From the NCBI GenBank assembly GCA_022652545.1, contig JALCRM010000005.1, forward strand, positions 62,001 through 126,000: 64,000 nucleotides of DNA, given 5' to 3'. Every line of letters starts with the position of its first letter. The stretch's first letter is position 1. The stretch is from Lachnospiraceae bacterium (GTDB lineage: Bacteria > Bacillota > Clostridia > Lachnospirales > Lachnospiraceae). The notes beneath the pieces were generated by a model that searched no databases, was not told the DNA's origin, and saw nothing but the letters and a program-made list of their open reading frames with translations. The position numbers and the translations under genes are program-made. Positions 1-64,000 of the stretch are shown in pieces.

Positions 1-390
1 AAACAGAGCGGCCTCGTCGCCGCCCGCACCGGCGCGGATCTCCACGATGACGTTGCCCGCGTCGTTCGGATCCTTCGGGAGCAGGAGCACCTTTAATTTT
101 TCCTCAAGTTCAGTTACGGCCTTCTTTGACGCCGCCAGTTCCTCGTGCAGCATCTCCTTCATTTCCGGATCGCTCTCGCCTTCCATCATCTCCAGCGAAT
201 CCGAAATGTTGCGCTGCTGTTTCCTGTATTCGTCAAAGGCCTCCGTCACGGGGACCAGGTCATTCTGCTCCTTCATGAGCGCCGCGAACCGCTTCTGGTC
301 CGCAGCCGTGCCGGGCTCCGAGAGCTCGCGCGTGATGTCTTCCCGGCGCAGTACCAGCGCATTCAGTTTGTCATACATCGAATCCAGCAT
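1..390 (-). CDS. prfA: Peptide chain release factor 1, N-terminal part (cut by window edge)
   Basis: This is the first 130 codons of RF1, which reads UAA/UAG stop codons and releases the finished peptide from the ribosome. The visible part is the helical N-terminal domain (MLDSMYDKLNALV...) running into IRAGAGGDEA, the family signature at the start of the PCRF domain. The GGQ and PxT motifs would lie outside the window. It overlaps the end of prmC by 20 bases, the usual prmC-prfA coupling; PrmC methylates the RF1 GGQ glutamine. A second ATG at 378 is possible. Upstream of the start at 390 only a weak GGGAAA is seen as a ribosome site. Confidence 0.93.
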   Translation of the reverse strand, partial: MLDSMYDKLNALVLRREDITRELSEPGTAADQKRFAALMKEQNDLVPVTEAFDEYRKQQRNISDSLEMMEGESDPEMKEMLHEELAASKKAVTELEEKLKVLLLPKDPNDAGNVIVEIRAGAGGDEAALF

Positions 391-1258
391 AAAGTTTCCC
401 GTCTCGGCGGCCTGTGCATTCGCCGCGTACCACGCGGTCCAGCCCGCCGTAATCTTTCCGTATACGCACGTCCCGAAAGCCGTTCTCTTCAAACAGCCGG
501 GCCACAGCCGGGCCTTCGTCAAAACCCGTCTCGGTCAGCAGCGTGCCGCCGATGACCAGATGCCGTGCGGCGTCCGGCAGTATGCGTCTGTAAAAGGAAA
601 GGCCGTCGTCCCCGCCGTCGAGTGCGATCCCGGGCTCCGCGTCCCTCACTTCTTCCGCGAGCCCCGCAATGTCTCCCGTCCGGATATAAGGCGGGTTCGA
701 AACGATCAGGTCAAAACGGGGAGACCCGGGCGCGAGCGCGCCGTACAGATCGCCCCGGCAGAAATACGCCTGCTTTGAAAGCCCGAGGGAATCGGCATTT
801 TCCAGCGCTACGGCCAGGGCCTTTTCGGAAATATCCGTGCCGGTGCCTGTGCAGCGGTTCGAATAATGCAGAAGGGACAGCAGTATACAGCCGCTGCCCG
901 TGCAGAGATCCAGGATGCGCATGCCGTCATGTACCTCCGGCATGGCCTCTTCCACCAGGAATTCCGTGTCCTGGTTCGGGATCAGTACATCTGCCGTGAC
1001 CTTGAACGGCAGTCCCATGAACCAGGCCTGCCCGAGAATATAAGCGACAGGTTCGTGTGCGGCGCGGCGGCGGATGTACTGCCGGTAGCTCCGGTACTGC
1101 GCGTCCGTAACTTCGCGGTCTTCCTCCGCATAGAGCACCGCTGCGTCCGTGCCGCAGACCGCTTCCAGAAGGAGGCGGGCATCCAGCTGAGCTTCCGCAT
1201 TGCCGCTCTCTTCGAGCGCCCTGCGGCCTTCCTCAAATACCTGTCTGTACCTGTTCAT
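371..1258 (-). CDS. prmC: Peptide chain release factor N5-glutamine methyltransferase PrmC
   Basis: PrmC transfers a methyl group from S-adenosylmethionine to the glutamine of the GGQ motif in release factors. An N-terminal helical domain (about residues 1-75) is followed by a Rossmann methyltransferase fold with the SAM loop DLCTGSGC (117-124) and the catalytic NPPY motif (188-191). Length is 295 aa, normal for the family. The frame is open upstream to 1303, but the ATG at 1258 has a GGGAG ribosome site about six bases ahead and matches the usual family N-terminus (MNRYRQVFEEGRRALEESG). It overlaps the upstream yqhQ-like gene by 26 bases and prfA downstream by 20, so the three are probably one transcript. 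Confidence 0.93.
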   Translation of the reverse strand: MNRYRQVFEEGRRALEESGNAEAQLDARLLLEAVCGTDAAVLYAEEDREVTDAQYRSYRQYIRRRAAHEPVAYILGQAWFMGLPFKVTADVLIPNQDTEFLVEEAMPEVHDGMRILDLCTGSGCILLSLLHYSNRCTGTGTDISEKALAVALENADSLGLSKQAYFCRGDLYGALAPGSPRFDLIVSNPPYIRTGDIAGLAEEVRDAEPGIALDGGDDGLSFYRRILPDAARHLVIGGTLLTETGFDEGPAVARLFEENGFRDVRIRKDYGGLDRVVRGECTGRRDGKLYAGFDV

Positions 1259-2240
1259 CCGGCTCCCGGGCATCCAGTTCTTCTTCACTGTAACCGAATT
1301 CATTGCGCAGATATTTTCTCCAGTCGAAGATCGCTTCCACGGAGGCGATCGCCACTTCGATCATGTCGTCGTCCGGCTCTTTGGTGGTCAGGTGCTGCAG
1401 CCAAAGGCCCGGTGCGGACAGAATACGCACAACCGCGTTGTCGCTGCGTCCGGCAAGGCGGATGAATTCATAACTGATCCCCGCGATCACGGGGATCAGC
1501 AGGATGCGGAGCAGAAGGCGCATCGGCCTGCTTTCCACCCGTATGAAGAAAAAGAGCACGATGGAGACCAGGATGACAAACAGCAGGAAGGACGTGCCGC
1601 AGCGCTTGTGGAAGCGTTTGCTGCGCCGGACGTTCTCCACGGTCAGCATGCGTCCGCGTTCCACACAGTTGATGCATTTGTGTTCGGCGCCGTGGTACTG
1701 GTAAAGACGGCGGATATCCTTCATTGCCGTGATCGCCCAGAGATATAGCAGGAAGATCACAAGGCGGATCACGCCTTCGATGATCGCCATCAGCGATGTG
1801 TTGCGCACGTAGCTGCTCAGACGGTCTGCCGCATAGTAAGGGACGACCACGAAAAGGGCGATCGCAAGCAGAAAGGAAATGACCATGGTGAAGGCCATCA
1901 GGATCTTTTCCCCGTTGCCGCCGGAAATGCGGTCGAGGGCCTTGTCCAGTTTTGTGGGCTCCGCGTCCTCGTCCTCGTAGAACTGCGAAGAAAAATTCAG
2001 GCTGCGCAGCCCCAGCACCAAAGAGTCGATGAAAACAAAAATGCCGCGGACAAACGGGATCTTCTCCAGGATCGTATGCTCTGCAATGCTGTGATATTCG
2101 TCGATCTCCACTTCGATATCCTGATCCGGCTTGCGCACCGCCACCGCATACATGTTGCGGTTCTTCATCATGACGCCTTCCAGCACGGCCTGGCCGCCTA
2201 TGCCGGAATAATGCTGTCTGCTCTTTTTCTTTTTGGCCAT
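1233..2240 (-). CDS. DUF1385 (YqhQ-like) membrane protein
   Basis: This 335 aa protein begins with a lysine-rich stretch and the hallmark segment YSGIGGQAVLEGVMMKN, typical of the DUF1385/YqhQ family found beside prmC-prfA in many Firmicutes. Several hydrophobic segments follow (about residues 110-140, 155-175 and 215-250), so it is an integral membrane protein. The motif YHGAEHKCINC near residue 190 is also conserved in the family. Biochemical function is not known to me. The start at 2240 has an AAAGGAA ribosome site. It lies directly after the rpmE terminator, so its mRNA comes from read-through or an unseen promoter. Confidence 0.85.
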   Translation of the reverse strand: MAKKKKSRQHYSGIGGQAVLEGVMMKNRNMYAVAVRKPDQDIEVEIDEYHSIAEHTILEKIPFVRGIFVFIDSLVLGLRSLNFSSQFYEDEDAEPTKLDKALDRISGGNGEKILMAFTMVISFLLAIALFVVVPYYAADRLSSYVRNTSLMAIIEGVIRLVIFLLYLWAITAMKDIRRLYQYHGAEHKCINCVERGRMLTVENVRRSKRFHKRCGTSFLLFVILVSIVLFFFIRVESRPMRLLLRILLIPVIAGISYEFIRLAGRSDNAVVRILSAPGLWLQHLTTKEPDDDMIEVAIASVEAIFDWRKYLRNEFGYSEEELDAREPDEQVQTGI

Positions 2241-2276
2241 TCCCGTTCCTTTCAGAGGTCACACCGTACCTGTACT

Positions 2277-2314
2277 AAAAAAACAAGGCTGAGGCATACG
2301 ATGCCCCAGCCTTG
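2277..2314 (-). terminator. Intrinsic terminator after rpmE
   Basis: Positions 2284-2314 form a 14-bp inverted repeat (CAAGGCTGAGGCAT against ATGCCCCAGCCTTG, one mismatch, three-base loop). On the minus strand it is followed by seven Ts (2283-2277). It sits between rpmE and the DUF1385 gene. Confidence 0.85.
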
Positions 2315-2336
2315 CTGTTTTCCTGCAAACAGGCTG

Positions 2337-2543
2337 TTACTTGCTCTGCATGCCATACTTCTTGTTGAACTGGTCGATACGGCCCTTCGTGGCATTGGAC
2401 TTCTGCTGGCCGGTATAGAACGAGTGGCACTTGGAGCATACTTCTACGTGGATCTCTTTTCTGGTGGAGCCGGTCACAAACGTATTGCCGCAGTTGCAGG
2501 TGACCGTTGCCTGATAATACTCGGGATGGATTCCTTCCTTCAT
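2337..2543 (-). CDS. rpmE: 50S ribosomal protein L31
   Basis: L31 sits at the ribosomal subunit bridge. The 68 aa protein starts [16 protein letters not shown] and keeps the zinc-binding pairs CNCG and CSKC, so it is the zinc-containing (C+) form. The start is fixed by the ribosome site AGAGGTGAG just ahead of the ATG at 2543; a GTG at 2552 lies inside that site and is not a likely start. It has its own promoter (2617-2646) and terminator (2277-2314), so it is probably a separate unit from the flanking genes. A short stem-loop lies in its leader (2582-2598). Confidence 0.95.
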
Positions 2544-2581
2544 GTTTCTCACCTCTTATCTATGGTTCGTTAAAATCCGAC

Positions 2582-2598
2582 GCGGATCAGCGATCCGC
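2582..2598 (-). promoter_or_regulatory. Stem-loop in the rpmE leader
   Basis: GCGGATC-AGC-GATCCGC is a perfect 7-bp inverted repeat with a three-base loop. It lies between the predicted rpmE promoter and the ribosome site, so it would be in the mRNA leader. It might be an autoregulatory site for L31, or a weak end signal for the upstream carrier-protein operon. There is no adjacent T-tract. Confidence 0.35.
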
Positions 2599-2616
2599 TA
2601 TCGAAACAGCGCCGTT

Positions 2617-2646
2617 ATTGTACCATAGGCGCGAACGGTATTGCAA
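2617..2646 (-). promoter_or_regulatory. Predicted SigA promoter of rpmE
   Basis: On the minus strand TTGCAA (2646-2641) is followed after 18 bases by TACAAT (2622-2617). TG plus one base ahead of the -10 gives an extended -10. It lies just after the stop of the carrier-protein gene. Confidence 0.6.
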
Positions 2647-2654
2647 GATATTAT

Positions 2655-2882
2655 TTACTCTTCCTTCAGTCTCTGCACCATCGCGTAAAGTGCGGCCGCG
2701 CTGTTGAAGTTTTTCGGCACGATCTCGGACGCCGGTATGGAAATATCGTATTCGTCGTTGAGCGCGCTGATGATCTGCAGGATATCGAAAGAATCCAGCA
2801 CGCCGGCATCGATCAGGTCCGTACGGTTTTCAAAATCCACATCTTCCTTGATATCCTTAAGTATTTCAATGATCCTGTCCAT
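2655..2882 (-). CDS. DltC-like acyl/aminoacyl carrier protein
   Basis: A 75 aa, four-helix carrier protein with the phosphopantetheine site GVLDSFDILQ; Ser31 would carry the prosthetic group. The block around it (DSFDILQIISALNDEYDISIP, then a SEIVPKNF segment) is closer to DltC, the D-alanyl carrier, than to fatty-acid ACP. The frame is open far upstream, but the ATG at 2882 has GGAGG four bases ahead and matches the family start. It is the last gene of a five-gene cluster (MBOAT, SGNH protein, adenylation enzyme, decarboxylase, carrier), so it should accept the amino acid activated by the enzyme encoded at 4133-5680. The true cargo is unknown. Confidence 0.88.
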   Translation of the reverse strand: MDRIIEILKDIKEDVDFENRTDLIDAGVLDSFDILQIISALNDEYDISIPASEIVPKNFNSAAALYAMVQRLKEE

Positions 2883-2911
2883 TTCAGCCTCCGTTGCATT
2901 GCCCTGTGTTT

Positions 2912-4132
2912 TTACGATGTTTCCTGTTCCCGTGTCCTGTACTGCGGACAGTTGAGACTGCTCGTCTCCGTGAAGCCGCGGACCTTCAGGACATCCGGGC
3001 CGCCGTCCTTCACTCCCCTGTACAGCAGGATCTCCGGCATCGTGCGGCTGAGAAACAGGTAAATACCTTCCGTAACAGAATAAGCCCCGATGCCGCAGAA
3101 TGCAAGGACGTCGCCCGTGCTCAGCGCCGTGAACGGCACTTCGCGCACCAGTACGTCCGCCGTCGTGCAAAGGCTCCCGCAGAGCGTCCAGGCACTTGTG
3201 CCTGATCCGCGGGGCTCGAATTTCAGGTGCCGGATCACGGGGATCTTCATGCCCATGATCTGCCCGAAATACGTCAGATGGTTCATGCCTCCGTCCAGGA
3301 TGCAGTAATTTTTTCCTTCCGCTTCCTTGAGGTCGTCCACTCTCGTCAGGTAATATCCGCATTCCGAGACGAAGAACCTGCCCATTTCCACCGTCAGGTC
3401 CGCCCACATCGCGGCGGAAACGAGGTCCCCCGCCAGTTCCTTCAGCGGCCGGAGCGTGTCCGAGCGGTCGTCCTTTTCAAAATAGGGATACGGGAGTCCC
3501 GGCCCGTACTCCAGCTTCGGCAGTGCAACGCGGTAGGCGCTGCGGATCTCCGAAAACAGCTGCCGCAGCATCTCCAGTTCCTGCCTCTGTTTTTCAGGCG
3601 CCCTGCGCTGCGTGCCGGCAAAATAATGAATGCCTTCAAACGACAGATGCGGATAGCGGTCACTGTGCGCGAACATCCACAGGAGATCGTCTCTGCTCAT
3701 GCCGAACTGGCTGCCTGCGTTCAGACGCAGCAGCACGGGGATCTTCCTCTGTGCCTGCGCGGCCCCTTTTTCAAGCAGGTCGGCCTGTCCCGTGGACTCC
3801 GCGGTAAAAATACCGGCACCGTAAGAGATCGCTTCCGCAATGTCGGCAGGCTGCTTGTTGACGCCCGAATACACGATACGCGACGGGTCCGTCTTCAGTT
3901 TCTCAGTGATCGCGAGTTCTCCCGGGCTGCAGACCTCCACTCTTTCCGTCAGTGCGGTCATGGCCGGCACGAGGAACGGGTTGGCCTTCATCGAATAGCA
4001 AAGGTGCACGTTCTCCCCGACGATCTCCTTTGCCGCCTTCATGCGTTCATAGAGCGCCGTCTCGTCAAACACGAACGACGGCGTGCCGTATCCTGCTGCG
4101 AGCAGCTTCAGTGTTTCATCATTGAGTGCCAT
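2912..4132 (-). CDS. Fold-type III PLP-dependent decarboxylase (LysA/BtrK-like)
   Basis: A 406 aa alanine-racemase-fold PLP enzyme of the diaminopimelate/ornithine decarboxylase family. YSMKANPFL carries the PLP lysine (Lys49). VEMGRFFV fits the phosphate-binding E-x-G-R segment. CGSLCTTADVL corresponds to the CESGD block, with the Cys kept but Glu replaced by Thr; DVLAFCGIGAYS is the late dimer-interface motif. It follows the adenylation gene directly (TAA then ATG) with a GGGAGG ribosome site and precedes the carrier gene. A LysA role is less likely, given the active-site change and the setting. BtrK of butirosin synthesis, of this family, decarboxylates an amino acid already bound to a carrier protein, and that is the model suggested here. 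Racemase activity is another option. Confidence 0.82.
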   Translation of the reverse strand: MALNDETLKLLAAGYGTPSFVFDETALYERMKAAKEIVGENVHLCYSMKANPFLVPAMTALTERVEVCSPGELAITEKLKTDPSRIVYSGVNKQPADIAEAISYGAGIFTAESTGQADLLEKGAAQAQRKIPVLLRLNAGSQFGMSRDDLLWMFAHSDRYPHLSFEGIHYFAGTQRRAPEKQRQELEMLRQLFSEIRSAYRVALPKLEYGPGLPYPYFEKDDRSDTLRPLKELAGDLVSAAMWADLTVEMGRFFVSECGYYLTRVDDLKEAEGKNYCILDGGMNHLTYFGQIMGMKIPVIRHLKFEPRGSGTSAWTLCGSLCTTADVLVREVPFTALSTGDVLAFCGIGAYSVTEGIYLFLSRTMPEILLYRGVKDGGPDVLKVRGFTETSSLNCPQYRTREQETS

Positions 4133-5680
4133 TTAATGCCTCCCTGCTTTGTATGCCTCTTCCAGCTGCTTCCGGTCGATCTTGCCGTTCTTTGTCATGG
4201 GCATCTCCTCCAGCGGATACAGCGCATTCGGCAACATGAACTGCGGCAGCGTGGTGCGCAGCTCGTGCATGAGCTCTGTTTTGTCACGTCCGCCCGTATA
4301 AAACAGCAGGAGGCGCTTTCTGTCCGCATCGTACAGACAGCATGCTCTGGAAACGCCTTCCGCAGCCATGGCGTTGTTCTCGATCTCGCCGAGCTCGATC
4401 CTGTGCCCCAGGTGCTTGATCTGGAAATCCTTGCGCGAAACATAGATGAGCAGGCCGTCCGCATCGTACTTTCCGATATCTCCCGTCCGGTACATCATTT
4501 CCGTGAAGTCATGGTTCAGCGGGTTCGGCATGAAAGCCGCGGCCGTCCGTTCCGCGTCACGGTAATATCCGAGCGCCAGACAGGTCCCGCAGACGCAGAT
4601 CTCGCCCTGCTGCTCCTTCTCTGTCACCTCCCGGTCATCGTCGCCCAAAAGGAACACCTTTTCGTTCGGGAAGGGGCGGCCGGCAGGTATGACATCCGTG
4701 CCCTCAAACGCGCGGTCCAGAATGTAATACGTGCAGTTGCAGGTGATCTCCGTGGGGCCGTACAGATTGACATACACGGCATCCGGAAGATATTTCTGCC
4801 AGATCTTAAGCTGTTTTACGGGCATGACCTCCCCGCTGAACATGACGAGGCGCACCGTTTCCGGGGTGCGGTAATCGAGACCGTTCATGATGGAGACAAA
4901 ACACATGGCGCTCACCGCCCATATGAGCACGGTCGCTTTTTTCACGGAAAGGTAGTCCATTAGCACGGTCGGGCTGCTGAAATATTCGCGCGGGATGAGC
5001 TGCACCCTGGCTCCCGCCATGAGGCCGCTGTAAATGTCCTTGACGGACACGTCAAAGTCGAACGGCGCCTGGTTGGCCAGGATGTCGTCTTCCCGTATTC
5101 CGAAGATCCTCGTGAAGTGGTCGATGAATTCGATGACGGAACGGTGGCAGACCGCCACGCCCTTCGGCAGGCCTGTGCTGCCGCTTGTGAAATTCACATA
5201 CAGCGGGTCCGTATCGAGAGCTTCCGCCCGTACCGCCGCGAGCAGCTCTTCGTCCGGGGCCGTGGAAAACAGCGCATCGAGGCGGAAGATCTCCCCTGAG
5301 AACTGCAGGGCACGCGCCTTCTCTTCGTTGGCTTCGTCCGTAAGGAGCACCTTCGGAGACAGCGTCTCCAGGATCTTCTCCGTGCGTACCGAAGGCTGCC
5401 TGGGATCCAGCACGCTGTAGAAACCGCGGGCCGACACTGCTCCCAGCATGCCTGCCATCGCCGTGCAGCTCTTCTCCAGGTAAAATGCCACCGGCTCGCA
5501 GCCGTGCGTCACGGTCCTGCCGCCTGCCGCGTGCAGCTTCGGAATGAGGAAGGTGGCTGCGGCGTCCGCCTTCTTCTTCAGTTCTCCGTAGGTAATGACT
5601 CCGTCGGGATCTCCGAACGCCACGGCACCGGGGCGTTCCCGCACATCCTTTTCCAGCATTTCCAGCACATTGTAGATCAT
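4133..5680 (-). CDS. DltA-like amino acid adenylation enzyme
   Basis: A stand-alone ANL-superfamily adenylation enzyme of 515 aa that would activate an amino acid with ATP and load it on the downstream carrier protein. Core motifs are intact: FTSGSTGLPKG (about 164-174), NLYGPTE, YRTGD, LGHRIELGEIE and NGKIDR with the catalytic Lys500. QAPFDFDVSVKDIY resembles DltA, whose equivalent Asp binds the substrate amino group. The segment MFSGEVMP has Ser where DltA has the Cys tied to D-alanine choice, so the substrate may differ. An ATG at 5695 overlaps the upstream stop (ATGA) but has no ribosome site; the ATG at 5680 follows GAGGGGCAGGAGA and is preferred. Confidence 0.85.
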   Translation of the reverse strand: MIYNVLEMLEKDVRERPGAVAFGDPDGVITYGELKKKADAAATFLIPKLHAAGGRTVTHGCEPVAFYLEKSCTAMAGMLGAVSARGFYSVLDPRQPSVRTEKILETLSPKVLLTDEANEEKARALQFSGEIFRLDALFSTAPDEELLAAVRAEALDTDPLYVNFTSGSTGLPKGVAVCHRSVIEFIDHFTRIFGIREDDILANQAPFDFDVSVKDIYSGLMAGARVQLIPREYFSSPTVLMDYLSVKKATVLIWAVSAMCFVSIMNGLDYRTPETVRLVMFSGEVMPVKQLKIWQKYLPDAVYVNLYGPTEITCNCTYYILDRAFEGTDVIPAGRPFPNEKVFLLGDDDREVTEKEQQGEICVCGTCLALGYYRDAERTAAAFMPNPLNHDFTEMMYRTGDIGKYDADGLLIYVSRKDFQIKHLGHRIELGEIENNAMAAEGVSRACCLYDADRKRLLLFYTGGRDKTELMHELRTTLPQFMLPNALYPLEEMPMTKNGKIDRKQLEEAYKAGRH

Positions 5681-5691
5681 TCTCCTGCCCC

Positions 5692-6765
5692 TCATCCGAG
5701 CGGTACGAAAAGGCCGCTCATATCTTCCGTCTCAGCCTCTTTGAGAAAGGCCGCGAGCATCCGGGAAAAAGCTTCCGCCCCGGCTGTGTTCATATGTCCG
5801 TTGTCCTTGTAGCCTGTCAGGGCTGCCGTATAGTAGCTGCTGTCCACCGTGTTGAAATCGTAATACGAAAAGCCGTATTCCGCAAACAGGTCCGTCAGTT
5901 CCTGCTGTGCTTTTTTGTAGGTATCCAGGGAATAGATCCGCAGCCAGTTCGGATAAGGCACGGAGATCGCCGTCAGCTCTATTCCTTCCTTTCTGCAGTA
6001 GGACGCCAGCTTTACGAGGTCGGCGCGGTTGCTGTCCGAAAGGGAAAGGTCAATGATCTGCGCCGCCGTCGCATCCCACTCCTTCGCCTGCGCAGGCGAA
6101 ATGTAAAAGTCGTCCGGGACCATGATCTCGTCGGAAGGATAAAAGCCTTCTGCGTCCCTGTGTCCGCTCTCGTCCAGTACGCGTCCCGCCAGCTTTTCCC
6201 TGACATTGCTGCGGATGGACATGTCCCGGTCGTAGACCCAAGGGAAGAAATAGCTGACGGAGCCCGGCTTTCCGAAAAAGGCAGGATCCGTCAGGAAACC
6301 GCAGGCTGCCGTAAGGCGCAGGAAGGGTGAAAGGCCGCTTTCATACGCCTTTTCAAAACTGGCCTCCGCGCGGAAATTCTCGTATCTGTCGCTGCCCAGC
6401 ATCTCATAGTCTACGACAAACACGACCCGCTTCACGCCCTTTTCCTCCGCAGCCGCCTTTACTGCCAGGCAGGAGTTGTGGAAGGACTGCATGTTGGAGC
6501 CCATATTGTAGGACCTGGTGCCGAGGACCGCGTCGACGGCATCCGGCTTCAGCGCACTGATGCACTGCGAGGAGCCCACATACACGAGATCCAGGCTGTC
6601 TTTGGCCCTGAAGTATTTCCACATCTCGGCACCGGAACCGAGAAACGGTTCAAAGAGAAAATTCAGCAGGAGGTTCAGGCACACGAAAATAACGAGAAAG
6701 GAAACACAGGTCACGGCCCTGTGCGCACCCTGCCGCTTTTTGACTTCCGGCTCAGAAATTCGCAT
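5692..6765 (-). CDS. SGNH-fold membrane-anchored protein (DltD/AlgX-like)
   Basis: A 357 aa protein with one N-terminal membrane anchor (about residues 18-40, FLVIFVCLNLLLNFLF) and an extracellular SGNH-hydrolase-like domain. LDLVYVGSSQC holds the block I Ser, and KDNGHMNTAGAEAF near the C-terminus is the DxxH-type block V. Proteins of this shape (DltD, AlgJ/AlgX, PatB) work with MBOAT transferases in moving acyl groups onto surface polymers. The start is the ATG at 6765, 14 bases inside the MBOAT gene, preferred over an upstream open stretch in the same frame. It overlaps the adenylation gene by four bases if that starts at 5695. The exact family was not identified. Confidence 0.75.
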   Translation of the reverse strand: MRISEPEVKKRQGAHRAVTCVSFLVIFVCLNLLLNFLFEPFLGSGAEMWKYFRAKDSLDLVYVGSSQCISALKPDAVDAVLGTRSYNMGSNMQSFHNSCLAVKAAAEEKGVKRVVFVVDYEMLGSDRYENFRAEASFEKAYESGLSPFLRLTAACGFLTDPAFFGKPGSVSYFFPWVYDRDMSIRSNVREKLAGRVLDESGHRDAEGFYPSDEIMVPDDFYISPAQAKEWDATAAQIIDLSLSDSNRADLVKLASYCRKEGIELTAISVPYPNWLRIYSLDTYKKAQQELTDLFAEYGFSYYDFNTVDSSYYTAALTGYKDNGHMNTAGAEAFSRMLAAFLKEAETEDMSGLFVPLG

Positions 6766-8323
6766 ACAGGAACCCTCCCGCGCTCTCGGTGAACATGAAG
6801 GAAGCAAGGAGCAGGAAGACCAGCAGGTACAGCGCGCAGAAGCGCAGGGCTGCGTTCGTCCCCGCCAGCTTTCCGTATACGTCGCTCTTCCGCTCTTTCA
6901 TGACACTGACGGCAAAGATCACTGCCGTACCTGCCGCTGCGACTGCCATGCCGCCCAGCGTATAGGCCGGCTTTGCGACATTGATATTGAGGATCTTTCC
7001 GGTGAAGGCCGTCCCGAATTCGGACGCACGGAACCGGAAGAATGTGTTGTAGAGCGCCGTAAGACTCTCCCTGAAATCGGTAATGCGGTCAAAATACCAG
7101 CCGATATTCACGATCAGGAAGGTCCGCAGGATGCGGAACAGGTGAAAGCCCTTCGTTTCGGTCCGGATCCGCAGTTTCTCCGACAGACCCCGGAAAGCGG
7201 GCTGCAGGATGTCGCTGAGCGCAATGACGATGCCGTTGTAAAGTCCCCAGACAACATAGTGCATCTGCGCGCCGTGCCAGATCCCGACGAGGAAAAACAC
7301 CAGCAGATTGGCGATGCCGGCCGGCAGCACGCGTCCGAAATGTCTGCCCAGCTTCCTGCCGCACCACTTTCCGAAGCGCTGCATGGGCTTCAGAAGCGCA
7401 AAGGGATAGAACACGTAATCGCGCATCCACTGTCCGAGCGTAATGTGCCAGCGCCGCCAGAAGTCCCCGAGCGAAACGCTGAAATACGGCTGCCGGAAGT
7501 TGGGTGCCATCGCGATGCCGAAAAGCTGCGAAACGGCCATCACCATGTCGATGCCGCCCGAAAAATCGGCGTACTGCTGTATGGAATACAGAAGGATCGA
7601 AAAAGCGGTCAGGGAACCGGGCACATCCTGCAGGGAACCGTCGAGGACCGCAGCAATGTCCCCCGACAGCATGTCGGCGACGGCGTATTTTTTCATGGCC
7701 CCGAATGCAAACAGGAGCAGCGCCCTTTTTGCGGTCTCCGACCGAAAGGTATGCTCGGAAAGGAGCTGCGGCTCCAGCCTGTCATAGCGGTTGATGGGCC
7801 CCTGGATCAGCTGCGGGAACCAGGACACAAAGAGCAGGAATCTGAAGTAATTCCTGTCGGTCCTGCATTTCCCGCCGTAGGCATCGATCAGACAGCCGGC
7901 CGCCTGGAAGGTGTAGAACGAAATGCCGAGAGGCAGCAGCAGATGCAGGCCGCCGGTCGAAGGAAAAAGCACATTCCAGTACTTCAGCCAGGCCAGGATG
8001 CCGAAGTTGAAAAGCAGCGCCAGCACGAGCACTGTTCTCTTGCCGCGCTGTGCCTGCCGTCTGCGTTCCTTTTTTTCTTCCGGCTTTACCCCGCCGGAAA
8101 CAGCCTCCCTGTATGCATCTTCGATCTTTGTGATGTGGCCGGCAGCCGCCCAGACCGTGAAGGACGTGAGGAGCAGAAAAAGAAGGTTCTTCCAGCCCTG
8201 CAGGCAATAAAACGCCAGACTCGCTGCCAGCAGGCAGATCCACTGCCTGCGGCGGAAGACCGTGTAATAACAGATAAGCGTGACGATGACGAACAGAAAA
8301 AATGCGAGTGAATACAGTTCCAT
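6752..8323 (-). CDS. MBOAT family O-acyltransferase (DltB/AlgI-like)
   Basis: A 523 aa polytopic membrane protein of the membrane-bound O-acyltransferase family. Family landmarks are FWRRWHITLGQW (His293) and FFLVGIWHG with the catalytic His350, plus PLGISFYTFQ near residue 131. DltB moves D-alanine from DltC across the membrane; AlgI does the same job with acetyl groups. Presence of a dedicated carrier and adenylation enzyme downstream argues for an aminoacyl rather than acetyl cargo here. It starts seven bases after the sigH stop with an AAAGGTG ribosome site, so the cluster is probably read from the housekeeping block upstream. Confidence 0.88.
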   Translation of the reverse strand: MELYSLAFFLFVIVTLICYYTVFRRRQWICLLAASLAFYCLQGWKNLLFLLLTSFTVWAAAGHITKIEDAYREAVSGGVKPEEKKERRRQAQRGKRTVLVLALLFNFGILAWLKYWNVLFPSTGGLHLLLPLGISFYTFQAAGCLIDAYGGKCRTDRNYFRFLLFVSWFPQLIQGPINRYDRLEPQLLSEHTFRSETAKRALLLFAFGAMKKYAVADMLSGDIAAVLDGSLQDVPGSLTAFSILLYSIQQYADFSGGIDMVMAVSQLFGIAMAPNFRQPYFSVSLGDFWRRWHITLGQWMRDYVFYPFALLKPMQRFGKWCGRKLGRHFGRVLPAGIANLLVFFLVGIWHGAQMHYVVWGLYNGIVIALSDILQPAFRGLSEKLRIRTETKGFHLFRILRTFLIVNIGWYFDRITDFRESLTALYNTFFRFRASEFGTAFTGKILNINVAKPAYTLGGMAVAAAGTAVIFAVSVMKERKSDVYGKLAGTNAALRFCALYLLVFLLLASFMFTESAGGFLYANF

Positions 8324-8329
8324 GCACCT

Positions 8330-8947
8330 TTACCCGTTCTGCTTCAGTTTGCGGCGGATGCGCTGCAGCGCATTGTCGGTGGATTTCTCACTGCGTCCCA
8401 GCCTGCGGGCGATCTTCGTGTAGTCAGGATCCTCGATGTACAGTTCCAGGACCTGTTTTTCAAAGGGGCTCAGTTCCTCTTCTATGCGTCCCAGCAGGCT
8501 GTCCACGTTTTCCCTGTCGATAAGCTGCCGCTCCGGATCCGGCGTTGCCGGGTTCTCCAGCGTTTCGGACAGGCTGCTGCGCTGATCGCCGCTGCCGTCC
8601 GCGCTGTCGAATTCTTCATAGATCGACACGGCGGTATTCAGCGGTATGTTCTTTTTCCGGCTGCCTGCTTCGACTGCCGTATACAGATGCCTCATGACAC
8701 AGAGCTCCGCAAAGGTGCGGAAACTTGCGCCGCCTTCCTCACTGAAGCCGCGGATGGCCTCAAACAGGCCGATCATGCCCTCCTGGATCAGGTCTTCGGT
8801 GTCGGAGCCGGGGACATACATCGCCCTGGCCTTGCGGCGGACGAGGTCCTTGTACCTCCCGAGCAGAAAATCCGTCGCATCTTTGTCGTTTTCCTCTGCG
8901 GACAGGCGCCGGAGCTGCTCGTCCGTCATCGATGCGTAATCTTTCAC
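8330..8947 (-). CDS. sigH: RNA polymerase sigma-H factor
   Basis: A 205 aa sigma-70-family factor. EDLIQEGMIGLFEAIRGF is region 2.1-2.2, and the C-terminal ELSPFEKQVLELYIEDPDYTKIARRLG leads into the region 4 helix-turn-helix. The size and the cysS-mrnC-rlmB-sigH order identify it as the Firmicute SigH (Spo0H), which directs stationary-phase and early sporulation genes. The start is a GTG overlapping the rlmB stop (GTGA); an ATG seven codons on (8929) is possible but lacks a ribosome site. In many relatives secE-nusG follow; here the MBOAT cluster follows instead. Confidence 0.88.
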   Translation of the reverse strand: MKDYASMTDEQLRRLSAEENDKDATDFLLGRYKDLVRRKARAMYVPGSDTEDLIQEGMIGLFEAIRGFSEEGGASFRTFAELCVMRHLYTAVEAGSRKKNIPLNTAVSIYEEFDSADGSGDQRSSLSETLENPATPDPERQLIDRENVDSLLGRIEEELSPFEKQVLELYIEDPDYTKIARRLGRSEKSTDNALQRIRRKLKQNG

Positions 8948-9729
8948 GACAGCCCCGCCTTTTCGAGTCTCTGGCGGAGTACTTCATATGCCAGTACGCC
9001 GGCAGCCACGGAAGCGTTCAGGGAATCGATCTCGCCCCGCATCGGTATGGAAGCGGTCATGTCGCACTTTTCCTTTACCAGTCTCGAGACGCCGCTGCCC
9101 TCCGCGCCGATCACAAGGCCCAGCGGTCCCGTGAGGGAAAGCTTCGTCATGGGCGTGCCGTCCATGTCCGCGCAGACGAACCACATGCCGCGCTTCTTGA
9201 GCTGTTCGATCGTCACTGCCATGTTGGTGACCTTGACGACGGGCGTGTAGTTCAGCGCACCCGCCGATGCCTTGGCGACCACGGCCGTCAGGCCTACTGC
9301 CCGGTCCTTCGGAATGATGACGCCGTGCGCACCGACCGTATTGGCGGTGCGGATGATCGCCCCCAGGTTGTGCGGGTCTTCGATGTTGTCCAGCAGCAGG
9401 AAAAAGGGATCCTCCCCCTTCTTTTCGGCAAGGCTGAAAAGATCCTCCATCTCCGCATACGCATAGACGGCCGCATCCGCAATGACGCCCTGGTGGCTGC
9501 CCGTCTCGGACATCGCATCGAGCCGCGCGCGGTCGACATAGCGGATCTGCGTGCCGTGTTTTGCCGCTTCGCGCTTGATCGTCATGATGGCGCCGTCGTG
9601 GGTATCGGACAGAATATAGAGCCGGTCGATCGTCCTGCCGGACCGGAATGCCTCGATCACGGCATTGCGTCCTTCTATGCGGGAAGATCCCTCATCTGTG
9701 CTGCTCGGTTCTGTTTTTTCCGTTTCCAT
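8944..9729 (-). CDS. rlmB: 23S rRNA (guanosine-2'-O-) methyltransferase RlmB family
   Basis: A 261 aa SpoU/TrmH-type RNA 2'-O-methyltransferase. After a variable N-terminal tail, a substrate-binding domain begins at IEGRNAVIEAF (about residue 17). The trefoil-knot catalytic domain carries LLLDNIEDPHNLGAIIRTA (motif 1), GLVIGAEGSGVSRLV (motif 2) and IPMRGEIDSLNASVAAGV (motif 3). RlmB modifies G2251 in the 23S peptidyl-transferase loop; TrmH-type paralogs of other specificity cannot be excluded from sequence alone. It lies two bases after mrnC and overlaps sigH by four. Confidence 0.88.
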   Translation of the reverse strand: METEKTEPSSTDEGSSRIEGRNAVIEAFRSGRTIDRLYILSDTHDGAIMTIKREAAKHGTQIRYVDRARLDAMSETGSHQGVIADAAVYAYAEMEDLFSLAEKKGEDPFFLLLDNIEDPHNLGAIIRTANTVGAHGVIIPKDRAVGLTAVVAKASAGALNYTPVVKVTNMAVTIEQLKKRGMWFVCADMDGTPMTKLSLTGPLGLVIGAEGSGVSRLVKEKCDMTASIPMRGEIDSLNASVAAGVLAYEVLRQRLEKAGLS

Positions 9730-9731
9730 AT

Positions 9732-10190
9732 TTACCTCCGTGCCTCGGCAAGTCCTGTCCGCTCCATACCCGTGCGTACGATCTCCATCATGCGCCTGTT
9801 CTCATCCCGCAAATAAAGCCAGCCGCAGAGCGCCTCCAGGCCGGTCGCCTTCATGTATTCGCCCGCCGTGCTGTTTTTGGCCATGTGGTTCGGACTGGCG
9901 TTGCGGCCGCGCCGGTAGATCCCCGCTTCCTCTTCCGTCAGCAGGTCCTGTACCGCCTCGGCAATGGCAGCCTGCGCAGGTGCGCACACGATGGCCGCAC
10001 AGGCACTGTGAAGACGTGCCGCCTGCCGGTTCCCGAAGGAAAGCTGGATCGTACGGACCGCCAGGGAAAAAACTGCATCTCCCAGGAAGGCCAGCGCCAG
10101 AGGGGAATACGACGTCGGGTCCTGCATTTTCTGCTCCGGGAACGCATTCGCGACCTCGCGCCGGAGATCCGGGGTCAGGCCCTCTTCCAT
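9732..10190 (-). CDS. mrnC: Mini-ribonuclease 3
   Basis: A 152 aa protein with a single RNase III catalytic domain and no double-stranded RNA-binding domain. YSPLALAFLGDAVFSLAVR holds the metal-binding signature. Mini-III matures the 23S rRNA ends in Firmicutes. The gene begins inside the last 16 bases of cysS, the standard cysS-mrnC overlap in this phylum, which supports both assignments. Confidence 0.9.
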   Translation of the reverse strand: MEEGLTPDLRREVANAFPEQKMQDPTSYSPLALAFLGDAVFSLAVRTIQLSFGNRQAARLHSACAAIVCAPAQAAIAEAVQDLLTEEEAGIYRRGRNASPNHMAKNSTAGEYMKATGLEALCGWLYLRDENRRMMEIVRTGMERTGLAEARR

Positions 10191-11587
10191 TTGACACCGT
10201 CTTTCGTGTCTTCGAGGACGACGCCCTCCGCCCTGAGCTCGTCACGGATCGCGTCCGCCCTCGCAAAGTCTCTGTTTCTGCGTGCTTCCTGGCGCTCCGC
10301 GATCTTCTCTTCCACATGCTCGGAGAACGGGTCCGCCGTCTTTTTCTTTTCGACGATGAGGCCGCAGATATCCGTCAGCGTGAGAAGTTCCTTCCGCAGT
10401 GCTTCCAGATAAGCTTTCGTTGAACTTTCATCCGTATTGCTGTTGATCCACTTTACCAGCTCGAAGATCGCCGAGATCGCATCGGCGGTGTTGAAGTCAT
10501 CGTCCATCGCCTTTTCGAACTGTACACGGTAGCTGTCCGCCTCCGCAAGGGCTTCCTTTTCGCCTGCCATTTCCCCGTCCTGCGCTTTTTCCAGAAGATA
10601 ATCCAGGTTCTGGGCACAGTTGCAGATGCGTTCGTAGGAGGTCTTGGCGGACTCCATAAGTTCCGCGCTGAAATTCAGAGGGCTCCTGTAGTGCACGGTC
10701 TGCATGAAATAGCGCAGCACCTGCGGATCGTACTTCCCGTCGATGTCGCGGACCGTGAAGAAATTGCCGAGCGACTTGCTCATCTTCCGGTTGTCTATGT
10801 TGAGGAAGGCGTTGTGCATCCAGTAATGCGCAAAGGTGCACCCGTTCGCAGCCTCGGACTGGGCGATCTCATTTTCGTGGTGCGGGAAGACCAGATCCTC
10901 TCCGCCGCCGTGAATATCCAGCGTGTCGCCCAGATATTTGCGGCTCATGACCGAGCACTCGATATGCCAGCCGGGGCGGCCTTCGCACCACGGGGACGGC
11001 CAGCTGGGCTCTCCCTCTTTTTTGGGCTTCCACAGTACGAAATCCAGAGGGTCTTCCTTCTGGTCCTCGCCGGTCACAAGGAGCGCGCGTTCGCCGCTGC
11101 GCAGGTCATCGATGTTCTTGTGGGAAAGCTTGCCGTATTCGGGAAATTTTCTGGTGCGGTAATATACCGTGCCGTCCTTGGCAACATAGGCAAAACCCTT
11201 GTCGATCAGTTTTGTGATCATTTCGATCATGCCGCCGATCTCCTGCGTGGCGCGCGGGTTTACCGTGGCCGGCATGATGTTGAGGGCTTCCATGTCCTTC
11301 CTGCACTCCGCGATATAGCGCTCGGAGACGGTGTTTGCGTCCGTTCCTTCCTCTTTGGCCTCTTTGATGATCTTGTCATCCACGTCCGTAAAATTGGAAA
11401 CATAGTTGACGCGGTAGCCTTTGTATTCAAAATAGCGGCGTACCGTATCGAAAAAGATCATCGGTCTGGCATTGCCGATATGGATGAAATTGTAGACGGT
11501 CGGCCCGCACACATACATCTTCACTTCACCCGGCGTGATGGGCTTGAACTCTTCCTTCTGCCGGGACATTGTATTGTAGATCTCCAT
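10175..11587 (-). CDS. cysS: Cysteinyl-tRNA synthetase
   Basis: A class I aminoacyl-tRNA synthetase of 470 aa that charges tRNA-Cys. YNFIHIGNARPMIFFD is the HIGH signature and KMSKSLGNFFTV the KMSKS loop; the zinc-binding Cys and His residues (VCGPTVYN, ECSVMSRKYLG, HHENEIAQ) are present. The frame extends to a GTG at 11593; the ATG at 11587, two codons later and behind a GAGAGAG stretch, is taken as start. It is in the block mscS-ispF-cysE-cysS-mrnC-rlmB-sigH, next to cysE, which supplies the cysteine precursor. Confidence 0.95.
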   Translation of the reverse strand: MEIYNTMSRQKEEFKPITPGEVKMYVCGPTVYNFIHIGNARPMIFFDTVRRYFEYKGYRVNYVSNFTDVDDKIIKEAKEEGTDANTVSERYIAECRKDMEALNIMPATVNPRATQEIGGMIEMITKLIDKGFAYVAKDGTVYYRTRKFPEYGKLSHKNIDDLRSGERALLVTGEDQKEDPLDFVLWKPKKEGEPSWPSPWCEGRPGWHIECSVMSRKYLGDTLDIHGGGEDLVFPHHENEIAQSEAANGCTFAHYWMHNAFLNIDNRKMSKSLGNFFTVRDIDGKYDPQVLRYFMQTVHYRSPLNFSAELMESAKTSYERICNCAQNLDYLLEKAQDGEMAGEKEALAEADSYRVQFEKAMDDDFNTADAISAIFELVKWINSNTDESSTKAYLEALRKELLTLTDICGLIVEKKKTADPFSEHVEEKIAERQEARRNRDFARADAIRDELRAEGVVLEDTKDGVKWKRA

Positions 11588-11604
11588 GGCCACTCTCTCT
11601 TTCT

Positions 11605-12342
11605 CTACTTGTTTTCTCCGCGCAGCTGTCTGAGCTGTGCCAGCGCTTCGTCACGTTCTTTTTCCGCCTGCCTGGCCTCCGCACGCTCCTGCCTTGCAAA
11701 ATTCTCCACCTCGATGAGCTGGTCCGCAAGCGCCGTCTGTGCGCGGAACAGACATTCAATGTCCTGGCGCACCGGATCCGGATAGTGGATCTGGTCCATC
11801 GTATCCTGCGGATGCCTGCCGGGTTTGAGCTGCTTCACGATACGGCCGGGCACGCCCACGACGGTGCAGCCCGGAGGAACAGCCTCCAGCACAACGGAAC
11901 CCGCGGCTATCTTGCAGTTGTCCCCGATCGTGAACGAACCGAGGATCTTGGCCCCGACGCCGATCATTACATTGTTGCCGATCGTGGGATGCCGCTTGCC
12001 CTGTTCTTTTCCCGTGCCGCCGAGCGTCACGCCCTGGTACATCGTCACGTTGTCGCCGATGATCGTGGTCTCTCCGATGACGACGCCCGTACCGTGATCG
12101 ATAAAGAAGCCTTTCCCGATCTGAGCGCCGGGATGGATCTCAATACCGGTCTTGCGCGCCGCCTTCTGAGAAATATAGCGGGCCCTGAAATAGTGGCCCT
12201 TCAGATAGTGACGATGGGCTTTCCGGTAACTGAGCATGGCACGGAAGCTGGGATACAGGAACACTTCCCAGTCCGAATGCATGGCAGGGTCACGCTCCCT
12301 GATCACCCTGATCTCTTCCTTCACTTCATCAATAAACCGCAT
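11605..12342 (-). CDS. cysE: Serine O-acetyltransferase
   Basis: CysE makes O-acetylserine from serine and acetyl-CoA, the committed step of cysteine synthesis. An N-terminal helical part is followed by a left-handed beta-helix of hexapeptide repeats (HPGAQIGKGFFIDHGTGVVIG and on, about residues 70-170). The 245 aa protein ends in a charged, probably coiled-coil tail (about 195-245; AEARQAEKERDEALAQLRQL) longer than in the compact Firmicute enzymes. The gene sits 17 bases upstream of cysS, so cysteine supply and its use in translation may be co-expressed. Confidence 0.92.
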   Translation of the reverse strand: MRFIDEVKEEIRVIRERDPAMHSDWEVFLYPSFRAMLSYRKAHRHYLKGHYFRARYISQKAARKTGIEIHPGAQIGKGFFIDHGTGVVIGETTIIGDNVTMYQGVTLGGTGKEQGKRHPTIGNNVMIGVGAKILGSFTIGDNCKIAAGSVVLEAVPPGCTVVGVPGRIVKQLKPGRHPQDTMDQIHYPDPVRQDIECLFRAQTALADQLIEVENFARQERAEARQAEKERDEALAQLRQLRGENK

Positions 12343-12351
12343 AAGATCCGT

Positions 12352-12894
12352 TCACCCCCTGCAGCAGCCCGGGCAGCTGTCTTCGCCTCCGCACACAGCA
12401 GCCTGCTGCGAATATGTATCCATGGGAGTCGTCAAAAGCGCCGCTGCCTGCGCAGCGATACCTTCTCCTCTTCCCGTAAATCCGAGTCCTTCCTCCGTCG
12501 TGGCCTTGACGCTGACGCAGCCCGGATCCAGTTCCAGCGCGCCCGCAATGTTCCTGCGCATCTCCTCGATGAACGGCCGCATTTTCGGCGCCTGCGCAAC
12601 GATCGTCGCATCCACGTTCTCAATGAGGAAACCGTGCTCCCCGAGCAGGCTTCGCACTCTGCGCAGCAGTTCCATGGAATCGGCCCCTTCATAAGCCGGA
12701 TCGCTGTCCGGGAACCACAGTCCTATATCTCCCAGGGCAGCCGCGCCCAGCAGGGCATCCATGACGGCATGCAGCAGAACGTCCGCATCCGAATGGCCGA
12801 GCAGGCCCTTTTCAAAGGGGATCTCAACACCCCCGACGATCAGTTTTCTTCCCGGCACCAGGCGGTGCACATCGTAGCCTGTCCCTATTCTCAA
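12352..12894 (-). CDS. ispF: 2-C-methyl-D-erythritol 2,4-cyclodiphosphate synthase with Cys-rich tail
   Basis: IspF closes the cyclodiphosphate ring in the non-mevalonate isoprenoid pathway. [13 protein letters not shown] holds the Asp/His zinc ligands and [21 protein letters not shown] the third His; [24 protein letters not shown] is the C-terminal signature. The start is TTG, overlapping the mscS stop (TTGA), with a strong GGAGGG ribosome site. Length is 180 aa against about 158 usually. The extra roughly 20 residues end in [13 protein letters not shown], with four cysteines that could bind a metal; I know of no such tail in this family. Confidence 0.93.
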
Positions 12895-13733
12895 TCCGAT
12901 CCCTCCGAGTGTACTGTCATTTCACCGAGCACCTGCACATGCCTGTACGCGATCGAAATACCCTCTTTTTTGAAGGCACGCAGCACATTTTCGCGCACGC
13001 CGCTGCACACGTCGTACAGTTCTTCCTGTGTCTTTGCACTGATCACCGTCGTGAGGACGATGCCCTCGTCGTTCAGATCGGAAACGCCGATCCCCACAGG
13101 TCCCTGCCGCCTGTCCGGTTCCCTGGTGTCCTCGTAGCCGGGCGTTGCAAGTATGGCATCGGAAAACAGCTGTTTTGCCTTGTCCAGGTCCGATTCGTAG
13201 GTGATCTGGACACTGAGGATCTGTGAATTGACATCCTTGCCGTTGTTGAAATTGAAGATCGGCAGACTGTCCATGACGGTATTCGGGATATAGACCAGCG
13301 TGTTGGTGGCCGCCTGCCGTATGACCGTATGCCGCAGCGTCATGCCGTCCACATAGCCCAGAAGCTCCCCGCTGTCCAGCTTGAGGGACACACGGTCGCC
13401 GACTTCAAAGGGCTTGTAAATGGAAATGAAGAAACCGTGCATGATGTTCTTCATGCCTTCCTGGAACATGAAGCCCAGCACGACGACCAGCATGGAGCTG
13501 GACAGGATGACGGTGTTGTAGATCTTGTCCAGGGTGGATGTCATCGTCATGATCCTGATCACGGCCGCGATCACCACGACCGCCTGCAGGATCCCCTGTA
13601 CAAAACCCATGTATACGCTGTTTTTCCGCTTCTTGAGACCGGCAAACAGCCTGTTGATGATCTCGATCACCAGCAGTGCCACCAGAACCGTCAGTACGAC
13701 CGTCACGATGCGGTTTCCGAAAAAATCCGCCAT
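12891..13733 (-). CDS. Small-conductance mechanosensitive channel (MscS family)
   Basis: A 280 aa MscS-type channel. Three hydrophobic helices (about residues 8-30, 47-70 and 77-105) are followed by the beta domain signature [27 protein letters not shown], split here by the usual pore-helix glycines. The cytoplasmic domain ends at about residue 270. Such channels open on hypo-osmotic stress and release small solutes. The gene is first in the block continuing into ispF, with a four-base stop/start overlap. Confidence 0.88.
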
Positions 13734-13765
13734 TTAAATTGCCTCCCTGCCTGTAAACCGGATGA

Positions 13766-14944
13766 TCAGTGATGGAACAGGCGTATACCCGTAAAGCACA
13801 TGACCATGCCGTGCGCATCGCAGGCTTCGATGACGTTGTCATCGCGCACCGAACCTCCGGGCTCCGCGACGTATTTTACGCCGCTGCGGAACGCGCGCTC
13901 GATGTTGTCCCCGAACGGGAAGAAGGCATCCGAACCCAGCGAAACATCCGTATTCTGTGCGAGCCAGGCTTTCCGCTCTTCCGCCGTGAATATTTCCGGG
14001 CGCTCGGTAAAAATATTCTGCCATTTGCCGTCGGCCAGGACATCCATGCAGTCCTCGCCCAGATAAAGGTCGATCGCGTTGTCGCGGTCGGCCCGCCTGA
14101 TGCCGCCAAGGAACGGCAGCTCCAGGACGCGCGGCGACTGGCGCAGCCACCACTTGTCGGCCTTGTCGCCCGCCAGTCTCGTACAGTGGATGCGGGACTG
14201 CTGCCCCGCGCCGATGCCTATGCACTGCCCGCCTTTTACATAGCATACCGAATTGGACTGCGTATATTTGAGAGCGATCAGGGAAATAGCCAGGTCGTCC
14301 TTTGCCGCGGCCGGCAGATCCCTGTTCTTCGTAACGATGTTGGAGAAGAGGCCGTCGCTGATCACTAGCTCATTCCTGCCCTGCTCAAAAGTCACGCCGA
14401 AGACCTGCTTGTGTTCGACAGGCGCCGGCTCGTAGGAAGGATCGATCTGCAGCACCGCGTAGGCGCCTTTCTTCTTGGCCGCGAGGATCGCCAGTGCGCC
14501 CTCTTCGTAGCCCGGCGCAATGATGCCGTCTGAAACTTCCCTGGCGATCAGTTTTGCCGTACAGACATCGCAGGGGTCGGAAAGGGAAATGAAATCGCCG
14601 AAGGAAGACATGCGGTCTGCACCCCTGGCCCTGGCATAGGCGCTTGCAAGGGGCGTCAGTTCCCCCAGATCGTCCACCCAGTAGATCCTGCGTTCGACGT
14701 CCGTAAGCGGCAGACCGATCGCGGCGCCCGCGGGGGAAACGTGCTTGAAGGAAGTGGCCGCCGGCCGGCCCGTGGCTTTCTTCAGTTCGCGCACCAGCTG
14801 CCAGCCGTTCAGGGCGTCCAGCAGGTTGATATAGCCGGGCCTCCCGTTCAGTACGGTGATCGGCAGATCGGCGCCGTTGTCCATGTAGACACGTGAAGGC
14901 TTCTGGTTGGGATTGCACCCGTATTTCAGCTGTAATTCTTTCAA
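13766..14944 (-). CDS. AICAR formyltransferase (stand-alone PurH C-terminal domain type)
   Basis: A 392 aa protein carrying only the AICAR transformylase part of PurH, which adds the formyl group in the ninth step of purine synthesis. [12 protein letters not shown] opens the domain, [12 protein letters not shown] holds the catalytic Lys-His, and [11 protein letters not shown] comes near the end. The cyclohydrolase half is missing and is supplied by the PurO-like gene just upstream. The start is TTG at 14944, chosen because AAGGAGG lies five bases before it and the next codons match family N-termini. It is followed by mscS on the same strand. Confidence 0.9.
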
Positions 14945-15006
14945 GTTGTCCTCCTTCAGATCTCCTGTTCTGCGTCCGTCGGATCTTTGCCGATCCTCCG
15001 GGACGG

Positions 15007-15726
15007 TCAGATATTCTTGTTTACGATCCTGCTCTCATACTTGCCGTCCGCCGCGCTGATAAAGCGGGTAAAGAGCGAAACGCGGTTGTCTTCATTCAGT
15101 GCATCCCAGATGCGCTGTGTAAAAACATCGATCGAATCCGTGATGCCGTCGTCCAGTGTGACGGCGTGTGGTTCGCCCTGAAAACTCGGCAGCGGCGTGC
15201 CGTCGCCGGAATACGTGGAAAGGAAACGTGCCTTCCCTGGCAGCGGATCGTCCGCGCGGAAAAGATACCTGAGACAGGAAGCCGGGTCCCCGCAGTCGCT
15301 CTTCAGGATGGAAAGCTGGTAGCTGAAACGGCCGCCTTCCGTATGAAGCAGCGCGGAGATCCTGGGCGTATAGTTGGGGGCATCCGGCTCAAAGGTCCTG
15401 CTGCGGAGAGCTTCCTCGAAGGACTTCCCTTCGGACAGGCCGTCAAAGACCGTGTCGGTCTGGTCGCCGTTCGTCACGATGGTGTCGTGGCCGAGCACAC
15501 GCACCGGCGCGTAAATGATCAGGCTCGGGTCCTGCATTTTGGACGGATCGAAGGCCTGCGTACGTATGCCCTCTCCCTCTTTTACAAAAACGCGGTTCCT
15601 GCTGTTCACGCTGCGTCCCATAATGAAATAGGCCGTTGCCGCATACCTGCCGTCGGCGGTAAGTCCCGCAACGATGCCGCGCCCCGGGTAGCTGTTCCCG
15701 CGCAGCCTTTCTTCCAGATCCGTCAT
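15007..15726 (-). CDS. IMP cyclohydrolase, PurO type
   Basis: This 239 aa protein matches the archaeal-type IMP cyclohydrolase (PurO) family, which closes the purine ring to give IMP. Visible family features are the N-terminal [33 protein letters not shown], and [12 protein letters not shown]. Most bacteria use the N-terminal half of PurH instead; here the two last steps are split over two adjacent genes. The ATG at 15726 follows a strong GAGGAGGAG ribosome site and is preferred over an upstream open stretch to 15771. The 62-base gap to the transformylase gene suggests one transcript. Confidence 0.87.
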
Positions 15727-15803
15727 GCTCTCCTCCTCGCCGCGGACTGCCCTGAAACAGGCCGGCCGCACGCCGCTTTTGCTTTTTAACGTATCAGGTT
15801 TAG

Positions 15804-15832
15804 ATTATACATGCTTTGCTTTCGTTTTGAAA
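15804..15832 (-). promoter_or_regulatory. Possible promoter of the purine pair
   Basis: On the minus strand TATAAT (15809-15804) is preceded 17 bases upstream by a poor -35, TTTCAA. It would transcribe the PurO and AICAR transformylase genes, with a leader of about 70 bases. No purine riboswitch core is seen in that leader. Confidence 0.4.
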
Positions 15833-15836
15833 GAAG

Positions 15837-15866
15837 TTGACAATCGTCCGCGCCGCAATGTATACT
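15837..15866 (+). promoter_or_regulatory. Predicted SigA promoter of tRNA-Met
   Basis: TTGACA (15837-15842) and TATACT (15861-15866) with an 18-base spacer, about 70 bases upstream of the tRNA. It is divergent from, and partly overlaps, the possible purine promoter. Confidence 0.65.
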
Positions 15867-15937
15867 ATCCACGCAAGTCACGAAGGAGTACATCCACTAC
15901 AATATCTGCCTTCAGACCTCCTGACTGACTGATGTAT

Positions 15938-16011
15938 GGCGAGATAGCTCAGCTGGCTAGAGCACGCGGTTCATACCCGCGGTGTCGAGGGTTCAAGTCC
16001 CCCTCTCGCTA
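15938..16011 (+). tRNA. tRNA-Met (CAT anticodon)
   Basis: A 74-base cloverleaf with acceptor stem GGCGAGA/TCTCGCT, D-arm GCTC/GAGC, anticodon stem CGCGG/CCGCG with CAT at 15972-15974, and T-arm GAGGG-TTCAAGT-CCCCC. The CCA end is not encoded. The anticodon arm and G-rich acceptor look like elongator tRNA-Met rather than initiator or tRNA-Ile2. The acceptor ends in a G-U pair and the T-stem has one A-C mismatch (A50 against C64). Confidence 0.93.
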
Positions 16012-16016
16012 CGAAG

Positions 16017-16049
16017 CCGGTCCTTCCTTTCGGAGGGGCCGGTTTTTTT
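16017..16049 (+). terminator. Intrinsic terminator after tRNA-Met
   Basis: An 11-bp stem (16017-16027 against 16032-16042, two G-U pairs) with a TTTC loop is followed by seven Ts (16043-16049). Confidence 0.88.
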
Positions 16050-16070
16050 GTATCTGCAGCCCGGCAGATA

Positions 16071-16099
16071 TTAATATTCCCGGACAAACGTCGTATAAT
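16071..16099 (+). promoter_or_regulatory. Predicted promoter of purC
   Basis: TTAATA (16071-16076), 17-base spacer and TATAAT (16094-16099), located between the tRNA terminator and the purC start. Confidence 0.55.
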
Positions 16100-16148
16100 A
16101 AAAATCGTTCAGACAAAACACATGCTGCGGCATCACGGAGGTAGAAAC

Positions 16149-17021
16149 ATGCAGGAATACACACCCGTCAAGGAAGGCAAAGTACGCGAGATCTACGATG
16201 TGGGCAACGACCTGGTCATGGTAGCGACCGACAGGATCTCGGCCTTCGATGTGATCCTTAAAAACAAAGTCACCAACAAGGGCAAGGTGCTGACACAGAT
16301 GTCCAGGTTCTGGTTCGACTACACAAAGGACATCATCCCGAACCATATGATCAGCACGGACGTGAAGGACATGCCGGAATTCTTCCGCAGCGAAGCCTTC
16401 GAGGGCAGGTCGATGCTCTGCCGTAAACTCACGATGATCCCGATCGAATGCATCGTGCGCGGCTATATCACCGGCAGCGGCTGGGCCAGCTACAGCAAGG
16501 ACGGCACCGTCTGCGGGATGCCGCTCATCGGCGGCCTCAGGGAATGCGAAAAGCTCCCTGAACCCATCTATACCCCCAGCACCAAAGCCGAGATCGGCGA
16601 CCACGATGAAAACATCAATTTTGAGCGCAGCATCAACGTACTGGAACAGAAGTTCCCCGGCTACGGAAGGGAATACGCGAAGACGATCCGCGACTGCACC
16701 ATCGCTCTCTATAAGAAATGCGCCGACTACGCACTGACCTGCGGCATCATCATCGCCGACACCAAATTCGAATTCGGCGTCGACGAAAACGGCGATATTG
16801 TACTGGGCGACGAAATGCTCACCCCCGACAGCAGCCGTTTCTGGCCTGTGGAAGGATACGAGCCCGGACACGGCCAGCCTTCCTTTGACAAGCAGTTCGT
16901 ACGCGACTGGCTGAAGGCCAACCCGGACAGCGACTACCGCCTGCCGCAGGAAGTCATAGACAAGACGATCGCAAAATATGAAGAAGCCTATAAACTGCTT
17001 ACCGGAAAAACTATTATGTAG
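16149..17021 (+). CDS. purC: Phosphoribosylaminoimidazole-succinocarboxamide synthase
   Basis: PurC joins aspartate to CAIR with ATP, step eight of purine synthesis. The 290 aa protein shows KEGKVREIYDVGNDLVMVATDRISAFD in pieces of the SAICAR signature, IECIVRGYITGSGWASY for nucleotide and substrate binding, and IIIADTKFEFGVDENGDIVLGDE near residue 205. It belongs to the longer subtype (about 290 aa) rather than the 240 aa form. The ATG at 16149 has GGAGGT nine bases ahead. It is divergent from the other purine genes of the window, with the tRNA between. Confidence 0.95.
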   Translation: MQEYTPVKEGKVREIYDVGNDLVMVATDRISAFDVILKNKVTNKGKVLTQMSRFWFDYTKDIIPNHMISTDVKDMPEFFRSEAFEGRSMLCRKLTMIPIECIVRGYITGSGWASYSKDGTVCGMPLIGGLRECEKLPEPIYTPSTKAEIGDHDENINFERSINVLEQKFPGYGREYAKTIRDCTIALYKKCADYALTCGIIIADTKFEFGVDENGDIVLGDEMLTPDSSRFWPVEGYEPGHGQPSFDKQFVRDWLKANPDSDYRLPQEVIDKTIAKYEEAYKLLTGKTIM

Positions 17022-17034
17022 TTTTCATTACTAC

Positions 17035-17063
17035 TTGTAATGGTACCAGCCCTGTGCTATGCT
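17035..17063 (+). promoter_or_regulatory. Predicted promoter of the degV-MBOAT unit
   Basis: TTGTAA (17035-17040), 17-base spacer and TATGCT (17058-17063), with TGC directly ahead of the -10 (extended -10). It starts 14 bases after the purC stop. Confidence 0.5.
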
Positions 17064-17096
17064 GAGCACAATCTTCGGAAAGTCAGGTATAAGCTT

Positions 17097-17969
17097 ATGA
17101 ACAATGCCAAAACTGCTGTTCTGATCGATTCCGGCTGTGATGTTACCGCTGAGATCTGTAAAAAGTACGATATCCGTGTAATGCCTTTGACGATCATGTA
17201 CCGTGACAAATGTTTTTCCGACACGGAACTGGAGATCGAGGATCCTCATTATATCTACAAGCACTTCAAGGAAGAGATCCCCAAGACCTCTGCCCTGAAC
17301 ACACAGGAAGTACTGGACGCCGTTAAAAAGGCCGCAGATGACGGCTATGAAAATGTGATCTCCGTTTCCATCTCCGGCGCCATGAGCAGCACCTTCAGCA
17401 CTGTCACCACAGCGCTCAACGAAGCAAAGGAAGCCGGCACACTCAAAAAAGTCTTTGCCTTCGATTCCAAAAACATTTCGATCGGGGCAGGCATCTTCTC
17501 CATCTGGGCGGCAAAACTTCTGCAGGACGGAAAGTCCTTTGAGGAGGTCGTACAGAGCCTTAAGGACAAGATCTGGGACGTGCATCTGTGCTATTACATG
17601 GATACGCTGACCTACCTGGCAAAGGGCGGCCGCATCACACCGTCCGTCGCTATCGTAGGCAAGCTTCTCAACCTGAAGCCCATCATCTCCTGCAACCACA
17701 ACGGCGTCTACTACACGGTCGCCAAGATCCGCGGTTCTTCCCGCGGCGTCGAAAAGCTCGTGGAGGAAATGATCACGCCCATCAGGGATGCTTCCCGCTG
17801 CTGGATCTGCCTGATGAACGGGGACGGCGAAGCGCTAGCCGAAACAGCCAAAAAAATGATCTTTGAAAAACTCCCGGCCGCTAATATAATTATGGAGAAA
17901 CAGATCGTCCCTTCCATGGCGATCCACACCGGTCCGGGGCTTCTCGGCATCATGGTATTTTCTTTCTGA
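17097..17969 (+). CDS. DegV family fatty-acid-binding protein
   Basis: A 290 aa two-domain DegV protein. These bind a fatty acid and, in some bacteria, act as the FakB subunit that presents it to the fatty acid kinase FakA. Family marks are AVLIDSGCDVT at the start, the NTQEV loop after KTSAL, ISGAMSSTFST near residue 100, and the long C-terminal GRITP and HTGPGLLG segments. The start at 17097 (AGGT ahead) is preferred over the open stretch upstream. It is 43 bases upstream of a second MBOAT gene on the same strand, so a link between lipid supply and surface acylation is possible but unproven. Confidence 0.88.
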   Translation: MNNAKTAVLIDSGCDVTAEICKKYDIRVMPLTIMYRDKCFSDTELEIEDPHYIYKHFKEEIPKTSALNTQEVLDAVKKAADDGYENVISVSISGAMSSTFSTVTTALNEAKEAGTLKKVFAFDSKNISIGAGIFSIWAAKLLQDGKSFEEVVQSLKDKIWDVHLCYYMDTLTYLAKGGRITPSVAIVGKLLNLKPIISCNHNGVYYTVAKIRGSSRGVEKLVEEMITPIRDASRCWICLMNGDGEALAETAKKMIFEKLPAANIIMEKQIVPSMAIHTGPGLLGIMVFSF

Positions 17970-18012
17970 AGAACTGCCGGCCGGCAGATCAACGGTTCAA
18001 CGGGAGTTGTGT

Positions 18013-19494
18013 ATGCAGTTCATATCCTATTCCTTCCTGCTGTTTTTTCCGGCCGTCATATTGATCAATTTTCTGCTGCCTGTAAAAGTCCGCCGCATCT
18101 GGGTGCTTCTTTCGAGCTATTTCTTCTACTCGTGCCTGCGCCCGGTGCTCGGACTTTTTCTTGTCCTCGTCACCCTCATCGGCTATTTCTCCGGCCTTGT
18201 CCTCGGAAAGGGCCGCAAAAACAGCCTGCCTGCAAAAAAGCAGCACACGGCCCTCGTCTTCTGCGTCTGCCTGCACCTCGCTCTGCTGGCCGTGCTTAAA
18301 TACACCGGCATGGCCGTTTCCACCTTCAGCGCTCTTTCGAGCGCCGCAGGCCTGCAGACCTCTTTCAGCGCCCCCGGAATCCTGCTGCCGGCCGGCATTT
18401 CCTTCTATATGCTCCAGTCGCTCGGCTACTGCATCGATGTATACCGCGGCAGTATCGAAGAAGAACATGATCTCCTTGGTTTTGCCCTCTTTGTCTCCTT
18501 CTTCCCCTGCGTGCTCTCCGGCCCCATCGAACGCGCCGGTCACATGCTGCCTCAGTTCGCCGCCCCGCCTTCCTTCCGGTATGAAAACATGCGCGACGGC
18601 CTGCTGCGGATGGTCTGGGGCTTTTTCCTGAAGCTCGTGCTGGCCGGGCGGCTGGCCGTCATCACCGACACCGTATTCGGCGATCCCGGGAACTACAGCG
18701 GAGGCATTCTGGCAGCTGCGGCGCTGCTGTATACCTTCCAGATCTACTGCGACTTCGACGGCTACACGAACATCGCCATCGGTGCCGCGCGCGTCCTGGG
18801 ATACGAACTGACCGAGAACTTCAGGGCGCCTTACCTCTCCGCCTCCGTCGGCGAATTCTGGCGCCGCTGGCATATCTCGCTTTCCTACTGGTTCCGCGAC
18901 TATCTGTACATTCCGCTCGGCGGCAACCGCAGGGGCACGCTCCGCAAATACCTCAACATCCTTGTTGTGTTCGCTGTGAGCGGCCTGTGGCACGGCGCCG
19001 GATGGACGTTCGTATTCTGGGGCGCGCTGCACGGCCTCTACCAGGTCGCCGGCTTCCTTCTCCGGCCAGTGCGGGATTTCTTCGTACGTCTGTTCAGGAT
19101 AGACCGCGGCTCTTTTTCCCACCGCCTGGCCAGCGTTGCGCTCACGTTCTTCCTGGTCTCCTTTGCCTGGATCTTCTTCCGCTCTCCCGATCTGAAGACC
19201 GCTTTTCAGATCGTCCGGGGCCTCGGCTCCTTTGAACCCTGGGTGCTGTCCGACGGATCGCTGTACGGACTCGGCCTGGACGCCGCCAATTTCAACCTGA
19301 TGCTGATCGCGCTCTGCGTGCGGATCGCCGTTGACCTTTGTACCCGCAGGGGCATCGTCCTGCGCAATGTCATCACTTCGCAGGCGATCTGGCTGCGCTG
19401 GCTGATCTATATTTCTGCCGTGATCCTGATACTGCTGTGCGGCATGTGGGGCCCCGGCTACAATGCCGGAAGCTTCATCTACGCACAGTTCTGA
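18013..19494 (+). CDS. MBOAT family O-acyltransferase (AlgI-like), second copy
   Basis: A 493 aa polytopic membrane acyltransferase. PAGISFYMLQSLGYCIDVYRG, split over residues 126-145, FWRRWHISLSYWFRDYLYIPLGG (about 282-304) and GLWHGAGW with the catalytic His327 are all typical of AlgI. It resembles the AlgI/PatA acetyl-transfer branch more than the MBOAT at 6752-8323, notably in YIPLGGNRRG. The ATG at 18013 has GGGAG six bases ahead. With the SGNH protein that follows eight bases later, it probably O-acylates a surface glycan; there is no carrier-protein gene nearby. Confidence 0.9.
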   Translation: MQFISYSFLLFFPAVILINFLLPVKVRRIWVLLSSYFFYSCLRPVLGLFLVLVTLIGYFSGLVLGKGRKNSLPAKKQHTALVFCVCLHLALLAVLKYTGMAVSTFSALSSAAGLQTSFSAPGILLPAGISFYMLQSLGYCIDVYRGSIEEEHDLLGFALFVSFFPCVLSGPIERAGHMLPQFAAPPSFRYENMRDGLLRMVWGFFLKLVLAGRLAVITDTVFGDPGNYSGGILAAAALLYTFQIYCDFDGYTNIAIGAARVLGYELTENFRAPYLSASVGEFWRRWHISLSYWFRDYLYIPLGGNRRGTLRKYLNILVVFAVSGLWHGAGWTFVFWGALHGLYQVAGFLLRPVRDFFVRLFRIDRGSFSHRLASVALTFFLVSFAWIFFRSPDLKTAFQIVRGLGSFEPWVLSDGSLYGLGLDAANFNLMLIALCVRIAVDLCTRRGIVLRNVITSQAIWLRWLIYISAVILILLCGMWGPGYNAGSFIYAQF

Positions 19495-19501
19495 GGCTGC
19501 C

Positions 19502-21067
19502 ATGGACGGATCTGAAAACATGCAAAACATGAATAACAGAAAAACACGTCAGAAGTCCCGCAGGCGCGGGCTGCGGCTGTTCCTGCTGTCCCTGCTCTTT
19601 GCGGCGCTGCTTTCTTCGGCGATCCTCGCTGCCATGACCGTTGTCCAGCGCAAGGAGAGCCGCTACAAATACGCGGATTTCTTCGGGGCCGCCAAAACAG
19701 GCAGCATCGACGTGCTGCTCCTCGGGTCCTCCCACGTCATCAACGGGATCGATCCTGTGCAGCTCTACGAGGACTACGGCATCACTTCCTACAACATGGG
19801 CGGACACGGCAGCATGCTGCCTTCCACCTACTGGACGCTCCGGAACGCGCTCGATTACTGCACGCCCCGCTACGTCGTGATCGACACCTACATGCTGGAA
19901 AAGGACTTCCGCTGCCTCGATGACGCAGCCAATGACGGAGATCCTTCCACCTCGGTGGAACAGCTCCACCTCAACATGGATGCTTTCCCCGTTACGGCAA
20001 CCAAGATCGCCGCGCTGAATGACCTGATCGCCAGCCCGGACACGCGCCGCAGTTTTCTGTTTGACTTCGAGATCTACCACAACCGCTGGGAAGAACTGAA
20101 TGCCGACGATTTCCGCCGCCTGTCCGGCACCGATGACCGCAACAGCCGCATGGGCGCCGAAATACGCAGCGGCGTCGACATTTCTTCGGAAGCTCCCGCC
20201 CCGGTCGATCCCTCCCTGCGCTTTGACGCCCCCACCGTAGGCGAAGATTATCTGAACAGAATGCTGGATCTCTGCAGCGAACGCGGGATCACGCCAATAC
20301 TTACCTATCTTCCCTTTGCCTACGCACAGGAAAAAGATTTCCGGGCTGCGCACGAAACCGCTTATATCGCCGCCCGGCGCGGCATACCTTTCCTCGACCT
20401 GATCGAAACGGACGGCCTTATAGACTACGGCACCGACATGAACGACCGCGGGCATCTGAACCGCTCCGGCATGTACAAGGTCACGGCTTTCATCGGGACC
20501 TGCCTGCGCAGCGGCACCGATCTGGCCGACCGCCGCGGCGACCCTTCCTGCTCCCTGTGGGAACAGGAAGCAGCGCGGAGCGATACAGAGCAGGAAGAGA
20601 AAGAACTGGATCCGGATTCCCTGTACAGCGAGCTTCTGGATCTTTACGGTACGAAAAATGCGAGCTGGCTCATCACCTTCCCGGCAGGCTCCGAACTGCT
20701 GCACGATCCGGAAGCCATGCGCCTGCTCTCCCAGCTCGGCACACCGTCAGCCGTACAGCAGGCGGCTGCCTCCGGCGGCCCCTACTTCCTCATGCATGAC
20801 GGCACTTCCGGCAAAACATACGAATGGTCCGGACCTGCACAGCCCGAACCATTCGATACCCTTCTGGGTTCCGTTACCTATATCGGCGCGCCTGACTTTC
20901 AGGCTGTCTACCTTGACGGCAGGGAAGACAACAACCTTCTCGACATGGAGGAACACTACAGTAGTGACCTGCAGCTTCTCCTCTTCGACAATGCCGACAG
21001 TTCCGTCCTCACGCACCTGTGCTTTGAAGCAAAAGGTCTGGACTACGAAATGGCGCAGGCCGACTGA
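19502..21067 (+). CDS. SGNH-fold membrane-anchored protein (AlgJ/AlgX-like), second copy
   Basis: A 521 aa protein with an N-terminal basic stretch and one membrane helix (about residues 23-45). LLLGSSHVINGI holds the nucleophile block of an SGNH hydrolase and DRGHLNRSGMYK the DxxH block near residue 325. About 175 further residues follow, acidic at first (TEQEEKELDPDS) and then globular, which the partner at 5692-6765 lacks. Partner proteins of MBOAT enzymes pass the acyl group to the polymer. The start at 19502 is the first ATG after the MBOAT stop. Its stop lies in a long stem shared with clpB downstream. Confidence 0.72.
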   Translation: MDGSENMQNMNNRKTRQKSRRRGLRLFLLSLLFAALLSSAILAAMTVVQRKESRYKYADFFGAAKTGSIDVLLLGSSHVINGIDPVQLYEDYGITSYNMGGHGSMLPSTYWTLRNALDYCTPRYVVIDTYMLEKDFRCLDDAANDGDPSTSVEQLHLNMDAFPVTATKIAALNDLIASPDTRRSFLFDFEIYHNRWEELNADDFRRLSGTDDRNSRMGAEIRSGVDISSEAPAPVDPSLRFDAPTVGEDYLNRMLDLCSERGITPILTYLPFAYAQEKDFRAAHETAYIAARRGIPFLDLIETDGLIDYGTDMNDRGHLNRSGMYKVTAFIGTCLRSGTDLADRRGDPSCSLWEQEAARSDTEQEEKELDPDSLYSELLDLYGTKNASWLITFPAGSELLHDPEAMRLLSQLGTPSAVQQAAASGGPYFLMHDGTSGKTYEWSGPAQPEPFDTLLGSVTYIGAPDFQAVYLDGREDNNLLDMEEHYSSDLQLLLFDNADSSVLTHLCFEAKGLDYEMAQAD

Positions 21068-21081
21068 CCGCCTGCGCCATT
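21049..21081. terminator. Convergent stem-loop between SGNH gene and clpB
   Basis: AATGGCGCAGG (21049-21059) pairs perfectly with CCTGCGCCATT (21071-21081), an 11-bp stem around the SGNH stop codon. There is no good T-tract on either strand, so its role as a bidirectional terminator is only likely. Confidence 0.5.
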
Positions 21082-21101
21082 CTCTCTACGAAGCCCCGGC
21101 T

Positions 21102-23717
21102 TCAGCCCTCCGGCTCCGCTTCCAGTTTTCCGTCCTTTACATCAAATACGATCGTGCTGCCTTCGCTGATCCTGCCTCCCAGTATCAGTCTGGCGGCTTC
21201 CGTTTCCACATATTTCTGTATATATCTCTTCAGCGGCCTTGCACCGTTGGCCGGGTCATAGGCCTCCTCCGCGACGTAGCTCTTCGCTGCGTCGGTCAGT
21301 TTTACTTTGAGCTGCCTGTCCGCAAGACGCCTGTTCAGATCTTCGATGATCAGGTCGATGATACCCGCGATATTCTCTTTGCTGAGCGGGCGGAACATGA
21401 TGATCTCATCCAGCCTGTTCAGAAATTCCGGCCGGAACTGCATGTGAAGCAGTTTTTCCACCTCGCCCTGTGCCTCCTTTGAGATCACGTCCGTCGGCTT
21501 TCCTTCCGCCTCCTGTTTTTCCAGGTCGTCCAGGATCACATCGGCGCCCAGGTTGGACGTCAGGATGATGATGGTGTTCTTAAAATCCACCGTCCTCCCC
21601 TGTGAATCCGTGATACGCCCGTCGTCCAGCACCTGCAGAAGGATGTTGAAAACATCCGGATGCGCCTTTTCGATCTCGTCGAACAGCACGACAGAATAAG
21701 GTTTCCTGCGCACTGCCTCGGTGAGCTGTCCGCCTTCCTCGTAGCCGACATAGCCCGGCGCCGCGCCGATCAGACGCGAGACCGAATACTTTTCCATATA
21801 CTCGCTCATGTCGATGCGGACCATACTCTTTTCATCGTCGAACAGCGCCTGCGCGAGCGCTTTTGCAAGTTCCGTCTTGCCGACGCCTGTCGGGCCCAGG
21901 AACAGGAACGAGCCGATAGGCTTCGTGGGATCCTTGACCCCGGCCTTGCTGCGCATGATGGCCTCGGAGACTTTCTCCACCGCCTCGTCCTGGCCGACCA
22001 CTCTCCTGTGCAAAACATCCGGCAGATGCAGTACCTTCTCCCGCTCGCCCTCGGTCAGCTTCGAAACCGGTATACCCGTCCAGCGGGACACGATCGCGGC
22101 GATATCCTCGTCCGTCACCGTACTGCGCGCCATGGAAAGATCCTCCCCTTTCAGGGCCGCCTTGGCGTTTTCCAGTTCCTGCTGCTTCTCCGGCAGCCTG
22201 CCGTTCCTTATCTCCGCAAGTTTTGCATAATCCCGGGCCTTTTCCGCATCCTCCGCTTCTTGCTCAAGCTTTTGCTTCTCTTTGCGCAACTGGCTCAACT
22301 TGTCGATCTTTCCCTTCTCGTTCTGAAATTTTGCCATTTTTGCTTCGTATTCATTTTGTAAATCAGTCAGTTCCTTCTCAATCGAGCGCAGTCTTTCCTT
22401 GCTCAGGTCATCCTCTTCCTTCAGCAGCGAAGCTTCCTCTATCTTCTTGCGCACGATCTTCTGGTTCAGTTCGTCCAGCTCGATCGGCTGGGAATTCATC
22501 TCCGTTTTGATCTGGGCACAGGCCTCGTCCACGAGGTCGATGGCCTTGTCGGGCAGGAACCTGTCCGTGATATAGCGGTTGGACAGTGTGGCTGCGCTGA
22601 TCAGGGCATTGTCCGATATTTCAACATGGTGGAAATTCTGCAGACTCTCCTTGAGGCCGCGCAGGATCGCGACCGTGTCCTCGACGGTCGGTTCATCTAC
22701 CATGACCGGCTGGAAACGGCGCTCCAGCGCCTTGTCCTTCTCAATATATTCCCTGTACTCGTTCAGGGTCGTCGCACCGATGCAGTGCAGTTCGCCGCGG
22801 GCCAGCATGGGTTTGAGCATATTGCCGGCATCGAGGGCGCCGTCCGTCTTGCCTGCGCCGACAATCGTATGAAGTTCATCGATAAAAAGGAGGATTTCTC
22901 CATTGCTGCCCTTGACATCCTCCAGCACCGCCTTCAGCCTTTCCTCGAACTCGCCGCGGTACTTGGCACCCGCCACGAGCGAGCCCATGTTCAGGGAAAA
23001 GATCTTTTTGCCGATCAGGTCCTTCGGCACGTCCTTTTCCGCTGCAATACGCTGTGCCAGGCCTTCCACGACGGCTGTTTTGCCTACACCCGGTTCCCCG
23101 ATGAGCACCGGGTTGTTCTTGGTCTTCCGGGACAGGATGCGGATCACGTTGCGGATCTCCTCGTCCCTGCCTATGACCGGATCCAGCTTGTGTTCCCTGG
23201 CTTTCTGCACCAGTTCCTCGCCGTACTTGGACAGCGCGTCGTAAGTGGCTTCCGGATTGTCTGTCGTAACATTCTTATTGCCGCGGACCGTAGCCAGGAC
23301 CTGCAGGAATTTCTCCCGGTTTATACCGTACGAAGCAAAAAGATCCTGCAGCGTGCGGTCGGCGTCCTTAAGGAGCGCAAGGAAAAGATGCTCCACGGAC
23401 ACATACTCGTCGCCCATCTTCTTCGCTTCCGTTTCCGAATCGAGCAGCACCTTGTTGCAGCCCGCGCTCACCTGCAGCTGTACGTTGCTTCCCTGCACCT
23501 TGGTAAGGCCCTCGACTGCCTTCAGAACACGGTTTGTAAACTCCTCCTTGTTTATATCCATCTTTTCAATCAAGGTGGCGATCAGGCTCCCGTCAAGCCG
23601 AAGCAGTGCATATAGAAGATGTTCCTGTTCGATCTGCTGATTTCCGTATTCATTTGCCAGCTGCTCGCAGTCATTGATCGCAGCGACCGAATTCGTTGCA
23701 AATTTATTGATATTCAT
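21102..23717 (-). CDS. clpB: ATP-dependent disaggregase ClpB
   Basis: ClpB is a hexameric AAA+ chaperone that pulls proteins out of aggregates with DnaK. The 871 aa protein has an N-terminal Clp-N repeat domain, a first AAA+ module with GEPGVGKT, a coiled-coil middle domain (about residues 400-520, [20 protein letters not shown]), a second AAA+ module with GPTGVGKT, and the C-terminal D2-small domain. No ClpP-binding loop is expected and none is seen. The ATG at 23717 follows GAGGAGG. It has its own promoter with a palindrome overlapping the -10, but no CIRCE or CtsR site. Confidence 0.95.
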
Positions 23718-23794
23718 AGAATTTCCTCCTCTTTGCCGCAGGCGCACATCCTGTCCGCACTTCGCGCGGCCACGCATATGCTGTGCAGTTGTTT

Positions 23795-23807
23795 GTTCTA
23801 TTAGAAC
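23795..23807. promoter_or_regulatory. Palindrome at the clpB promoter
   Basis: The minus strand reads GTTCTA-A-TAGAAC, a perfect 13-base palindrome. It begins inside the -10 element and covers the likely transcription start. A repressor site is inferred; it does not match CIRCE or the CtsR heptad. Confidence 0.45.
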
Positions 23808-23833
23808 TATAACACATGCATCACCTGTGTCAA
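23806..23833 (-). promoter_or_regulatory. Predicted SigA promoter of clpB
   Basis: On the minus strand TTGACA (23833-23828), 16-base spacer and TATAGT (23811-23806) with TGT ahead of the -10 (extended -10). Confidence 0.7.
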
Positions 23834-23899
23834 CCCTGACTATATTAAAAATAAATGAAATCTCCGGCGGCTTTTTCGTCCGCGATCTTTGTTTTTCGA

Positions 23900-23928
23900 T
23901 GGAAAGGCCGCTCCTGTTCTGCTACAAT
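23900..23928 (+). promoter_or_regulatory. Predicted promoter of the Tim44-like gene
   Basis: TGGAAA (23900-23905), 17-base spacer and TACAAT (23923-23928) with TGC ahead of the -10. It is divergent from clpB. Confidence 0.5.
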
Positions 23929-23986
23929 AAATACAGTATTCCGCTCGTGCACTTCGGAAAGACAAATGGGTTGGAGGCAAAATCTG

Positions 23987-24976
23987 ATGAAAAGATTTTT
24001 AAAACGCTGGTTCGTCCCGATCTCACTGGCAGCGGTCATTGTCCTTCTCTTTGCAGGCGCGTTCAACCTGCCTGCGCACGCCGGCTTCGGCGATTTCAAC
24101 AACTACGACTCCGGCGGCAGCGACTACGGTTCCGGCAGCAGTGACTACGATTCCGGCAGCGACTGGGGCAGCAACAATTATTACAGCAGCGACAGCGGCG
24201 ATTCCGAGCCTCTTACCGGCGCCGATGTCCTGATCATCCTGGCCGTCTTCGGCGTCATCGGCCTCATCGTTTTCATGCAGATGCGCAAGATGAAGGGGCA
24301 GGCCGGCACCTCCGGGCCTGTCAAAGCCTTTGTCAGGGAGCACGACCAGACCTTTGACGACAGCATTTTCCCGGACCGCAGCGCAGAGATCGAAAAGTGC
24401 ATACGGGAAACCGATCCTGCCTTTTCTTCCCAGGATTTCACCGCCTGGGTACGGAACGCCTATATGCAGGTACAGGATGCCTGGTGTAAACAGGATCTCG
24501 AGCCCATCCGCCCTATTCTGCATGAGAACCTTTACAACCAGACGGAAGCACAGATCGCCAAGAAGAAACAGGAAGGCCTTGTCAATGCTCTCGAAAGCAT
24601 TGCCATCAGCGTGGTGCGTCCTTCCTTCCTTTCGCGCGATGAAAACTTTGAATATGTGTCAGTCTATATGATCGCCACGATGATCGATTATCAGTATAAA
24701 CAGGCGACCGGCGAGGTCGTCCGCGGCAACAAAGTCACGCACTGGGAGCTCTCCTACCGTCTGCGTTTCCAGCGTGCAAGGGGCGCGCAGACGATCAGCG
24801 CCGGCAAAGAAATGACGCACACCTGCCCGAAGTGCGGCGCACCTCTCGACGCGGGCGTCACGGTGAAGTGTCCTTACTGCGGCGCAATCATCACGACGAG
24901 CCGCAACAACTGGGTGCTGAGCGAGTTCATGACCGTCAACCGCTCCATGAAGGACGAAGGCATCAGCTGGAAATAG
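23987..24976 (+). CDS. Secreted/membrane Tim44-like domain protein with C-terminal zinc ribbon
   Basis: A 329 aa protein. A signal peptide (MKRFLKRWF then a hydrophobic run) ends at LPAHA-GF. A low-complexity Gly/Ser/Asp/Tyr stretch (about residues 33-75) leads to one membrane helix (VLIILAVFGVIGLIVFMQM, about 82-100). A Tim44-like domain follows (about 130-270; FTAWVRNAYMQVQDAW), and a zinc ribbon (CPKCGAPLDAG...CPYCGA) closes the protein near residue 290. Tim44-like domains bind membranes or protein partners in transport; the bacterial role is not known. The ATG at 23987 has GGAGG ahead. It is divergent from clpB. Confidence 0.75.
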   Translation: MKRFLKRWFVPISLAAVIVLLFAGAFNLPAHAGFGDFNNYDSGGSDYGSGSSDYDSGSDWGSNNYYSSDSGDSEPLTGADVLIILAVFGVIGLIVFMQMRKMKGQAGTSGPVKAFVREHDQTFDDSIFPDRSAEIEKCIRETDPAFSSQDFTAWVRNAYMQVQDAWCKQDLEPIRPILHENLYNQTEAQIAKKKQEGLVNALESIAISVVRPSFLSRDENFEYVSVYMIATMIDYQYKQATGEVVRGNKVTHWELSYRLRFQRARGAQTISAGKEMTHTCPKCGAPLDAGVTVKCPYCGAIITTSRNNWVLSEFMTVNRSMKDEGISWK

Positions 24977-25004
24977 GATGCGTCTTCCCGGTGTACGCAG
25001 AAGC

Positions 25005-25043
25005 AAAGGCGCCGGCCCCGTATCAAACGGAGTCGGCGCCTTT
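25005..25043. terminator. Bidirectional terminator
   Basis: A 16-bp imperfect stem (AAGGCGCCGGCCCCGT against ACGGAGTCGGCGCCTT) between the convergent Tim44-like and DUF308 genes. It ends in TTTT on the plus strand; the minus side has only three Ts. Confidence 0.75.
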
Positions 25044-25068
25044 TCAATGCTGTATAAAGACCTGCGGA

Positions 25069-25740
25069 TCACTGCTTTCCGGGATCGTTGATCTCTTCCG
25101 CTTCCACATCCACTGCCTGCACATCCTGCCTTACATCTTTTGCGACGGTCTTCAGACAGAAGATCACGTACAGATCGGCTGCACCGTTGATGATAAGGAT
25201 GATGCCGATCACTTTGATGATCGCGCCTGCGATCTTCAGAGGATTGAAAAGCACGAACAGGCCGAGTGCGATCAGCGCTGCGGAAATGATCAGCGAGACC
25301 CACCACTTGCCGAAGCCTGCATGGCCGAGCGTAAAAGTCTCTCCGAGGTCTTCAATGCCGCTGAGTATGATCACGATCCCCATGACGACGGGGAAAACAG
25401 CGACCAGCCAGTCCGGATAAACAGCGATCATAATGCCGAGAAGAACCAGTATAACACCTACCACAAAGCTGGCCGTGTCCAGAAGCAGGGCGCTCTTCCT
25501 GACAAAAAAGATAATGATCGATGCTGCCCCGGCAGCGATCAGGATCACGGCCAGTATGCGGACGATCGTCGCCAGCGCCGAACCTGTCCAGACCACCAGG
25601 ATCACTCCGAAAAGGATACTGGCAACCGCCGCAACGATCTTGTCTGTCATGATCCCTTTTACTTTCTTCTTGAGGGCAGCTGCAAAATCGGATCCGGCCG
25701 CTCCATTTGTACTGTTGCTTTCTGTATTTGTGTTTTCCAT
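25069..25740 (-). CDS. DUF308 (HdeD-like) membrane protein
   Basis: A 223 aa membrane protein with six hydrophobic helices in three hairpins between about residues 33 and 200, flanked by polar tails. The repeated pattern of a helix, a short turn with a conserved Pro or Trp (YPDWLVAVFPVVMG, FNPLKIAGAIIKVIG) and a second helix is that of the HdeD/DUF308 family. HdeD aids acid resistance in E. coli; the role in Firmicutes is unclear. It faces the Tim44-like gene across a shared terminator and follows engB on the same strand. Confidence 0.8.
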   Translation of the reverse strand: MENTNTESNSTNGAAGSDFAAALKKKVKGIMTDKIVAAVASILFGVILVVWTGSALATIVRILAVILIAAGAASIIIFFVRKSALLLDTASFVVGVILVLLGIMIAVYPDWLVAVFPVVMGIVIILSGIEDLGETFTLGHAGFGKWWVSLIISAALIALGLFVLFNPLKIAGAIIKVIGIILIINGAADLYVIFCLKTVAKDVRQDVQAVDVEAEEINDPGKQ

Positions 25741-25846
25741 CTTTAGTCCTTTCCGCTCTCAGGCATCTGCCGCTTTCCCGCTTTCACTTTTCTCTTTCGG
25801 CAGATTCCATTATAGTATAGCAGTGAATGAACTGTTGGTCATTTTT

Positions 25847-26476
25847 TTATTTTTTTCTGAGGCTGTTGTCGAGGATCGAATAGATCCTGTCCCTGCCGCT
25901 CTGGTCCATGGCTGAATATGCCACCAGCCTGATGTTCGCGCCGGCCGAGGGGTCTTTCTTCAGGACAGTGCTGCCTTTCTTCAGCGAATCAAGGAGCAGC
26001 GCCTTCTGTTTTTCCAGCCGGCTCTTTGCGACCTTGTCCGACTTTGTGGCAATGATGACCGGGTCAAAACCCGCCTGCAGGATCCAGTCGAACATCATGA
26101 TGTCGTTGTCCGAGGGTTCGTGCCGCATATCGAGCAGCAGGAATACTTCCTGCAGGGTCGGGCTCTCCTTAAGGAAATTCTCGATCATCCTGCCCCACTG
26201 CATCTTTACCTCCGGCGCTGCCGCCGCCGCATAGCCATAGCCCGGCAGGTCCACGAGGTAAAAGCGGTCGTTGATGTTATAGTAATTGATCGTCTGCGTC
26301 TTTCCCGGCTGGGAACTGGTGCGTGCGTAGGACTTGCGGTTCATGAGCCCATTGATCAGCGTGGATTTTCCCACGTTGCTCTTTCCGGCAAAGGCAAACT
26401 CCGGAAAGGTGTGGCGCGCCAGCTTGCTCGTCACCCCGCTCACAGTCTCCAGGTTCACGGATTTGATCACGATCAT
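25847..26476 (-). CDS. engB: Ribosome biogenesis GTPase EngB (YsxC/YihA)
   Basis: A 209 aa GTPase needed for assembly of the large ribosomal subunit. G1 is GKSNVGKS, G3 DLPGYG and G4 TKSDK; SSQPGKTQTINYY is the family switch I segment. The frame is open to 26641, but the ATG at 26476 follows GGAGGTG and gives the normal N-terminus (MIVIKSVNLE). It is downstream of clpX, separated by a terminator, in the conserved tig-clpP-clpX-engB order. Confidence 0.94.
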   Translation of the reverse strand: MIVIKSVNLETVSGVTSKLARHTFPEFAFAGKSNVGKSTLINGLMNRKSYARTSSQPGKTQTINYYNINDRFYLVDLPGYGYAAAAAPEVKMQWGRMIENFLKESPTLQEVFLLLDMRHEPSDNDIMMFDWILQAGFDPVIIATKSDKVAKSRLEKQKALLLDSLKKGSTVLKKDPSAGANIRLVAYSAMDQSGRDRIYSILDNSLRKK

Positions 26477-26503
26477 CTTACACACCTCCATAATACGGTT
26501 CTG

Positions 26504-26536
26504 AAAAAGCCGTCCGCAGATTGCTCCGCGGACGGC
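26504..26536 (-). terminator. Intrinsic terminator after clpX
   Basis: GCCGTCCGC (26509-26517) and GCGGACGGC (26528-26536) form a 9-bp stem followed on the minus strand by five Ts (26508-26504). It lies 28 bases before the engB start, so read-through must feed engB, or engB has its own promoter. Confidence 0.8.
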
Positions 26537-26556
26537 CCTATGAATCTTTCTTTTTC

Positions 26557-27837
26557 TTACCTGGCTTCTTTCAAGCCTTCCCCTGCGTGTACGACCAGCG
26601 GCACCCCTCTGCCCGTGACCGCGTCCTTTGTGATGATGCACTCTTCGATCGTCTTGTCGGAAGGGATCTCGAACATGACGTCCATCATGACTTTTTCCAT
26701 GATCGAACGCAGCCCCCTGGCACCCGTCTTACGCTCCAGCGCCAGATCTGCAATGGCTTCCACAGCGTCGTCCTGGAAAGACAGCTTGACGTCGTCAAAG
26801 GAAAACAGCCTCTGGTACTGCTTGATCAGGGCGTTCTTCGGCTCCCTTAGAATGCGGATCAGCGCGTCCCTGTCAAGGCCGTCAAGGGCGATCGTGACCG
26901 GCACACGCCCGATGAACTCGGGGATCATGCCGAACTTCACGAGATCCTGCGGCATCGCTTCCTTGAGGATGGCTCCCGTTTCCGTCTCCTTCTTGTCTTC
27001 CACGGCTGCGTTAAAGCCCATCGAGCGGTGATCGAGCCTTGCGCCGATGATCTTGTCGAGGCCGTCAAAGGCCCCGCCGCAGATAAACAGGATGTTGGTC
27101 GTATCGATCTGGATCAGCTCCTGGTGCGGATGTTTTCTCCCGCCCTGCGGAGGTACGGATGCGTTGGTGCCCTCTATGATCTTGAGCAGGGCCTGCTGCA
27201 CGCCTTCTCCGGAAACATCCCTCGTGATCGATACATTTTCGCCTTTTTTGGCGATCTTGTCGATCTCGTCGATATAGATGATTCCGAGCTGCGCGCGTTC
27301 CACATCATAATCGGCCGCCTGGATCAGTTTCAGAAGGATATTCTCGACATCCTCGCCTACATAGCCGGCTTCCGTAAGAGTCGTGGCATCTGCGATCGCA
27401 AAAGGCACGCCGATGATCTTGGCCAGCGTCTGCGCAAGATAAGTCTTGCCCGAGCCCGTAGGCCCCAGCAGCAGGATGTTGCTCTTCTGCATCTCGACGT
27501 CGTCCGTGCCCTTCGGCGCCTTCACTCTCTTGTAATGATTGTAGACCGAAACGGAAAGCACCTTTTTGGCTTCATCCTGGCCGATGACATACTCGTCCAG
27601 GAATTCCTTGATCTGCGCGGGCGTGAGCAGACTGATCTTGTCCGCCGCGCTCTTTGCAGGCGCCGCCTCTTCGGTGTTTTCTTCATCATTCACGATATCG
27701 GAACAGATGGCCACGCATTCATCGCAGATATATACGCCATCCGGTCCCGCTATCAGTTTTCCGACCTGGTTCTCTGTCCTGCCGCAGAAGGAGCACCTTC
27801 TGGGCTGATGAGGGTCGATTTTCGTCGTATCAGACAT
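26557..27837 (-). CDS. clpX: ATP-dependent Clp protease ATP-binding subunit ClpX
   Basis: ClpX unfolds substrates and feeds them to ClpP. The 426 aa protein has the N-terminal zinc-binding domain (CSFCGRTE...CDECV), Walker A GPTGSGKT, Walker [11 protein letters not shown], and the pore-loop GYVGED. The ClpP-docking IGF-type loop is present as [11 protein letters not shown]. It lies 48 bases downstream of clpP, and a terminator follows its stop. Confidence 0.96.
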
Positions 27838-27885
27838 GATGATTCCCCATAATACTTATTTTTATGCCTTCAGTCCCGGTCCGGG

Positions 27886-28485
27886 TCAGGCCTTGATATC
27901 CTTGCGGCTGGAATAGATCTCGTCGATCAGGCCATAGGCCTTGGCTTCTTCCGCCGTCATCCAGTTGTCACGGTCGGTATCCTGTACGAGCTTCTCATAA
28001 GAGTTGCCCGTATTCTCCGCGAGCAGTCTGTTCAGCTGTTCCTTCGTCCTGGCCATATGCGCAGCCTGGATCGCGATATCGGATGCCTGTCCTTCAGTGC
28101 CGCCGAGCGGCTGATGGATCAGGATCTCACTGTGCGGCAGGGCAAAACGCTTGCCCTTCGTGCCGCCCGCCAGCAGGAAAGAACCCATACTGGCCGCCAT
28201 GCCCACACAGATCGTCGAAACATCGCACTTCACAAAATGCATGGTATCGTAGATCGCCATGCCGGCAGACACCGATCCCCCGGGGCTGTTGATATAGAAC
28301 TGGATGTCCTTTTCAGGGTCTTCGCCTTCAAGGAAAAGCATCTGTGCGATCACGAGTTCCGCAGTGGCATCCGTGACCTGGTCGCCGAGGAGAATGATCC
28401 TCTCCTTGAGCAGTCTGGAAAAAATATCATAGGAACGTTCGCCGTTCCCTGTCTGTTCTACAACTACAGGTACCAAATTCGACAT
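27886..28485 (-). CDS. clpP: ATP-dependent Clp protease proteolytic subunit ClpP
   Basis: A 199 aa serine peptidase that forms the two-ring barrel of ClpXP. The catalytic triad is visible: Ser99 (GMAASMGSF), His124 (ILIHQPLGG) and Asp173 (TDRDNWM). The N-terminus ([20 protein letters not shown]) is typical. It lies between tig and clpX. The 87 bases between tig and clpP are filled by copy 1 of the intercistronic repeat (28491-28572), whose last part is the clpP ribosome site, AGAGGT. Confidence 0.97.
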
Positions 28486-28490
28486 ATTTA

Positions 28491-28572
28491 CACCTCTATG
28501 AAGAGAACCTTATAATCAAAATCCGTTTGTTTAGGATTTTGAATCTGTTCTCTGAAATAGGCAGCCGGTGCG
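28491..28572 (-). repeat. Intercistronic repeat, copy 1 (tig/clpP)
   Basis: Read on the minus strand: the tig stop, CGCACC, GGCTGCC, a seven-base arm AGAGAAC, a 38-base loop, the arm GTTCTCT, then TCAT and the clpP ribosome site AGAGGT. Unlike the other copies the loop is long and holds its own stem (TCAAAATCC/GGATTTTGA, 28516-28524 and 28534-28542). The 3' arm CTCT can instead pair with AGAG of the ribosome site. Confidence 0.7.
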
Positions 28573-29895
28573 TCAGTCTTTCTTTTCTTCCGCCGGTGCA
28601 TCCTTCTTCTCTACCTGTTTTGCATTGTCCGCCACAAAATCCAGTGCCTTCTGTACGGCAATGTCGTCCATCATCTGCTTCTTCTGTTTCTCATCGAGGA
28701 GCTTGGTGATCTCTTCTTCCTTCATCTTGTACTGCTCAGCAAGCTTGGCGATCTCAGCCTTGTAGTCGTCCTCGGTCGCTTCGATCTTCTCTTCCTTTAC
28801 GATCTGCTCCAGCACAAGGCGGGTCCTGATGCGCTTCTCCGCTTCCGGCTTCAGAGTTTCAGCCATCTTTTCACGGTTGGACCCTGTATACTGGAAATAC
28901 TGTTCCAGGGAAAGTCCCTGCATCTGGAATCTCTGTCCCCATTCGTCGATCATCTGCTCCGTCTGGCTCTTGATCATGGGTTCAGGCAGCTCCATCTCGG
29001 AATCCGCAATGATCTTGTCGACCGCTTCGTTCTCGATCCCGGTCTTTGCGTCCTTGGCCTTCTGTGCTTCCAGCTTGCCCTTTACGTCTGCCTTGTATTC
29101 CGCGAGCGTCGAGAATTCGGAGACCTCATCGGCAAAAGCATCGTCCAGTTCCGGCAGGCTCTTCTCGCGGATGCTCTTCACGGTGCACTTGAAAACAGCT
29201 TCCTTGCCTGCGAGCGTCTTCTCGGTGTAATCCTCAGGGAATGTGACCTTGATCTCCTGTTCCCTGCCGATCTCAGCGCCAACCAGCTGCTCCTCGAAGC
29301 CGGGGATAAAGCTGCCGGATCCGATCGTGAGCGGATAGTCCGTTCCCTTTCCGCCTTCGAACGCAGTGCCGTCGACAAAGCCTTCAAAATCCAGTTTGAT
29401 CTCGTCGCCGTTCTTCACTGCCCTGTCGGTGACATCGCTGTACTTCGCGTTCTTTTCACGTTCCTTGTCGATCTCGGCGATCACTTCCTCGTCGGTGACT
29501 TCCGTGGCCGGTTTTGTCACCTCCACGCCCTTGTATTGGCCGATCTTCACCGGAGGCTTTACTGCGACTTCCGCCGTGTAGATGAACTCCTGGCCCTTGC
29601 CGAGCTGACTCACGCGGATCTCGGGAGACGATACGATATCTGCTCCGGAAGCTTCCGCCTCTTCGGGATAGGTGCTGTTGATCAGGTCGTTGGCTGCCTC
29701 TTCATAGAACACACCCGCGCCGTATTCCTTTTCCACAAGCTGTCTCGGCACTTTGCCCTTGCGGAAACCGGGAACAGAAATATTCTTTTTCTGTTTTTCA
29801 AAAGCTCTCTCAATGGCTGCGTCAAATTCCTCCGCAGACCTCGTGATCGTCAGCTTTGCCATGCTCTTCTCAAGATTCTCGACTTTTACGCTCAT
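28573..29895 (-). CDS. tig: Trigger factor
   Basis: A 440 aa ribosome-bound chaperone and prolyl isomerase. The N-terminal ribosome-binding domain carries VPGFRKGKVPRQLV (the GFRxGxxP signature). The FKBP-like domain runs from about residue 150 to 245 (VKNGDEIKLDFEGFVDGTAF). The C-terminal substrate cradle is highly charged and ends in a Lys/Glu-rich tail (PAEEKKD). The ATG at 29895 is preferred to an upstream open stretch since the family starts MSVKVEN. It has an extended -10 promoter and leads tig-clpP-clpX. Confidence 0.96.
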   Translation of the reverse strand: MSVKVENLEKSMAKLTITRSAEEFDAAIERAFEKQKKNISVPGFRKGKVPRQLVEKEYGAGVFYEEAANDLINSTYPEEAEASGADIVSSPEIRVSQLGKGQEFIYTAEVAVKPPVKIGQYKGVEVTKPATEVTDEEVIAEIDKEREKNAKYSDVTDRAVKNGDEIKLDFEGFVDGTAFEGGKGTDYPLTIGSGSFIPGFEEQLVGAEIGREQEIKVTFPEDYTEKTLAGKEAVFKCTVKSIREKSLPELDDAFADEVSEFSTLAEYKADVKGKLEAQKAKDAKTGIENEAVDKIIADSEMELPEPMIKSQTEQMIDEWGQRFQMQGLSLEQYFQYTGSNREKMAETLKPEAEKRIRTRLVLEQIVKEEKIEATEDDYKAEIAKLAEQYKMKEEEITKLLDEKQKKQMMDDIAVQKALDFVADNAKQVEKKDAPAEEKKD

Positions 29896-29975
29896 TTTGT
29901 GTCCTCGTCTCCATGCCGTCCCGGCATTTATTTTGCACCGGCCGTTACTATACCGGTTTCTGAACATAATATGTA

Positions 29976-29981
29976 ATTATA
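29976..29981 (-). promoter_or_regulatory. Probable extended -10 promoter of tig
   Basis: The minus strand reads TGT-TATAAT (TATAAT at 29981-29976), a perfect -10 with the TGn extension. No good -35 is seen 16-18 bases upstream. The AT-rich stretch 30040-30110 beyond it holds no gene. Confidence 0.5.
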
Positions 29982-30110
29982 ACACTACTGCCTGATTCAG
30001 GCCAGTCCGGGGAATGTTTTCCTCTGCGGCCCAACGATTTTTTATCATACATGAAAAACAAGTTCAAAGTAAACAGGTATTACAGCAATTTAATCGAATT
30101 TATCAAATTT

Positions 30111-30881
30111 TCAGAACCTTCCACTCTTCCGGGTGCGGTAAAGGCCGAAAAAACCGGCTGCGGACAGAAGCAGGAACACCCCGCAGAAGGCCGGACTGCA
30201 AAGGCCTTCATACGTGCCGCCCGCCATGAGCAGGAGGAAAAGCGCGTTGACGCCGGCATGCAGCAGAAACGGCACCGCGAAGTGCGCGCTTTTCTCGTAG
30301 GCGACAGCGAACAGAAAACCCATGAGCGCTCCGTAGATGCCCTGCGTAAGGTTCCCGTGCCAGATGCCGAACAGCGCCCCCGAAAGCGCCGCCGCACTGC
30401 GCGGCCCCAGATCAGTACGGAGCCTTCCGTACACTGTTCCCCGGAAAAGCAGTTCCTCGCAAAACGGCGTCAGCAGGCCGTAAACAGCCAGTCCGGTCAG
30501 CAGGCCCGACCCTTCGGCATAGCCGGCTTCCCCGGATCCCGCAAGGGAAAGCAGCGTATTCATAAAGAGGGCAAAGCAGACCGTGCTCAGGGCAAAGACC
30601 ACAGGTCTCCCGGCCGCACGCCCGACCGGCGCCCCTGCGTTTCCCTCGTGCTTTTTGATCTCCGGCAGTGCCATGGGCATGATCGAGAGCGCACCGGCTG
30701 CGGACCCTGCCGCCAGACCAAGCAGCGCCCTGTCGCCGGGAGATGCGGGAAAGTGCCAGGGCAGCGCCGGATCCTGCTCCAGCATGGCGATCCCCTGCGC
30801 GGCCAGCCCCTCCGCCAGCATGTAGAGTAAGACCGGCGCCAGAATATACAAAATTCTGCAGACTTTCTGTTTCAGCGTCAT
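30111..30881 (-). CDS. CPBP family intramembrane metalloprotease
   Basis: A 256 aa polytopic membrane protein of the CPBP (Abi/CAAX-protease) family. The three metal-binding motifs are present: CEELLFRG (EExxxR), FGIWHGN (FxxxH) and HAGVNALF (HxxxN/B), all inside predicted helices. Bacterial members include prenyl-protein-type endopeptidases and proteins for bacteriocin self-immunity, but the substrate here is unknown. It overlaps the upstream HAD gene by four bases (ATGA) and has GAGGAG ahead of the ATG at 30881. Confidence 0.85.
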   Translation of the reverse strand: MTLKQKVCRILYILAPVLLYMLAEGLAAQGIAMLEQDPALPWHFPASPGDRALLGLAAGSAAGALSIMPMALPEIKKHEGNAGAPVGRAAGRPVVFALSTVCFALFMNTLLSLAGSGEAGYAEGSGLLTGLAVYGLLTPFCEELLFRGTVYGRLRTDLGPRSAAALSGALFGIWHGNLTQGIYGALMGFLFAVAYEKSAHFAVPFLLHAGVNALFLLLMAGGTYEGLCSPAFCGVFLLLSAAGFFGLYRTRKSGRF

Positions 30882-31609
30882 GATCTCCTCACCGCAGACC
30901 GCTGTCCCCGCGCCCACGCTGCGCCGCCCGTGAGGAAGCTGCCGAGTTCCTCCATGGAGCCCGCTATGCAGCACGCGCCGCTCGAAAGCAGTTCATCCCG
31001 GCTGCCGTAGCCGAACGAGACCCCCACCGCGTACACGCCGTTGGCCTTCGCCCCTTCCATGTCAAAACACCGGTCCCCCACCATCGCCGTACGCGCGCGG
31101 AAAGTCGCACGGTCGCCGTCTTCGCTGAGAAAGTGGTCCAGGGCCCGCTTCACGATCCTGTCCTTGTCGCTGGGGCGCACCTTCCCGTCCTGCTCTCTCG
31201 AATAGTCCGAGCCGCAGACGATGTCAAAATATGTTTCCACGCCGAAGTGGGCCAGCACGGTCTTCACATGCACCTCCGGCTTACTGGAAGCGACCCCCAG
31301 CAGTATGCCGCCTGCGCGGCACTTCTGCAGCATCTCCCGCGTGCCCGGATAGAGCGAATTCTCAAAAATGCCGATCGTCTCATAGCGGCTGCGGAAGTCT
31401 TCCACGGCCTGCCGGATCCTGTCCGCGTCAAAGCCGTAGTATTTCTCAAAGCTCGACGCCAGCGGCGGACCCACGAACACATTCAGTTTCTCGATATCCG
31501 GCTCTTCTATGCCCTGACAGTGCAGCGCATACTGCACGCTTTTTGTGATACCGGGCGCCGAAGCCGTCAGGGTGCCGTCCAGGTCGAACAGTGCGTAATC
31601 AAAGTGCAT
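30878..31609 (-). CDS. HAD family hydrolase (phosphoglycolate phosphatase-like)
   Basis: A 243 aa haloacid dehalogenase-fold phosphatase, subfamily IA. FDLDGTLT holds the nucleophile Asp and acid/base Asp, GVASSKPE motif II, KDRIVKRAL motif III, and AMVGDRCFDMEGAKANG the metal-binding motif IV. The helical cap lies between residues 18 and 80. The substrate is open; Gph- and PgmB-type enzymes share these motifs. The ATG at 31609 follows GGAGGAG and lies 11 bases inside addA. It is translationally coupled to the CPBP gene. Confidence 0.85.
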   Translation of the reverse strand: MHFDYALFDLDGTLTASAPGITKSVQYALHCQGIEEPDIEKLNVFVGPPLASSFEKYYGFDADRIRQAVEDFRSRYETIGIFENSLYPGTREMLQKCRAGGILLGVASSKPEVHVKTVLAHFGVETYFDIVCGSDYSREQDGKVRPSDKDRIVKRALDHFLSEDGDRATFRARTAMVGDRCFDMEGAKANGVYAVGVSFGYGSRDELLSSGACCIAGSMEELGSFLTGGAAWARGQRSAVRRS

Positions 31610-34600
31610 GGATCTCCTCCTGCAGTGCAAACGAATAGATGATCTTCTCCTTTACCGGCATGCCGAGCAGCCTCTCCAGCGCCTCCGCGTAGCAGTCGAG
31701 CTGTACGCTGTACCGCTTCAGCAGCACATCGGCATCGTGCACGCGGTCCGTCTTGTAATCCAGGACGACGATCGCGCCGTCTTCGATGAAAAAGGCGTCG
31801 ATGATGCCCTGCACCAGAACAGTCTCGTCCTTCGGGAAGCGGGGATCGAGCCTGTCGGCCGCCACACCCAGGACAAAGGGCTGCTCGCGGCGCAGCTTTT
31901 TCACAGCCGCCGCCCGCGCCATGCGTCCCGCGAGTCCGGAATGCAGGAAAGGCAGGATCTCCGCAGCTGTCAGCAGAGCCGCCTCCCCGGCGGTAAACCT
32001 GCCGGACTGCTGTTTTTCATCCCGCCAGCTTTCGAAGGCCGCCGCATCGGCGGACGCAGGATCCGTAAAACGTGCGTAGTCGAGCATCTCCATGCACTTG
32101 TGGATCGCATTCCCGCGCTGTACGCCCGCGGCGGGCATCTCTTTCCGCGCGCCGGGCGAATTCTGCTGCACGCCGGATCCATTCTGCTGCACGCCGGATC
32201 CATTCCGCTGCGCGCCTGTCATATCCCGCCGCATCCCGGATGCGTCCCCGCCGTCCGCAAAGGAAGGCAGGTAAGGCGCGGCCGTTTCCTCTTCAAACAG
32301 CAGCCGGCCGTCTTCGCGCCGCTCTGTCTCTTCGTCTTCTTCAAATGTGCGGGCGGAGGCTTTCTTCAGCTCCGTGACCGTCGTTTTGGTATAGAGTCCT
32401 TCCAGATCCCTGTACGGATAGACAAAGCCGAAGCGGGCTTCCAGCTGTTTTGCCAGTTCCGGATCCCGGAAGGCCGGACCTGCCGGACTTCCGCAGGGCC
32501 CTGCGAACTCCGAAAGCCGTGCCTTGCGGGCTTGGAGGCTCTCCTGCTCATCTTTGCGGGCTGTGTCCATATCGGGCAGCGTGACTGTCTCGACACGCAC
32601 GGGCACAGGCGCTCCGCCGGCCTCCGCAGCGAGGAGCCCGCCTGTGACGAGTTCCAGGAAGGTGCCGGCGCCGAGAATGGCCGAAACAGACAGCTTCCCG
32701 CCGGCGGTGCCCGCTTCTTCCGCCGCGGGGCTTATATTGTCGCAGACTCTTTCATAATTGCCGGAAAGCGAAGTGAGGATCAGTTTTTCCTTAGCACGTG
32801 TCATGGCCGTGTAGAGGATGCGAAGCTCCTCGCCGGCATTGTTCCTCGCGATGCGCTCCGCCACCGCCTCTTTCCGGATGTTGGTGCAGGTGCTGCGCAA
32901 AACGGTGTCGCAGGTGTCCGCGCCGATCCCGAGCTCGCTGTCGCAGATCAGCGTGCCTTTGGTGTCCCCGGCGTTCTTTCTCTTTGCAAGGCCCGCGCAG
33001 AATACGATCGGGAACTCCAGTCCCTTGCTCTTGTGGATCGTCATGATCCGGACGACGTCCGCGTTTTCCTCCAGCGTATTCGCCTCTCCGAAATCCACCT
33101 CACGCAGGTGCATTTCATCGATATACCGCAGGAAATGGAAAAGTCCCGTGAAGGAAGTGCGTTCAAAGTCCTTTGCCATGGCCAGCAGATATCGCAGGTT
33201 CGCCAGACGCTGCGCGCCCGCGGGAAGGGCCGCCACGTAATGGATGTAGCCTGTGGAATCGACGATCTGCGTCAGCAGGCCGGAGATGGGAAGCCCCACC
33301 GTCTTCTCCCGCCATTTTGCGAGCGAGGCGAGAAAATCCGCGCACTTTTTCCGGAGCGCGTCGGTCACCGGCACTTCCGGCGCATCCGATGCGGCGCTTA
33401 CGAGCGCCGTATAAAGATCGGACGCTTTCGAGGAAAGGCGCACCCCGGCCAGTTCTTCCTCGGAAAAGCCGCCGAAATAGCCGTGCAGCGCCCCGTACAG
33501 CGGGATGTCCTGCCTGGGGTTGTCCAGTATGCGCAGGAACTGCAGCACTTCCCTGATCTCCTCGGTAGCAAAATAGCCGGCCCGCGAATTGACATAGCAG
33601 GGAATGCCCTGCTGTTCAAACACTGTGCGGAACTCGCTGTCCCAGCTGCTGGCCGCGCGCAGGAGCACCACGATGTCGCCGTACCGCGCGGGGCGCAGCC
33701 CGCCGTCCTCCCCTTTCACGGGAAACCGCCCCACCAGCCTGTGGATCCGCTGGGCGATCGCCAGCGCTTCCCTGCGCCTGTCGTTAAGTTCCTCCGGGTT
33801 CTGGCCGGCTTCTTCCCCGTCGCCGTCCCCCGCGTCGCCGCCGCCTTCGCCGCTGCCTTCTTCCGTGCCGGCATCGCCTGCCGCCGTACTTCCGTATTCC
33901 GAAGTACTCCCGGAGGCAGTGTTCGCCGAGGCTGCACTTCCGCTGTCTGCACCTGCCGCCGGCGTGCTCTTGTCCACGATGAGGAGCTCCGTCACGGCAT
34001 CCTCCGCATCCCCGGCACCCTCCGCGCCTTCCCCGCCCTGTATCTCCGGGTAAGCCGCACCCTGCCTGAGTGCGCAGGTATCGTCATATTCAACGCCGCC
34101 GACCTCGCTCCGCATGATGCGCGAAAACAGGCCGTTTACGGCATCGATCACTTCCCCGCGGCTGCGGAAATTGCGGTCGAGATCTATCCTCTCGTGCCTG
34201 TCGTCGTCCGGAGCGTAAGACGAGTATTTTTCCATAAAGATCTCGGGGCGCGCCAGGCGGAAACGGTAGATGCTCTGTTTGACGTCGCCCACCATGAACC
34301 GGTCGTACCGGCCTTCGCTATCGCCCGACACGACGGAAAGCAGGAGTTCCTGCACGTCGTTGCTGTCCTGGTATTCATCGACCATGACCTCGCGGTAGTG
34401 GGCGCGGTACATGTCCGCCGCCCTGCGCGGCACGACGGCGCCGTCCTTCTTCTCGGCGAGGATCTGCAGCGCCAGATGCTCGAGGTCGTCAAAATCGATC
34501 ACATTGCGCGCCCGCTTGGCCTGGGCATACGCCTCGCAGAATCCCGATACGAGGGAAAGCAGCGTGCGCACCGGGGCGTACGCCGTCTGCACCTTCGCAG

Positions 34601-35672
34601 CCGCCGCATCCGGCGTCCCGTCAAAACATCCGCCGCCCGTGTTTTTCAGCCTGTCCCGCAGCTTTCTGCGGTTTTCGGAGACCATCGTCTTCAGGCCGGG
34701 ATCCACGTCCTCCGCCTTCTTCGTGACGCGCGGCAGCGTACCGAAATCGTAGGAAGCAGGCGCCGCGATCCTTTTCCACAGTGCCGCAGCCTGCGCCGCT
34801 GTTAACGGCGTCCCGCCGTCCTTATGCTGTGCAAAGGCCCCGCGGATATCGCGCAGCTCCGCATCCTCCGTAAAAAGATCCCGGATCTCCCCCTCCAGCT
34901 TGTCCGCGTACGGATAAGGCCCGCCCGGCACCTCGCACAGATGCAGCAGATGCCGGTACTCCGCCCTGCTGTCATCCAGTGCCGTCAGCGCCTGCCGCAT
35001 CATGTCCTGCAGCCAGCCCTGCATCAGCAGTTCTTCGCCGGACCCCGCGCGGCAGTCCTCCGCACGCTCCCGCAGCCAGTCTTCCGGCCACGGATGGCTC
35101 ATCGCCTGCCTGTAGAGTTTCAGCAGGAGCGGCTCCATTTCTTTGTCGTCGAGGCCGTGGCAGAAATACTCCACGCAGGCCAGGTATTCCGGATCGTTTT
35201 CCGCGTACTTTTTCTCCAGAAATTTCGACACCGTATCCCGCTGCAGGAGCCCGGCTTCCGCCTCGTCTGCCTGCCTGTATCCCGGATCCAGCCCGATGTC
35301 ATTGAAGTTATTGCGCAGCACGGAGGCGCAGAAGCTGTCGATCGTCTCTATGGAAGCGCTGCGCAGCAGCGTCTCCTGCCGGCGCAGGTGCCTGTCATCC
35401 GGATCGCTGCGCAGGCGCTCTTCGATCGCGTCCTCCAGTTTCTCCTTCATCTGGGCGGCCGCAGCCTTTGTGAACGTGACCACGAGCAGGCGGTCTATGT
35501 CGAGGGGCTCGTCCCCCTCCGTGATCTCCCGCACGATCCTCTCCACGAGGACCGCGGTCTTCCCGCTCCCCGCGGCTGCCGACACGAGGATATCGTGCCC
35601 GCGCGCCGCGATCACCTTATTCTGCTGTCCGGTAAAGCTTATTTTGCCCAATCTTTTCCGTTCCTCTGTCAA
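31599..35672 (-). CDS. addA: ATP-dependent helicase/nuclease subunit A
   Basis: AddA is the UvrD-type helicase and 3' nuclease subunit of AddAB, which resects double-strand breaks for recombination. The 1357 aa protein shows Walker A SAAAGSGKTAVLVERI, DEYQDSNDVQ for Walker B, and late helicase motifs MTIHKSKGLEFPIVF and RILYTAMTRAKEKL. The C-terminal RecB-type nuclease has VQGIIDAFF and VLDYKTDR. The start is TTG at 35672 with AGGA ahead. Two odd inserts are present: an Ala/Gly/Glu-rich stretch near residues 550-620 and a short tandem repeat (GSGVQQN) near residue 1160. Confidence 0.95.
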   Translation of the reverse strand: MTEERKRLGKISFTGQQNKVIAARGHDILVSAAAGSGKTAVLVERIVREITEGDEPLDIDRLLVVTFTKAAAAQMKEKLEDAIEERLRSDPDDRHLRRQETLLRSASIETIDSFCASVLRNNFNDIGLDPGYRQADEAEAGLLQRDTVSKFLEKKYAENDPEYLACVEYFCHGLDDKEMEPLLLKLYRQAMSHPWPEDWLRERAEDCRAGSGEELLMQGWLQDMMRQALTALDDSRAEYRHLLHLCEVPGGPYPYADKLEGEIRDLFTEDAELRDIRGAFAQHKDGGTPLTAAQAAALWKRIAAPASYDFGTLPRVTKKAEDVDPGLKTMVSENRRKLRDRLKNTGGGCFDGTPDAAAAKVQTAYAPVRTLLSLVSGFCEAYAQAKRARNVIDFDDLEHLALQILAEKKDGAVVPRRAADMYRAHYREVMVDEYQDSNDVQELLLSVVSGDSEGRYDRFMVGDVKQSIYRFRLARPEIFMEKYSSYAPDDDRHERIDLDRNFRSRGEVIDAVNGLFSRIMRSEVGGVEYDDTCALRQGAAYPEIQGGEGAEGAGDAEDAVTELLIVDKSTPAAGADSGSAASANTASGSTSEYGSTAAGDAGTEEGSGEGGGDAGDGDGEEAGQNPEELNDRRREALAIAQRIHRLVGRFPVKGEDGGLRPARYGDIVVLLRAASSWDSEFRTVFEQQGIPCYVNSRAGYFATEEIREVLQFLRILDNPRQDIPLYGALHGYFGGFSEEELAGVRLSSKASDLYTALVSAASDAPEVPVTDALRKKCADFLASLAKWREKTVGLPISGLLTQIVDSTGYIHYVAALPAGAQRLANLRYLLAMAKDFERTSFTGLFHFLRYIDEMHLREVDFGEANTLEENADVVRIMTIHKSKGLEFPIVFCAGLAKRKNAGDTKGTLICDSELGIGADTCDTVLRSTCTNIRKEAVAERIARNNAGEELRILYTAMTRAKEKLILTSLSGNYERVCDNISPAAEEAGTAGGKLSVSAILGAGTFLELVTGGLLAAEAGGAPVPVRVETVTLPDMDTARKDEQESLQARKARLSEFAGPCGSPAGPAFRDPELAKQLEARFGFVYPYRDLEGLYTKTTVTELKKASARTFEEDEETERREDGRLLFEEETAAPYLPSFADGGDASGMRRDMTGAQRNGSGVQQNGSGVQQNSPGARKEMPAAGVQRGNAIHKCMEMLDYARFTDPASADAAAFESWRDEKQQSGRFTAGEAALLTAAEILPFLHSGLAGRMARAAAVKKLRREQPFVLGVAADRLDPRFPKDETVLVQGIIDAFFIEDGAIVVLDYKTDRVHDADVLLKRYSVQLDCYAEALERLLGMPVKEKIIYSFALQEEIHAL
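32160..32220 (-). repeat. 21-bp tandem repeat inside addA
   Basis: Two perfect 21-bp units (32160-32180, 32181-32201) and a third, diverged partial unit follow in tandem. They encode GVQQNGS repeats in the linker between the helicase and nuclease parts of AddA. The reading frame is kept whatever the copy number. Confidence 0.85.
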
Positions 35673-35689
35673 AACATCCTGCAGCGCCC

Positions 35690-38600
35690 TCAGTGCAGCG
35701 CCTGCTGTGACCTGCCGTCATACCCCGGGATCCGCGGGTCAAAACCGCAGACATTCCGGAATGCACAGTACCGGCACGCACTTTCTTTGCCGCTTACAAA
35801 CGGCTGCGCCGTTACCACCCCGTCCAGGATCTCGCTGCCCATGGCGCTCATCGTCTGTTTTACCGCGGAAACAGCCTGCGTGTACTCTCCCGTGGAAAAC
35901 AGTTTGTCGGAAGCGGCCGTGCCGCCGTCCTTTTTGAAACGCACCGGCGCCACCTTCGAAGCGCCCTGTATACCGGCTTCCCGGTCCAGAAGCCGCAGGG
36001 AACGCGGGTCCGCATTCAGCATGCCGCTCGGACGCAGCGCCTGTACCCTTGACTCTTCCGCTTCCCCCGGATCCCCCGCCTTCACGAACGGGTCTTCGAG
36101 ATGATAGTAAAACAGCGCCGCCGGAACGATCTTTTTGTCCGGGTGGAGACGTCTCTGCCACTCCAGAGCCTCTTCCATATAGACGATCAGCTGCAGCTGC
36201 CTGCCCTGCAGGATCTTATCCCGCTTCAGGTCATTCGAGCCCGATTTGTAATCGATGATCTTGAGATACAGGCTGTCTCCGTCTTCCGCGAGATCCAGTC
36301 TGTCGATCCGCCCGGTCAGGGACATGGTGCGTCCTTCGGTGAGCGGAAGCACCAGGCCCTCCGGCCGGCCGTACTCTCCCGTGCCGAAATCGAGTTCGAA
36401 GTCTGCCGGGCGGAAAGCCCCCTGCAGCAGCTGGTCCCGCTGCGTCATGACCGTGCGCGTGAGAATGCGTTTCATCCTGGTCGTACGGTAGCTGCTGCGC
36501 GCCGTGGCATAAAGGATCTGGTTCCCGTATTCCGCCGCGATCCGCTCCAGCAGCTCTCCCGACAGCTTTTCCGCTTCGCTGTCGCTGAAATGCAGCCAGT
36601 CCGTGCCGTTCTCCTGCAGCGCGTGTGAAAACTCCTCCAGGCCCCTGTGCAGGACAGAGCCCGTATCTGCCGGCTTCAGTTCAAACGTCTTTCTTTCGTT
36701 CAGCAGCAGCCCGTACTTCAGGAACTGCCGCATGCGGCATTCCGCACAGTCTTCCAGCCGGCTCACACTGCCGGATATGGACTCCCCGTACAACAGGCGC
36801 GCGGTCTTCTTTGAAAGCGGGACCGGCACATAGCGCCGGAAAGCCGCCTCTTTAAGCCGCTGCACCGCAGGGAGAGAACTGCAGAGCCCGTACAGCGTAA
36901 GAAAATCATTCTTTTCCCGTTCCGCTCCCGTCTCAGCTCCGGCCTCGTCAAAATATCCGTCGGCGTACCTGCGCAGCGCATCCGCCAGATACGGCATTGC
37001 ATCGCTCTGCGACATGACCTGCAGGATCCTGCGGCGGTTCCCGGGGCGTTCGACGTGCCCGCCCGGCGCGCAGTGCGGAAACATGCGCTGCAGAAGCAGC
37101 ACAAGGTAAGAGGGGCGCTGGCCGTGTCCGTCCGCGTCCGCATCGGCATAGGAAATATAGAGCCTGCGTCCGGGTTTTGTGAAATTCAGATAGAGGTAGA
37201 GCCGCTGGATGTACATCTGCTGGCGCGGCGTGGGCGAAAGCTCCACGCCCGAGCCTTCGAGGAATTCCCGGTCCAGGTCCGAGAGCAGGCCGCCTTTCAG
37301 CGTACTCCTCGGTATGCTCCCCTCGTTGGCGCCCAGCACGAACAGATACCTGACTTCCTTCAGGCGGGAACGCTCCAGGTCTCCCGCCGGCACGACGTCT
37401 GTCTGCTGCGGCAGCGCGCCCAGCCGTATCTCCGAGATCCCCGTGTCGATCAGTTCCGCATAATCCTCCGCCGAAATATGCTCTTCCCCGAGCAGCCGGT
37501 AGATCTCGTCGAGCAGGTCCACAAAGGCGCGGTAGATCTGGCGGTATTCGAAATTTTTCCCCGTGTCCCCGGCCTCATCCGCCAGGGCTGCCCGCCGTTC
37601 CATCTTTGCCTGGAACCCGTTCCCGGCGATAAAATCATACAGCGCTCTCGTACGTTCCGCCGCGCTCTGTACGCGCCCGCCGGCGGCTGCCTGCGCCGCG
37701 GTGAGCGGCTGAAGCTCCCGGAGGACCTGCAGACGCAGTTCCTCGCAGGGCACCTCGAACGCCAGTTCCCAGCGCCGCCTGCCGTGGATCCCGCGCTCCC
37801 GTACATAGTTTTCCAGGATGTCCGTATCTTCCGGCGGCACATCCGAAAGGCCGCTGCGCAGGTAACGGAACACCGTCTCGTAGGACCAGTCCTCCGAAAG
37901 GATAGCCAGTGCGCTGCGCACCGCCTCCGTCATCGGATCGTCCGAGACTTCGTGCGTGAAGTCAAAATAGACCGGAATGCCGCTCAGTGCCGCCTGCCGC
38001 GCGATCTCGTCCTCATAGGCTGACGGATCGCCCACCACGACGGCAATGTCCCTGTAGTGACAGCCTTCCGAGAGCAGCGCCCGGATCTCCATGCAGAGCT
38101 GCCGCACCTCTTCCTCCGGGTCCGAGGCCGCCAGCAGACGTAGGGAATCCCTCTGCTCTTCGGGCGGCGCCGTGCACACCTCCACCGGGAAGCGGAAAAG
38201 ACTGCGTTCCAGGTGCGCGAGTACGGGCGAGGCCGCAAAACGGTAAGGCACGCCGCTGCCTGCGCCTGTCATATACAGATCCGTGCCGTGCGCGATGTCC
38301 TGTTCCTGCGCCAGGGCCGTGATATCCCGTACGGTCTTGCGTGTCAGGTAAAACAGATCCTCCTCCGAACCGGCGCTGCCGGTCTTTTCCACGTCGGCAG
38401 GGGAAATACCTCCGTCCGGAGAATACGGCAGGCAGATCGTCACGTCGGCGGCTGCTTTGATGAGCTGCACGACCACTCTGTCCTGTACCGGCGTAAAGCC
38501 TGTAAAGCCGTCCAGCACAAAGTGTCCTCCCGCTGCATACGCTGAATGCGGGATCGCCTCGGCCACAAGGTCGAGCGTCTCTTCAGAGGTCACGAAATTC

Positions 38601-39124
38601 TCCCGTTCATATTCGAGGAACAGCCTGTAGATCTTCTGCAGATCCTTCAGGCGCGCTTTCAGGGAACCCTGCTGCTCGCTGTATTCCACGAGGCGGTCCA
38701 GCCTGTCCGGTTCGATCCCGTACTGCATGAACTCCGAAAGCACGGATTTCACTTCCGCGATATACCCTGTGCGGTGCAGATTTCCGCCGATCACGGGAAG
38801 GTCCCCGGCGTGCTTTCCGGCGATCCGGCGCAGGAGCAGGCACTTTCCCATATCGCCGAGCACTGTCTTTTCCTCTCCGCCCGCTTCCTCAAAGATCCGG
38901 TGCGTGAGGCGGCCGAAGCTCAGCACGTCAATATTGAGGATGCCGCCGGACGGATGGGAAAGGACGAGTTCCTTCTGCGTCTGCATCGTATACTGCTCCG
39001 GCACGATAAAAACATAATTCTCAAAGGCCCCGCACTGCAGTGACTGCTGTGCCCGGCCGATGATCTCTTTCTGGATGGAAGTGCTTTTTCCGGCGCCCGA
39101 AGCGCCGAACAGGAAACGGTACAT
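35690..39124 (-). CDS. addB: ATP-dependent helicase/deoxyribonuclease subunit B
   Basis: AddB is the inactivated-helicase, 5'-nuclease and Chi-scanning subunit of AddAB. The 1144 aa protein keeps a Walker A (FGASGAGKST) at its very start. The C-terminal nuclease domain has the iron-sulfur cysteines: one in SRLEDCAECRMRQF near residue 780 and the cluster CRYCAFRNVCGFDP near the end, with KIIDYKSG as nuclease motif. addB is upstream of addA by 17 bases, the normal Firmicute order. Confidence 0.94.
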   Translation of the reverse strand: MYRFLFGASGAGKSTSIQKEIIGRAQQSLQCGAFENYVFIVPEQYTMQTQKELVLSHPSGGILNIDVLSFGRLTHRIFEEAGGEEKTVLGDMGKCLLLRRIAGKHAGDLPVIGGNLHRTGYIAEVKSVLSEFMQYGIEPDRLDRLVEYSEQQGSLKARLKDLQKIYRLFLEYERENFVTSEETLDLVAEAIPHSAYAAGGHFVLDGFTGFTPVQDRVVVQLIKAAADVTICLPYSPDGGISPADVEKTGSAGSEEDLFYLTRKTVRDITALAQEQDIAHGTDLYMTGAGSGVPYRFAASPVLAHLERSLFRFPVEVCTAPPEEQRDSLRLLAASDPEEEVRQLCMEIRALLSEGCHYRDIAVVVGDPSAYEDEIARQAALSGIPVYFDFTHEVSDDPMTEAVRSALAILSEDWSYETVFRYLRSGLSDVPPEDTDILENYVRERGIHGRRRWELAFEVPCEELRLQVLRELQPLTAAQAAAGGRVQSAAERTRALYDFIAGNGFQAKMERRAALADEAGDTGKNFEYRQIYRAFVDLLDEIYRLLGEEHISAEDYAELIDTGISEIRLGALPQQTDVVPAGDLERSRLKEVRYLFVLGANEGSIPRSTLKGGLLSDLDREFLEGSGVELSPTPRQQMYIQRLYLYLNFTKPGRRLYISYADADADGHGQRPSYLVLLLQRMFPHCAPGGHVERPGNRRRILQVMSQSDAMPYLADALRRYADGYFDEAGAETGAEREKNDFLTLYGLCSSLPAVQRLKEAAFRRYVPVPLSKKTARLLYGESISGSVSRLEDCAECRMRQFLKYGLLLNERKTFELKPADTGSVLHRGLEEFSHALQENGTDWLHFSDSEAEKLSGELLERIAAEYGNQILYATARSSYRTTRMKRILTRTVMTQRDQLLQGAFRPADFELDFGTGEYGRPEGLVLPLTEGRTMSLTGRIDRLDLAEDGDSLYLKIIDYKSGSNDLKRDKILQGRQLQLIVYMEEALEWQRRLHPDKKIVPAALFYYHLEDPFVKAGDPGEAEESRVQALRPSGMLNADPRSLRLLDREAGIQGASKVAPVRFKKDGGTAASDKLFSTGEYTQAVSAVKQTMSAMGSEILDGVVTAQPFVSGKESACRYCAFRNVCGFDPRIPGYDGRSQQALH

Positions 39125-39132
39125 ACCCGGCT

Positions 39133-39966
39133 TTACCTTATGTTTTGAACAGAATCAAATATGAGATCCGGCGTAAACGAAGAAGCTTCCGCATCCTCCA
39201 GCGACGCCTCGCCGCTGAGCACGAGGATGGACGTCATGCCGGCGTGCACGCCGGCCGCTATGTCGGTATAGAGGCGGTCGCCCACCATCGCCACGCTTCC
39301 GGGGCTGATGTTTCCGCCGATGCGGGCCATGAGGTAGTCGCAGATATCGCGGTTCGGCTTGCCGATGATCCTGTCCGGATCTCGGAAGGCCGAAGTCCTG
39401 ATCAGCGCCTGGATCGCGCCCAGGTCCGGGATAAATCCCCCCTCCACGGGGCAGTTGAGATCGGGATGCGTCGCAATGTAAGGCAGCCCCGCCCGCACGA
39501 GGTCGCAGACGCGGCAAAGCTTGGCGTAGGTGAGCGTGGTGTCAAAGCCCGTCACGACCACCTCCGGGTCGGCGTCAGAAAGCAGTATGCCTTCCTCTTC
39601 AAACTCCTTTCGCAGATCCGGATTTCCGAGAAGATATACCCTCTTCCCCGGGAAGTGCACTTTCAGGTACCAGGCCGCAGCCTGGCCGGAAGTGACGATC
39701 CGGTCCTGCTCCACGGGAAAACCCATCCCGGTGAGTTTTTTCACATAGGAGGCCGGTGCTTTCGAGGAATTGTTCGTGAGAAAATAAAAGCGCCTGCCGC
39801 TTTCTTCGATATGACGGAGAAAGTCGACGGCGCCGTCGATCCACTTTTCGCCGAGGTATACGGTACCGTCCATATCCAGGGCAAATACGCGAATGCCGTC
39901 CAGAAGGTGCTCCGGATCCGCGTTTACTTCCGGCAGGAGTTTCCCCGCCGCATTCATCCGTTTCAT
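39133..39966 (-). CDS. HAD family phosphatase, NagD-like (subfamily IIA)
   Basis: A 277 aa HAD hydrolase of the NagD/4-nitrophenylphosphatase type. FALDMDGTVYLGEKWIDGA holds the nucleophile, FLTNNSSKAP motif II, IGKPNRDICDY motif III and VAMVGDRLYTDIAAG motif IV; the large C2 cap lies between residues 95 and 200. Such enzymes dephosphorylate small sugar or nucleotide phosphates. The start at 39966 overlaps the upstream HPt gene by four bases, and addB follows nine bases after the stop. Confidence 0.86.
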   Translation of the reverse strand: MKRMNAAGKLLPEVNADPEHLLDGIRVFALDMDGTVYLGEKWIDGAVDFLRHIEESGRRFYFLTNNSSKAPASYVKKLTGMGFPVEQDRIVTSGQAAAWYLKVHFPGKRVYLLGNPDLRKEFEEEGILLSDADPEVVVTGFDTTLTYAKLCRVCDLVRAGLPYIATHPDLNCPVEGGFIPDLGAIQALIRTSAFRDPDRIIGKPNRDICDYLMARIGGNISPGSVAMVGDRLYTDIAAGVHAGMTSILVLSGEASLEDAEASSFTPDLIFDSVQNIR

Positions 39967-40325
39967 TCAGGCAGTGTCCTCAGGAAGTCCATGGTGTGTT
40001 CGTACTCTGTTTTTACCGGAGGGAAGAGGCTGGCCGCCAGTTCCATATTGCCCGCGCCGCGAAGAGCTTCCACGAGGGGAAGTACACTCTGGTACAGCCC
40101 GTCCAGGCTGAGGTTCCCGGTCACGCCCTTCAGCGTGTGCGCCGCCGCGAAAGCAGCTGTCATATCACCGGCGTCCATGGCCGCGGAAAGCTGCGCAAAG
40201 GTATCGTCCTTCGGAAATTTTCTGAGAAAATTCACATACAGATCCGCCTTGCCTGCAAACCGGGCCACGCCCTTGTCGTAATCGATACCTGCCGCAACAA
40301 AATCTTCTCTTTCCATCGCTGTCAT
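39963..40325 (-). CDS. HPt domain phosphotransfer protein
   Basis: A 120 aa protein made of little more than one four-helix HPt domain. AAHTLKGVTGNL carries the phosphorylated histidine (His63) with the usual Lys two residues later. It would take phosphate from, or give it to, the receiver domain of the adjacent response regulator. The ATG at 40325 overlaps that gene's stop (ATGA), and the NagD-like gene starts in its own stop, so all three are coupled. A second ATG three codons on is possible. No histidine kinase is in the window. Confidence 0.82.
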   Translation of the reverse strand: MTAMEREDFVAAGIDYDKGVARFAGKADLYVNFLRKFPKDDTFAQLSAAMDAGDMTAAFAAAHTLKGVTGNLSLDGLYQSVLPLVEALRGAGNMELAASLFPPVKTEYEHTMDFLRTLPE

Positions 40326-41383
40326 TCCTTTCCGGCATATTGGGATGTAAGTTCTACAAACTGGCCTTTGACGGCTGAAAGTGCTTCCATCATGACCGGT
40401 GAAAACTCCCCGCACTCCCCGTTCAGGATCATCCGGACAGCTTCGTCGGAGGGGATTGCCTTCTTGTACACGCGGTCGTTGGTAAGGGCATCGTAGCAGT
40501 CGGCCACGCCGACAGCCTGGGCTTCCAGAGGGATGTCATTTCCCTTCCGCCCTTCCGGATATCCTCTGCCCGTCCAGCGCTCATGATGGTACATGGCGAT
40601 ATTGTAGGCACTGCTGATATATTCCGTGTCCGCAGAATCGGTCAGGCTCGCAAGGATCTGTCCGCCCTTCACGGTGTGCGTCTTGATGACGTCAAATTCT
40701 TCCGGGGTAAGTCTTCCCGGCTTGTTCAGGATCGCATCCGGTATGCCGATCTTCCCGATATCGTGCAGGGAGGATGCATTCGCGATGACCGTGATCCTGT
40801 GATCGGTCAGATTGTAATCCGGATAATGCTGCATGACATATTCGAGGAGCGCTTTCACGTACATGCCCACTCTGCGCACATGCGTGCCTGTCTCCAGGCT
40901 GCGTGTCTCGCTCGCGGAAGCCAGCGCCTCGATGATGCTGGAGGTCGTGTGCCTGATCTTGTCCGCCTGCTTCTGGATGAGCATCTCCTGCTCTTCCCGG
41001 GTCTCATTCAGTTTCAGCACATTTTCGACCCGGCGCATGACGATCGTCGGCTCAAAGGGTTTGATGATAACGTCGGAAGCACCCGCATCAAACGCCTTCA
41101 GTTCGGATTCCGTGGAATTGTCCGCCGTTATGATGATCACCGGGACCTTGGAGAGCAGATCCCTCTTTTTCATCTCCTCCATCGTCTGGTAGCCGTCCAT
41201 GACCGGTATGATCAGGTCGAGGAGCACTGCCTTGATCTCTTTCCCGCGCTTTTCCAGTATCTCCAGTGCCTTGCTGCCGTTCTCCGCATCCAGACACTCG
41301 TAATTGTCTTCAAAGATCGCATTCAGAGATGCCCGGTTGACCTCACCGTCATCAACGATAAGCAGAACTTTTCTCCCGTCCAT
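40322..41383 (-). CDS. Response regulator with HD-GYP output domain
   Basis: A 353 aa protein: receiver domain (residues 1-120; acidic Asp11/Asp12, phosphoacceptor Asp56 in LLDLIIP, Lys in VIIKPF), a short helical linker, then an HD-GYP domain. The latter has SSLHDIGKIGI and MYHHERWTGRGYP, the metal-binding HD and the GYP motif, so it is likely a cyclic-di-GMP phosphodiesterase. The start is the ATG at 41383; a TTG one codon earlier is less likely. It leads a coupled unit with an HPt protein and a NagD-like phosphatase. A lone TATAAT at 41461-41456 may be its -10. Confidence 0.88.
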   Translation of the reverse strand: MDGRKVLLIVDDGEVNRASLNAIFEDNYECLDAENGSKALEILEKRGKEIKAVLLDLIIPVMDGYQTMEEMKKRDLLSKVPVIIITADNSTESELKAFDAGASDVIIKPFEPTIVMRRVENVLKLNETREEQEMLIQKQADKIRHTTSSIIEALASASETRSLETGTHVRRVGMYVKALLEYVMQHYPDYNLTDHRITVIANASSLHDIGKIGIPDAILNKPGRLTPEEFDVIKTHTVKGGQILASLTDSADTEYISSAYNIAMYHHERWTGRGYPEGRKGNDIPLEAQAVGVADCYDALTNDRVYKKAIPSDEAVRMILNGECGEFSPVMMEALSAVKGQFVELTSQYAGKE

Positions 41384-41514
41384 CAAGCCGTCCTCCGGTC
41401 CGGAAACCCCAAGCCTGTCCGCGCTTTCTCCCGTATTGCGCGGACATTTGCATTTATTATAAACAATTCAGGACACAAAATAAATAGTAAACATCCATTT
41501 CATCCCATTACACG

Positions 41515-41538
41515 AAAAGACCGGGCGTTTCCGCCCGG
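41515..41538 (-). terminator. Intrinsic terminator after the permease gene
   Basis: CCGGGCG (41521-41527), loop TTTC and CGCCCGG (41532-41538), then TCTTTT on the minus strand. Confidence 0.72.
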
Positions 41539-41569
41539 CTTTCCGCACAGATACCGGTAACAGATCCGG

Positions 41570-42958
41570 TCATCCCTTTTTCTTTGTTTCCCCATCTTCC
41601 GTAAGGCTCTTGCCCTGTGCGATCTCGAAATCCACACCTGTCGGATTGGACTGTCCTTCAAGGAAGTTGTAATCCTTGCCGGGCAGGATGGCATTCAGAA
41701 GGATCCCTACGAACGAGCCGACCGCCAGTCCGGAAAGACCGACATTGCCGATGTTGATGGCACCGGCCGTGGAATAGTTGATGCCGATGGAAAGCACGAG
41801 GATCAGGGCTGCGATGATGACGTTGCGGCTCTGGGTGAAATCCACATGCGTTTCCACGATGTTGCGGATACCGACTGCAGAGATCATGCCGTAGAGCACC
41901 AGCGAAATGCCGCCCATTGTCGCCGCGGGCATCACTTCAATGATGGCTGCGAATTTGGGGCAGAAGGAGAAAATAATGGCATAGACAGCGGCGAGGCGGA
42001 TGACGCGCGGATCATATACCCTCGTCAGCGTCAGCACGCCGGTATTCTCGCCGTAGGTCGTGTTGGCAGGCGCACCGAACAGTGCCGCGACCGTCGTGGC
42101 AAGGCCGTCGCCGGTCAGCGTCCTGTGCAGGCCGGGATCCTGGATGTAGTTGATGCCGACTGTCGAGGAGATCGCGGAGATATCGCCGATATGTTCCATC
42201 ATGGTCGCGAACGCGATCGGTACGATCGTAACGGCCGCCGTCACGAGAAGACCCGTGTTCACGTGGCCGCTGGTGAAGATCCCGAACACCGTGCGGTCCC
42301 ATTCAACGGGAAGGCCGAACCAGGCGGCTTCCTTCACAGGAGTAAAGTCGATGATGCCCGCGAACGCCGCCGCGACATAGGATCCGACGACGCCCATGAT
42401 GATGGGAATGATCTTGATCATCCCTTTGCCCCAGATATTGCAGACAATGATGATCACAATGGCCACCAGTGCGACCCACCAGTGCGTGTTGCAGTTGTCG
42501 ATGGCCGATTTGGAAAGGTTGAGGCCGATCGCTATGATGATGGGGCCTGTCACGATCGGCGGGAAATAACGCATGACCTTGTTGGCGCCGAAAGCCTTGA
42601 AAAGACCGGCCAGGACCAGATACATAAGGCCTGCCAGCGCTACGCCGAAGCAGGCGTAAGGCAGCAGTTCCTTTTCCCCGTGCGGTGCGATCGCGGCATA
42701 CCCTGCGATGAAGGCAAAACTGGAGCCCAGGAATGCAGGCACCTTTTTCTTGGAGATCGCGTGGAACATCAGCGTGCCCACGCCCGCAAACAGCAGCGTC
42801 ACCGAAACGCTCAGGCCTGTCAGCGCCGGCACCAGCACCGTCGCGCCGAACATTGCGAACATATGCTGCAGGCCCAGTACCATCATCTTCGGCCTGCCGA
42901 GCGTCCTCGCATCATAGACCGGCTGTTCACCGATCACCGTACTGTTTTTATTGCTCAT
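41570..42958 (-). CDS. Uracil/xanthine permease (NCS2 family)
   Basis: A 462 aa nucleobase:proton symporter of the NCS2 (UraA/PbuX) family with about 14 helices. Family marks are LGLQHMFAMFGATVLVPALTG near the start, GLATTVAALFGAPANTTYGENTG (the substrate-binding signature, about residue 285), and PAATMGGISLVLYGMI. Conservation fits UraA (uracil) best, but xanthine or other bases cannot be excluded. The ATG at 42958 follows GGAGGG. A long leader with an intrinsic terminator directly upstream suggests control by attenuation. Confidence 0.9.
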   Translation of the reverse strand: MSNKNSTVIGEQPVYDARTLGRPKMMVLGLQHMFAMFGATVLVPALTGLSVSVTLLFAGVGTLMFHAISKKKVPAFLGSSFAFIAGYAAIAPHGEKELLPYACFGVALAGLMYLVLAGLFKAFGANKVMRYFPPIVTGPIIIAIGLNLSKSAIDNCNTHWWVALVAIVIIIVCNIWGKGMIKIIPIIMGVVGSYVAAAFAGIIDFTPVKEAAWFGLPVEWDRTVFGIFTSGHVNTGLLVTAAVTIVPIAFATMMEHIGDISAISSTVGINYIQDPGLHRTLTGDGLATTVAALFGAPANTTYGENTGVLTLTRVYDPRVIRLAAVYAIIFSFCPKFAAIIEVMPAATMGGISLVLYGMISAVGIRNIVETHVDFTQSRNVIIAALILVLSIGINYSTAGAINIGNVGLSGLAVGSFVGILLNAILPGKDYNFLEGQSNPTGVDFEIAQGKSLTEDGETKKKG

Positions 42959-43133
42959 CTTTCCCTCCCTCTCTTTGCGCCCTTCCGGATGCTGCCGGAT
43001 CACGAAAAAAAACACGCCTCAGGAAGCAATTCTGCTTCCCTGAGCGTGTTTTGTCATTCACTCTTAAAGTCCGTTCGTGAACTTCGTCTCATGATCCGCT
43101 TGTCCGTTCTTCAGGATGTTCCTGACCTTATCC
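42959..43133 (-). promoter_or_regulatory. Attenuator-like leader of the permease gene
   Basis: About 175 bases of leader lie between the predicted start of transcription and the permease ATG. They contain small stems (TCAGGA/TCCTGA near 43110; TTCAC/GTGAA flanking 43060-43080), a repeated octamer GAACGGAC (43101-43108 and 43068-43075) and then the terminator at 43005-43050. The PyrR-binding consensus and known purine riboswitch cores were not recognised. Confidence 0.5.
43005..43050 (-). terminator. Terminator inside the permease leader
   Basis: AACACGC (43011-43017) pairs with GCGTGTT (43044-43050) and GGAAGCA (43022-43028) with TGCTTCC (43033-43039); the minus strand then has eight Ts (43012-43005). 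It lies 47 bases upstream of the permease ATG and downstream of the predicted promoter. Confidence 0.8.
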
Positions 43134-43139
43134 TGTCCT

Positions 43140-43168
43140 ATTCTAAAGTCCGGACCCGGTATCGTCAA
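43140..43168 (-). promoter_or_regulatory. Predicted SigA promoter of the permease gene
   Basis: On the minus strand TTGACG (43168-43163), 17-base spacer and TAGAAT (43145-43140). It starts just after the rhaA stop, so the permease need not depend on the rhamnose transcript. Confidence 0.55.
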
Positions 43169-43200
43169 GACGAAATATTGTCAAATTTCAACGCCTGATC

Positions 43201-44445
43201 TCAGCGCTTCGAAGTGACTTCCGCCTCGTACCTTTCCATCTCGCTGATCCACTTTTCTCCCGCCGGCACGCCGCACACTTCGCAGTATCTGTCCCAGACA
43301 TCTCCGAAGGGCATGGTCTTCAGTTCTTCCTGCTCCGCAAGGAGCCTCGTGAACCTGCCTTCGTCCTGGAGCTTTTTCAGCTCCGCGGAGGGTTCGAGCA
43401 GCGCCGAAAGGAGCGCCTTCTGAAGGTTCCGGGCGCCGATGGCCCAGGCTGCGATGCGGTTGATGCTCGCATCGAAATAGTCGGTCGCGATGAAGACGCG
43501 GTCCAGCGCGTCGTTCCGGACGATCTCCCTGCAGAGTTCCTTCGTCTCGTCGTCCAGACGGATCACATGGTCGGAGTCCCAGCGGACGCCGCGCGTGATG
43601 TGGAGCGCGATCTTTTCATTGAAGAGCAGCATGGACGGGATCTTGTCGGAAACGACCTCCGTCGGATGATAGTGCCCGTTGTCCATCAGGCTGAGTATGC
43701 CGTGGCGCGCCGCGTAATTGATCGTAAACTCGCTGCTGCCCACCGTATAGGACTCGACGCCGATGCCGAACACTTTGGACTCCAGCGCCACATATACAAG
43801 GCTCTTATCGTAAGGCGTGGAAAGGATCCGGTCGAGGGAATCCGCGAATCTTGCCCTGGGGCCGAGACGGTCCGCGGGAATGTCCTTGTAGCCGTCGGGG
43901 ATCCAGATGTTCATGACACAGGGCACGCCTGTCTCCTTGGCAAAATACTCGGAAATGCGAAGACAGCAGATGCAGTGGCGGATCCAGAAATCGCGCACTT
44001 CCCTGTCCGGAGAGGACAGCGTGAGCCCGTCCTTCACCATCGGATGCGAAAAGCAGGTGGGATTGAAATCAAGTCCCATGCCGTGCTTTTTGGCGAATTC
44101 CACCCACTTTGCGAAGTGTTCCGGCAGCAGTGCGTCTCTGTCGGCGCGCTTTCCGTCTTCAAAGATCGCATAGCAGGCATGCAGATTGAGCTTGTGCCCG
44201 CCGGGGATCAGACTGAATGCTTCCCCGAGGTCGGCCATCAGCTCCGCAGGGTCCTTCGCCCGTCCCGGGTAATTGCCGGTCGTCTGTATACCGCCGGACA
44301 GCGGCCCGTCCTGGTCAAAGCCGACTACGTCGTCACCCTGCCAGCAATGCAGCGACAGCGGCACTCTGCGCAGTTTTTCTATCGCTGCATCCGTGTCCAC
44401 ACCGATCGTTCTGTAGATCTCTTTCGCACTTTCGTAACGTTCCAT
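43201..44445 (-). CDS. rhaA: L-rhamnose isomerase
   Basis: RhaA converts L-rhamnose to L-rhamnulose. The 414 aa protein matches the family along its length (E. coli enzyme 419 aa), with LSLHCWQGDDVVGFD near the start, KLNLHACYAIFED, GLDFNPTCFSHPMVKDG, and the metal-binding MDNGHYHPTEVVSDKI and VRWDSDHVIRLDD. The ATG at 44445 follows AGGAGG and replaces an upstream open stretch. It is the last gene of the rhamnose unit, 35 bases after rhaB. Confidence 0.95.
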   Translation of the reverse strand: MERYESAKEIYRTIGVDTDAAIEKLRRVPLSLHCWQGDDVVGFDQDGPLSGGIQTTGNYPGRAKDPAELMADLGEAFSLIPGGHKLNLHACYAIFEDGKRADRDALLPEHFAKWVEFAKKHGMGLDFNPTCFSHPMVKDGLTLSSPDREVRDFWIRHCICCLRISEYFAKETGVPCVMNIWIPDGYKDIPADRLGPRARFADSLDRILSTPYDKSLVYVALESKVFGIGVESYTVGSSEFTINYAARHGILSLMDNGHYHPTEVVSDKIPSMLLFNEKIALHITRGVRWDSDHVIRLDDETKELCREIVRNDALDRVFIATDYFDASINRIAAWAIGARNLQKALLSALLEPSAELKKLQDEGRFTRLLAEQEELKTMPFGDVWDRYCEVCGVPAGEKWISEMERYEAEVTSKR

Positions 44446-44480
44446 CCCGTTTTCCTCCTGCTGCGCTCTGCGCTGCCTTT

Positions 44481-45881
44481 TCAATATGTTTTGACACCGA
44501 AAGAATCAAAGATACAGCGCCTGCCTTCCCTGAGGGAAGGAAACAGGCCCGCCTTCAGCATCTGGGCCAGTATGTTGCCGGCTGCCGTAGCTTCCCCCGG
44601 CCCCGCAAGGACGGTGCGCTGCGTGATCTCAGCCGTAAGTCTGTTCAGGTAATCGGCCTTTGAGCCTCCGCCGACAATGTGGATCGCACTGTAGTGCCGG
44701 CCTGTGATCTCCTCGATCTGCTGCGCCGTATCGGCATAGCTTTCCGCGAGGGAACGGTAGATCACCGCCGCGATCTCTCCCGTCCTGTCCGGTACCTTCT
44801 GTCCGGTCCTCCCGCAGTAGGCCCGGATCTCCCCCGTCATGCTTTCCGGCGCGAGAAAACAGCTGTCGTTCACATCCACGCGGGAAGGGAAGTCCCTGCT
44901 CTCCTCCGCCATGCCGCAAAGCTGCGCAAAGGAAAGGGAGTCGCCGAGTTCGTGGCGCACCGACTGGATCATCCAGAGTCCCATGATGTTCTTCAGGAAG
45001 CGGAAACGCCGTTCATAGCCGCCTTCATTCGTAAAATTGGCCTTTTCCGCGGCCGGCGTGCAGACAGCTTCATGGGTTTCCGTACCCATGAGCGACCAGG
45101 TCCCCGAACTGATGTACAGCACGTCGTCGGAAACGGACGGCACCGACATCACCGCGGAAGCGGTATCGTGGGTGGCAGGGAGCACGACCTCACAGTCAAA
45201 ACCCAGGTCATCCGCGATCTCTTTGCGGAAATGCCCTACCGGCGTGCCCGGCATGGAAAGCGGGAGGAAGATCTTCTCCGGAAACCCGAGCATGCCGGTC
45301 AGCTCTCTGTCCCACTGCCCCGTCACCGGACTCACGAGCTGCGTGGTCGTCGCATTCGTATATTCCGAACACCGGTTGCCCGTGAGCAGGAAGTGAAAAT
45401 AATCCGGCAGCATCAGCAGGCAATCGGCCCGCTCCAGGATCTCCGGCTCCTGCTCCTTCAGCGCCGCAAGCTGATAGATCGTGTTGAAGGGCTGTTTCTG
45501 TATGCCCGTACGGGCATACAGGGCATCCGGTGCGATGACTCCGGCAACTTTCTGCTCCATGCCCGCCGTCCTGCCGTCGCGGTAGCCGTATGTTTCGCCG
45601 AGCAGCCGGCCGTCCCTGTCAAGCAGGGCATAATCGACCGCCCAGGTGTCGATCGACATGCTGACGGGCACCTTTCCGGCCTGCGCGCATTTTCTGAGGC
45701 CGTTCAGGATCTCACGGAAAAGACGTTCCGTGTCCCAGCACAGATGTCCGTTTCTCCTGACCATCCCGTTCTCGAAGCGGTACACCTCCTCGAGGCTGAT
45801 CCTGCCGTCCCGGCAGCTTCCCAATATGTGACGGCCTCCCGAAGCGCCGATGTCCACTGCCAGGAAATACCCGCTGTTCAT
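44481..45881 (-). CDS. rhaB: Rhamnulokinase
   Basis: RhaB phosphorylates L-rhamnulose at C1 with ATP. A FGGY-fold carbohydrate kinase of 466 aa: VDIGASGGRHILG is the N-terminal phosphate-binding loop, MSIDTWAVDYALLDRDG the family signature, LPATHDTASAVMSVP and IHIVGGGSKADYLNRLTA the second-domain motifs. Its start and ribosome site (GGAGGT) are part of copy 2 of the intercistronic repeat, which fills the gap after mgtA. Confidence 0.95.
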   Translation of the reverse strand: MNSGYFLAVDIGASGGRHILGSCRDGRISLEEVYRFENGMVRRNGHLCWDTERLFREILNGLRKCAQAGKVPVSMSIDTWAVDYALLDRDGRLLGETYGYRDGRTAGMEQKVAGVIAPDALYARTGIQKQPFNTIYQLAALKEQEPEILERADCLLMLPDYFHFLLTGNRCSEYTNATTTQLVSPVTGQWDRELTGMLGFPEKIFLPLSMPGTPVGHFRKEIADDLGFDCEVVLPATHDTASAVMSVPSVSDDVLYISSGTWSLMGTETHEAVCTPAAEKANFTNEGGYERRFRFLKNIMGLWMIQSVRHELGDSLSFAQLCGMAEESRDFPSRVDVNDSCFLAPESMTGEIRAYCGRTGQKVPDRTGEIAAVIYRSLAESYADTAQQIEEITGRHYSAIHIVGGGSKADYLNRLTAEITQRTVLAGPGEATAAGNILAQMLKAGLFPSLREGRRCIFDSFGVKTY

Positions 45882-45887
45882 TTACAT

Positions 45888-45930
45888 ACCTCCGTGAGGA
45901 GAATCCTCGGATCCTCCGAACCGGGCAGCC
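45888..45930 (-). repeat. Intercistronic repeat, copy 2 (mgtA/rhaB)
   Basis: Minus strand: GGCTGCCC (45930-45923), GGTTC, arm GGAGGATC, loop CGAG, arm GATTCTCC (one G-U pair), TCAC, then the rhaB ribosome site GGAGGT. It begins four bases after the mgtA stop codon. The GGTGC stem present upstream in copies 3 and 4 is missing. Confidence 0.75.
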
Positions 45931-45934
45931 GTTC

Positions 45935-48565
45935 TCAGATCCAGCTGCCGTACTTTTTCACATAGAGAGGCTTCAGGATCTGCACGATCAGTGTATACAC
46001 CGCAAGCAGCACCAGCAGCCACAACAGATAGGCCGGCGGCATGACCGCCATCTCAAAGAACTGCGACAGCGATGTGAAACCGATCAGCAGGGCGACCCCG
46101 ATGATGATCGCCGTGGAAATGCAGAGAGCCCTGGAAGCCTTGTCCTGCAGAAACGGGATCTTCTCCGTCCTGATGATGTGAATGATGAAAGTCTGCGAGA
46201 CCGTTCCGAACAGGAACCATCCCGTCTGGAACCAGACGGCCTTCTCCTGCGTCGTATAGCGGAAAACGAACCACAGGATCAGGAAGCACAGGAGATCCTC
46301 CACCGTGGAAGCCAGCCCGAACCAGAACATATAGGTGCGCAGTCCCGAAGTATTGATCTTCTTGGGCTTCTGCAGGTAGACCGGGTCCACGTTGTCCCAG
46401 GGCATGCCGAGCTGCGCGAAGTCGTTCAGCAGGTTCTGCACCAGGATGTGCTCCGGCAGCAGCGGCAGGAACGGCAGGAAGATACTTGCCAGCACGACGG
46501 AAAACATATTGCCGAAGTTGCCGCTCGTGGCCATCTTGATATATTTAGACAGATTGGCATACGTTTTGCGGCCGCCGGTCACGCCTTCGTCCAGCACGCT
46601 CAGGTCCTTGTCGAGCAGGATGATGTCCGCGACTTCCTTGGCGATGTCGACCGCGCTGTCGACGGAGATCCCTACGTTCGCCTGTTTGAGCGGCGGCGCG
46701 TCGTTGATGCCGTCTCCCATGTACCCTACCGTGTGTCCGTTCTTCTGCAGCATGGAAACGACGCGCTTTTTCTGGTAAGGGTTGAGTTTGGCGAACAGGC
46801 TGCAGTCTTCCACCGCTTTCTGCAGTTCATCGTCCGACATGCTCTCCACCTCGGCGCCGCTCAGCACGCGCCTGGTGTCGATGTCCATCTTCTCGCAGAC
46901 ATACCTCGCCACGCCCGGGGCATCGCCCGTGAGCACCACGGTGCGGATGCCGTGCGCATGCAGCGCATCGAGCGCGCCTTTGGCGGATTCCTTGGGCGGA
47001 TCGAGGAAACCGATGAAGCCGATGAGGGTCATGTCGCACTCGTCCTTCACGTCGAAATCACCGCTCCCCGGAACATTCCATTTCTCTGCCACTGCCAGCA
47101 TGCGAAGGCCCTGGTCGCTGAAACGGTCGTACACGCCCAGCGCCTGTTTCTTTTCCTCGTCCGTCATGGGCACTCTGCTGCCGCCGTGCATGGCGTAGCT
47201 GCAGCAGGACAGCACTTCCTCCGCCGCTCCCTTGGTGACGAGGATCCTGCCCGACTGCGGTTCACTGGGCTTTTCCACGACCACGCTCATGCGCCTTCTG
47301 GCAAAGTCGAACGGGATCTCATCCACTTCACGGTAATCGTTTTTGTATTCCGCGAGCCCTTCCTTGTCCACACGCCCGATCACGGCATTGTCGATCGTAT
47401 TCTTCAGGCCGGACTGGAAGAAGCTGTTCACAAACGCCTGCTTCAGGACGCCCATGTCCTCTTCGCCGTCCACGTTCAGATACTTTTCCAGCACGATCTC
47501 ATCCTGCGTCAGCGTTCCTGTTTTGTCCGTGCACAGGATGTCCATCTGTCCGAAGGTCTGTATGGACGAAAGGCGCTTCACGATGGTCTTTTTCTTGGAC
47601 ATCTCCACAGCGCCGCGGGCCAGCGTGGTCGTCATGATGACAGGCAGCATCTCCGGGATCAGGCCGATCGAAACGGTAATGGAAAACAGCACCGCATCCA
47701 CGACGTTGCTCTTCGTCATCAGATTTGCGAAGAAGATCACGGGGACCATGACCAGCATGAACCGGATCAGCAGCTTGGAAATACCGGCGATCCCGTTTTC
47801 AAAATCGCTCGTCTCATTGTCCGTGGAAAGCGATTTTGCCATGCCGCCGAAATACGTCTCGGCGCCGGTCGTCAGCACCACCGCCGTGGCCGACCCGCTC
47901 GTGATATTCGTTCCCATGAAGCCGATATCGGCAAGATCCGTAAGGTAGTCGGTCTTCTCATTGACAGACAGCTTTTCCACCGGTGCGGACTCTCCCGTCA
48001 GCGTCGCCTGATCCACAAACAGGTCCTTGACCGCAAGGAACCGCACATCGCCGGGCAGCATGTCGCCGCTCGAAAGCTTAACGATGTCACCGGGCACTAC
48101 ATTTTCGAGGAGGATGCTCTCCGGAAGCCCGTTCCGTATGACATCCACCTTGTTTTCGATCATCTTGCGCAGCTTGGCGGCGGCGTTGTTGGACTTTGCC
48201 TCCTGCGAGTAGCCGACGATCGTGGAGATCGTGATCGTGGAAAGGATCAGGATCGACGCGGAATAACTTTTCTCCGCCGAAAACACCACATCAGTCAGGA
48301 AAGTGACGGCCAGCACGACGAGCAGCACCAGGTTGAACGGATTGATGAGGACGGAGGCCAGGATCTTCCAGAAGCCTCTCTGCTGCCCGGATTCAATGAC
48401 ATTCCGTCCGTACTTCGTAAGCCTTTCGTCCGCTTCCACGGGCGTGAGTCCCTCTTCCCGGGAATCCAGTTCCCCGAGGATCTCATCGCCTGTCTTCAGG
48501 CTCCATTTCTTCAGCCTCTCGCTGAGTTCTTCCTGTGCCGACTGACCGACAGCCGCTTTCTTCAT
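45935..48565 (-). CDS. mgtA: MgtA-type P-type ATPase (magnesium-translocating, P3B)
   Basis: An 876 aa P-type ATPase. ATLTGES (187-193) is the actuator loop, CTDKTGTLT has the phosphorylated Asp347, LTGDAPGVARYVC and VGYMGDGINDAPPL the hinge motifs, and about ten helices are predicted. The ordered N-terminal region and C-terminal helices match MgtA/MgtB rather than SERCA or Na/K pumps. The ATG at 48565 is chosen over 48577 since only it follows GGAGGG. It is placed between rhaD and rhaB, an unusual spot for an ion pump, with a copy of the intercistronic repeat on each side. Confidence 0.88.
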   Translation of the reverse strand: MKKAAVGQSAQEELSERLKKWSLKTGDEILGELDSREEGLTPVEADERLTKYGRNVIESGQQRGFWKILASVLINPFNLVLLVVLAVTFLTDVVFSAEKSYSASILILSTITISTIVGYSQEAKSNNAAAKLRKMIENKVDVIRNGLPESILLENVVPGDIVKLSSGDMLPGDVRFLAVKDLFVDQATLTGESAPVEKLSVNEKTDYLTDLADIGFMGTNITSGSATAVVLTTGAETYFGGMAKSLSTDNETSDFENGIAGISKLLIRFMLVMVPVIFFANLMTKSNVVDAVLFSITVSIGLIPEMLPVIMTTTLARGAVEMSKKKTIVKRLSSIQTFGQMDILCTDKTGTLTQDEIVLEKYLNVDGEEDMGVLKQAFVNSFFQSGLKNTIDNAVIGRVDKEGLAEYKNDYREVDEIPFDFARRRMSVVVEKPSEPQSGRILVTKGAAEEVLSCCSYAMHGGSRVPMTDEEKKQALGVYDRFSDQGLRMLAVAEKWNVPGSGDFDVKDECDMTLIGFIGFLDPPKESAKGALDALHAHGIRTVVLTGDAPGVARYVCEKMDIDTRRVLSGAEVESMSDDELQKAVEDCSLFAKLNPYQKKRVVSMLQKNGHTVGYMGDGINDAPPLKQANVGISVDSAVDIAKEVADIILLDKDLSVLDEGVTGGRKTYANLSKYIKMATSGNFGNMFSVVLASIFLPFLPLLPEHILVQNLLNDFAQLGMPWDNVDPVYLQKPKKINTSGLRTYMFWFGLASTVEDLLCFLILWFVFRYTTQEKAVWFQTGWFLFGTVSQTFIIHIIRTEKIPFLQDKASRALCISTAIIIGVALLIGFTSLSQFFEMAVMPPAYLLWLLVLLAVYTLIVQILKPLYVKKYGSWI

Positions 48566-48569
48566 GTTT

Positions 48570-48636
48570 CCCTCCATGAGGAGGATCTTAAGATCCTCCG
48601 GGGGTGGGCAGCCGGTGCGTCAGCACCGATGCTGCG
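48570..48636 (-). repeat. Intercistronic repeat, copy 3 (rhaD/mgtA)
   Basis: Minus strand: CGCAGCATC, stem GGTGC-TGAC-GCACC, GGCTGCCC (48613-48606), ACCCCC, arm GGAGGATC, loop TTAA, arm GATCCTCC, TCAT, then the mgtA ribosome site GGAGGG. A separate perfect 12-bp stem (48637-48648/48659-48670) precedes it. Confidence 0.78.
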
Positions 48637-48670
48637 GTTTGAAAATGCCGCATCAGCAGCATTTTCAAAC
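48637..48670 (-). repeat. 12-bp stem-loop upstream of repeat copy 3
   Basis: GTTTGAAAATGC pairs perfectly with GCATTTTCAAAC around a 10-base loop. It is 18 bases after the rhaD stop, without a T-tract on the minus strand. A stem of unrelated sequence stands in the same place before copy 4 (49616-49649). Confidence 0.7.
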
Positions 48671-48687
48671 TTTTCTCCCCTTATCGA

Positions 48688-49539
48688 TTACCGGGAGCTT
48701 TCCGCCCCGGCACCCTTATCATAAAGGAATCTTTCCGGCAACTCAATGTGAAATCCCTTCGCAAGCTCGCGGAAATCGTCCGGCGTGATGGTCTGCCGTT
48801 TCTGCCCGCCCATGGAAAGGACCTTCACGAGGATCTCCGCGGATTTTTCCACCGTATGCATGAGGCCAAAGGTCAGGTCAAACGTCTCTCCCGAGCAGAA
48901 CATGCCGTGATGGGCCCAGATCGCCACGTCGTATTGCTCCATGAGTCTGCTCGTGGCAAGCCCGATCTCCCTGCCGCCCGGTACCATCCAGCCGACCACG
49001 CCGATGCCTGCCGGGAACACCACAGGGCACTCCGTGGCCATTTCCCAGAGTTCCCTTGTGAACACCTCGTCCGTAAGCGGCAAAACAAAGGTCAGCGCGA
49101 TCACGTTCGTCGTGTGGGCATGATAGATCACGCGGTGCTTTCCGCCTGTCACACGCTTCTTCACTTCATGGTTCAGCAGATGCGTCGGCAGTTCGCTCGT
49201 AGGGCGGCCGCCGTCCGACATGCCCCAGCGTATCCTGTAGTTCTTTCCCTCTCCGTCGATCTCGATGATCCCCATGCTGTTCTCCGGATCGATGGCGACA
49301 TTGCGGAAATACTTGCCCGTCCCCGTCACCAGGAAATACTCGCCGGCAAGCCCCGGTACCTCGGCCCCGATCGCGGTCCATTCCCGGTCTTCGGAAAGGT
49401 CATCCTGTATGCTCTCCGCCTCTTCCCCTTTCAGCCTGTAGGAAAGGTTTCCGCCGTTGCGCTCATGCCATCCCTGCTGAAAACCGTCATCGGCCATCCT
49501 GATAAAACCTTTTGCAAACTCCGTATCCAGAACTCTCAT
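48688..49539 (-). CDS. rhaD: Rhamnulose-1-phosphate aldolase
   Basis: RhaD splits L-rhamnulose 1-phosphate into dihydroxyacetone phosphate and L-lactaldehyde. A 283 aa zinc-dependent class II aldolase: NGGNLSYRL near the start, GTGKYFRNVA for phosphate binding, IYHAHTTNVIALTF and WAHHGMFCSG for the zinc histidines. The ATG at 49539 follows GGAGGTAGAT, the end of repeat copy 4. It is first among the enzyme genes after the DeoR regulator. Confidence 0.94.
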   Translation of the reverse strand: MRVLDTEFAKGFIRMADDGFQQGWHERNGGNLSYRLKGEEAESIQDDLSEDREWTAIGAEVPGLAGEYFLVTGTGKYFRNVAIDPENSMGIIEIDGEGKNYRIRWGMSDGGRPTSELPTHLLNHEVKKRVTGGKHRVIYHAHTTNVIALTFVLPLTDEVFTRELWEMATECPVVFPAGIGVVGWMVPGGREIGLATSRLMEQYDVAIWAHHGMFCSGETFDLTFGLMHTVEKSAEILVKVLSMGGQKRQTITPDDFRELAKGFHIELPERFLYDKGAGAESSR

Positions 49540-49543
49540 ATCT

Positions 49544-49614
49544 ACCTCCGTGAGGAGAATCTTCAGATTCTCCGAATCGGGCAGCCGGTGCCGCTCTTCG
49601 GCACCGTTGCTGCG
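49544..49614 (-). repeat. Intercistronic repeat, copy 4 (upstream of rhaD)
   Basis: Minus strand: CGCAGCAAC, stem GGTGCCG/CGGCACC, GGCTGCCC (49586-49579), GATTC, arm GGAGAATC, loop TGAA, arm GATTCTCC, TCAC, then the rhaD ribosome site GGAGGT. A stem CATGACG/CGTCATG (49616-49649) comes before it and joins copy 5. Confidence 0.78.
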
Positions 49615-49654
49615 ACATGACGATGGGCGCATCGGCGCACAGCGTCATGTTTTT

Positions 49655-49697
49655 ACCTCCATGAAGAGAACCGTCAGGTTCTCTGAAATGGGCAGCC
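49655..49697 (-). repeat. Intercistronic repeat, copy 5 (after deoR)
   Basis: Minus strand: GGCTGCCC (49697-49690), ATTTC, arm AGAGAACC, loop TGAC, arm GGTTCTCT, TCAT, then a ribosome site GGAGGT. It begins seven bases after the deoR stop. The ATG that follows (49648) opens only a 53-codon frame (ending at 49487) that runs out of frame into rhaD, so this copy has no clear gene to serve. Confidence 0.72.
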
Positions 49698-49704
49698 TGC
49701 AGTC

Positions 49705-50451
49705 TCAGACTACCGTGATGCGTATCCCTTTCTTCTCCAGGAATTTTTTCTCTGCCTCCGGCAGCCCGCTGTCCGTGATCAGCGCGTACACATCCTCGAA
49801 CTGCAGGAACGGCACGGAGCCGGCCCTCGAGAACTTACCCGATTCCGTCATGACAAAAACATGGTTGGCTGACCTGATCATGGCCGAAAGCGTATCGGAG
49901 CGGTTCAGGTCGTCCGATGTGAAGCCGCTTTTCCTGCCGTAGCCTTCCGTGCCCACAAAGATCTTGTCCACATGGAAGTTCTGTACGCACAGCTTCGTCA
50001 TCGGTCCTACGACGGCCTGTCTTTTCTTCTGATAGTTTCCGCCGAGCAGGATGATCTCCGCGCCGTTTATATCCTTGATATAGTTCGCCACGTGCACGGA
50101 ATTGGTCACGATCGTCACGTTTTTACCGGCCTTTGCCAGTTCTTCCGCAAACAGCACGCAGGTGGACCCGGCTTCCACGAGCACCGTCTCCCCGGGAGCC
50201 ACAAATGCGGTCGCCGCTTTGGCGATCTTCAGCTTGGTCTCATAATTGAAGGCCAGCTTGTAATTGATGTCATCCGGGTCATTCAGGACAGCGCAGCCCC
50301 GCTCTCTCCTGAGCAGTCCCTTGCCGGCAAGCACGTCAAGGTCCTTTCGGATCGTCACTTCCGAGGTGTGGAACTGCTGTGCCAGTTCATCCACACCGGC
50401 CTTTCCGCTGCGGCTCACATAATTGACGATCTCTTCCTGTCTCTCCCGCAT
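49705..50451 (-). CDS. DeoR family transcriptional regulator (probable rhamnose regulator)
   Basis: A 248 aa DeoR/GlpR-type repressor. The N-terminal winged helix (RQEEIVNYVSRSGKAGVDELAQQFHTSEVTIRKDLDVL) is followed by the sugar-phosphate-sensing domain (ETVLVEAGSTCVLFAEEL, TNSVHVANY, GGNYQKKRQAVVGP). It heads the rhamnose unit, so it probably senses a rhamnose intermediate such as rhamnulose 1-phosphate. The ATG at 50451 follows AGAGG. Two direct repeats flank the -35 of its promoter and are good operator candidates, implying autoregulation. Confidence 0.87.
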   Translation of the reverse strand: MRERQEEIVNYVSRSGKAGVDELAQQFHTSEVTIRKDLDVLAGKGLLRRERGCAVLNDPDDINYKLAFNYETKLKIAKAATAFVAPGETVLVEAGSTCVLFAEELAKAGKNVTIVTNSVHVANYIKDINGAEIILLGGNYQKKRQAVVGPMTKLCVQNFHVDKIFVGTEGYGRKSGFTSDDLNRSDTLSAMIRSANHVFVMTESGKFSRAGSVPFLQFEDVYALITDSGLPEAEKKFLEKKGIRITVV

Positions 50452-50485
50452 CGCACGCCTCTTTCTTCCATCGGATTGCACTTAC

Positions 50486-50514
50486 ATAATACATAATAGT
50501 TTCATTCGTGTCAA
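50486..50514 (-). promoter_or_regulatory. Predicted SigA promoter of the rhamnose operon
   Basis: On the minus strand TTGACA (50514-50509), 17-base spacer and TATTAT (50491-50486), about 35 bases ahead of the deoR start. Confidence 0.72.
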
Positions 50515-50529
50515 TATTACTTTCATTCG
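50500..50529 (-). promoter_or_regulatory. Direct-repeat operator candidate at the rhamnose promoter
   Basis: CGAATGAAA occurs twice on the minus strand (50529-50521 and 50508-50500), 21 bases apart, that is two helical turns, on either side of the -35 box. Direct repeats of this type are common DeoR-family operators. The upstream copy also forms CTTTC-ATTC-GAAAG on the plus strand. Confidence 0.5.
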
Positions 50530-50566
50530 AAAGTTTGAAAAGTTTTGAAACCGGGATCAAAACATC

Positions 50567-50598
50567 AAAAAAGAGGCGGATGCCTCTGCACCCGCCTC
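50567..50598 (-). terminator. Intrinsic terminator after the acidic protein gene
   Basis: GAGGCGG (50573-50579) pairs with CCGCCTC (50592-50598); six Ts follow on the minus strand (50572-50567). Confidence 0.82.
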
Positions 50599-50620
50599 CC
50601 ATACCGCTGCCTTGAATACT

Positions 50621-51232
50621 TCAGTTCTTCTTCGACTCGTCGAAGAACTCTTCCACCTTTTCCGCCTTTTCCCCGAGATCGCTGCCGGCCGCCTCAACAT
50701 CCCTTTTCACAGCATCCACGATATCGTCCGCAGGATCCGAGCTTTCCTTCTGCTGCGCGTCTTCCGCCGGCTCCTCATCCGCTGCCTCTTCTGCCGCCGC
50801 ATCCTCTGCGGTCTCTTCCGTATCATCCGCGCTGTCAGCTGCATCCACCGTGCTGTAGGCCGGATTGTCTTCATTGATGATCTGCTTCACTTTTACGGCT
50901 GAATCGACAACGACATCCTTCACTTTGCCTGCCGATTCCCCGACGACATCCAGGATCTTGCCGCCCTTCGGCCCGATTGCTTCCTTGACCTTGCCGGCTG
51001 CTTCCGCGGCGCCGTTTTTGATCGTCGTATAGGCGCGGTCCGCAAAATCTTCTGCGTCTCCGCTCTCTTTGCTTTCCGTTTCTCCGTCGTCCGAGCCGTC
51101 CCCGGAATCGTAGCCGTCGTTGTCAGGCTCGCAGGCTGATGTCTTCGAGTTCTCCTTCAGGTAGGAATAAACGCCGTAAGCCGCTGCTCCGAACACTGCC
51201 GTACCAAGTAAGAATTTACCGAATCTGCCCAT
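50621..51232 (-). CDS. Acidic low-complexity membrane-anchored protein (YtxH-like)
   Basis: A 203 aa protein not assigned to a known function. It starts with a short glycine/alanine-rich membrane helix (FGKFLLGTAVFGAAAYGVYSYL), continues with an Asp/Ser/Gly linker, a stretch of amphipathic repeats (about residues 60-120; AGKVKEAIGPKGGKILDVVGESAGKVKDVVVD), then an Ala/Glu/Asp-rich segment. The design recalls YtxH general-stress proteins. The ATG at 51232 follows GGAGGT. It is divergent from a TetR regulator that has a similar acidic tail. Confidence 0.65.
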   Translation of the reverse strand: MGRFGKFLLGTAVFGAAAYGVYSYLKENSKTSACEPDNDGYDSGDGSDDGETESKESGDAEDFADRAYTTIKNGAAEAAGKVKEAIGPKGGKILDVVGESAGKVKDVVVDSAVKVKQIINEDNPAYSTVDAADSADDTEETAEDAAAEEAADEEPAEDAQQKESSDPADDIVDAVKRDVEAAGSDLGEKAEKVEEFFDESKKN

Positions 51233-51372
51233 CGTTAGACCTCCGTATGCTGTCTGTCCGCGGTGCGCTGTCGATCCGGCCCGCGGCATGGCCTCTTAAT
51301 GTTTACATAAATATACGCTAAAACCTTTCAAAAGAAAAGTGCGGACGGACACTCATAAAATACCGAAAGACG

Positions 51373-51401
51373 TTGTGCAGCGTTTTTCAGTGTGCTATAT
51401 T
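51373..51401 (+). promoter_or_regulatory. Predicted promoter of the tetR gene
   Basis: TTGTGC (51373-51378), 17-base spacer and TATATT (51396-51401), with TGC before the -10 (extended -10). Confidence 0.45.
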
Positions 51402-51416
51402 TGAATAATATCAGAC

Positions 51417-51427
51417 TGACTCGGTCA
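51417..51427. promoter_or_regulatory. Possible TetR-family operator
   Basis: TGAC-TCG-GTCA is a small palindrome between the predicted -10 and the start codon of the TetR gene, where an autoregulatory site would be expected. Confidence 0.4.
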
Positions 51428-51443
51428 ATGAGGGGGCTCATCA

Positions 51444-52283
51444 ATGAACGAGAAATTCTATGACCTGAAAAAAGAAAAACAGGACCGCATGATCAATGCC
51501 GCGCTGAAGATCTTTGCGCAGAACGGCTACCGGCACGCCAGCACGGATGACATCATCGTGGAAGCCGGGATCAGCAAGGGCCTTCTTTTCCACTATTTTG
51601 AAAGCAAGATCGGACTTTATGAGTTCGTCTTCGGCTACGCTTCCCGTTTTGTAAATGTGGAGCTCACCTCCGGCGTAAACAAAAAGGAAAAGAATTATTT
51701 CTCGATCCAGCGCCAGATGGCGGCTGCGGAAGTCAACGTGGAACGCCTTTATCCCTATGTCCTGCTCTATCTGGACTCCGTGATGAGGGAGACCAGCGAA
51801 GAAGCGCTTTCCGTGATCGCCGACTCGCGCAGTCTGGTCAGTGACTGTGTGAGCGGTCTGCTGTCTTCCGCAGATCCGGTCCCCGCGGACTGTGCCCTGC
51901 TCACGAACATGATCGACTTCACAAAACACGGCCTGCTGCGTGCACATGTCGACGACCCGGCCTTCGATCCCGAAGCACTTGAAAAAGAGATCGACGTCTA
52001 TCTGGATTATCTGGAAAGGCTGAACAACGGCACGGAAGCCGCTGCACAGCCGACCGCTGAGGAAGCTCCTGCCGCGCCTTCTCAGGAAGAAAGTTCTGAG
52101 ACCGGGCATTCAGAAGAAGCTCCCGGCGTTCCTGAAACCCCTGCAGACAGCGCCGCTGAGGTCCCGCAGGAAAGCGCCGCCGCAGAAATGCCGGACGAAA
52201 CCGACGGATCTTCCGAGGAAAGCGCGGAAACCACCTCTGTCCCCGAAAATGCAGACAGCAGTGAACCGGCCGCGCAGGAATAA
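51444..52283 (+). CDS. TetR/AcrR family regulator with long acidic tail
   Basis: A 279 aa regulator. Residues 10-60 form the TetR helix-turn-helix (RMINAALKIFAQNGYRHASTDDIIVEAGISKGLLFHYF), followed by a helical ligand-binding domain to about residue 195. The last 80 or so residues are low complexity, rich in Ala, Pro, Glu and Ser (EEAPAAPSQEESSETGHSEE), and are not part of the family, which is normally near 200 aa. The ligand is unknown. The divergent neighbour is a similarly acidic membrane-anchored protein and is the best guess for a target. Confidence 0.82.
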   Translation: MNEKFYDLKKEKQDRMINAALKIFAQNGYRHASTDDIIVEAGISKGLLFHYFESKIGLYEFVFGYASRFVNVELTSGVNKKEKNYFSIQRQMAAAEVNVERLYPYVLLYLDSVMRETSEEALSVIADSRSLVSDCVSGLLSSADPVPADCALLTNMIDFTKHGLLRAHVDDPAFDPEALEKEIDVYLDYLERLNNGTEAAAQPTAEEAPAAPSQEESSETGHSEEAPGVPETPADSAAEVPQESAAAEMPDETDGSSEESAETTSVPENADSSEPAAQE

Positions 52284-52285
52284 TC

Positions 52286-52323
52286 AAAAATGACCGGAAG
52301 CAGTCAGCAAACTGTTCCGGTCA
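52286..52323 (-). terminator. Intrinsic terminator after the MocR gene
   Basis: TGACCGGAA and TTCCGGTCA (52291-52299/52315-52323), extended by CAGT/ACTG, are followed on the minus strand by five Ts (52290-52286). The stem includes the MocR stop codon and may also end the convergent tetR transcript. Confidence 0.78.
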
Positions 52324-53796
52324 CCAGGCTTTTCTCAACAGTCCCACACCCTTTACGATCTCCTCTGCATCAAGCGCCGCAAACCCCAGCAGGATCGTAG
52401 GCCGCAAAAGCTGTCCTGCCGGCACATTTCCGATGCGGTTCTCAGACATCGGGTAGACCCGCACGCCCTCCGCACAGGCTCTCTGCACCAGTTCTCTCTC
52501 CCTTTCGGCGCATCCTTCCGCACCTTCCGGCCCCTGCATCGCTTCCGTCCGCTCTTCGAGCAGGACGTGCAGGCCCGCATCCTCGCCGTGCAGCGCAAAA
52601 CCGCTTTCAAAGCTGCGCAGTTCTTTCCGCATGAGTTCCTGTTTTGTCCGATACAGATTCCGCATCCTGTTGAGATAGCGTTCAAAATAGCCCTCGCACA
52701 GAAAGGCATCGAGCAGTTTCTGGTCAATGCGCGAGACCGTGGAGCTGAAGAAACCGCAGCGGTCTCGAAAGACCTGCATCAGCTCCTGCGGCAGCACCAT
52801 GAAGCTCACTCGGATTGCCGGCGCGATGGATTTGGAGAAGGTGCCGATATAGATGATGCGGCCGCAGCGGTCTGACGCCTGCAAAGGCGGGATCGGCCGC
52901 CCGCGGTAACGGAATTCCGAATCGTAATCGTCCTCGATCAGGTACCTGCCCGGTGCACTGCCGGCCCAGGCGAGCAGTTCCATGCGCCTTGCGATCGGCA
53001 TCGTGATGCCTGAAGGATACTGGTGCGCCGGCATCACATAAGCCAGGTCGCAGCCGTTTTCCTCCAGTGCCTCCGCTTTCATGCCGCTGCCGTCCATGGA
53101 CAGCGGGCAGACCGTGTAGGACATGGTACGGAAGATCCGCGCGGCGCGCGCATAGGAAACATACTCCATCCCGATCCGGCGTCCTTCGCCCAGGATCATG
53201 CGCAGGAGCATCAGCAGATAGTCGTTGCCTGCGCCGATGACCACATTTTCAGGATCGCACTCCACGCCCCTGGAAAGGTGCAGGTAGCGGGCGATCGTCC
53301 TGCGGAACGAAAGGTCTCCGTTCGGCTCCCCCAGCGAAAACATCTCCGGGTCCGCGTTCATCATGATGTTCCGGGACAGACGCCGCCACGTTTCATACGG
53401 AAACTTCGTCATGTCGATCGCGCGCGGGGAGAAGTCGATGAACCGCGGTTCGCTGCCGGCTTTTCCTCTCCCGCTCGCGGAGCCTGCCGCCTCTTCCTCC
53501 GCCACCCTGCCTCCTGCCTTTTCCGGGGTGCCGAGATCGTACAGATTGTCGATGCCGCAGACAAAACAGCCGCGGTTCTTCCTCGTGACGATGTATCCCT
53601 CCGACAGGAGCTGGTCGTACGCGGTCTCCACCGTGCTGCGTGAGATACCGAGAAAACCGGACAGGGCACGGCTTGAGGGGAGCCTGTCATTTCTGCCAAG
53701 CTCCCCCCTGCGTATGGAATCCCTCAGATATTCGTAGATCTGCATGTACAGCGGCTTATCGCTGTGCGGATCCAAATTTATACCCAGTTCATTCAT
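52321..53796 (-). CDS. MocR/PdxR family regulator (GntR plus aminotransferase domain)
   Basis: A 491 aa regulator of the MocR class. Residues 15-80 are a GntR winged helix (LYMQIYEYLRDSIRRGELGRNDRLPSSRAL in parts). The rest is a fold-type I aminotransferase-like domain with IEDDYDSEFRY and the PLP lysine in GTFSKSIAP. Such proteins often sense PLP (PdxR) or GABA (GabR), but no pdx or gab gene is nearby, so the target is open. It starts eight bases after the glnS stop, hence probably on the glnS transcript. Confidence 0.86.
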   Translation of the reverse strand: MNELGINLDPHSDKPLYMQIYEYLRDSIRRGELGRNDRLPSSRALSGFLGISRSTVETAYDQLLSEGYIVTRKNRGCFVCGIDNLYDLGTPEKAGGRVAEEEAAGSASGRGKAGSEPRFIDFSPRAIDMTKFPYETWRRLSRNIMMNADPEMFSLGEPNGDLSFRRTIARYLHLSRGVECDPENVVIGAGNDYLLMLLRMILGEGRRIGMEYVSYARAARIFRTMSYTVCPLSMDGSGMKAEALEENGCDLAYVMPAHQYPSGITMPIARRMELLAWAGSAPGRYLIEDDYDSEFRYRGRPIPPLQASDRCGRIIYIGTFSKSIAPAIRVSFMVLPQELMQVFRDRCGFFSSTVSRIDQKLLDAFLCEGYFERYLNRMRNLYRTKQELMRKELRSFESGFALHGEDAGLHVLLEERTEAMQGPEGAEGCAERERELVQRACAEGVRVYPMSENRIGNVPAGQLLRPTILLGFAALDAEEIVKGVGLLRKAW

Positions 53797-53803
53797 GAAA
53801 GCA

Positions 53804-55486
53804 TCAGTGCTGTCCGCTGCCGGGAAGCACGAAAGAACTCTTGAGCGTCACGATGCGGTTGAATACCGGCGCGCCTTCTGCGGAGTCCTTGCAGTCAGCG
53901 CAGAAGAAGCCTTCCCGCACGAACTGGAAACGGTCGAAGGCCTGCGCCTTCGCAAGTTCCGGTTCCACATAGCCGCGGCAGACCTTCAGGGAATTCGGAT
54001 TCAGGTTGAGCGAACCGTCTTCGTTGTACACGCCCTTCGACTCGTCGATGATGTTTTCGTACAGACGGATCTCCGCCTGTTTTGCCGTCCCTGCGTATAC
54101 CCAGTGGATCGTGCCCTTAACCTTGCGCCCGTCCGGCGAATCGCCGCCGCGCGTAGCCGGGTCATACGTCGCGTGGATGACCGTGACGTTCCCTTCCGCA
54201 TCCTTCTCACAGCCTGTGCAGGTGACAAAAAACGCGTTCATGAGGCGTACTTCGCTGCCCGGAAACAGCCGGAAATACTTCTTCGGCGGCTCTTCCATGA
54301 AGTCTTCCTTCTCGATCCAGAGTTCCCTGCCGAACGGCACCTCGCGGCTGCCGAGTTCCGGGTTCTCCTTGTTGTTCTCCACAGGCAGAAGCTCTGTTTT
54401 GCCTTCCGGATAGTTGTCGATCACGAGCTTTACCGGATCGATGACTGCCATCATGCGCTTGCAGCTCGGCTTCAGATCCTCCCGGATGCAGTACTCCAGC
54501 ATGGAATAATCGCAGGATGCCTGGCTCTTGGAGATGCCGGCCATCTGCACGAAATTTCTGATCGCTTCCGGCGTCACCCCGCGTCTGCGGAGCCCGGAAA
54601 TGGAAACGAGCCTGGGATCGTCCCAGCCGTCCACGATCCCCTGTTCGACGAGCTTCTTGATATACCGTTTCCCGGTGACCACGTTGGTGAGATACATTTT
54701 GGCAAATTCGATCTGGCGCGGCGGATTCGGGAACTCCGCTTCCCGCACGACCCAGTCGTACAGCGGGCGGTGATCTTCGAATTCCAGCGTGCACAGAGAG
54801 TGCGTCACGCCTTCCACGGCGTCCTCAATGGGATGCGCAAAATCGTACATCGGATAGATGCACCATTTGTCGCCCGTGTTCTGGTGCGACATATGTGCCA
54901 CGCGGTAGATGATCGGGTCACGCATGTTGATGTTGGAGCTGGCCATGTCGATCTTCGCGCGCAGGGTCTTTTCACCGTCCGCGAACTCTCCGTCCTTCAT
55001 GCGGGTGAAAAGGTCCAGGTTCTCCTCCACGCTGCGGTCCCTGTTCGGGTCGTTGATGCCCGGCTCCGTGAGCGTGCCGCGGTACTCCTTCATCTGCTCC
55101 GCGCTCAGGTCCGAAACATAGGCCTTGCCCTTACGGATCAGCTTAACGGCGATCTCATACATCCTGTCAAAATAATTCGACGCAAAAAACAGACGGCCTT
55201 CCCAGTCCGCGCCCAGCCAGGCCACATCCCTCTGGATGGACTCGACGAATTCGCTCTTCTCCTTGGTCGGGTTCGTATCGTCAAAGCGCAGATTGAATTT
55301 TCCGCCGTATTCCTTCGCGATACCGTAGTTCAGGAGAATGGATTTGGCGTGTCCTATGTGAAGATAGCCGTTGGGCTCAGGGGGAAAACGCGTGCACACA
55401 TGATCGTAGACGCCCTCCTTCAGATCCTTGTCGATGGCTTCCTCAATGAAATTCCGTCCCTTTGCGGCGTTCTCTTCCTCAGTCAT
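53804..55486 (-). CDS. glnS: Glutaminyl-tRNA synthetase
   Basis: A class I synthetase of 560 aa that charges tRNA-Gln directly. [21 protein letters not shown] is the HIGH region; the KMSKS position reads [11 protein letters not shown], a variant form. [18 protein letters not shown] and the C-terminal anticodon-binding beta barrels (from about residue 340) complete the family pattern. Many Firmicutes lack GlnRS and use GatCAB instead; its presence here fits lineages of Clostridia that have gained it. It lies 26 bases downstream of guaB. Confidence 0.93.
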
Positions 55487-55512
55487 GGTCTGTAAGTCCC
55501 CTCATTTATTTT

Positions 55513-57060
<1,548 letters not shown>

Positions 57061-57085
57061 TTACGCGGCTGGCAGCCGGCGTCCG

Positions 57086-57580
57086 TCAATCCAGAAAGAC
57101 CTTGCTCGGGAACGTCTGCTTCAATACCTTTTTCAGTTCTTCGTCCGGCTCGATCAGAAGTTTATACTCTGCAAAATAGATCTCGAACCTGGGATCCGGG
57201 TCCTGCTCCGTGCGGGACGAGTAATCGATCGTTTTCAGTTCCGTCTTGTGGTGGTAGTTGTCGAGGTGGACAGACTTTACCGGGCCGCAGATCTCCATTT
57301 TATCCAGCTCGTAGGTGCCCATGTTCTTGCGGCTCTCCTTGCGCATGACCTTGGCCACGCGCAGTTCCCTGTCCACGTAGCTGTATTCATAGTCCACGTC
57401 CACTTCCTTGGACACGAACCAGGCGCCCACGCCGCAGGCTGCGCCGATGATAAGGGCCGGCCAGGCGACCATGCCGATCAGGATGAAAACAACGCACAGC
57501 ATGATGAGCAGAACCTGCAGAAACCTGAAAAGGACCGAAGACTTTCTGTGTACGATCACTTCAAGACATCCGATATCCAT
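57086..57580 (-). CDS. Small membrane protein, DUF6106-like
   Basis: A 164 aa protein: short N-terminal stretch, two adjacent helices (about residues 22-58; LLIMLCVVFILIGMVAWPALIIGAACG) and a cytoplasmic domain of about 100 residues with VDVDYEYSYVDRELRVAKV and KRVLKQ-type ends. It resembles small Lachnospiraceae membrane proteins I know as DUF6106, without known function. The ATG at 57580 is preferred over that at 57592 because GGAG lies six bases ahead only of the former. Confidence 0.6.
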   Translation of the reverse strand: MDIGCLEVIVHRKSSVLFRFLQVLLIMLCVVFILIGMVAWPALIIGAACGVGAWFVSKEVDVDYEYSYVDRELRVAKVMRKESRKNMGTYELDKMEICGPVKSVHLDNYHHKTELKTIDYSSRTEQDPDPRFEIYFAEYKLLIEPDEELKKVLKQTFPSKVFLD

Positions 57581-57633
57581 CTTTTGCTCCATTCAATGTT
57601 GGATTTCCGTACTCCGCGAAAAGGATTGAGCCT

Positions 57634-57662
57634 ATATTATTACTTACTTCGCAGTATTTCAA
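57634..57662 (-). promoter_or_regulatory. Possible promoter of the DUF6106-like gene
   Basis: On the minus strand TTGAAA (57662-57657), 17-base spacer and TAATAT (57639-57634). It lies just below the inverted repeat at 57671-57699. Confidence 0.35.
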
Positions 57663-57670
57663 GGATAGTT

Positions 57671-57699
57671 GCACAAATTATGTTTTCCATAATCTGTGC
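57671..57699. repeat. Inverted repeat after the 276 aa gene
   Basis: GCACAAATTATG pairs with CATAATCTGTGC (one G-U) around a five-base loop. There is no T-tract on either strand. It is six bases after the stop of the gene at 57705 and just upstream of the possible promoter for the next gene. Confidence 0.65.
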
Positions 57700-57704
57700 T
57701 TATA

Positions 57705-58535
57705 TCATTCCTGGCTGCCGTCCCAGAGATAGTCGATGGCCTTCTGCGCGATGTCCAGATGTGCGGTGTTCGTGACGATGCCGACGACCGGCACCGCGCT
57801 CTGATACAGATCCGTACTGCCGAAATAAGGCGCGTCCGTAAGGATGATGCCCACAGCGACCGGGTTCTTCATCGTGGAAGGATCGGGGCTTTCAAAGGTG
57901 CCGCGCGCCTCCGCAGCATAAGCCTTCGCGGAGTCCGTGATCTCCAGGATCGTGCCCTTTCTCCAGGCATCCGGGTCCGCGTTCTGATCGGAGGAAGCCG
58001 TCCTACCGTCGATCATCGACTGATCGATGTAGAAAAAGTACGGCTCATACTTCTTGTACTGTTCCGGCGTCAGCGCTTCCTTCAGGTCCATAAAAACGCC
58101 GCCGGACGCCTCATAAGTAAAGTTATAGGCATCGGCTCCCAGCACATCGACAGACTTTGCCGCTACGTAGGTGACGATCTTTTCGGAAACCGCCATCTCC
58201 TGGGTGCTCTGCGCCGTCCCGGGAGAAAGATAGTCCGTGAGGTCGATCAGCATGGAATTCTTGGTAAGGTCCACTCCCGCCGCTTTGGCAAGCGGCTCTT
58301 CCAGCCAGGCAGTGTCGTTGCTCTTATCCTGGTTTTCCGTGTTCAGCATGAGCAGGCCGAAGGTCTGCGGCTTGCTGGTCACGATACTGCGAACGATCCC
58401 TACGACCATCGCAACAGCCAGGATAACGGCGAGCGCCGGCAGCTTGTAGTAGGTCCAGAGCCAGGAAAAGAAGGCTTTTTTCCCCTTCTTCTGCACATTT
58501 TTTCTCTGCTGGTTTATCTCATCGAATACAGCCAT
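57705..58535 (-). CDS. Membrane-anchored protein of unknown function
   Basis: A 276 aa protein with a basic N-terminus (about 30 residues), one membrane helix (LPALAVILAVAMVVGIVRSIV, about 33-53) and an extracytoplasmic domain of about 220 residues. I do not recognise a catalytic motif; the order of segments (LIDLTDYLSPG, KIVTYVAAKSVDVLGAD, PVAVGIILTDAP) is reminiscent of lipoprotein or solute-binding folds but not convincingly so. It starts 21 bases after lysC on the same transcript. Confidence 0.6.
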   Translation of the reverse strand: MAVFDEINQQRKNVQKKGKKAFFSWLWTYYKLPALAVILAVAMVVGIVRSIVTSKPQTFGLLMLNTENQDKSNDTAWLEEPLAKAAGVDLTKNSMLIDLTDYLSPGTAQSTQEMAVSEKIVTYVAAKSVDVLGADAYNFTYEASGGVFMDLKEALTPEQYKKYEPYFFYIDQSMIDGRTASSDQNADPDAWRKGTILEITDSAKAYAAEARGTFESPDPSTMKNPVAVGIILTDAPYFGSTDLYQSAVPVVGIVTNTAHLDIAQKAIDYLWDGSQE

Positions 58536-58556
58536 ACGTCAGGAACTGCCTCCTTT

Positions 58557-59900
58557 CTAAAGCTGTGTCAGCACGAAGATATCGTAGATGGCCTTCACGG
58601 CCGCCTCAAAGTCACTGTTTGTCACGCCGATGATGATGTTCAGCTCGCTGGAGCCCTGGTCGATCATCCGCACGTTGACGTTGGCATGCGCGAGCGCGGA
58701 GAAAATACGTCCCGCTGTGCCGCGCATGGATTTCATGCCGCGCCCCACGACCGCGATCAGCGCAAGGTCAGACTCTATCTCGATGGAATCCGGTTTTGCC
58801 AGGCGGTGGATCGCCGAGACCACGCGCTGTTCCTTGTCCATGAACTCGCTCTCGTGTACGACGACTGTCGTCGTATCGATGCCGGAAGGCATGTGCTCGA
58901 TCGAAATGCCGTTCTCCTCGAACGCCTGCAGCACCTTCCTGCAGTAGCCGATCTCTCCGTTCATCAGGGTCTTGTTGGTCAGCACCGTACAGAAACCCTT
59001 CTTGCCGGCAATGCCCGTGATCACGTACTGCGGCTTCTGACAGGTGCTCTCCACGATCCAGGTGCCCTCGTCCTCCGGGTCATTGGTGTTGCGGATGTTG
59101 ATGGGTATGCCTACGTCGCGAACGGGGAAAATAGCGTCCTCGTGCAGCACGGAAGCCCCCATGTAGGAAAGCTCGCGCAGCTCGCGGTACGTCAGCGTCG
59201 CGATCTTCTCCGGATCCTTTACGATCTTCGGATCCGCCAGCATGAAGCCCGAAACATCGGTCCAGTTCTCGTAGACGTCCGCTTTCACGGCCCTCGCCGC
59301 AATGGAGCCGGTGATGTCCGAACCGCCGCGCGAAAACGTCTTTACGGAGCCGTCCTGCGCACGCCCGTAAAAGCCCGGGATCACGGCATGCTTCACGTTT
59401 TTCAGCCGTTCCCCCAGCGCTTCGTCGGTTGCGCGCTGGTCGAGGAGCCCGTCTTTGCCGAAAATGATCGTCTCCTGCGGATCTATGAAGTCAAAACCGA
59501 GCGCAGCCGCCATGACAAGCCCGTTCAGGTACTCTCCTCTCGACGCCGCGTAGTCGCGCTGCGGGTCCTTCTTCAGATTCTCCGCGATCGTGTCGAATTC
59601 CTTTTCAAGTGAAAAACCCTTCAGTTTTTCCCCGCCGGGCATCTTCGAAAGTCCTTCCACGATGGCGTCGTACCTCTCGCGGATCGCCGCAAGATCCTTG
59701 TCTGCCGGAAGCCCCTTCGCCGCCTTGTCATAGCATGCGTACAGCATGTCCGTGACCTTCGTATCGCCCTTGAAGCGCTTGCCCGGCGCCGAATCCACGA
59801 CGTACGCCCTCGAAGGGTCCGCCAGCACGATATCGATCGCCTTCTTGAAATGTTCCGCGTCGGCCAGCGAACTGCCGCCGAATTTGACTGCTTTTACCAT
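58557..59900 (-). CDS. lysC: Aspartate kinase
   Basis: Aspartokinase makes aspartyl phosphate, the first step to lysine, threonine and methionine. The 447 aa protein has VKFGGSSLADAEHFKKA, FSRGGSDITGSIAARAVKADVYENWTDVSG in parts of the catalytic domain, and two C-terminal ACT domains (from about residue 300; MRGTAGRIFSALAHANVNVRMIDQGSSE), which usually give feedback control by lysine or threonine. It follows hom by 30 bases. The length and single domain organisation are those of a monofunctional kinase. Confidence 0.94.
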   Translation of the reverse strand: MVKAVKFGGSSLADAEHFKKAIDIVLADPSRAYVVDSAPGKRFKGDTKVTDMLYACYDKAAKGLPADKDLAAIRERYDAIVEGLSKMPGGEKLKGFSLEKEFDTIAENLKKDPQRDYAASRGEYLNGLVMAAALGFDFIDPQETIIFGKDGLLDQRATDEALGERLKNVKHAVIPGFYGRAQDGSVKTFSRGGSDITGSIAARAVKADVYENWTDVSGFMLADPKIVKDPEKIATLTYRELRELSYMGASVLHEDAIFPVRDVGIPINIRNTNDPEDEGTWIVESTCQKPQYVITGIAGKKGFCTVLTNKTLMNGEIGYCRKVLQAFEENGISIEHMPSGIDTTTVVVHESEFMDKEQRVVSAIHRLAKPDSIEIESDLALIAVVGRGMKSMRGTAGRIFSALAHANVNVRMIDQGSSELNIIIGVTNSDFEAAVKAIYDIFVLTQL

Positions 59901-59930
59901 AATGTCTGCCTGCCCCTTTGCCGGCCTCTT

Positions 59931-61142
59931 TCAGTTCAGGAAACGGATACGGTTCCTGAGTTTCAGACCTGCCGCCTTTCCTTCGAATTCTCCCTCGGTC
60001 ACCCTGTCCGTTACAAATGCGAACTCCCCTTCCATGCCGTCTGCGGTAACGACGGTAAGTCCGGGGAACGCCTTCCTCGCCGCTTCTTCGCTGTCCGCGT
60101 CCGTGCGCACGAAGAACCTGCGCACCTCGCTCAGCCTGTCGCCGGGCTCTATCACTTCCGGATCCCACCTGCGCGTGATCCAGCGTCCGTCGTGCGAAGC
60201 GCAGTCTATGACGTCGGAGACGACCGCGCTGGCGGTCGGATACTTGCCGGCGCCGCGCCCATAGAGCATCAGGTCGTCGACCATGTTGCCGTGGATGAAC
60301 ACGCCGTTGAAAACATCGTTCACGCTGTACAGCGGATGCTCACAGCTCACGAGGAACGGAGCCGTCAAAACATGGAACTCGAGCGTCTCGGGATCTCTCC
60401 TGCTCACGCCGAGCAGCTTCACCGACATGCCCAGTGTTTTGGCATATTTGAAGTCTGCCGCGGTGATCTTTGTGATGCCTTCGCAGTACACGTCCTCGTA
60501 GCGGAAGGTCGAACCGGACACCAGGGAAGTCAGGATCGCGATCTTCCTCGCCGTGTCATGCCCTTCGATATCCGACTCGGGATTGCGCTCCGCATAGCCC
60601 TTGTCCTGCGCTTCCTTCAGCGTCGCATCAAAGTCGGCGCCTTCGCGCGCCATCTTGGTCAGGATGTAATTGGTGGTGCCGTTCAGGATACCGTACACCG
60701 CCGTGATCCTCTCCTGCACGAGAGACGACTCGATCGTGCGCAGCAGCGGAATGCCTCCGCCTACGCTGGCTTCGAACAGATAGCTGCACCTGTTGGCTTT
60801 GGCCAGCGCGATCAACTCCGGTCCGTGCGCGGCCACCAGTTCCTTGTTGGAAGTGCAGACGCTGACGCCCTTTTCCAGGAAACTCTTCGTAAAGGAAAAC
60901 GCCGGCTCCATGCCTCCCATCGTCTCACAGACGATCCTGATCTCGGGGTCCTCGCGGATCACATTGATATCGTGGACCACCTTGTCTGCATACGGGCTGT
61001 CCGGAAAACTGCGCAGATCCAGGATATACTTCACATGGATCCCCTCCGGGAACTGTACGCGGATCGCCGCCTGGTTCCTGTCGATCACTTCCACGACGCC
61101 GCTTCCCACCGTTCCGAAGCCCAGTACTGCTGCCTCTGTCAT
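59931..61142 (-). CDS. hom: Homoserine dehydrogenase
   Basis: Hom reduces aspartate semialdehyde to homoserine. A 403 aa enzyme with an N-terminal Rossmann fold (LGFGTVGSGVVEVI), catalytic-domain signature GIPLLRTIESSL and ILNGTTNYILTKM, AERNPESDIEGHDTARKIAIL, and a short C-terminal ACT-like domain from about residue 325. The ATG at 61142 follows GGGAGGAG. It lies between the ACT-domain gene and lysC, giving a compact aspartate-family unit. Confidence 0.95.
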   Translation of the reverse strand: MTEAAVLGFGTVGSGVVEVIDRNQAAIRVQFPEGIHVKYILDLRSFPDSPYADKVVHDINVIREDPEIRIVCETMGGMEPAFSFTKSFLEKGVSVCTSNKELVAAHGPELIALAKANRCSYLFEASVGGGIPLLRTIESSLVQERITAVYGILNGTTNYILTKMAREGADFDATLKEAQDKGYAERNPESDIEGHDTARKIAILTSLVSGSTFRYEDVYCEGITKITAADFKYAKTLGMSVKLLGVSRRDPETLEFHVLTAPFLVSCEHPLYSVNDVFNGVFIHGNMVDDLMLYGRGAGKYPTASAVVSDVIDCASHDGRWITRRWDPEVIEPGDRLSEVRRFFVRTDADSEEAARKAFPGLTVVTADGMEGEFAFVTDRVTEGEFEGKAAGLKLRNRIRFLN

Positions 61143-61170
61143 TTGCTGTCTCCTCCCCTGTCGGAAAAAT

Positions 61171-61614
61171 TTATTCTCTGCCCGCGATCCGGGCCTTGCT
61201 CACGCCCTCCATCTGTTCCAGAGAGCTGATCATGTTGTTGATGTTGCCTGTGTTTTCCAGGATCTGGATACTGATGCTCAGCGAAGCCACACCGTTCAGG
61301 GGAATACTCTGATGGATAGTCAGGATATTGGCCCTGTTGTCCGCTATGATCTTCAGCATGTCGCTCAGCAGACCGATCTTGTCGTCGATCTCGCACAGCA
61401 GCGTCAGCGTGGTGCCCTTCGAGCTGTCGTGGAATTCCTCCACGTCGCTCTCGTACTTGTAATACGTACTGCGGCTGATCCCCGCCGCGGCCGCGGCCTC
61501 ATTGACCGTATGCGCCTTGCCGGAAGCCAGCAGCCTGTCCACCTCCACGACTTTCTGGAGAACGAGAGGAACCGCTCTTTTCCGGATCAGATAATATCCG
61601 TTATCTGCAGGCAT
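61171..61614 (-). CDS. ACT domain protein, PheB/UPF0735 family
   Basis: A 147 aa protein with an N-terminal helix-turn-helix-like part (residues 1-65; HTVNEAAAAAGISRSTYYKY) and one ACT domain (70-145; LTLLCEIDDKIGLLSDMLKIIADNRANILTIHQSIPLNGVASL). This is the PheB/UPF0735 family often found directly upstream of hom in Firmicutes, probably an amino-acid-sensing regulator. The frame is open without stops to 61851, but the homologous start is at MPADNGYYLIRKRAVP (61614, GGGGGT ahead). Confidence 0.88.
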   Translation of the reverse strand: MPADNGYYLIRKRAVPLVLQKVVEVDRLLASGKAHTVNEAAAAAGISRSTYYKYESDVEEFHDSSKGTTLTLLCEIDDKIGLLSDMLKIIADNRANILTIHQSIPLNGVASLSISIQILENTGNINNMISSLEQMEGVSKARIAGRE

Positions 61615-61798
61615 CGCATATACCCCCGTTGGTAAGGCCGAATGCGTGAACTTCCGGCCGGTGCCGCCGTCCGCTGCCGCAGCTTCCGAAGGAGGATCCG
61701 GCCGTCCCCGGAAGGCTGACTTTGCAACTCCCGGAAGACCGGCTGCAGAGCCCCGGGGCTGTCTATGCAGCACGGACATTTGTGCGTTAACGAGGGAT
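61615..61798 (-). promoter_or_regulatory. Leader region of the ACT-hom-lysC unit
   Basis: Some 180 bases between the predicted promoter and the ACT-domain start. I see no lysine riboswitch core, T-box or terminator in it. It contains GC-rich inverted repeats (CCCCGGGG near 61757-61764; several CCGG-rich stretches) and is open in frame with the downstream gene from an ATG at 61779, so an N-terminal extension of 55 residues is formally possible. Confidence 0.35.
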
Positions 61799-61827
61799 AT
61801 GCTACCATGCCGCGCCGGCAAATGCAA
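61799..61827 (-). promoter_or_regulatory. Predicted SigA promoter of the ACT-hom-lysC unit
   Basis: On the minus strand TTGCAT (61827-61822), 17-base spacer and TAGCAT (61804-61799). It begins right after the terminator of the upstream yfhO-like gene. Confidence 0.55.
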
Positions 61828-61829
61828 GC

Positions 61830-61869
61830 AAAAAAAGCGGCCCGTGCACAAAATCCGTACGCGGACCGC
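61830..61869 (-). terminator. Intrinsic terminator after the YfhO-family gene
   Basis: GCGGTCCGCGTAC and GCACGGGCCGC (minus strand) form an imperfect GC-rich stem with an AT loop, followed by seven Ts (61836-61830). Confidence 0.8.
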
Positions 61870-61921
61870 CTTTGTCAGATCTGAGTTTTCTGCCGCCGGA
61901 TGCTGTTTTTCCGGCCTCCGG

Positions 61922-64000
61922 TCAATGCTTTCCGTCCCTTCCTCTGCGGCGCCTCATCCTGCCCGCCGCGAACCAGAGCACGCACCACACCGCGCACACC
62001 AGGGAGATCACGCAGGCGAACCGGAAGCCATAGGGCACGAAGCGGAACTCGATCGCATGCGTACCGGCCGGCACATCCACAGCCATCATGCCGAAATCTG
62101 CCGTCACGATCTCTGTTTTGACACCGTCCACATAAGCTGTCCAGCCATTGTCGTACGGCACGGAGAAGAACACCAGGTTCTCCTTCGGAAGAGTCGTGCC
62201 GGCCGTAAAACCGTCGTTGGAAAAGCTGAAGGACGTGCAGGCAGTCGCCGCCCTCCTGTCGCTCTCCTCGAAAACTTCGTCCGTCGTCATCTCCATCTGG
62301 CTGACGTCCGCATCGCGCTCCATCAGAGAACCGTACTTATCCGCATCTTCGTCGGAAAGGATCAGGTCCTTAACGAGCACGCGGTCCCCCACCGTTCCCT
62401 TGTCCAGCTGGTCGTAGTCGGACCTCTTCATATAGGTATCGAACGTGAAGCCCATGGGAATGAAATGCCCGTTCTCATAGATGTGATAGCCGGCCGTGTT
62501 GTCGTCCGCAAGCTGGCTGTAGCCGGGCAGCCCGCCGGACTTGGAGTACGAATCGTCGGATGCGATGATGGCGTTTTCCAGGTAATAGCGCACCGACAGG
62601 ATCTGCCGTATGCCTATCCTCGAAAAAGGCAGCGTGGACTCCACTGTCCTGCGCATGCCGATCCCGTCGAAGATCGTGAAGATCGAAGGCGTCACCGTGC
62701 TTTCAAAACAGTGGATCGTCGGGTAGCCCCACACCATTTCGTAGTTTGTGGAAGTGCCGTCCGTCTCCACGCGCGAGAAAGTCTCCGTGTCAGGCAGCTG
62801 CGGTTTTGTCTGCAGCATCTGCGTGCGCCATTTGACGCCGCCGGTGCGCGCGATCAGCTTCGTGCCGTTGTACATGACAGCCGACGTGCAGAGCAGGCAG
62901 CAGGCGATCGTGAGGATCAGCGCGGAAAGTCCAGTGCGGTCGCGCCGCCCGGAAGACTCCGGCTGTGCGGCCGATGTTTTGACCGCTGTTTCCTTCGACG
63001 CTGCGGCAGATGCAACGGCAGCCTTCGCCGCTGCGGCAGACGTGACGGCGGCCTTCGCCGCTTTCAGCACATCCGCAGCTTTCCGGCCTATCCCGGGAGT
63101 TTCCTTCCTGTCCGCACCGGAGGCCGCAGCCTTCCTGCGCCTGTCCGCAAAAAACACGACGTACGCGAGCGCGGGCACAGTCAGTGCGGTCGTGATCGTT
63201 TCCACCAGGAAGATCTTCGGGTTTTCCGAGATCTGGAACCACTGCACCTTTCCGTCCTTCAGCGTGGGGAGCAGGTCACAGAGCACGACCCAGGCCACGC
63301 CGCAGACCGTCACGAGGAAGCCGGCCTTCATATCACTGTCGTCAGCCTCTTCCAGCGCTTCGCCCGTCGCCGCCGCCATGACGAGAATGGGGAGATAGAA
63401 CCAGCGCGCGTAGTAACTGGAATTCAGCGCGGAAAACAGCGAATTCAGGACAGGCACGAACGCGAAGACGAGGAATACCGCCAGTATCCTCTTCTTCCAG
63501 TCCTTCCCCTTGCGCAGCCGGAAATAGGCAACCACGCCGGTGACCGCAAACATGGGCAGATAGCAGGAAAGGGAACCGTTGCGGATATTGTCGCTCGTAA
63601 ACAGCGTGCCGCGCGCGATCAGATCGGGCACATAGAAGATACTCTTGAGGATCGCAAGCGGCGTCGTGTTGTCCGGATAGACCACCATGTTGATGCCGTT
63701 GATCCACTTGTCCACACGGTCGTTGCCGACCACGCCGCCGAGGGACTGCACGAGAAAGAAGGCCGAAAGGCCTACGCCCATCACGCCGAAGAACGCGAGC
63801 TGAGCCAGATCCTTCAGGCTGTCAGTGAGCTTCCGTCCCCACGCGTAGCGGATGATGAAGTACAGGAAGAAAAAGACGATCTCGCCGACGAAGAAATAGT
63901 AGTTCAGGATGGCCATAAAGGCCGTCATCAGCGCGAAAGGAAGCTTTTCCTTCTTCCGCATGAACCTGTCGAAAGCAAGCAGATAGAGCGGGAAGAAAGA
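61922..64000 (-). CDS. YfhO family membrane protein (cut by window edge)
   Basis: At least 692 codons; the frame stays open to the edge of the window, and the residues ahead of the first visible ATG (LYLLAFDRFMRKKEK) fit the family, so the true start is outside. Many hydrophobic helices are followed by a C-terminal beta-rich extracellular domain (NLVFFSVPYDNGWTAYVDG, PAGTHAIEFRFVPYGF) and a last helix with an Arg-rich end. YfhO proteins are GT-C-like membrane proteins linked to lipoteichoic acid glycosylation in Bacillus and Listeria. An Ala-rich linker (AAKAAVTSAAAAKAAVASAA) is coded by a tandem repeat. Confidence 0.85.
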   Translation of the reverse strand, partial: SFFPLYLLAFDRFMRKKEKLPFALMTAFMAILNYYFFVGEIVFFFLYFIIRYAWGRKLTDSLKDLAQLAFFGVMGVGLSAFFLVQSLGGVVGNDRVDKWINGINMVVYPDNTTPLAILKSIFYVPDLIARGTLFTSDNIRNGSLSCYLPMFAVTGVVAYFRLRKGKDWKKRILAVFLVFAFVPVLNSLFSALNSSYYARWFYLPILVMAAATGEALEEADDSDMKAGFLVTVCGVAWVVLCDLLPTLKDGKVQWFQISENPKIFLVETITTALTVPALAYVVFFADRRRKAAASGADRKETPGIGRKAADVLKAAKAAVTSAAAAKAAVASAAASKETAVKTSAAQPESSGRRDRTGLSALILTIACCLLCTSAVMYNGTKLIARTGGVKWRTQMLQTKPQLPDTETFSRVETDGTSTNYEMVWGYPTIHCFESTVTPSIFTIFDGIGMRRTVESTLPFSRIGIRQILSVRYYLENAIIASDDSYSKSGGLPGYSQLADDNTAGYHIYENGHFIPMGFTFDTYMKRSDYDQLDKGTVGDRVLVKDLILSDEDADKYGSLMERDADVSQMEMTTDEVFEESDRRAATACTSFSFSNDGFTAGTTLPKENLVFFSVPYDNGWTAYVDGVKTEIVTADFGMMAVDVPAGTHAIEFRFVPYGFRFACVISLVCAVWCVLWFAAGRMRRRRGRDGKH
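62994..63062 (-). repeat. 30-bp tandem repeat inside the YfhO-family gene
   Basis: Units at 62994-63023 and 63024-63053 differ at only five positions, and a third partial unit follows. They encode the Ala-rich linker between membrane helices, in frame. Confidence 0.75.

What the first reader, a model, noticed from the sequence alone, without database searches (positions are those of the whole stretch)
2655..8323. A dlt-like surface-decoration operon with a built-in PLP decarboxylase
Seen: five minus-strand genes with gaps of under 30 bases or overlaps encode an MBOAT acyltransferase (His350), an SGNH-fold anchored protein, a DltA-like adenylation enzyme, a LysA-fold PLP decarboxylase and a DltC-like carrier (Ser31). 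Known: DltABCD attach D-alanine to teichoic acids without a decarboxylase; in butirosin synthesis BtrJ loads glutamate on the carrier BtrI and BtrK, of this PLP family, decarboxylates it while bound. Inference: this operon may load a dicarboxylic amino acid (Glu or Asp), decarboxylate it on the carrier to GABA or beta-alanine, and transfer it across the membrane to a polymer. That would be a new kind of aminoacyl surface modification.
Basis: partly seen in the sequence, partly recalled or inferred. Interest (0 to 1): 0.88.

Follow-up and report, generated by a model that had tools for sequence, protein, structure and literature searches.

The report
Surface aminoacylation operon with carrier decarboxylase
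[quoted passage not shown] it resembles the known D-alanine system but probably makes a different, undescribed surface decoration.

Summary
In detail: five minus-strand genes at 2655-8323 encode an MBOAT acyltransferase, an SGNH-type protein, a DltA-like adenylation enzyme, a LysA/BtrK-fold PLP decarboxylase (DEC) and a DltC-like carrier. DEC relatives occur in 60 of 299 same-family genomes; DEC is next to adenylation enzyme or carrier in 128 of 133 loci. DEC is not the housekeeping LysA: 40 of 40 DEC genomes tested have a separate LysA candidate, and DEC groups with BtrK in a tree. Complete MBOATs over 400 bits in DEC loci all end in a DltX/PatA-type acyl-shuttle hexapeptide (46 of 46, 66 of 66; 0 of 962 other ORFs). 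The adenylation pocket (Asp213, Lys/Arg219 in 128 of 130) differs from the DltA-like row compared. Against a simple reading, most genomes with an adenylation relative lack DEC, and 10 of 39 DEC-less clusters share the pocket, five with a formyltransferase instead. Best explanation: side-chain loading of Asp or Glu, decarboxylation on the carrier to beta-alanyl or GABA, export via MBOAT tyrosine and SGNH serine to an unknown surface acceptor. Substrate, order and acceptor are inferred. My searches of open papers found no description.

The parts
6752..8323 (-). MBOAT acyltransferase (523 aa), His293 and His350, C-terminal acyl-shuttle hexapeptide FLYANF with Tyr520
   Evidence: PF03062 52.5 bits; TIGR04091 DltB 163.3 bits, cut-off 375; residues read; hexapeptide conserved
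5692..6765 (-). Membrane-anchored SGNH-type acyltransferase (DltD/PatB role), Ser66, Asp321, His324 counted from the ATG at 6765
   Evidence: Translation and start; 6 of 24 members hit Lipase_GDSL_2 and 1 of 24 DltD, the window protein none; invariant or nearly invariant G, S, D, H columns
4133..5695 (-). DltA-like adenylation enzyme (520 aa), pocket Asp213, Asp215, Lys219, Ser287, Lys505
2912..4132 (-). BtrK-like fold-III PLP decarboxylase (406 aa), Lys49, Cys322, Thr323
2655..2882 (-). DltC-like carrier protein (75 aa), phosphopantetheine Ser31 (LDSFD)
   Evidence: PF00550 32 bits; Ser conserved 57 of 57
8330..8947 (-). Upstream sigma-70-region gene ending 6 bp before the MBOAT start; possible read-through into the operon, not part of the system
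   Evidence: ORF, PF04542 and PF08281, operon layout

Best explanation
A self-contained surface-aminoacylation operon. The adenylation enzyme activates the side-chain carboxyl of a dicarboxylic amino acid (L-Asp more likely, or L-Glu) and loads it on Ser31-phosphopantetheine of the carrier. The BtrK-like decarboxylase removes the free alpha-carboxyl while the residue is on the carrier, giving a beta-alanyl (from Asp) or 4-aminobutyryl (from Glu) thioester. The MBOAT protein moves this omega-aminoacyl group across the membrane on to Tyr520 of its own C-terminal hexapeptide; the SGNH protein takes it on its serine and esterifies an extracellular polymer. Shown by computation: gene set, conservation, active-site residues, hexapeptide, separation from LysA, pocket residues. 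Inferred from precedents: direction of loading, on-carrier order, product, transfer and acceptor. Asp is preferred over Glu only because a GABA thioester tends to cyclise and the operon has no protecting enzyme (chemistry recalled). A beta-alanyl ester would have the same mass as a D-alanyl ester.
For: DEC relatives in 60 of 299 same-family genomes, the window's own included. DEC beside adenylation enzyme or carrier, same strand, in 128 of 133 loci whose layout kept DEC. All four partners within 7 kb in 56 of 80 named loci, in variable order. Lys49 61/61, Cys322 60/60, carrier Ser 57/57. DEC profile's best solved relative is BtrK, 213.9 bits, against 172.4 for the best diaminopimelate decarboxylase. 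Tree: 27 DEC one group 100/100, 13 LysA one group 100/99, BtrK on the DEC side 98/94. Residue after the catalytic Cys is Thr or Ser in 60 of 60 and 80 of 80 DEC, Glu in 13 of 13 LysA. Separate LysA candidate in 40 of 40 DEC genomes tested, of 60. Loose hexapeptide [FLMPIV]xYxx[FY] at the C-terminus of 46/46 and 66/66 complete MBOATs over 400 bits in DEC loci, 0 of 962 other ORFs over 150 aa; the strict FxYxxF in 20/46 and 61/66. The shuttle is shown for PatA and described for DltX in PMC12148441 (passages). Pocket Asp213 plus Lys/Arg219 in 128 of 130 DEC-linked adenylation enzymes and 10 of 39 others; 20 of the 130 have lost the canonical amine-binding Asp (Asp215) yet keep Asp213, as expected if the amine is not next to the activated carboxyl. 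The same pocket in DEC-less clusters suggests that DEC acts after loading, not to make the adenylated substrate. Precedent trios VinN/VinL/VinO and BolO/BolC/BolN (PMC11284099, one section and passages; PMC7756342, passages).
Confidence: 0.6

Rival explanations
1. DEC works on a free amino acid (Asp or Glu) and the adenylation enzyme loads the free product (beta-alanine or GABA); the rest as above.
For: IdnL3 decarboxylates free beta-glutamate before loading in incednine synthesis (PMC11284099, passages), so both orders exist in related pathways.
Against: Clusters without DEC keep the same pocket (10 of 39); a conserved positive Lys/Arg219 is not needed for beta-alanine or GABA (inference); DEC groups with BtrK, which acts on the carrier-bound substrate; VinN does not accept the decarboxylated acid.
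Confidence: 0.15
2. Diaminopimelate or another diamino acid is the substrate: DEC works like LysA, on free or carrier-bound DAP, and the operon attaches lysine.
For: LysA is the best-scoring NCBIfam model (168.9 bits); single-sequence search ranks DAPDC above BtrK; fold tie with DAPDC; two acidic pocket residues could bind two amines (inference).
Against: LysA cut-off not reached (168.9 of 297.9); CExxD Glu and the RPxxY stretch of LysA absent (their roles are recalled); separate LysA candidate in 40 of 40 genomes tested.
Confidence: 0.08
3. An ordinary D-alanylation (dlt) operon in which DEC is a bystander or serves amino acid supply.
For: Same general gene set; own genome has no other DltA match (one hit, the window gene; assembly 81% complete); two-component genes lie beside the operon in several relatives.
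Against: Every Dlt equivalog cut-off tested is missed; pocket differs from the DltA-like row L239 (Ser213, Met219, Cys287) in 128 of 130; DEC adjacent in 128 of 133 loci.
Confidence: 0.1
4. The acylated product is not a polymer ester but a secreted or lipid-linked small molecule, with MBOAT and SGNH as tailoring enzymes.
For: The trio adenylation enzyme, carrier and decarboxylase is otherwise known from secondary metabolism; no polymer-synthesis gene is constant beside the operon.
Against: MBOAT-SGNH pairs with the shuttle peptide belong to envelope polymer acylation. Flanking genes were clustered but few were annotated, and one locus (L148) has a further 842-aa adenylation-type ORF, so this is weakly tested.
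Confidence: 0.07

Closest known systems
Dlt D-alanylation system (DltA, DltB, DltC, DltD, DltX)
   Same: Adenylation enzyme, small carrier, MBOAT with conserved His, SGNH protein, acyl-shuttle Tyr (PMC12148441 and PMC11035591, passages)
   Different: Has a decarboxylase; pocket residues differ from the DltA-like row compared; shuttle peptide is fused to the MBOAT instead of a DltX microprotein; below every Dlt equivalog cut-off tested
PatA/PatB peptidoglycan O-acetylation (MBOAT-SGNH pairs)
   Same: C-terminal hexapeptide on the MBOAT itself, SGNH partner (PMC12148441, passages)
   Different: PatA uses acetyl-CoA; that paper says MBOAT-SGNH pathways other than Dlt lack a carrier protein, here there is one, with its own loading enzyme
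Butirosin BtrI/BtrK (and BtrJ)
   Same: BtrK-clade PLP decarboxylase and carrier; BtrK is the best solved relative of the DEC profile
   Different: BtrJ is not an adenylation-domain ligase (recalled); product goes to an antibiotic, not to the surface
Vicenistatin VinN/VinL/VinO and bolagladin BolO/BolC/BolN
   Same: Adenylation enzyme, free-standing carrier, PLP decarboxylase acting on (VinO) or proposed to act on (BolN) the carrier-bound acid
   Different: Secondary metabolism; no MBOAT-SGNH export is described in the passages seen
Exosortase A-associated ligase and decarboxylase (TIGR03098, TIGR03099)
   Same: Ligase plus PLP decarboxylase of the same superfamilies
   Different: Both cut-offs missed by far (182.5 of 592.35; 166 of 478.45 bits); what that pair does is not known to me

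Membership tests
Dlt D-alanylation system | DltA equivalog (TIGR01734, NF003417) | tested here: not met
   243.6 of 559.85 and 258.1 of 476 bits
Dlt D-alanylation system | DltB equivalog (TIGR04091) | tested here: not met
   163.3 of 375 bits
Dlt D-alanylation system | DltC equivalog (TIGR01688, NF003464) | tested here: not met
   24.4 of 52.35 and 39.3 of 68 bits
Dlt D-alanylation system | DltD Pfam family | tested here: inconclusive
   1 of 24 SGNH members at E 0.0021; window protein none
Dlt D-alanylation system | Separate DltX microprotein in the operon | tested here: not met
   Junctions leave no room (at most 29 bp); the hexapeptide is on the MBOAT; elsewhere in the genome not searched
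Dlt D-alanylation system | D-Ala is the substrate | not testable with these tools
   Pocket differs from the one DltA-like row, L239
MBOAT-SGNH envelope acyltransferase (PatA/PatB type) | MBOAT catalytic His and C-terminal shuttle Tyr | tested here: met
   His350 47/47; window ends FLYANF; loose motif 46/46 and 66/66, strict FxYxxF 20/46 and 61/66
MBOAT-SGNH envelope acyltransferase (PatA/PatB type) | SGNH partner with Ser and DxxH | tested here: met
   Ser65 and Asp320 nearly invariant, His323 invariant in A5; 6 of 24 members hit Lipase_GDSL_2
MBOAT-SGNH envelope acyltransferase (PatA/PatB type) | Acyl-CoA donor without carrier protein | tested here: not met
   A carrier and its loading enzyme are in the operon
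BtrK-type carrier decarboxylase | Sequence kinship with BtrK rather than LysA | tested here: met
   Profile score, tree 98/94 with long branches, CT/S motif; single-sequence score and fold do not favour BtrK
BtrK-type carrier decarboxylase | Acts on aminoacyl-carrier | not testable with these tools
   Carrier gene adjacent; no assay
LysA diaminopimelate decarboxylase | Equivalog TIGR01048 | tested here: not met
   168.9 of 297.9 bits; the family's own LysA candidates also mostly fall under it (3 of 40 genomes over)
LysA diaminopimelate decarboxylase | CExxD Glu | tested here: not met
   Thr/Ser in 60/60 and 80/80 DEC, Glu in 13/13 LysA
VinN-type side-chain carboxyl adenylation enzyme | Asp230 and Ser299/Arg331 of VinN | tested here: inconclusive
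Exosortase A-associated pair | TIGR03098 and TIGR03099 | tested here: not met
   Both far below cut-off; presence of an exosortase not searched

The most novel reading that the evidence does not exclude
This operon is one branch of a modular family of envelope aminoacylation systems in gut Bacillota and Coriobacteriia in which an amino acid is chemically edited while on the carrier before MBOAT-SGNH export: decarboxylated here to a beta-alanyl or GABA group, N-formylated in other branches where a formyltransferase fills the same slot. That would be assembly-line tailoring, known from antibiotic synthesis, used for cell-surface decoration.
Probability: 0.5. Interest if true: 0.87.

Novelty: new variant of a known kind. 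Interest (0 to 1): 0.77.

Why it matters
Dlt D-alanylation is a main way by which Gram-positive bacteria tune surface charge. A second chemistry, in a fifth of the sampled genomes of this family (60 of 299) and also in Coriobacteriia, would widen that to omega-amino acids. Beta-alanyl or GABA esters should be less labile and stay protonated at higher pH than alpha-alanyl esters (chemistry recalled), and a beta-alanyl ester has the same mass as D-alanyl, so it could have been taken for D-Ala by mass alone. It also gives one concrete, testable carrier assay.

Tried and rejected
Rejected: DEC as housekeeping LysA. My first guess that the C14 paralogue (G000:C14) was LysA was wrong: it lacks the usual lysine context; the LysA candidate is on C9. 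Rejected: pocket Asp213/Lys219 as exclusive to DEC clusters (10 of 39 DEC-less clusters share it). Not upheld: the strict FxYxxF motif as universal (20 of 46 in set A; the first residue is often L, M or P).

Led nowhere: VinN paper not held; PDB searches to bring VinN into the shown alignments; exosortase literature (no paper); no plasmid match at E 1e-40; promoter scan at chance; structural search tied BtrK and DAPDC. Flanking-gene clusters (top 40 printed, few annotated) gave response regulators and kinases in 18 and 15 of 141 loci and glycosyltransferases in 8 and 4, no constant acceptor gene.

Literature for novelty: searches (0 papers; 20 of 25 listed; 15 of 36 listed; 5 listed; 1 listed; 10 of 371 listed): listings and abstract starts only, with passages of PMC12419801. 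None joined an MBOAT/Dlt system with a decarboxylase in what I saw; the library holds open-licence papers only.

Rows dropped or weak: L091 is an outlier counted in set A; L073 MBOAT is cut by its contig; MBOATs at or under 400 bits were not checked for the hexapeptide; set B adenylation enzymes at or under 400 bits were left out of the pocket table (72 kept of 74 loci with one); 7 of 140 DEC loci are not in the adjacency count. The 39 DEC-less adenylation loci are my pick from the list, not all of it. LysA was sought in 40 of the 60 DEC genomes, mostly the more complete ones. At least 4 loci occur in both sets (L142/L034, L168/L036, L150/L035, L124/L033, judged by equal scores and, for two, contig lengths), so the sets are not independent.
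Full report
What is there. Five minus-strand genes lie at 2655-8323 of the window: MBOAT 6752-8323, SGNH-type protein 5692-6765, adenylation enzyme (ADEN) 4133-5695, PLP decarboxylase (DEC) 2912-4132 and carrier 2655-2882. Junctions are a 14-bp overlap, a 4-bp overlap, 0 bp and 29 bp. Pfam and NCBIfam place four of them as named; the SGNH protein has no hit itself, but 6 of the 24 members scanned hit Lipase_GDSL_2 and 1 hits DltD. None reaches a Dlt, LysA or exosortase-associated cut-off. A sigma-70-region gene ends 6 bp upstream.

Where it occurs. The host is probably Lachnospiraceae: genomes G145 and G110 of its family have contigs of the same lengths as the named Dorea phocaeensis and Anaerobium acetethylicum records (their family is recalled). 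DEC at E<=1e-30 is in 60 of 299 family genomes, the window's own included. Across the phylum 6 of 398 genomes match at E<=1e-60, four of them above 460 bits; the other two (about 220 bits, L249 and L250) lie in other surroundings. Set A is 61 loci (window plus 60 fetched): within 7 kb of DEC and on its strand (L037 either strand), ADEN in 58, carrier 57, MBOAT 48, SGNH 47. Set B is the 80 named loci: within 7 kb on either strand, ADEN 74, carrier 73, MBOAT 70, SGNH 64, all four in 56; some of the rest are at contig ends. The sets overlap by at least 4 loci. Gene order varies: ADEN-DEC-carrier-MBOAT-SGNH is common, the window has MBOAT first, a Ruminococcus-type group has ADEN-carrier-DEC. DEC is next to ADEN or carrier on the same strand in 128 of 133 loci.

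Export part. Of complete MBOATs scoring over 400 bits in DEC loci, 46 of 46 (set A) and 66 of 66 (set B) end in a [FLMPIV]xYxx[FY] hexapeptide; 0 of 962 other ORFs over 150 aa do. The strict FxYxxF form, which the window has, is in 20 of 46 and 61 of 66. In the DEC-less ADEN clusters the loose form is in 31 of 32. PMC12148441 (passages) shows that PatA acetylates this Tyr, describes the same motif in DltX, and says that MBOAT-SGNH pathways other than Dlt lack a carrier protein. The present operon thus has the Dlt carrier together with the Pat-style fused shuttle.

A second tailoring enzyme. In 5 of the 10 same-pocket DEC-less clusters (L202, L204, L205, L206, L207) a formyltransferase-like gene sits beside the carrier, between ADEN and carrier in four; PF00551 was checked for L205 and L206, and the profile was built from three of the five. 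In the other five (L201, L203, L208, L209, L217) I recognised no tailoring gene in that place. Genome G082 has both kinds, DEC-type (L039) and formyltransferase-type (L205). This suggests one core system with exchangeable editing of the carrier-bound residue.

Mechanism. A PLP decarboxylase of this fold needs a free carboxyl beside the amine, so the carrier must hold the side-chain carboxyl (chemistry, recalled). The precedents are VinN/VinL/VinO and BolO/BolC/BolN for Asp-type acids and BtrI/BtrK for Glu (PMC11284099, one section and passages; PMC7756342, passages). Asp to beta-alanine is favoured a little over Glu to GABA because a GABA thioester cyclises easily and the operon has no protecting enzyme (recalled). 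The acceptor is unknown: the commonest flanking clusters are response regulators and kinases, some directly beside the operon, and glycosyltransferases occur in 8 and 4 of 141 loci; the host has one PF00884 gene, most like a phosphoglycerol transferase but below cut-off, and no second DltA match (assembly 81% complete).

Results against. Most ADEN-bearing genomes lack DEC (146 against 60 of 299). The pocket is shared with some DEC-less clusters. Single-sequence scores and fold do not favour BtrK over DAPDC. Substrate, order of steps and acceptor are untested. The novelty claim rests on capped listings of open-licence papers and passages of one more.

Verdict.

Noticed in passing
L202, L204, L205, L206, L207: Formyltransferase-like gene takes the place of the decarboxylase in five clusters with the same adenylation pocket.
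   Followed up: partly
window 18007-21067 (+); L254:8008-11068: A second MBOAT (C-terminus FIYAQF) and SGNH-like gene pair; no carrier or adenylation gene was found by the profiles in L254.
   Followed up: partly
own genome: Nine MBOAT matches in one 2.67 Mb assembly, so several surface acylations are likely.
   Followed up: no
L255:6642-7805: A further decarboxylase-fold paralogue of the host in which the stretch of the PLP lysine reads IRTDP, possibly inactive.
   Followed up: no
L048, L060, L077, L078 and 16 rows among L136-L165: Adenylation enzymes that lost the canonical amine-binding Asp (to Ile) but keep Asp213 and have Arg at 219.
   Followed up: partly
most of L210-L227: A DEC-less class of adenylation-carrier-MBOAT-SGNH clusters with a Tyr213/Lys219 pocket, commonest form 14 of 39, substrate unknown.
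   Followed up: no
L051, L053, L058, L066, L068, L081, L083: Response regulator and, in six of the seven, kinase genes in the same gene run as the operon, as with some dlt operons.
   Followed up: partly
L249:7926-9491: BtrK-like decarboxylase followed by a carrier in a 7.3 Mb genome, probably secondary metabolism.
   Followed up: no
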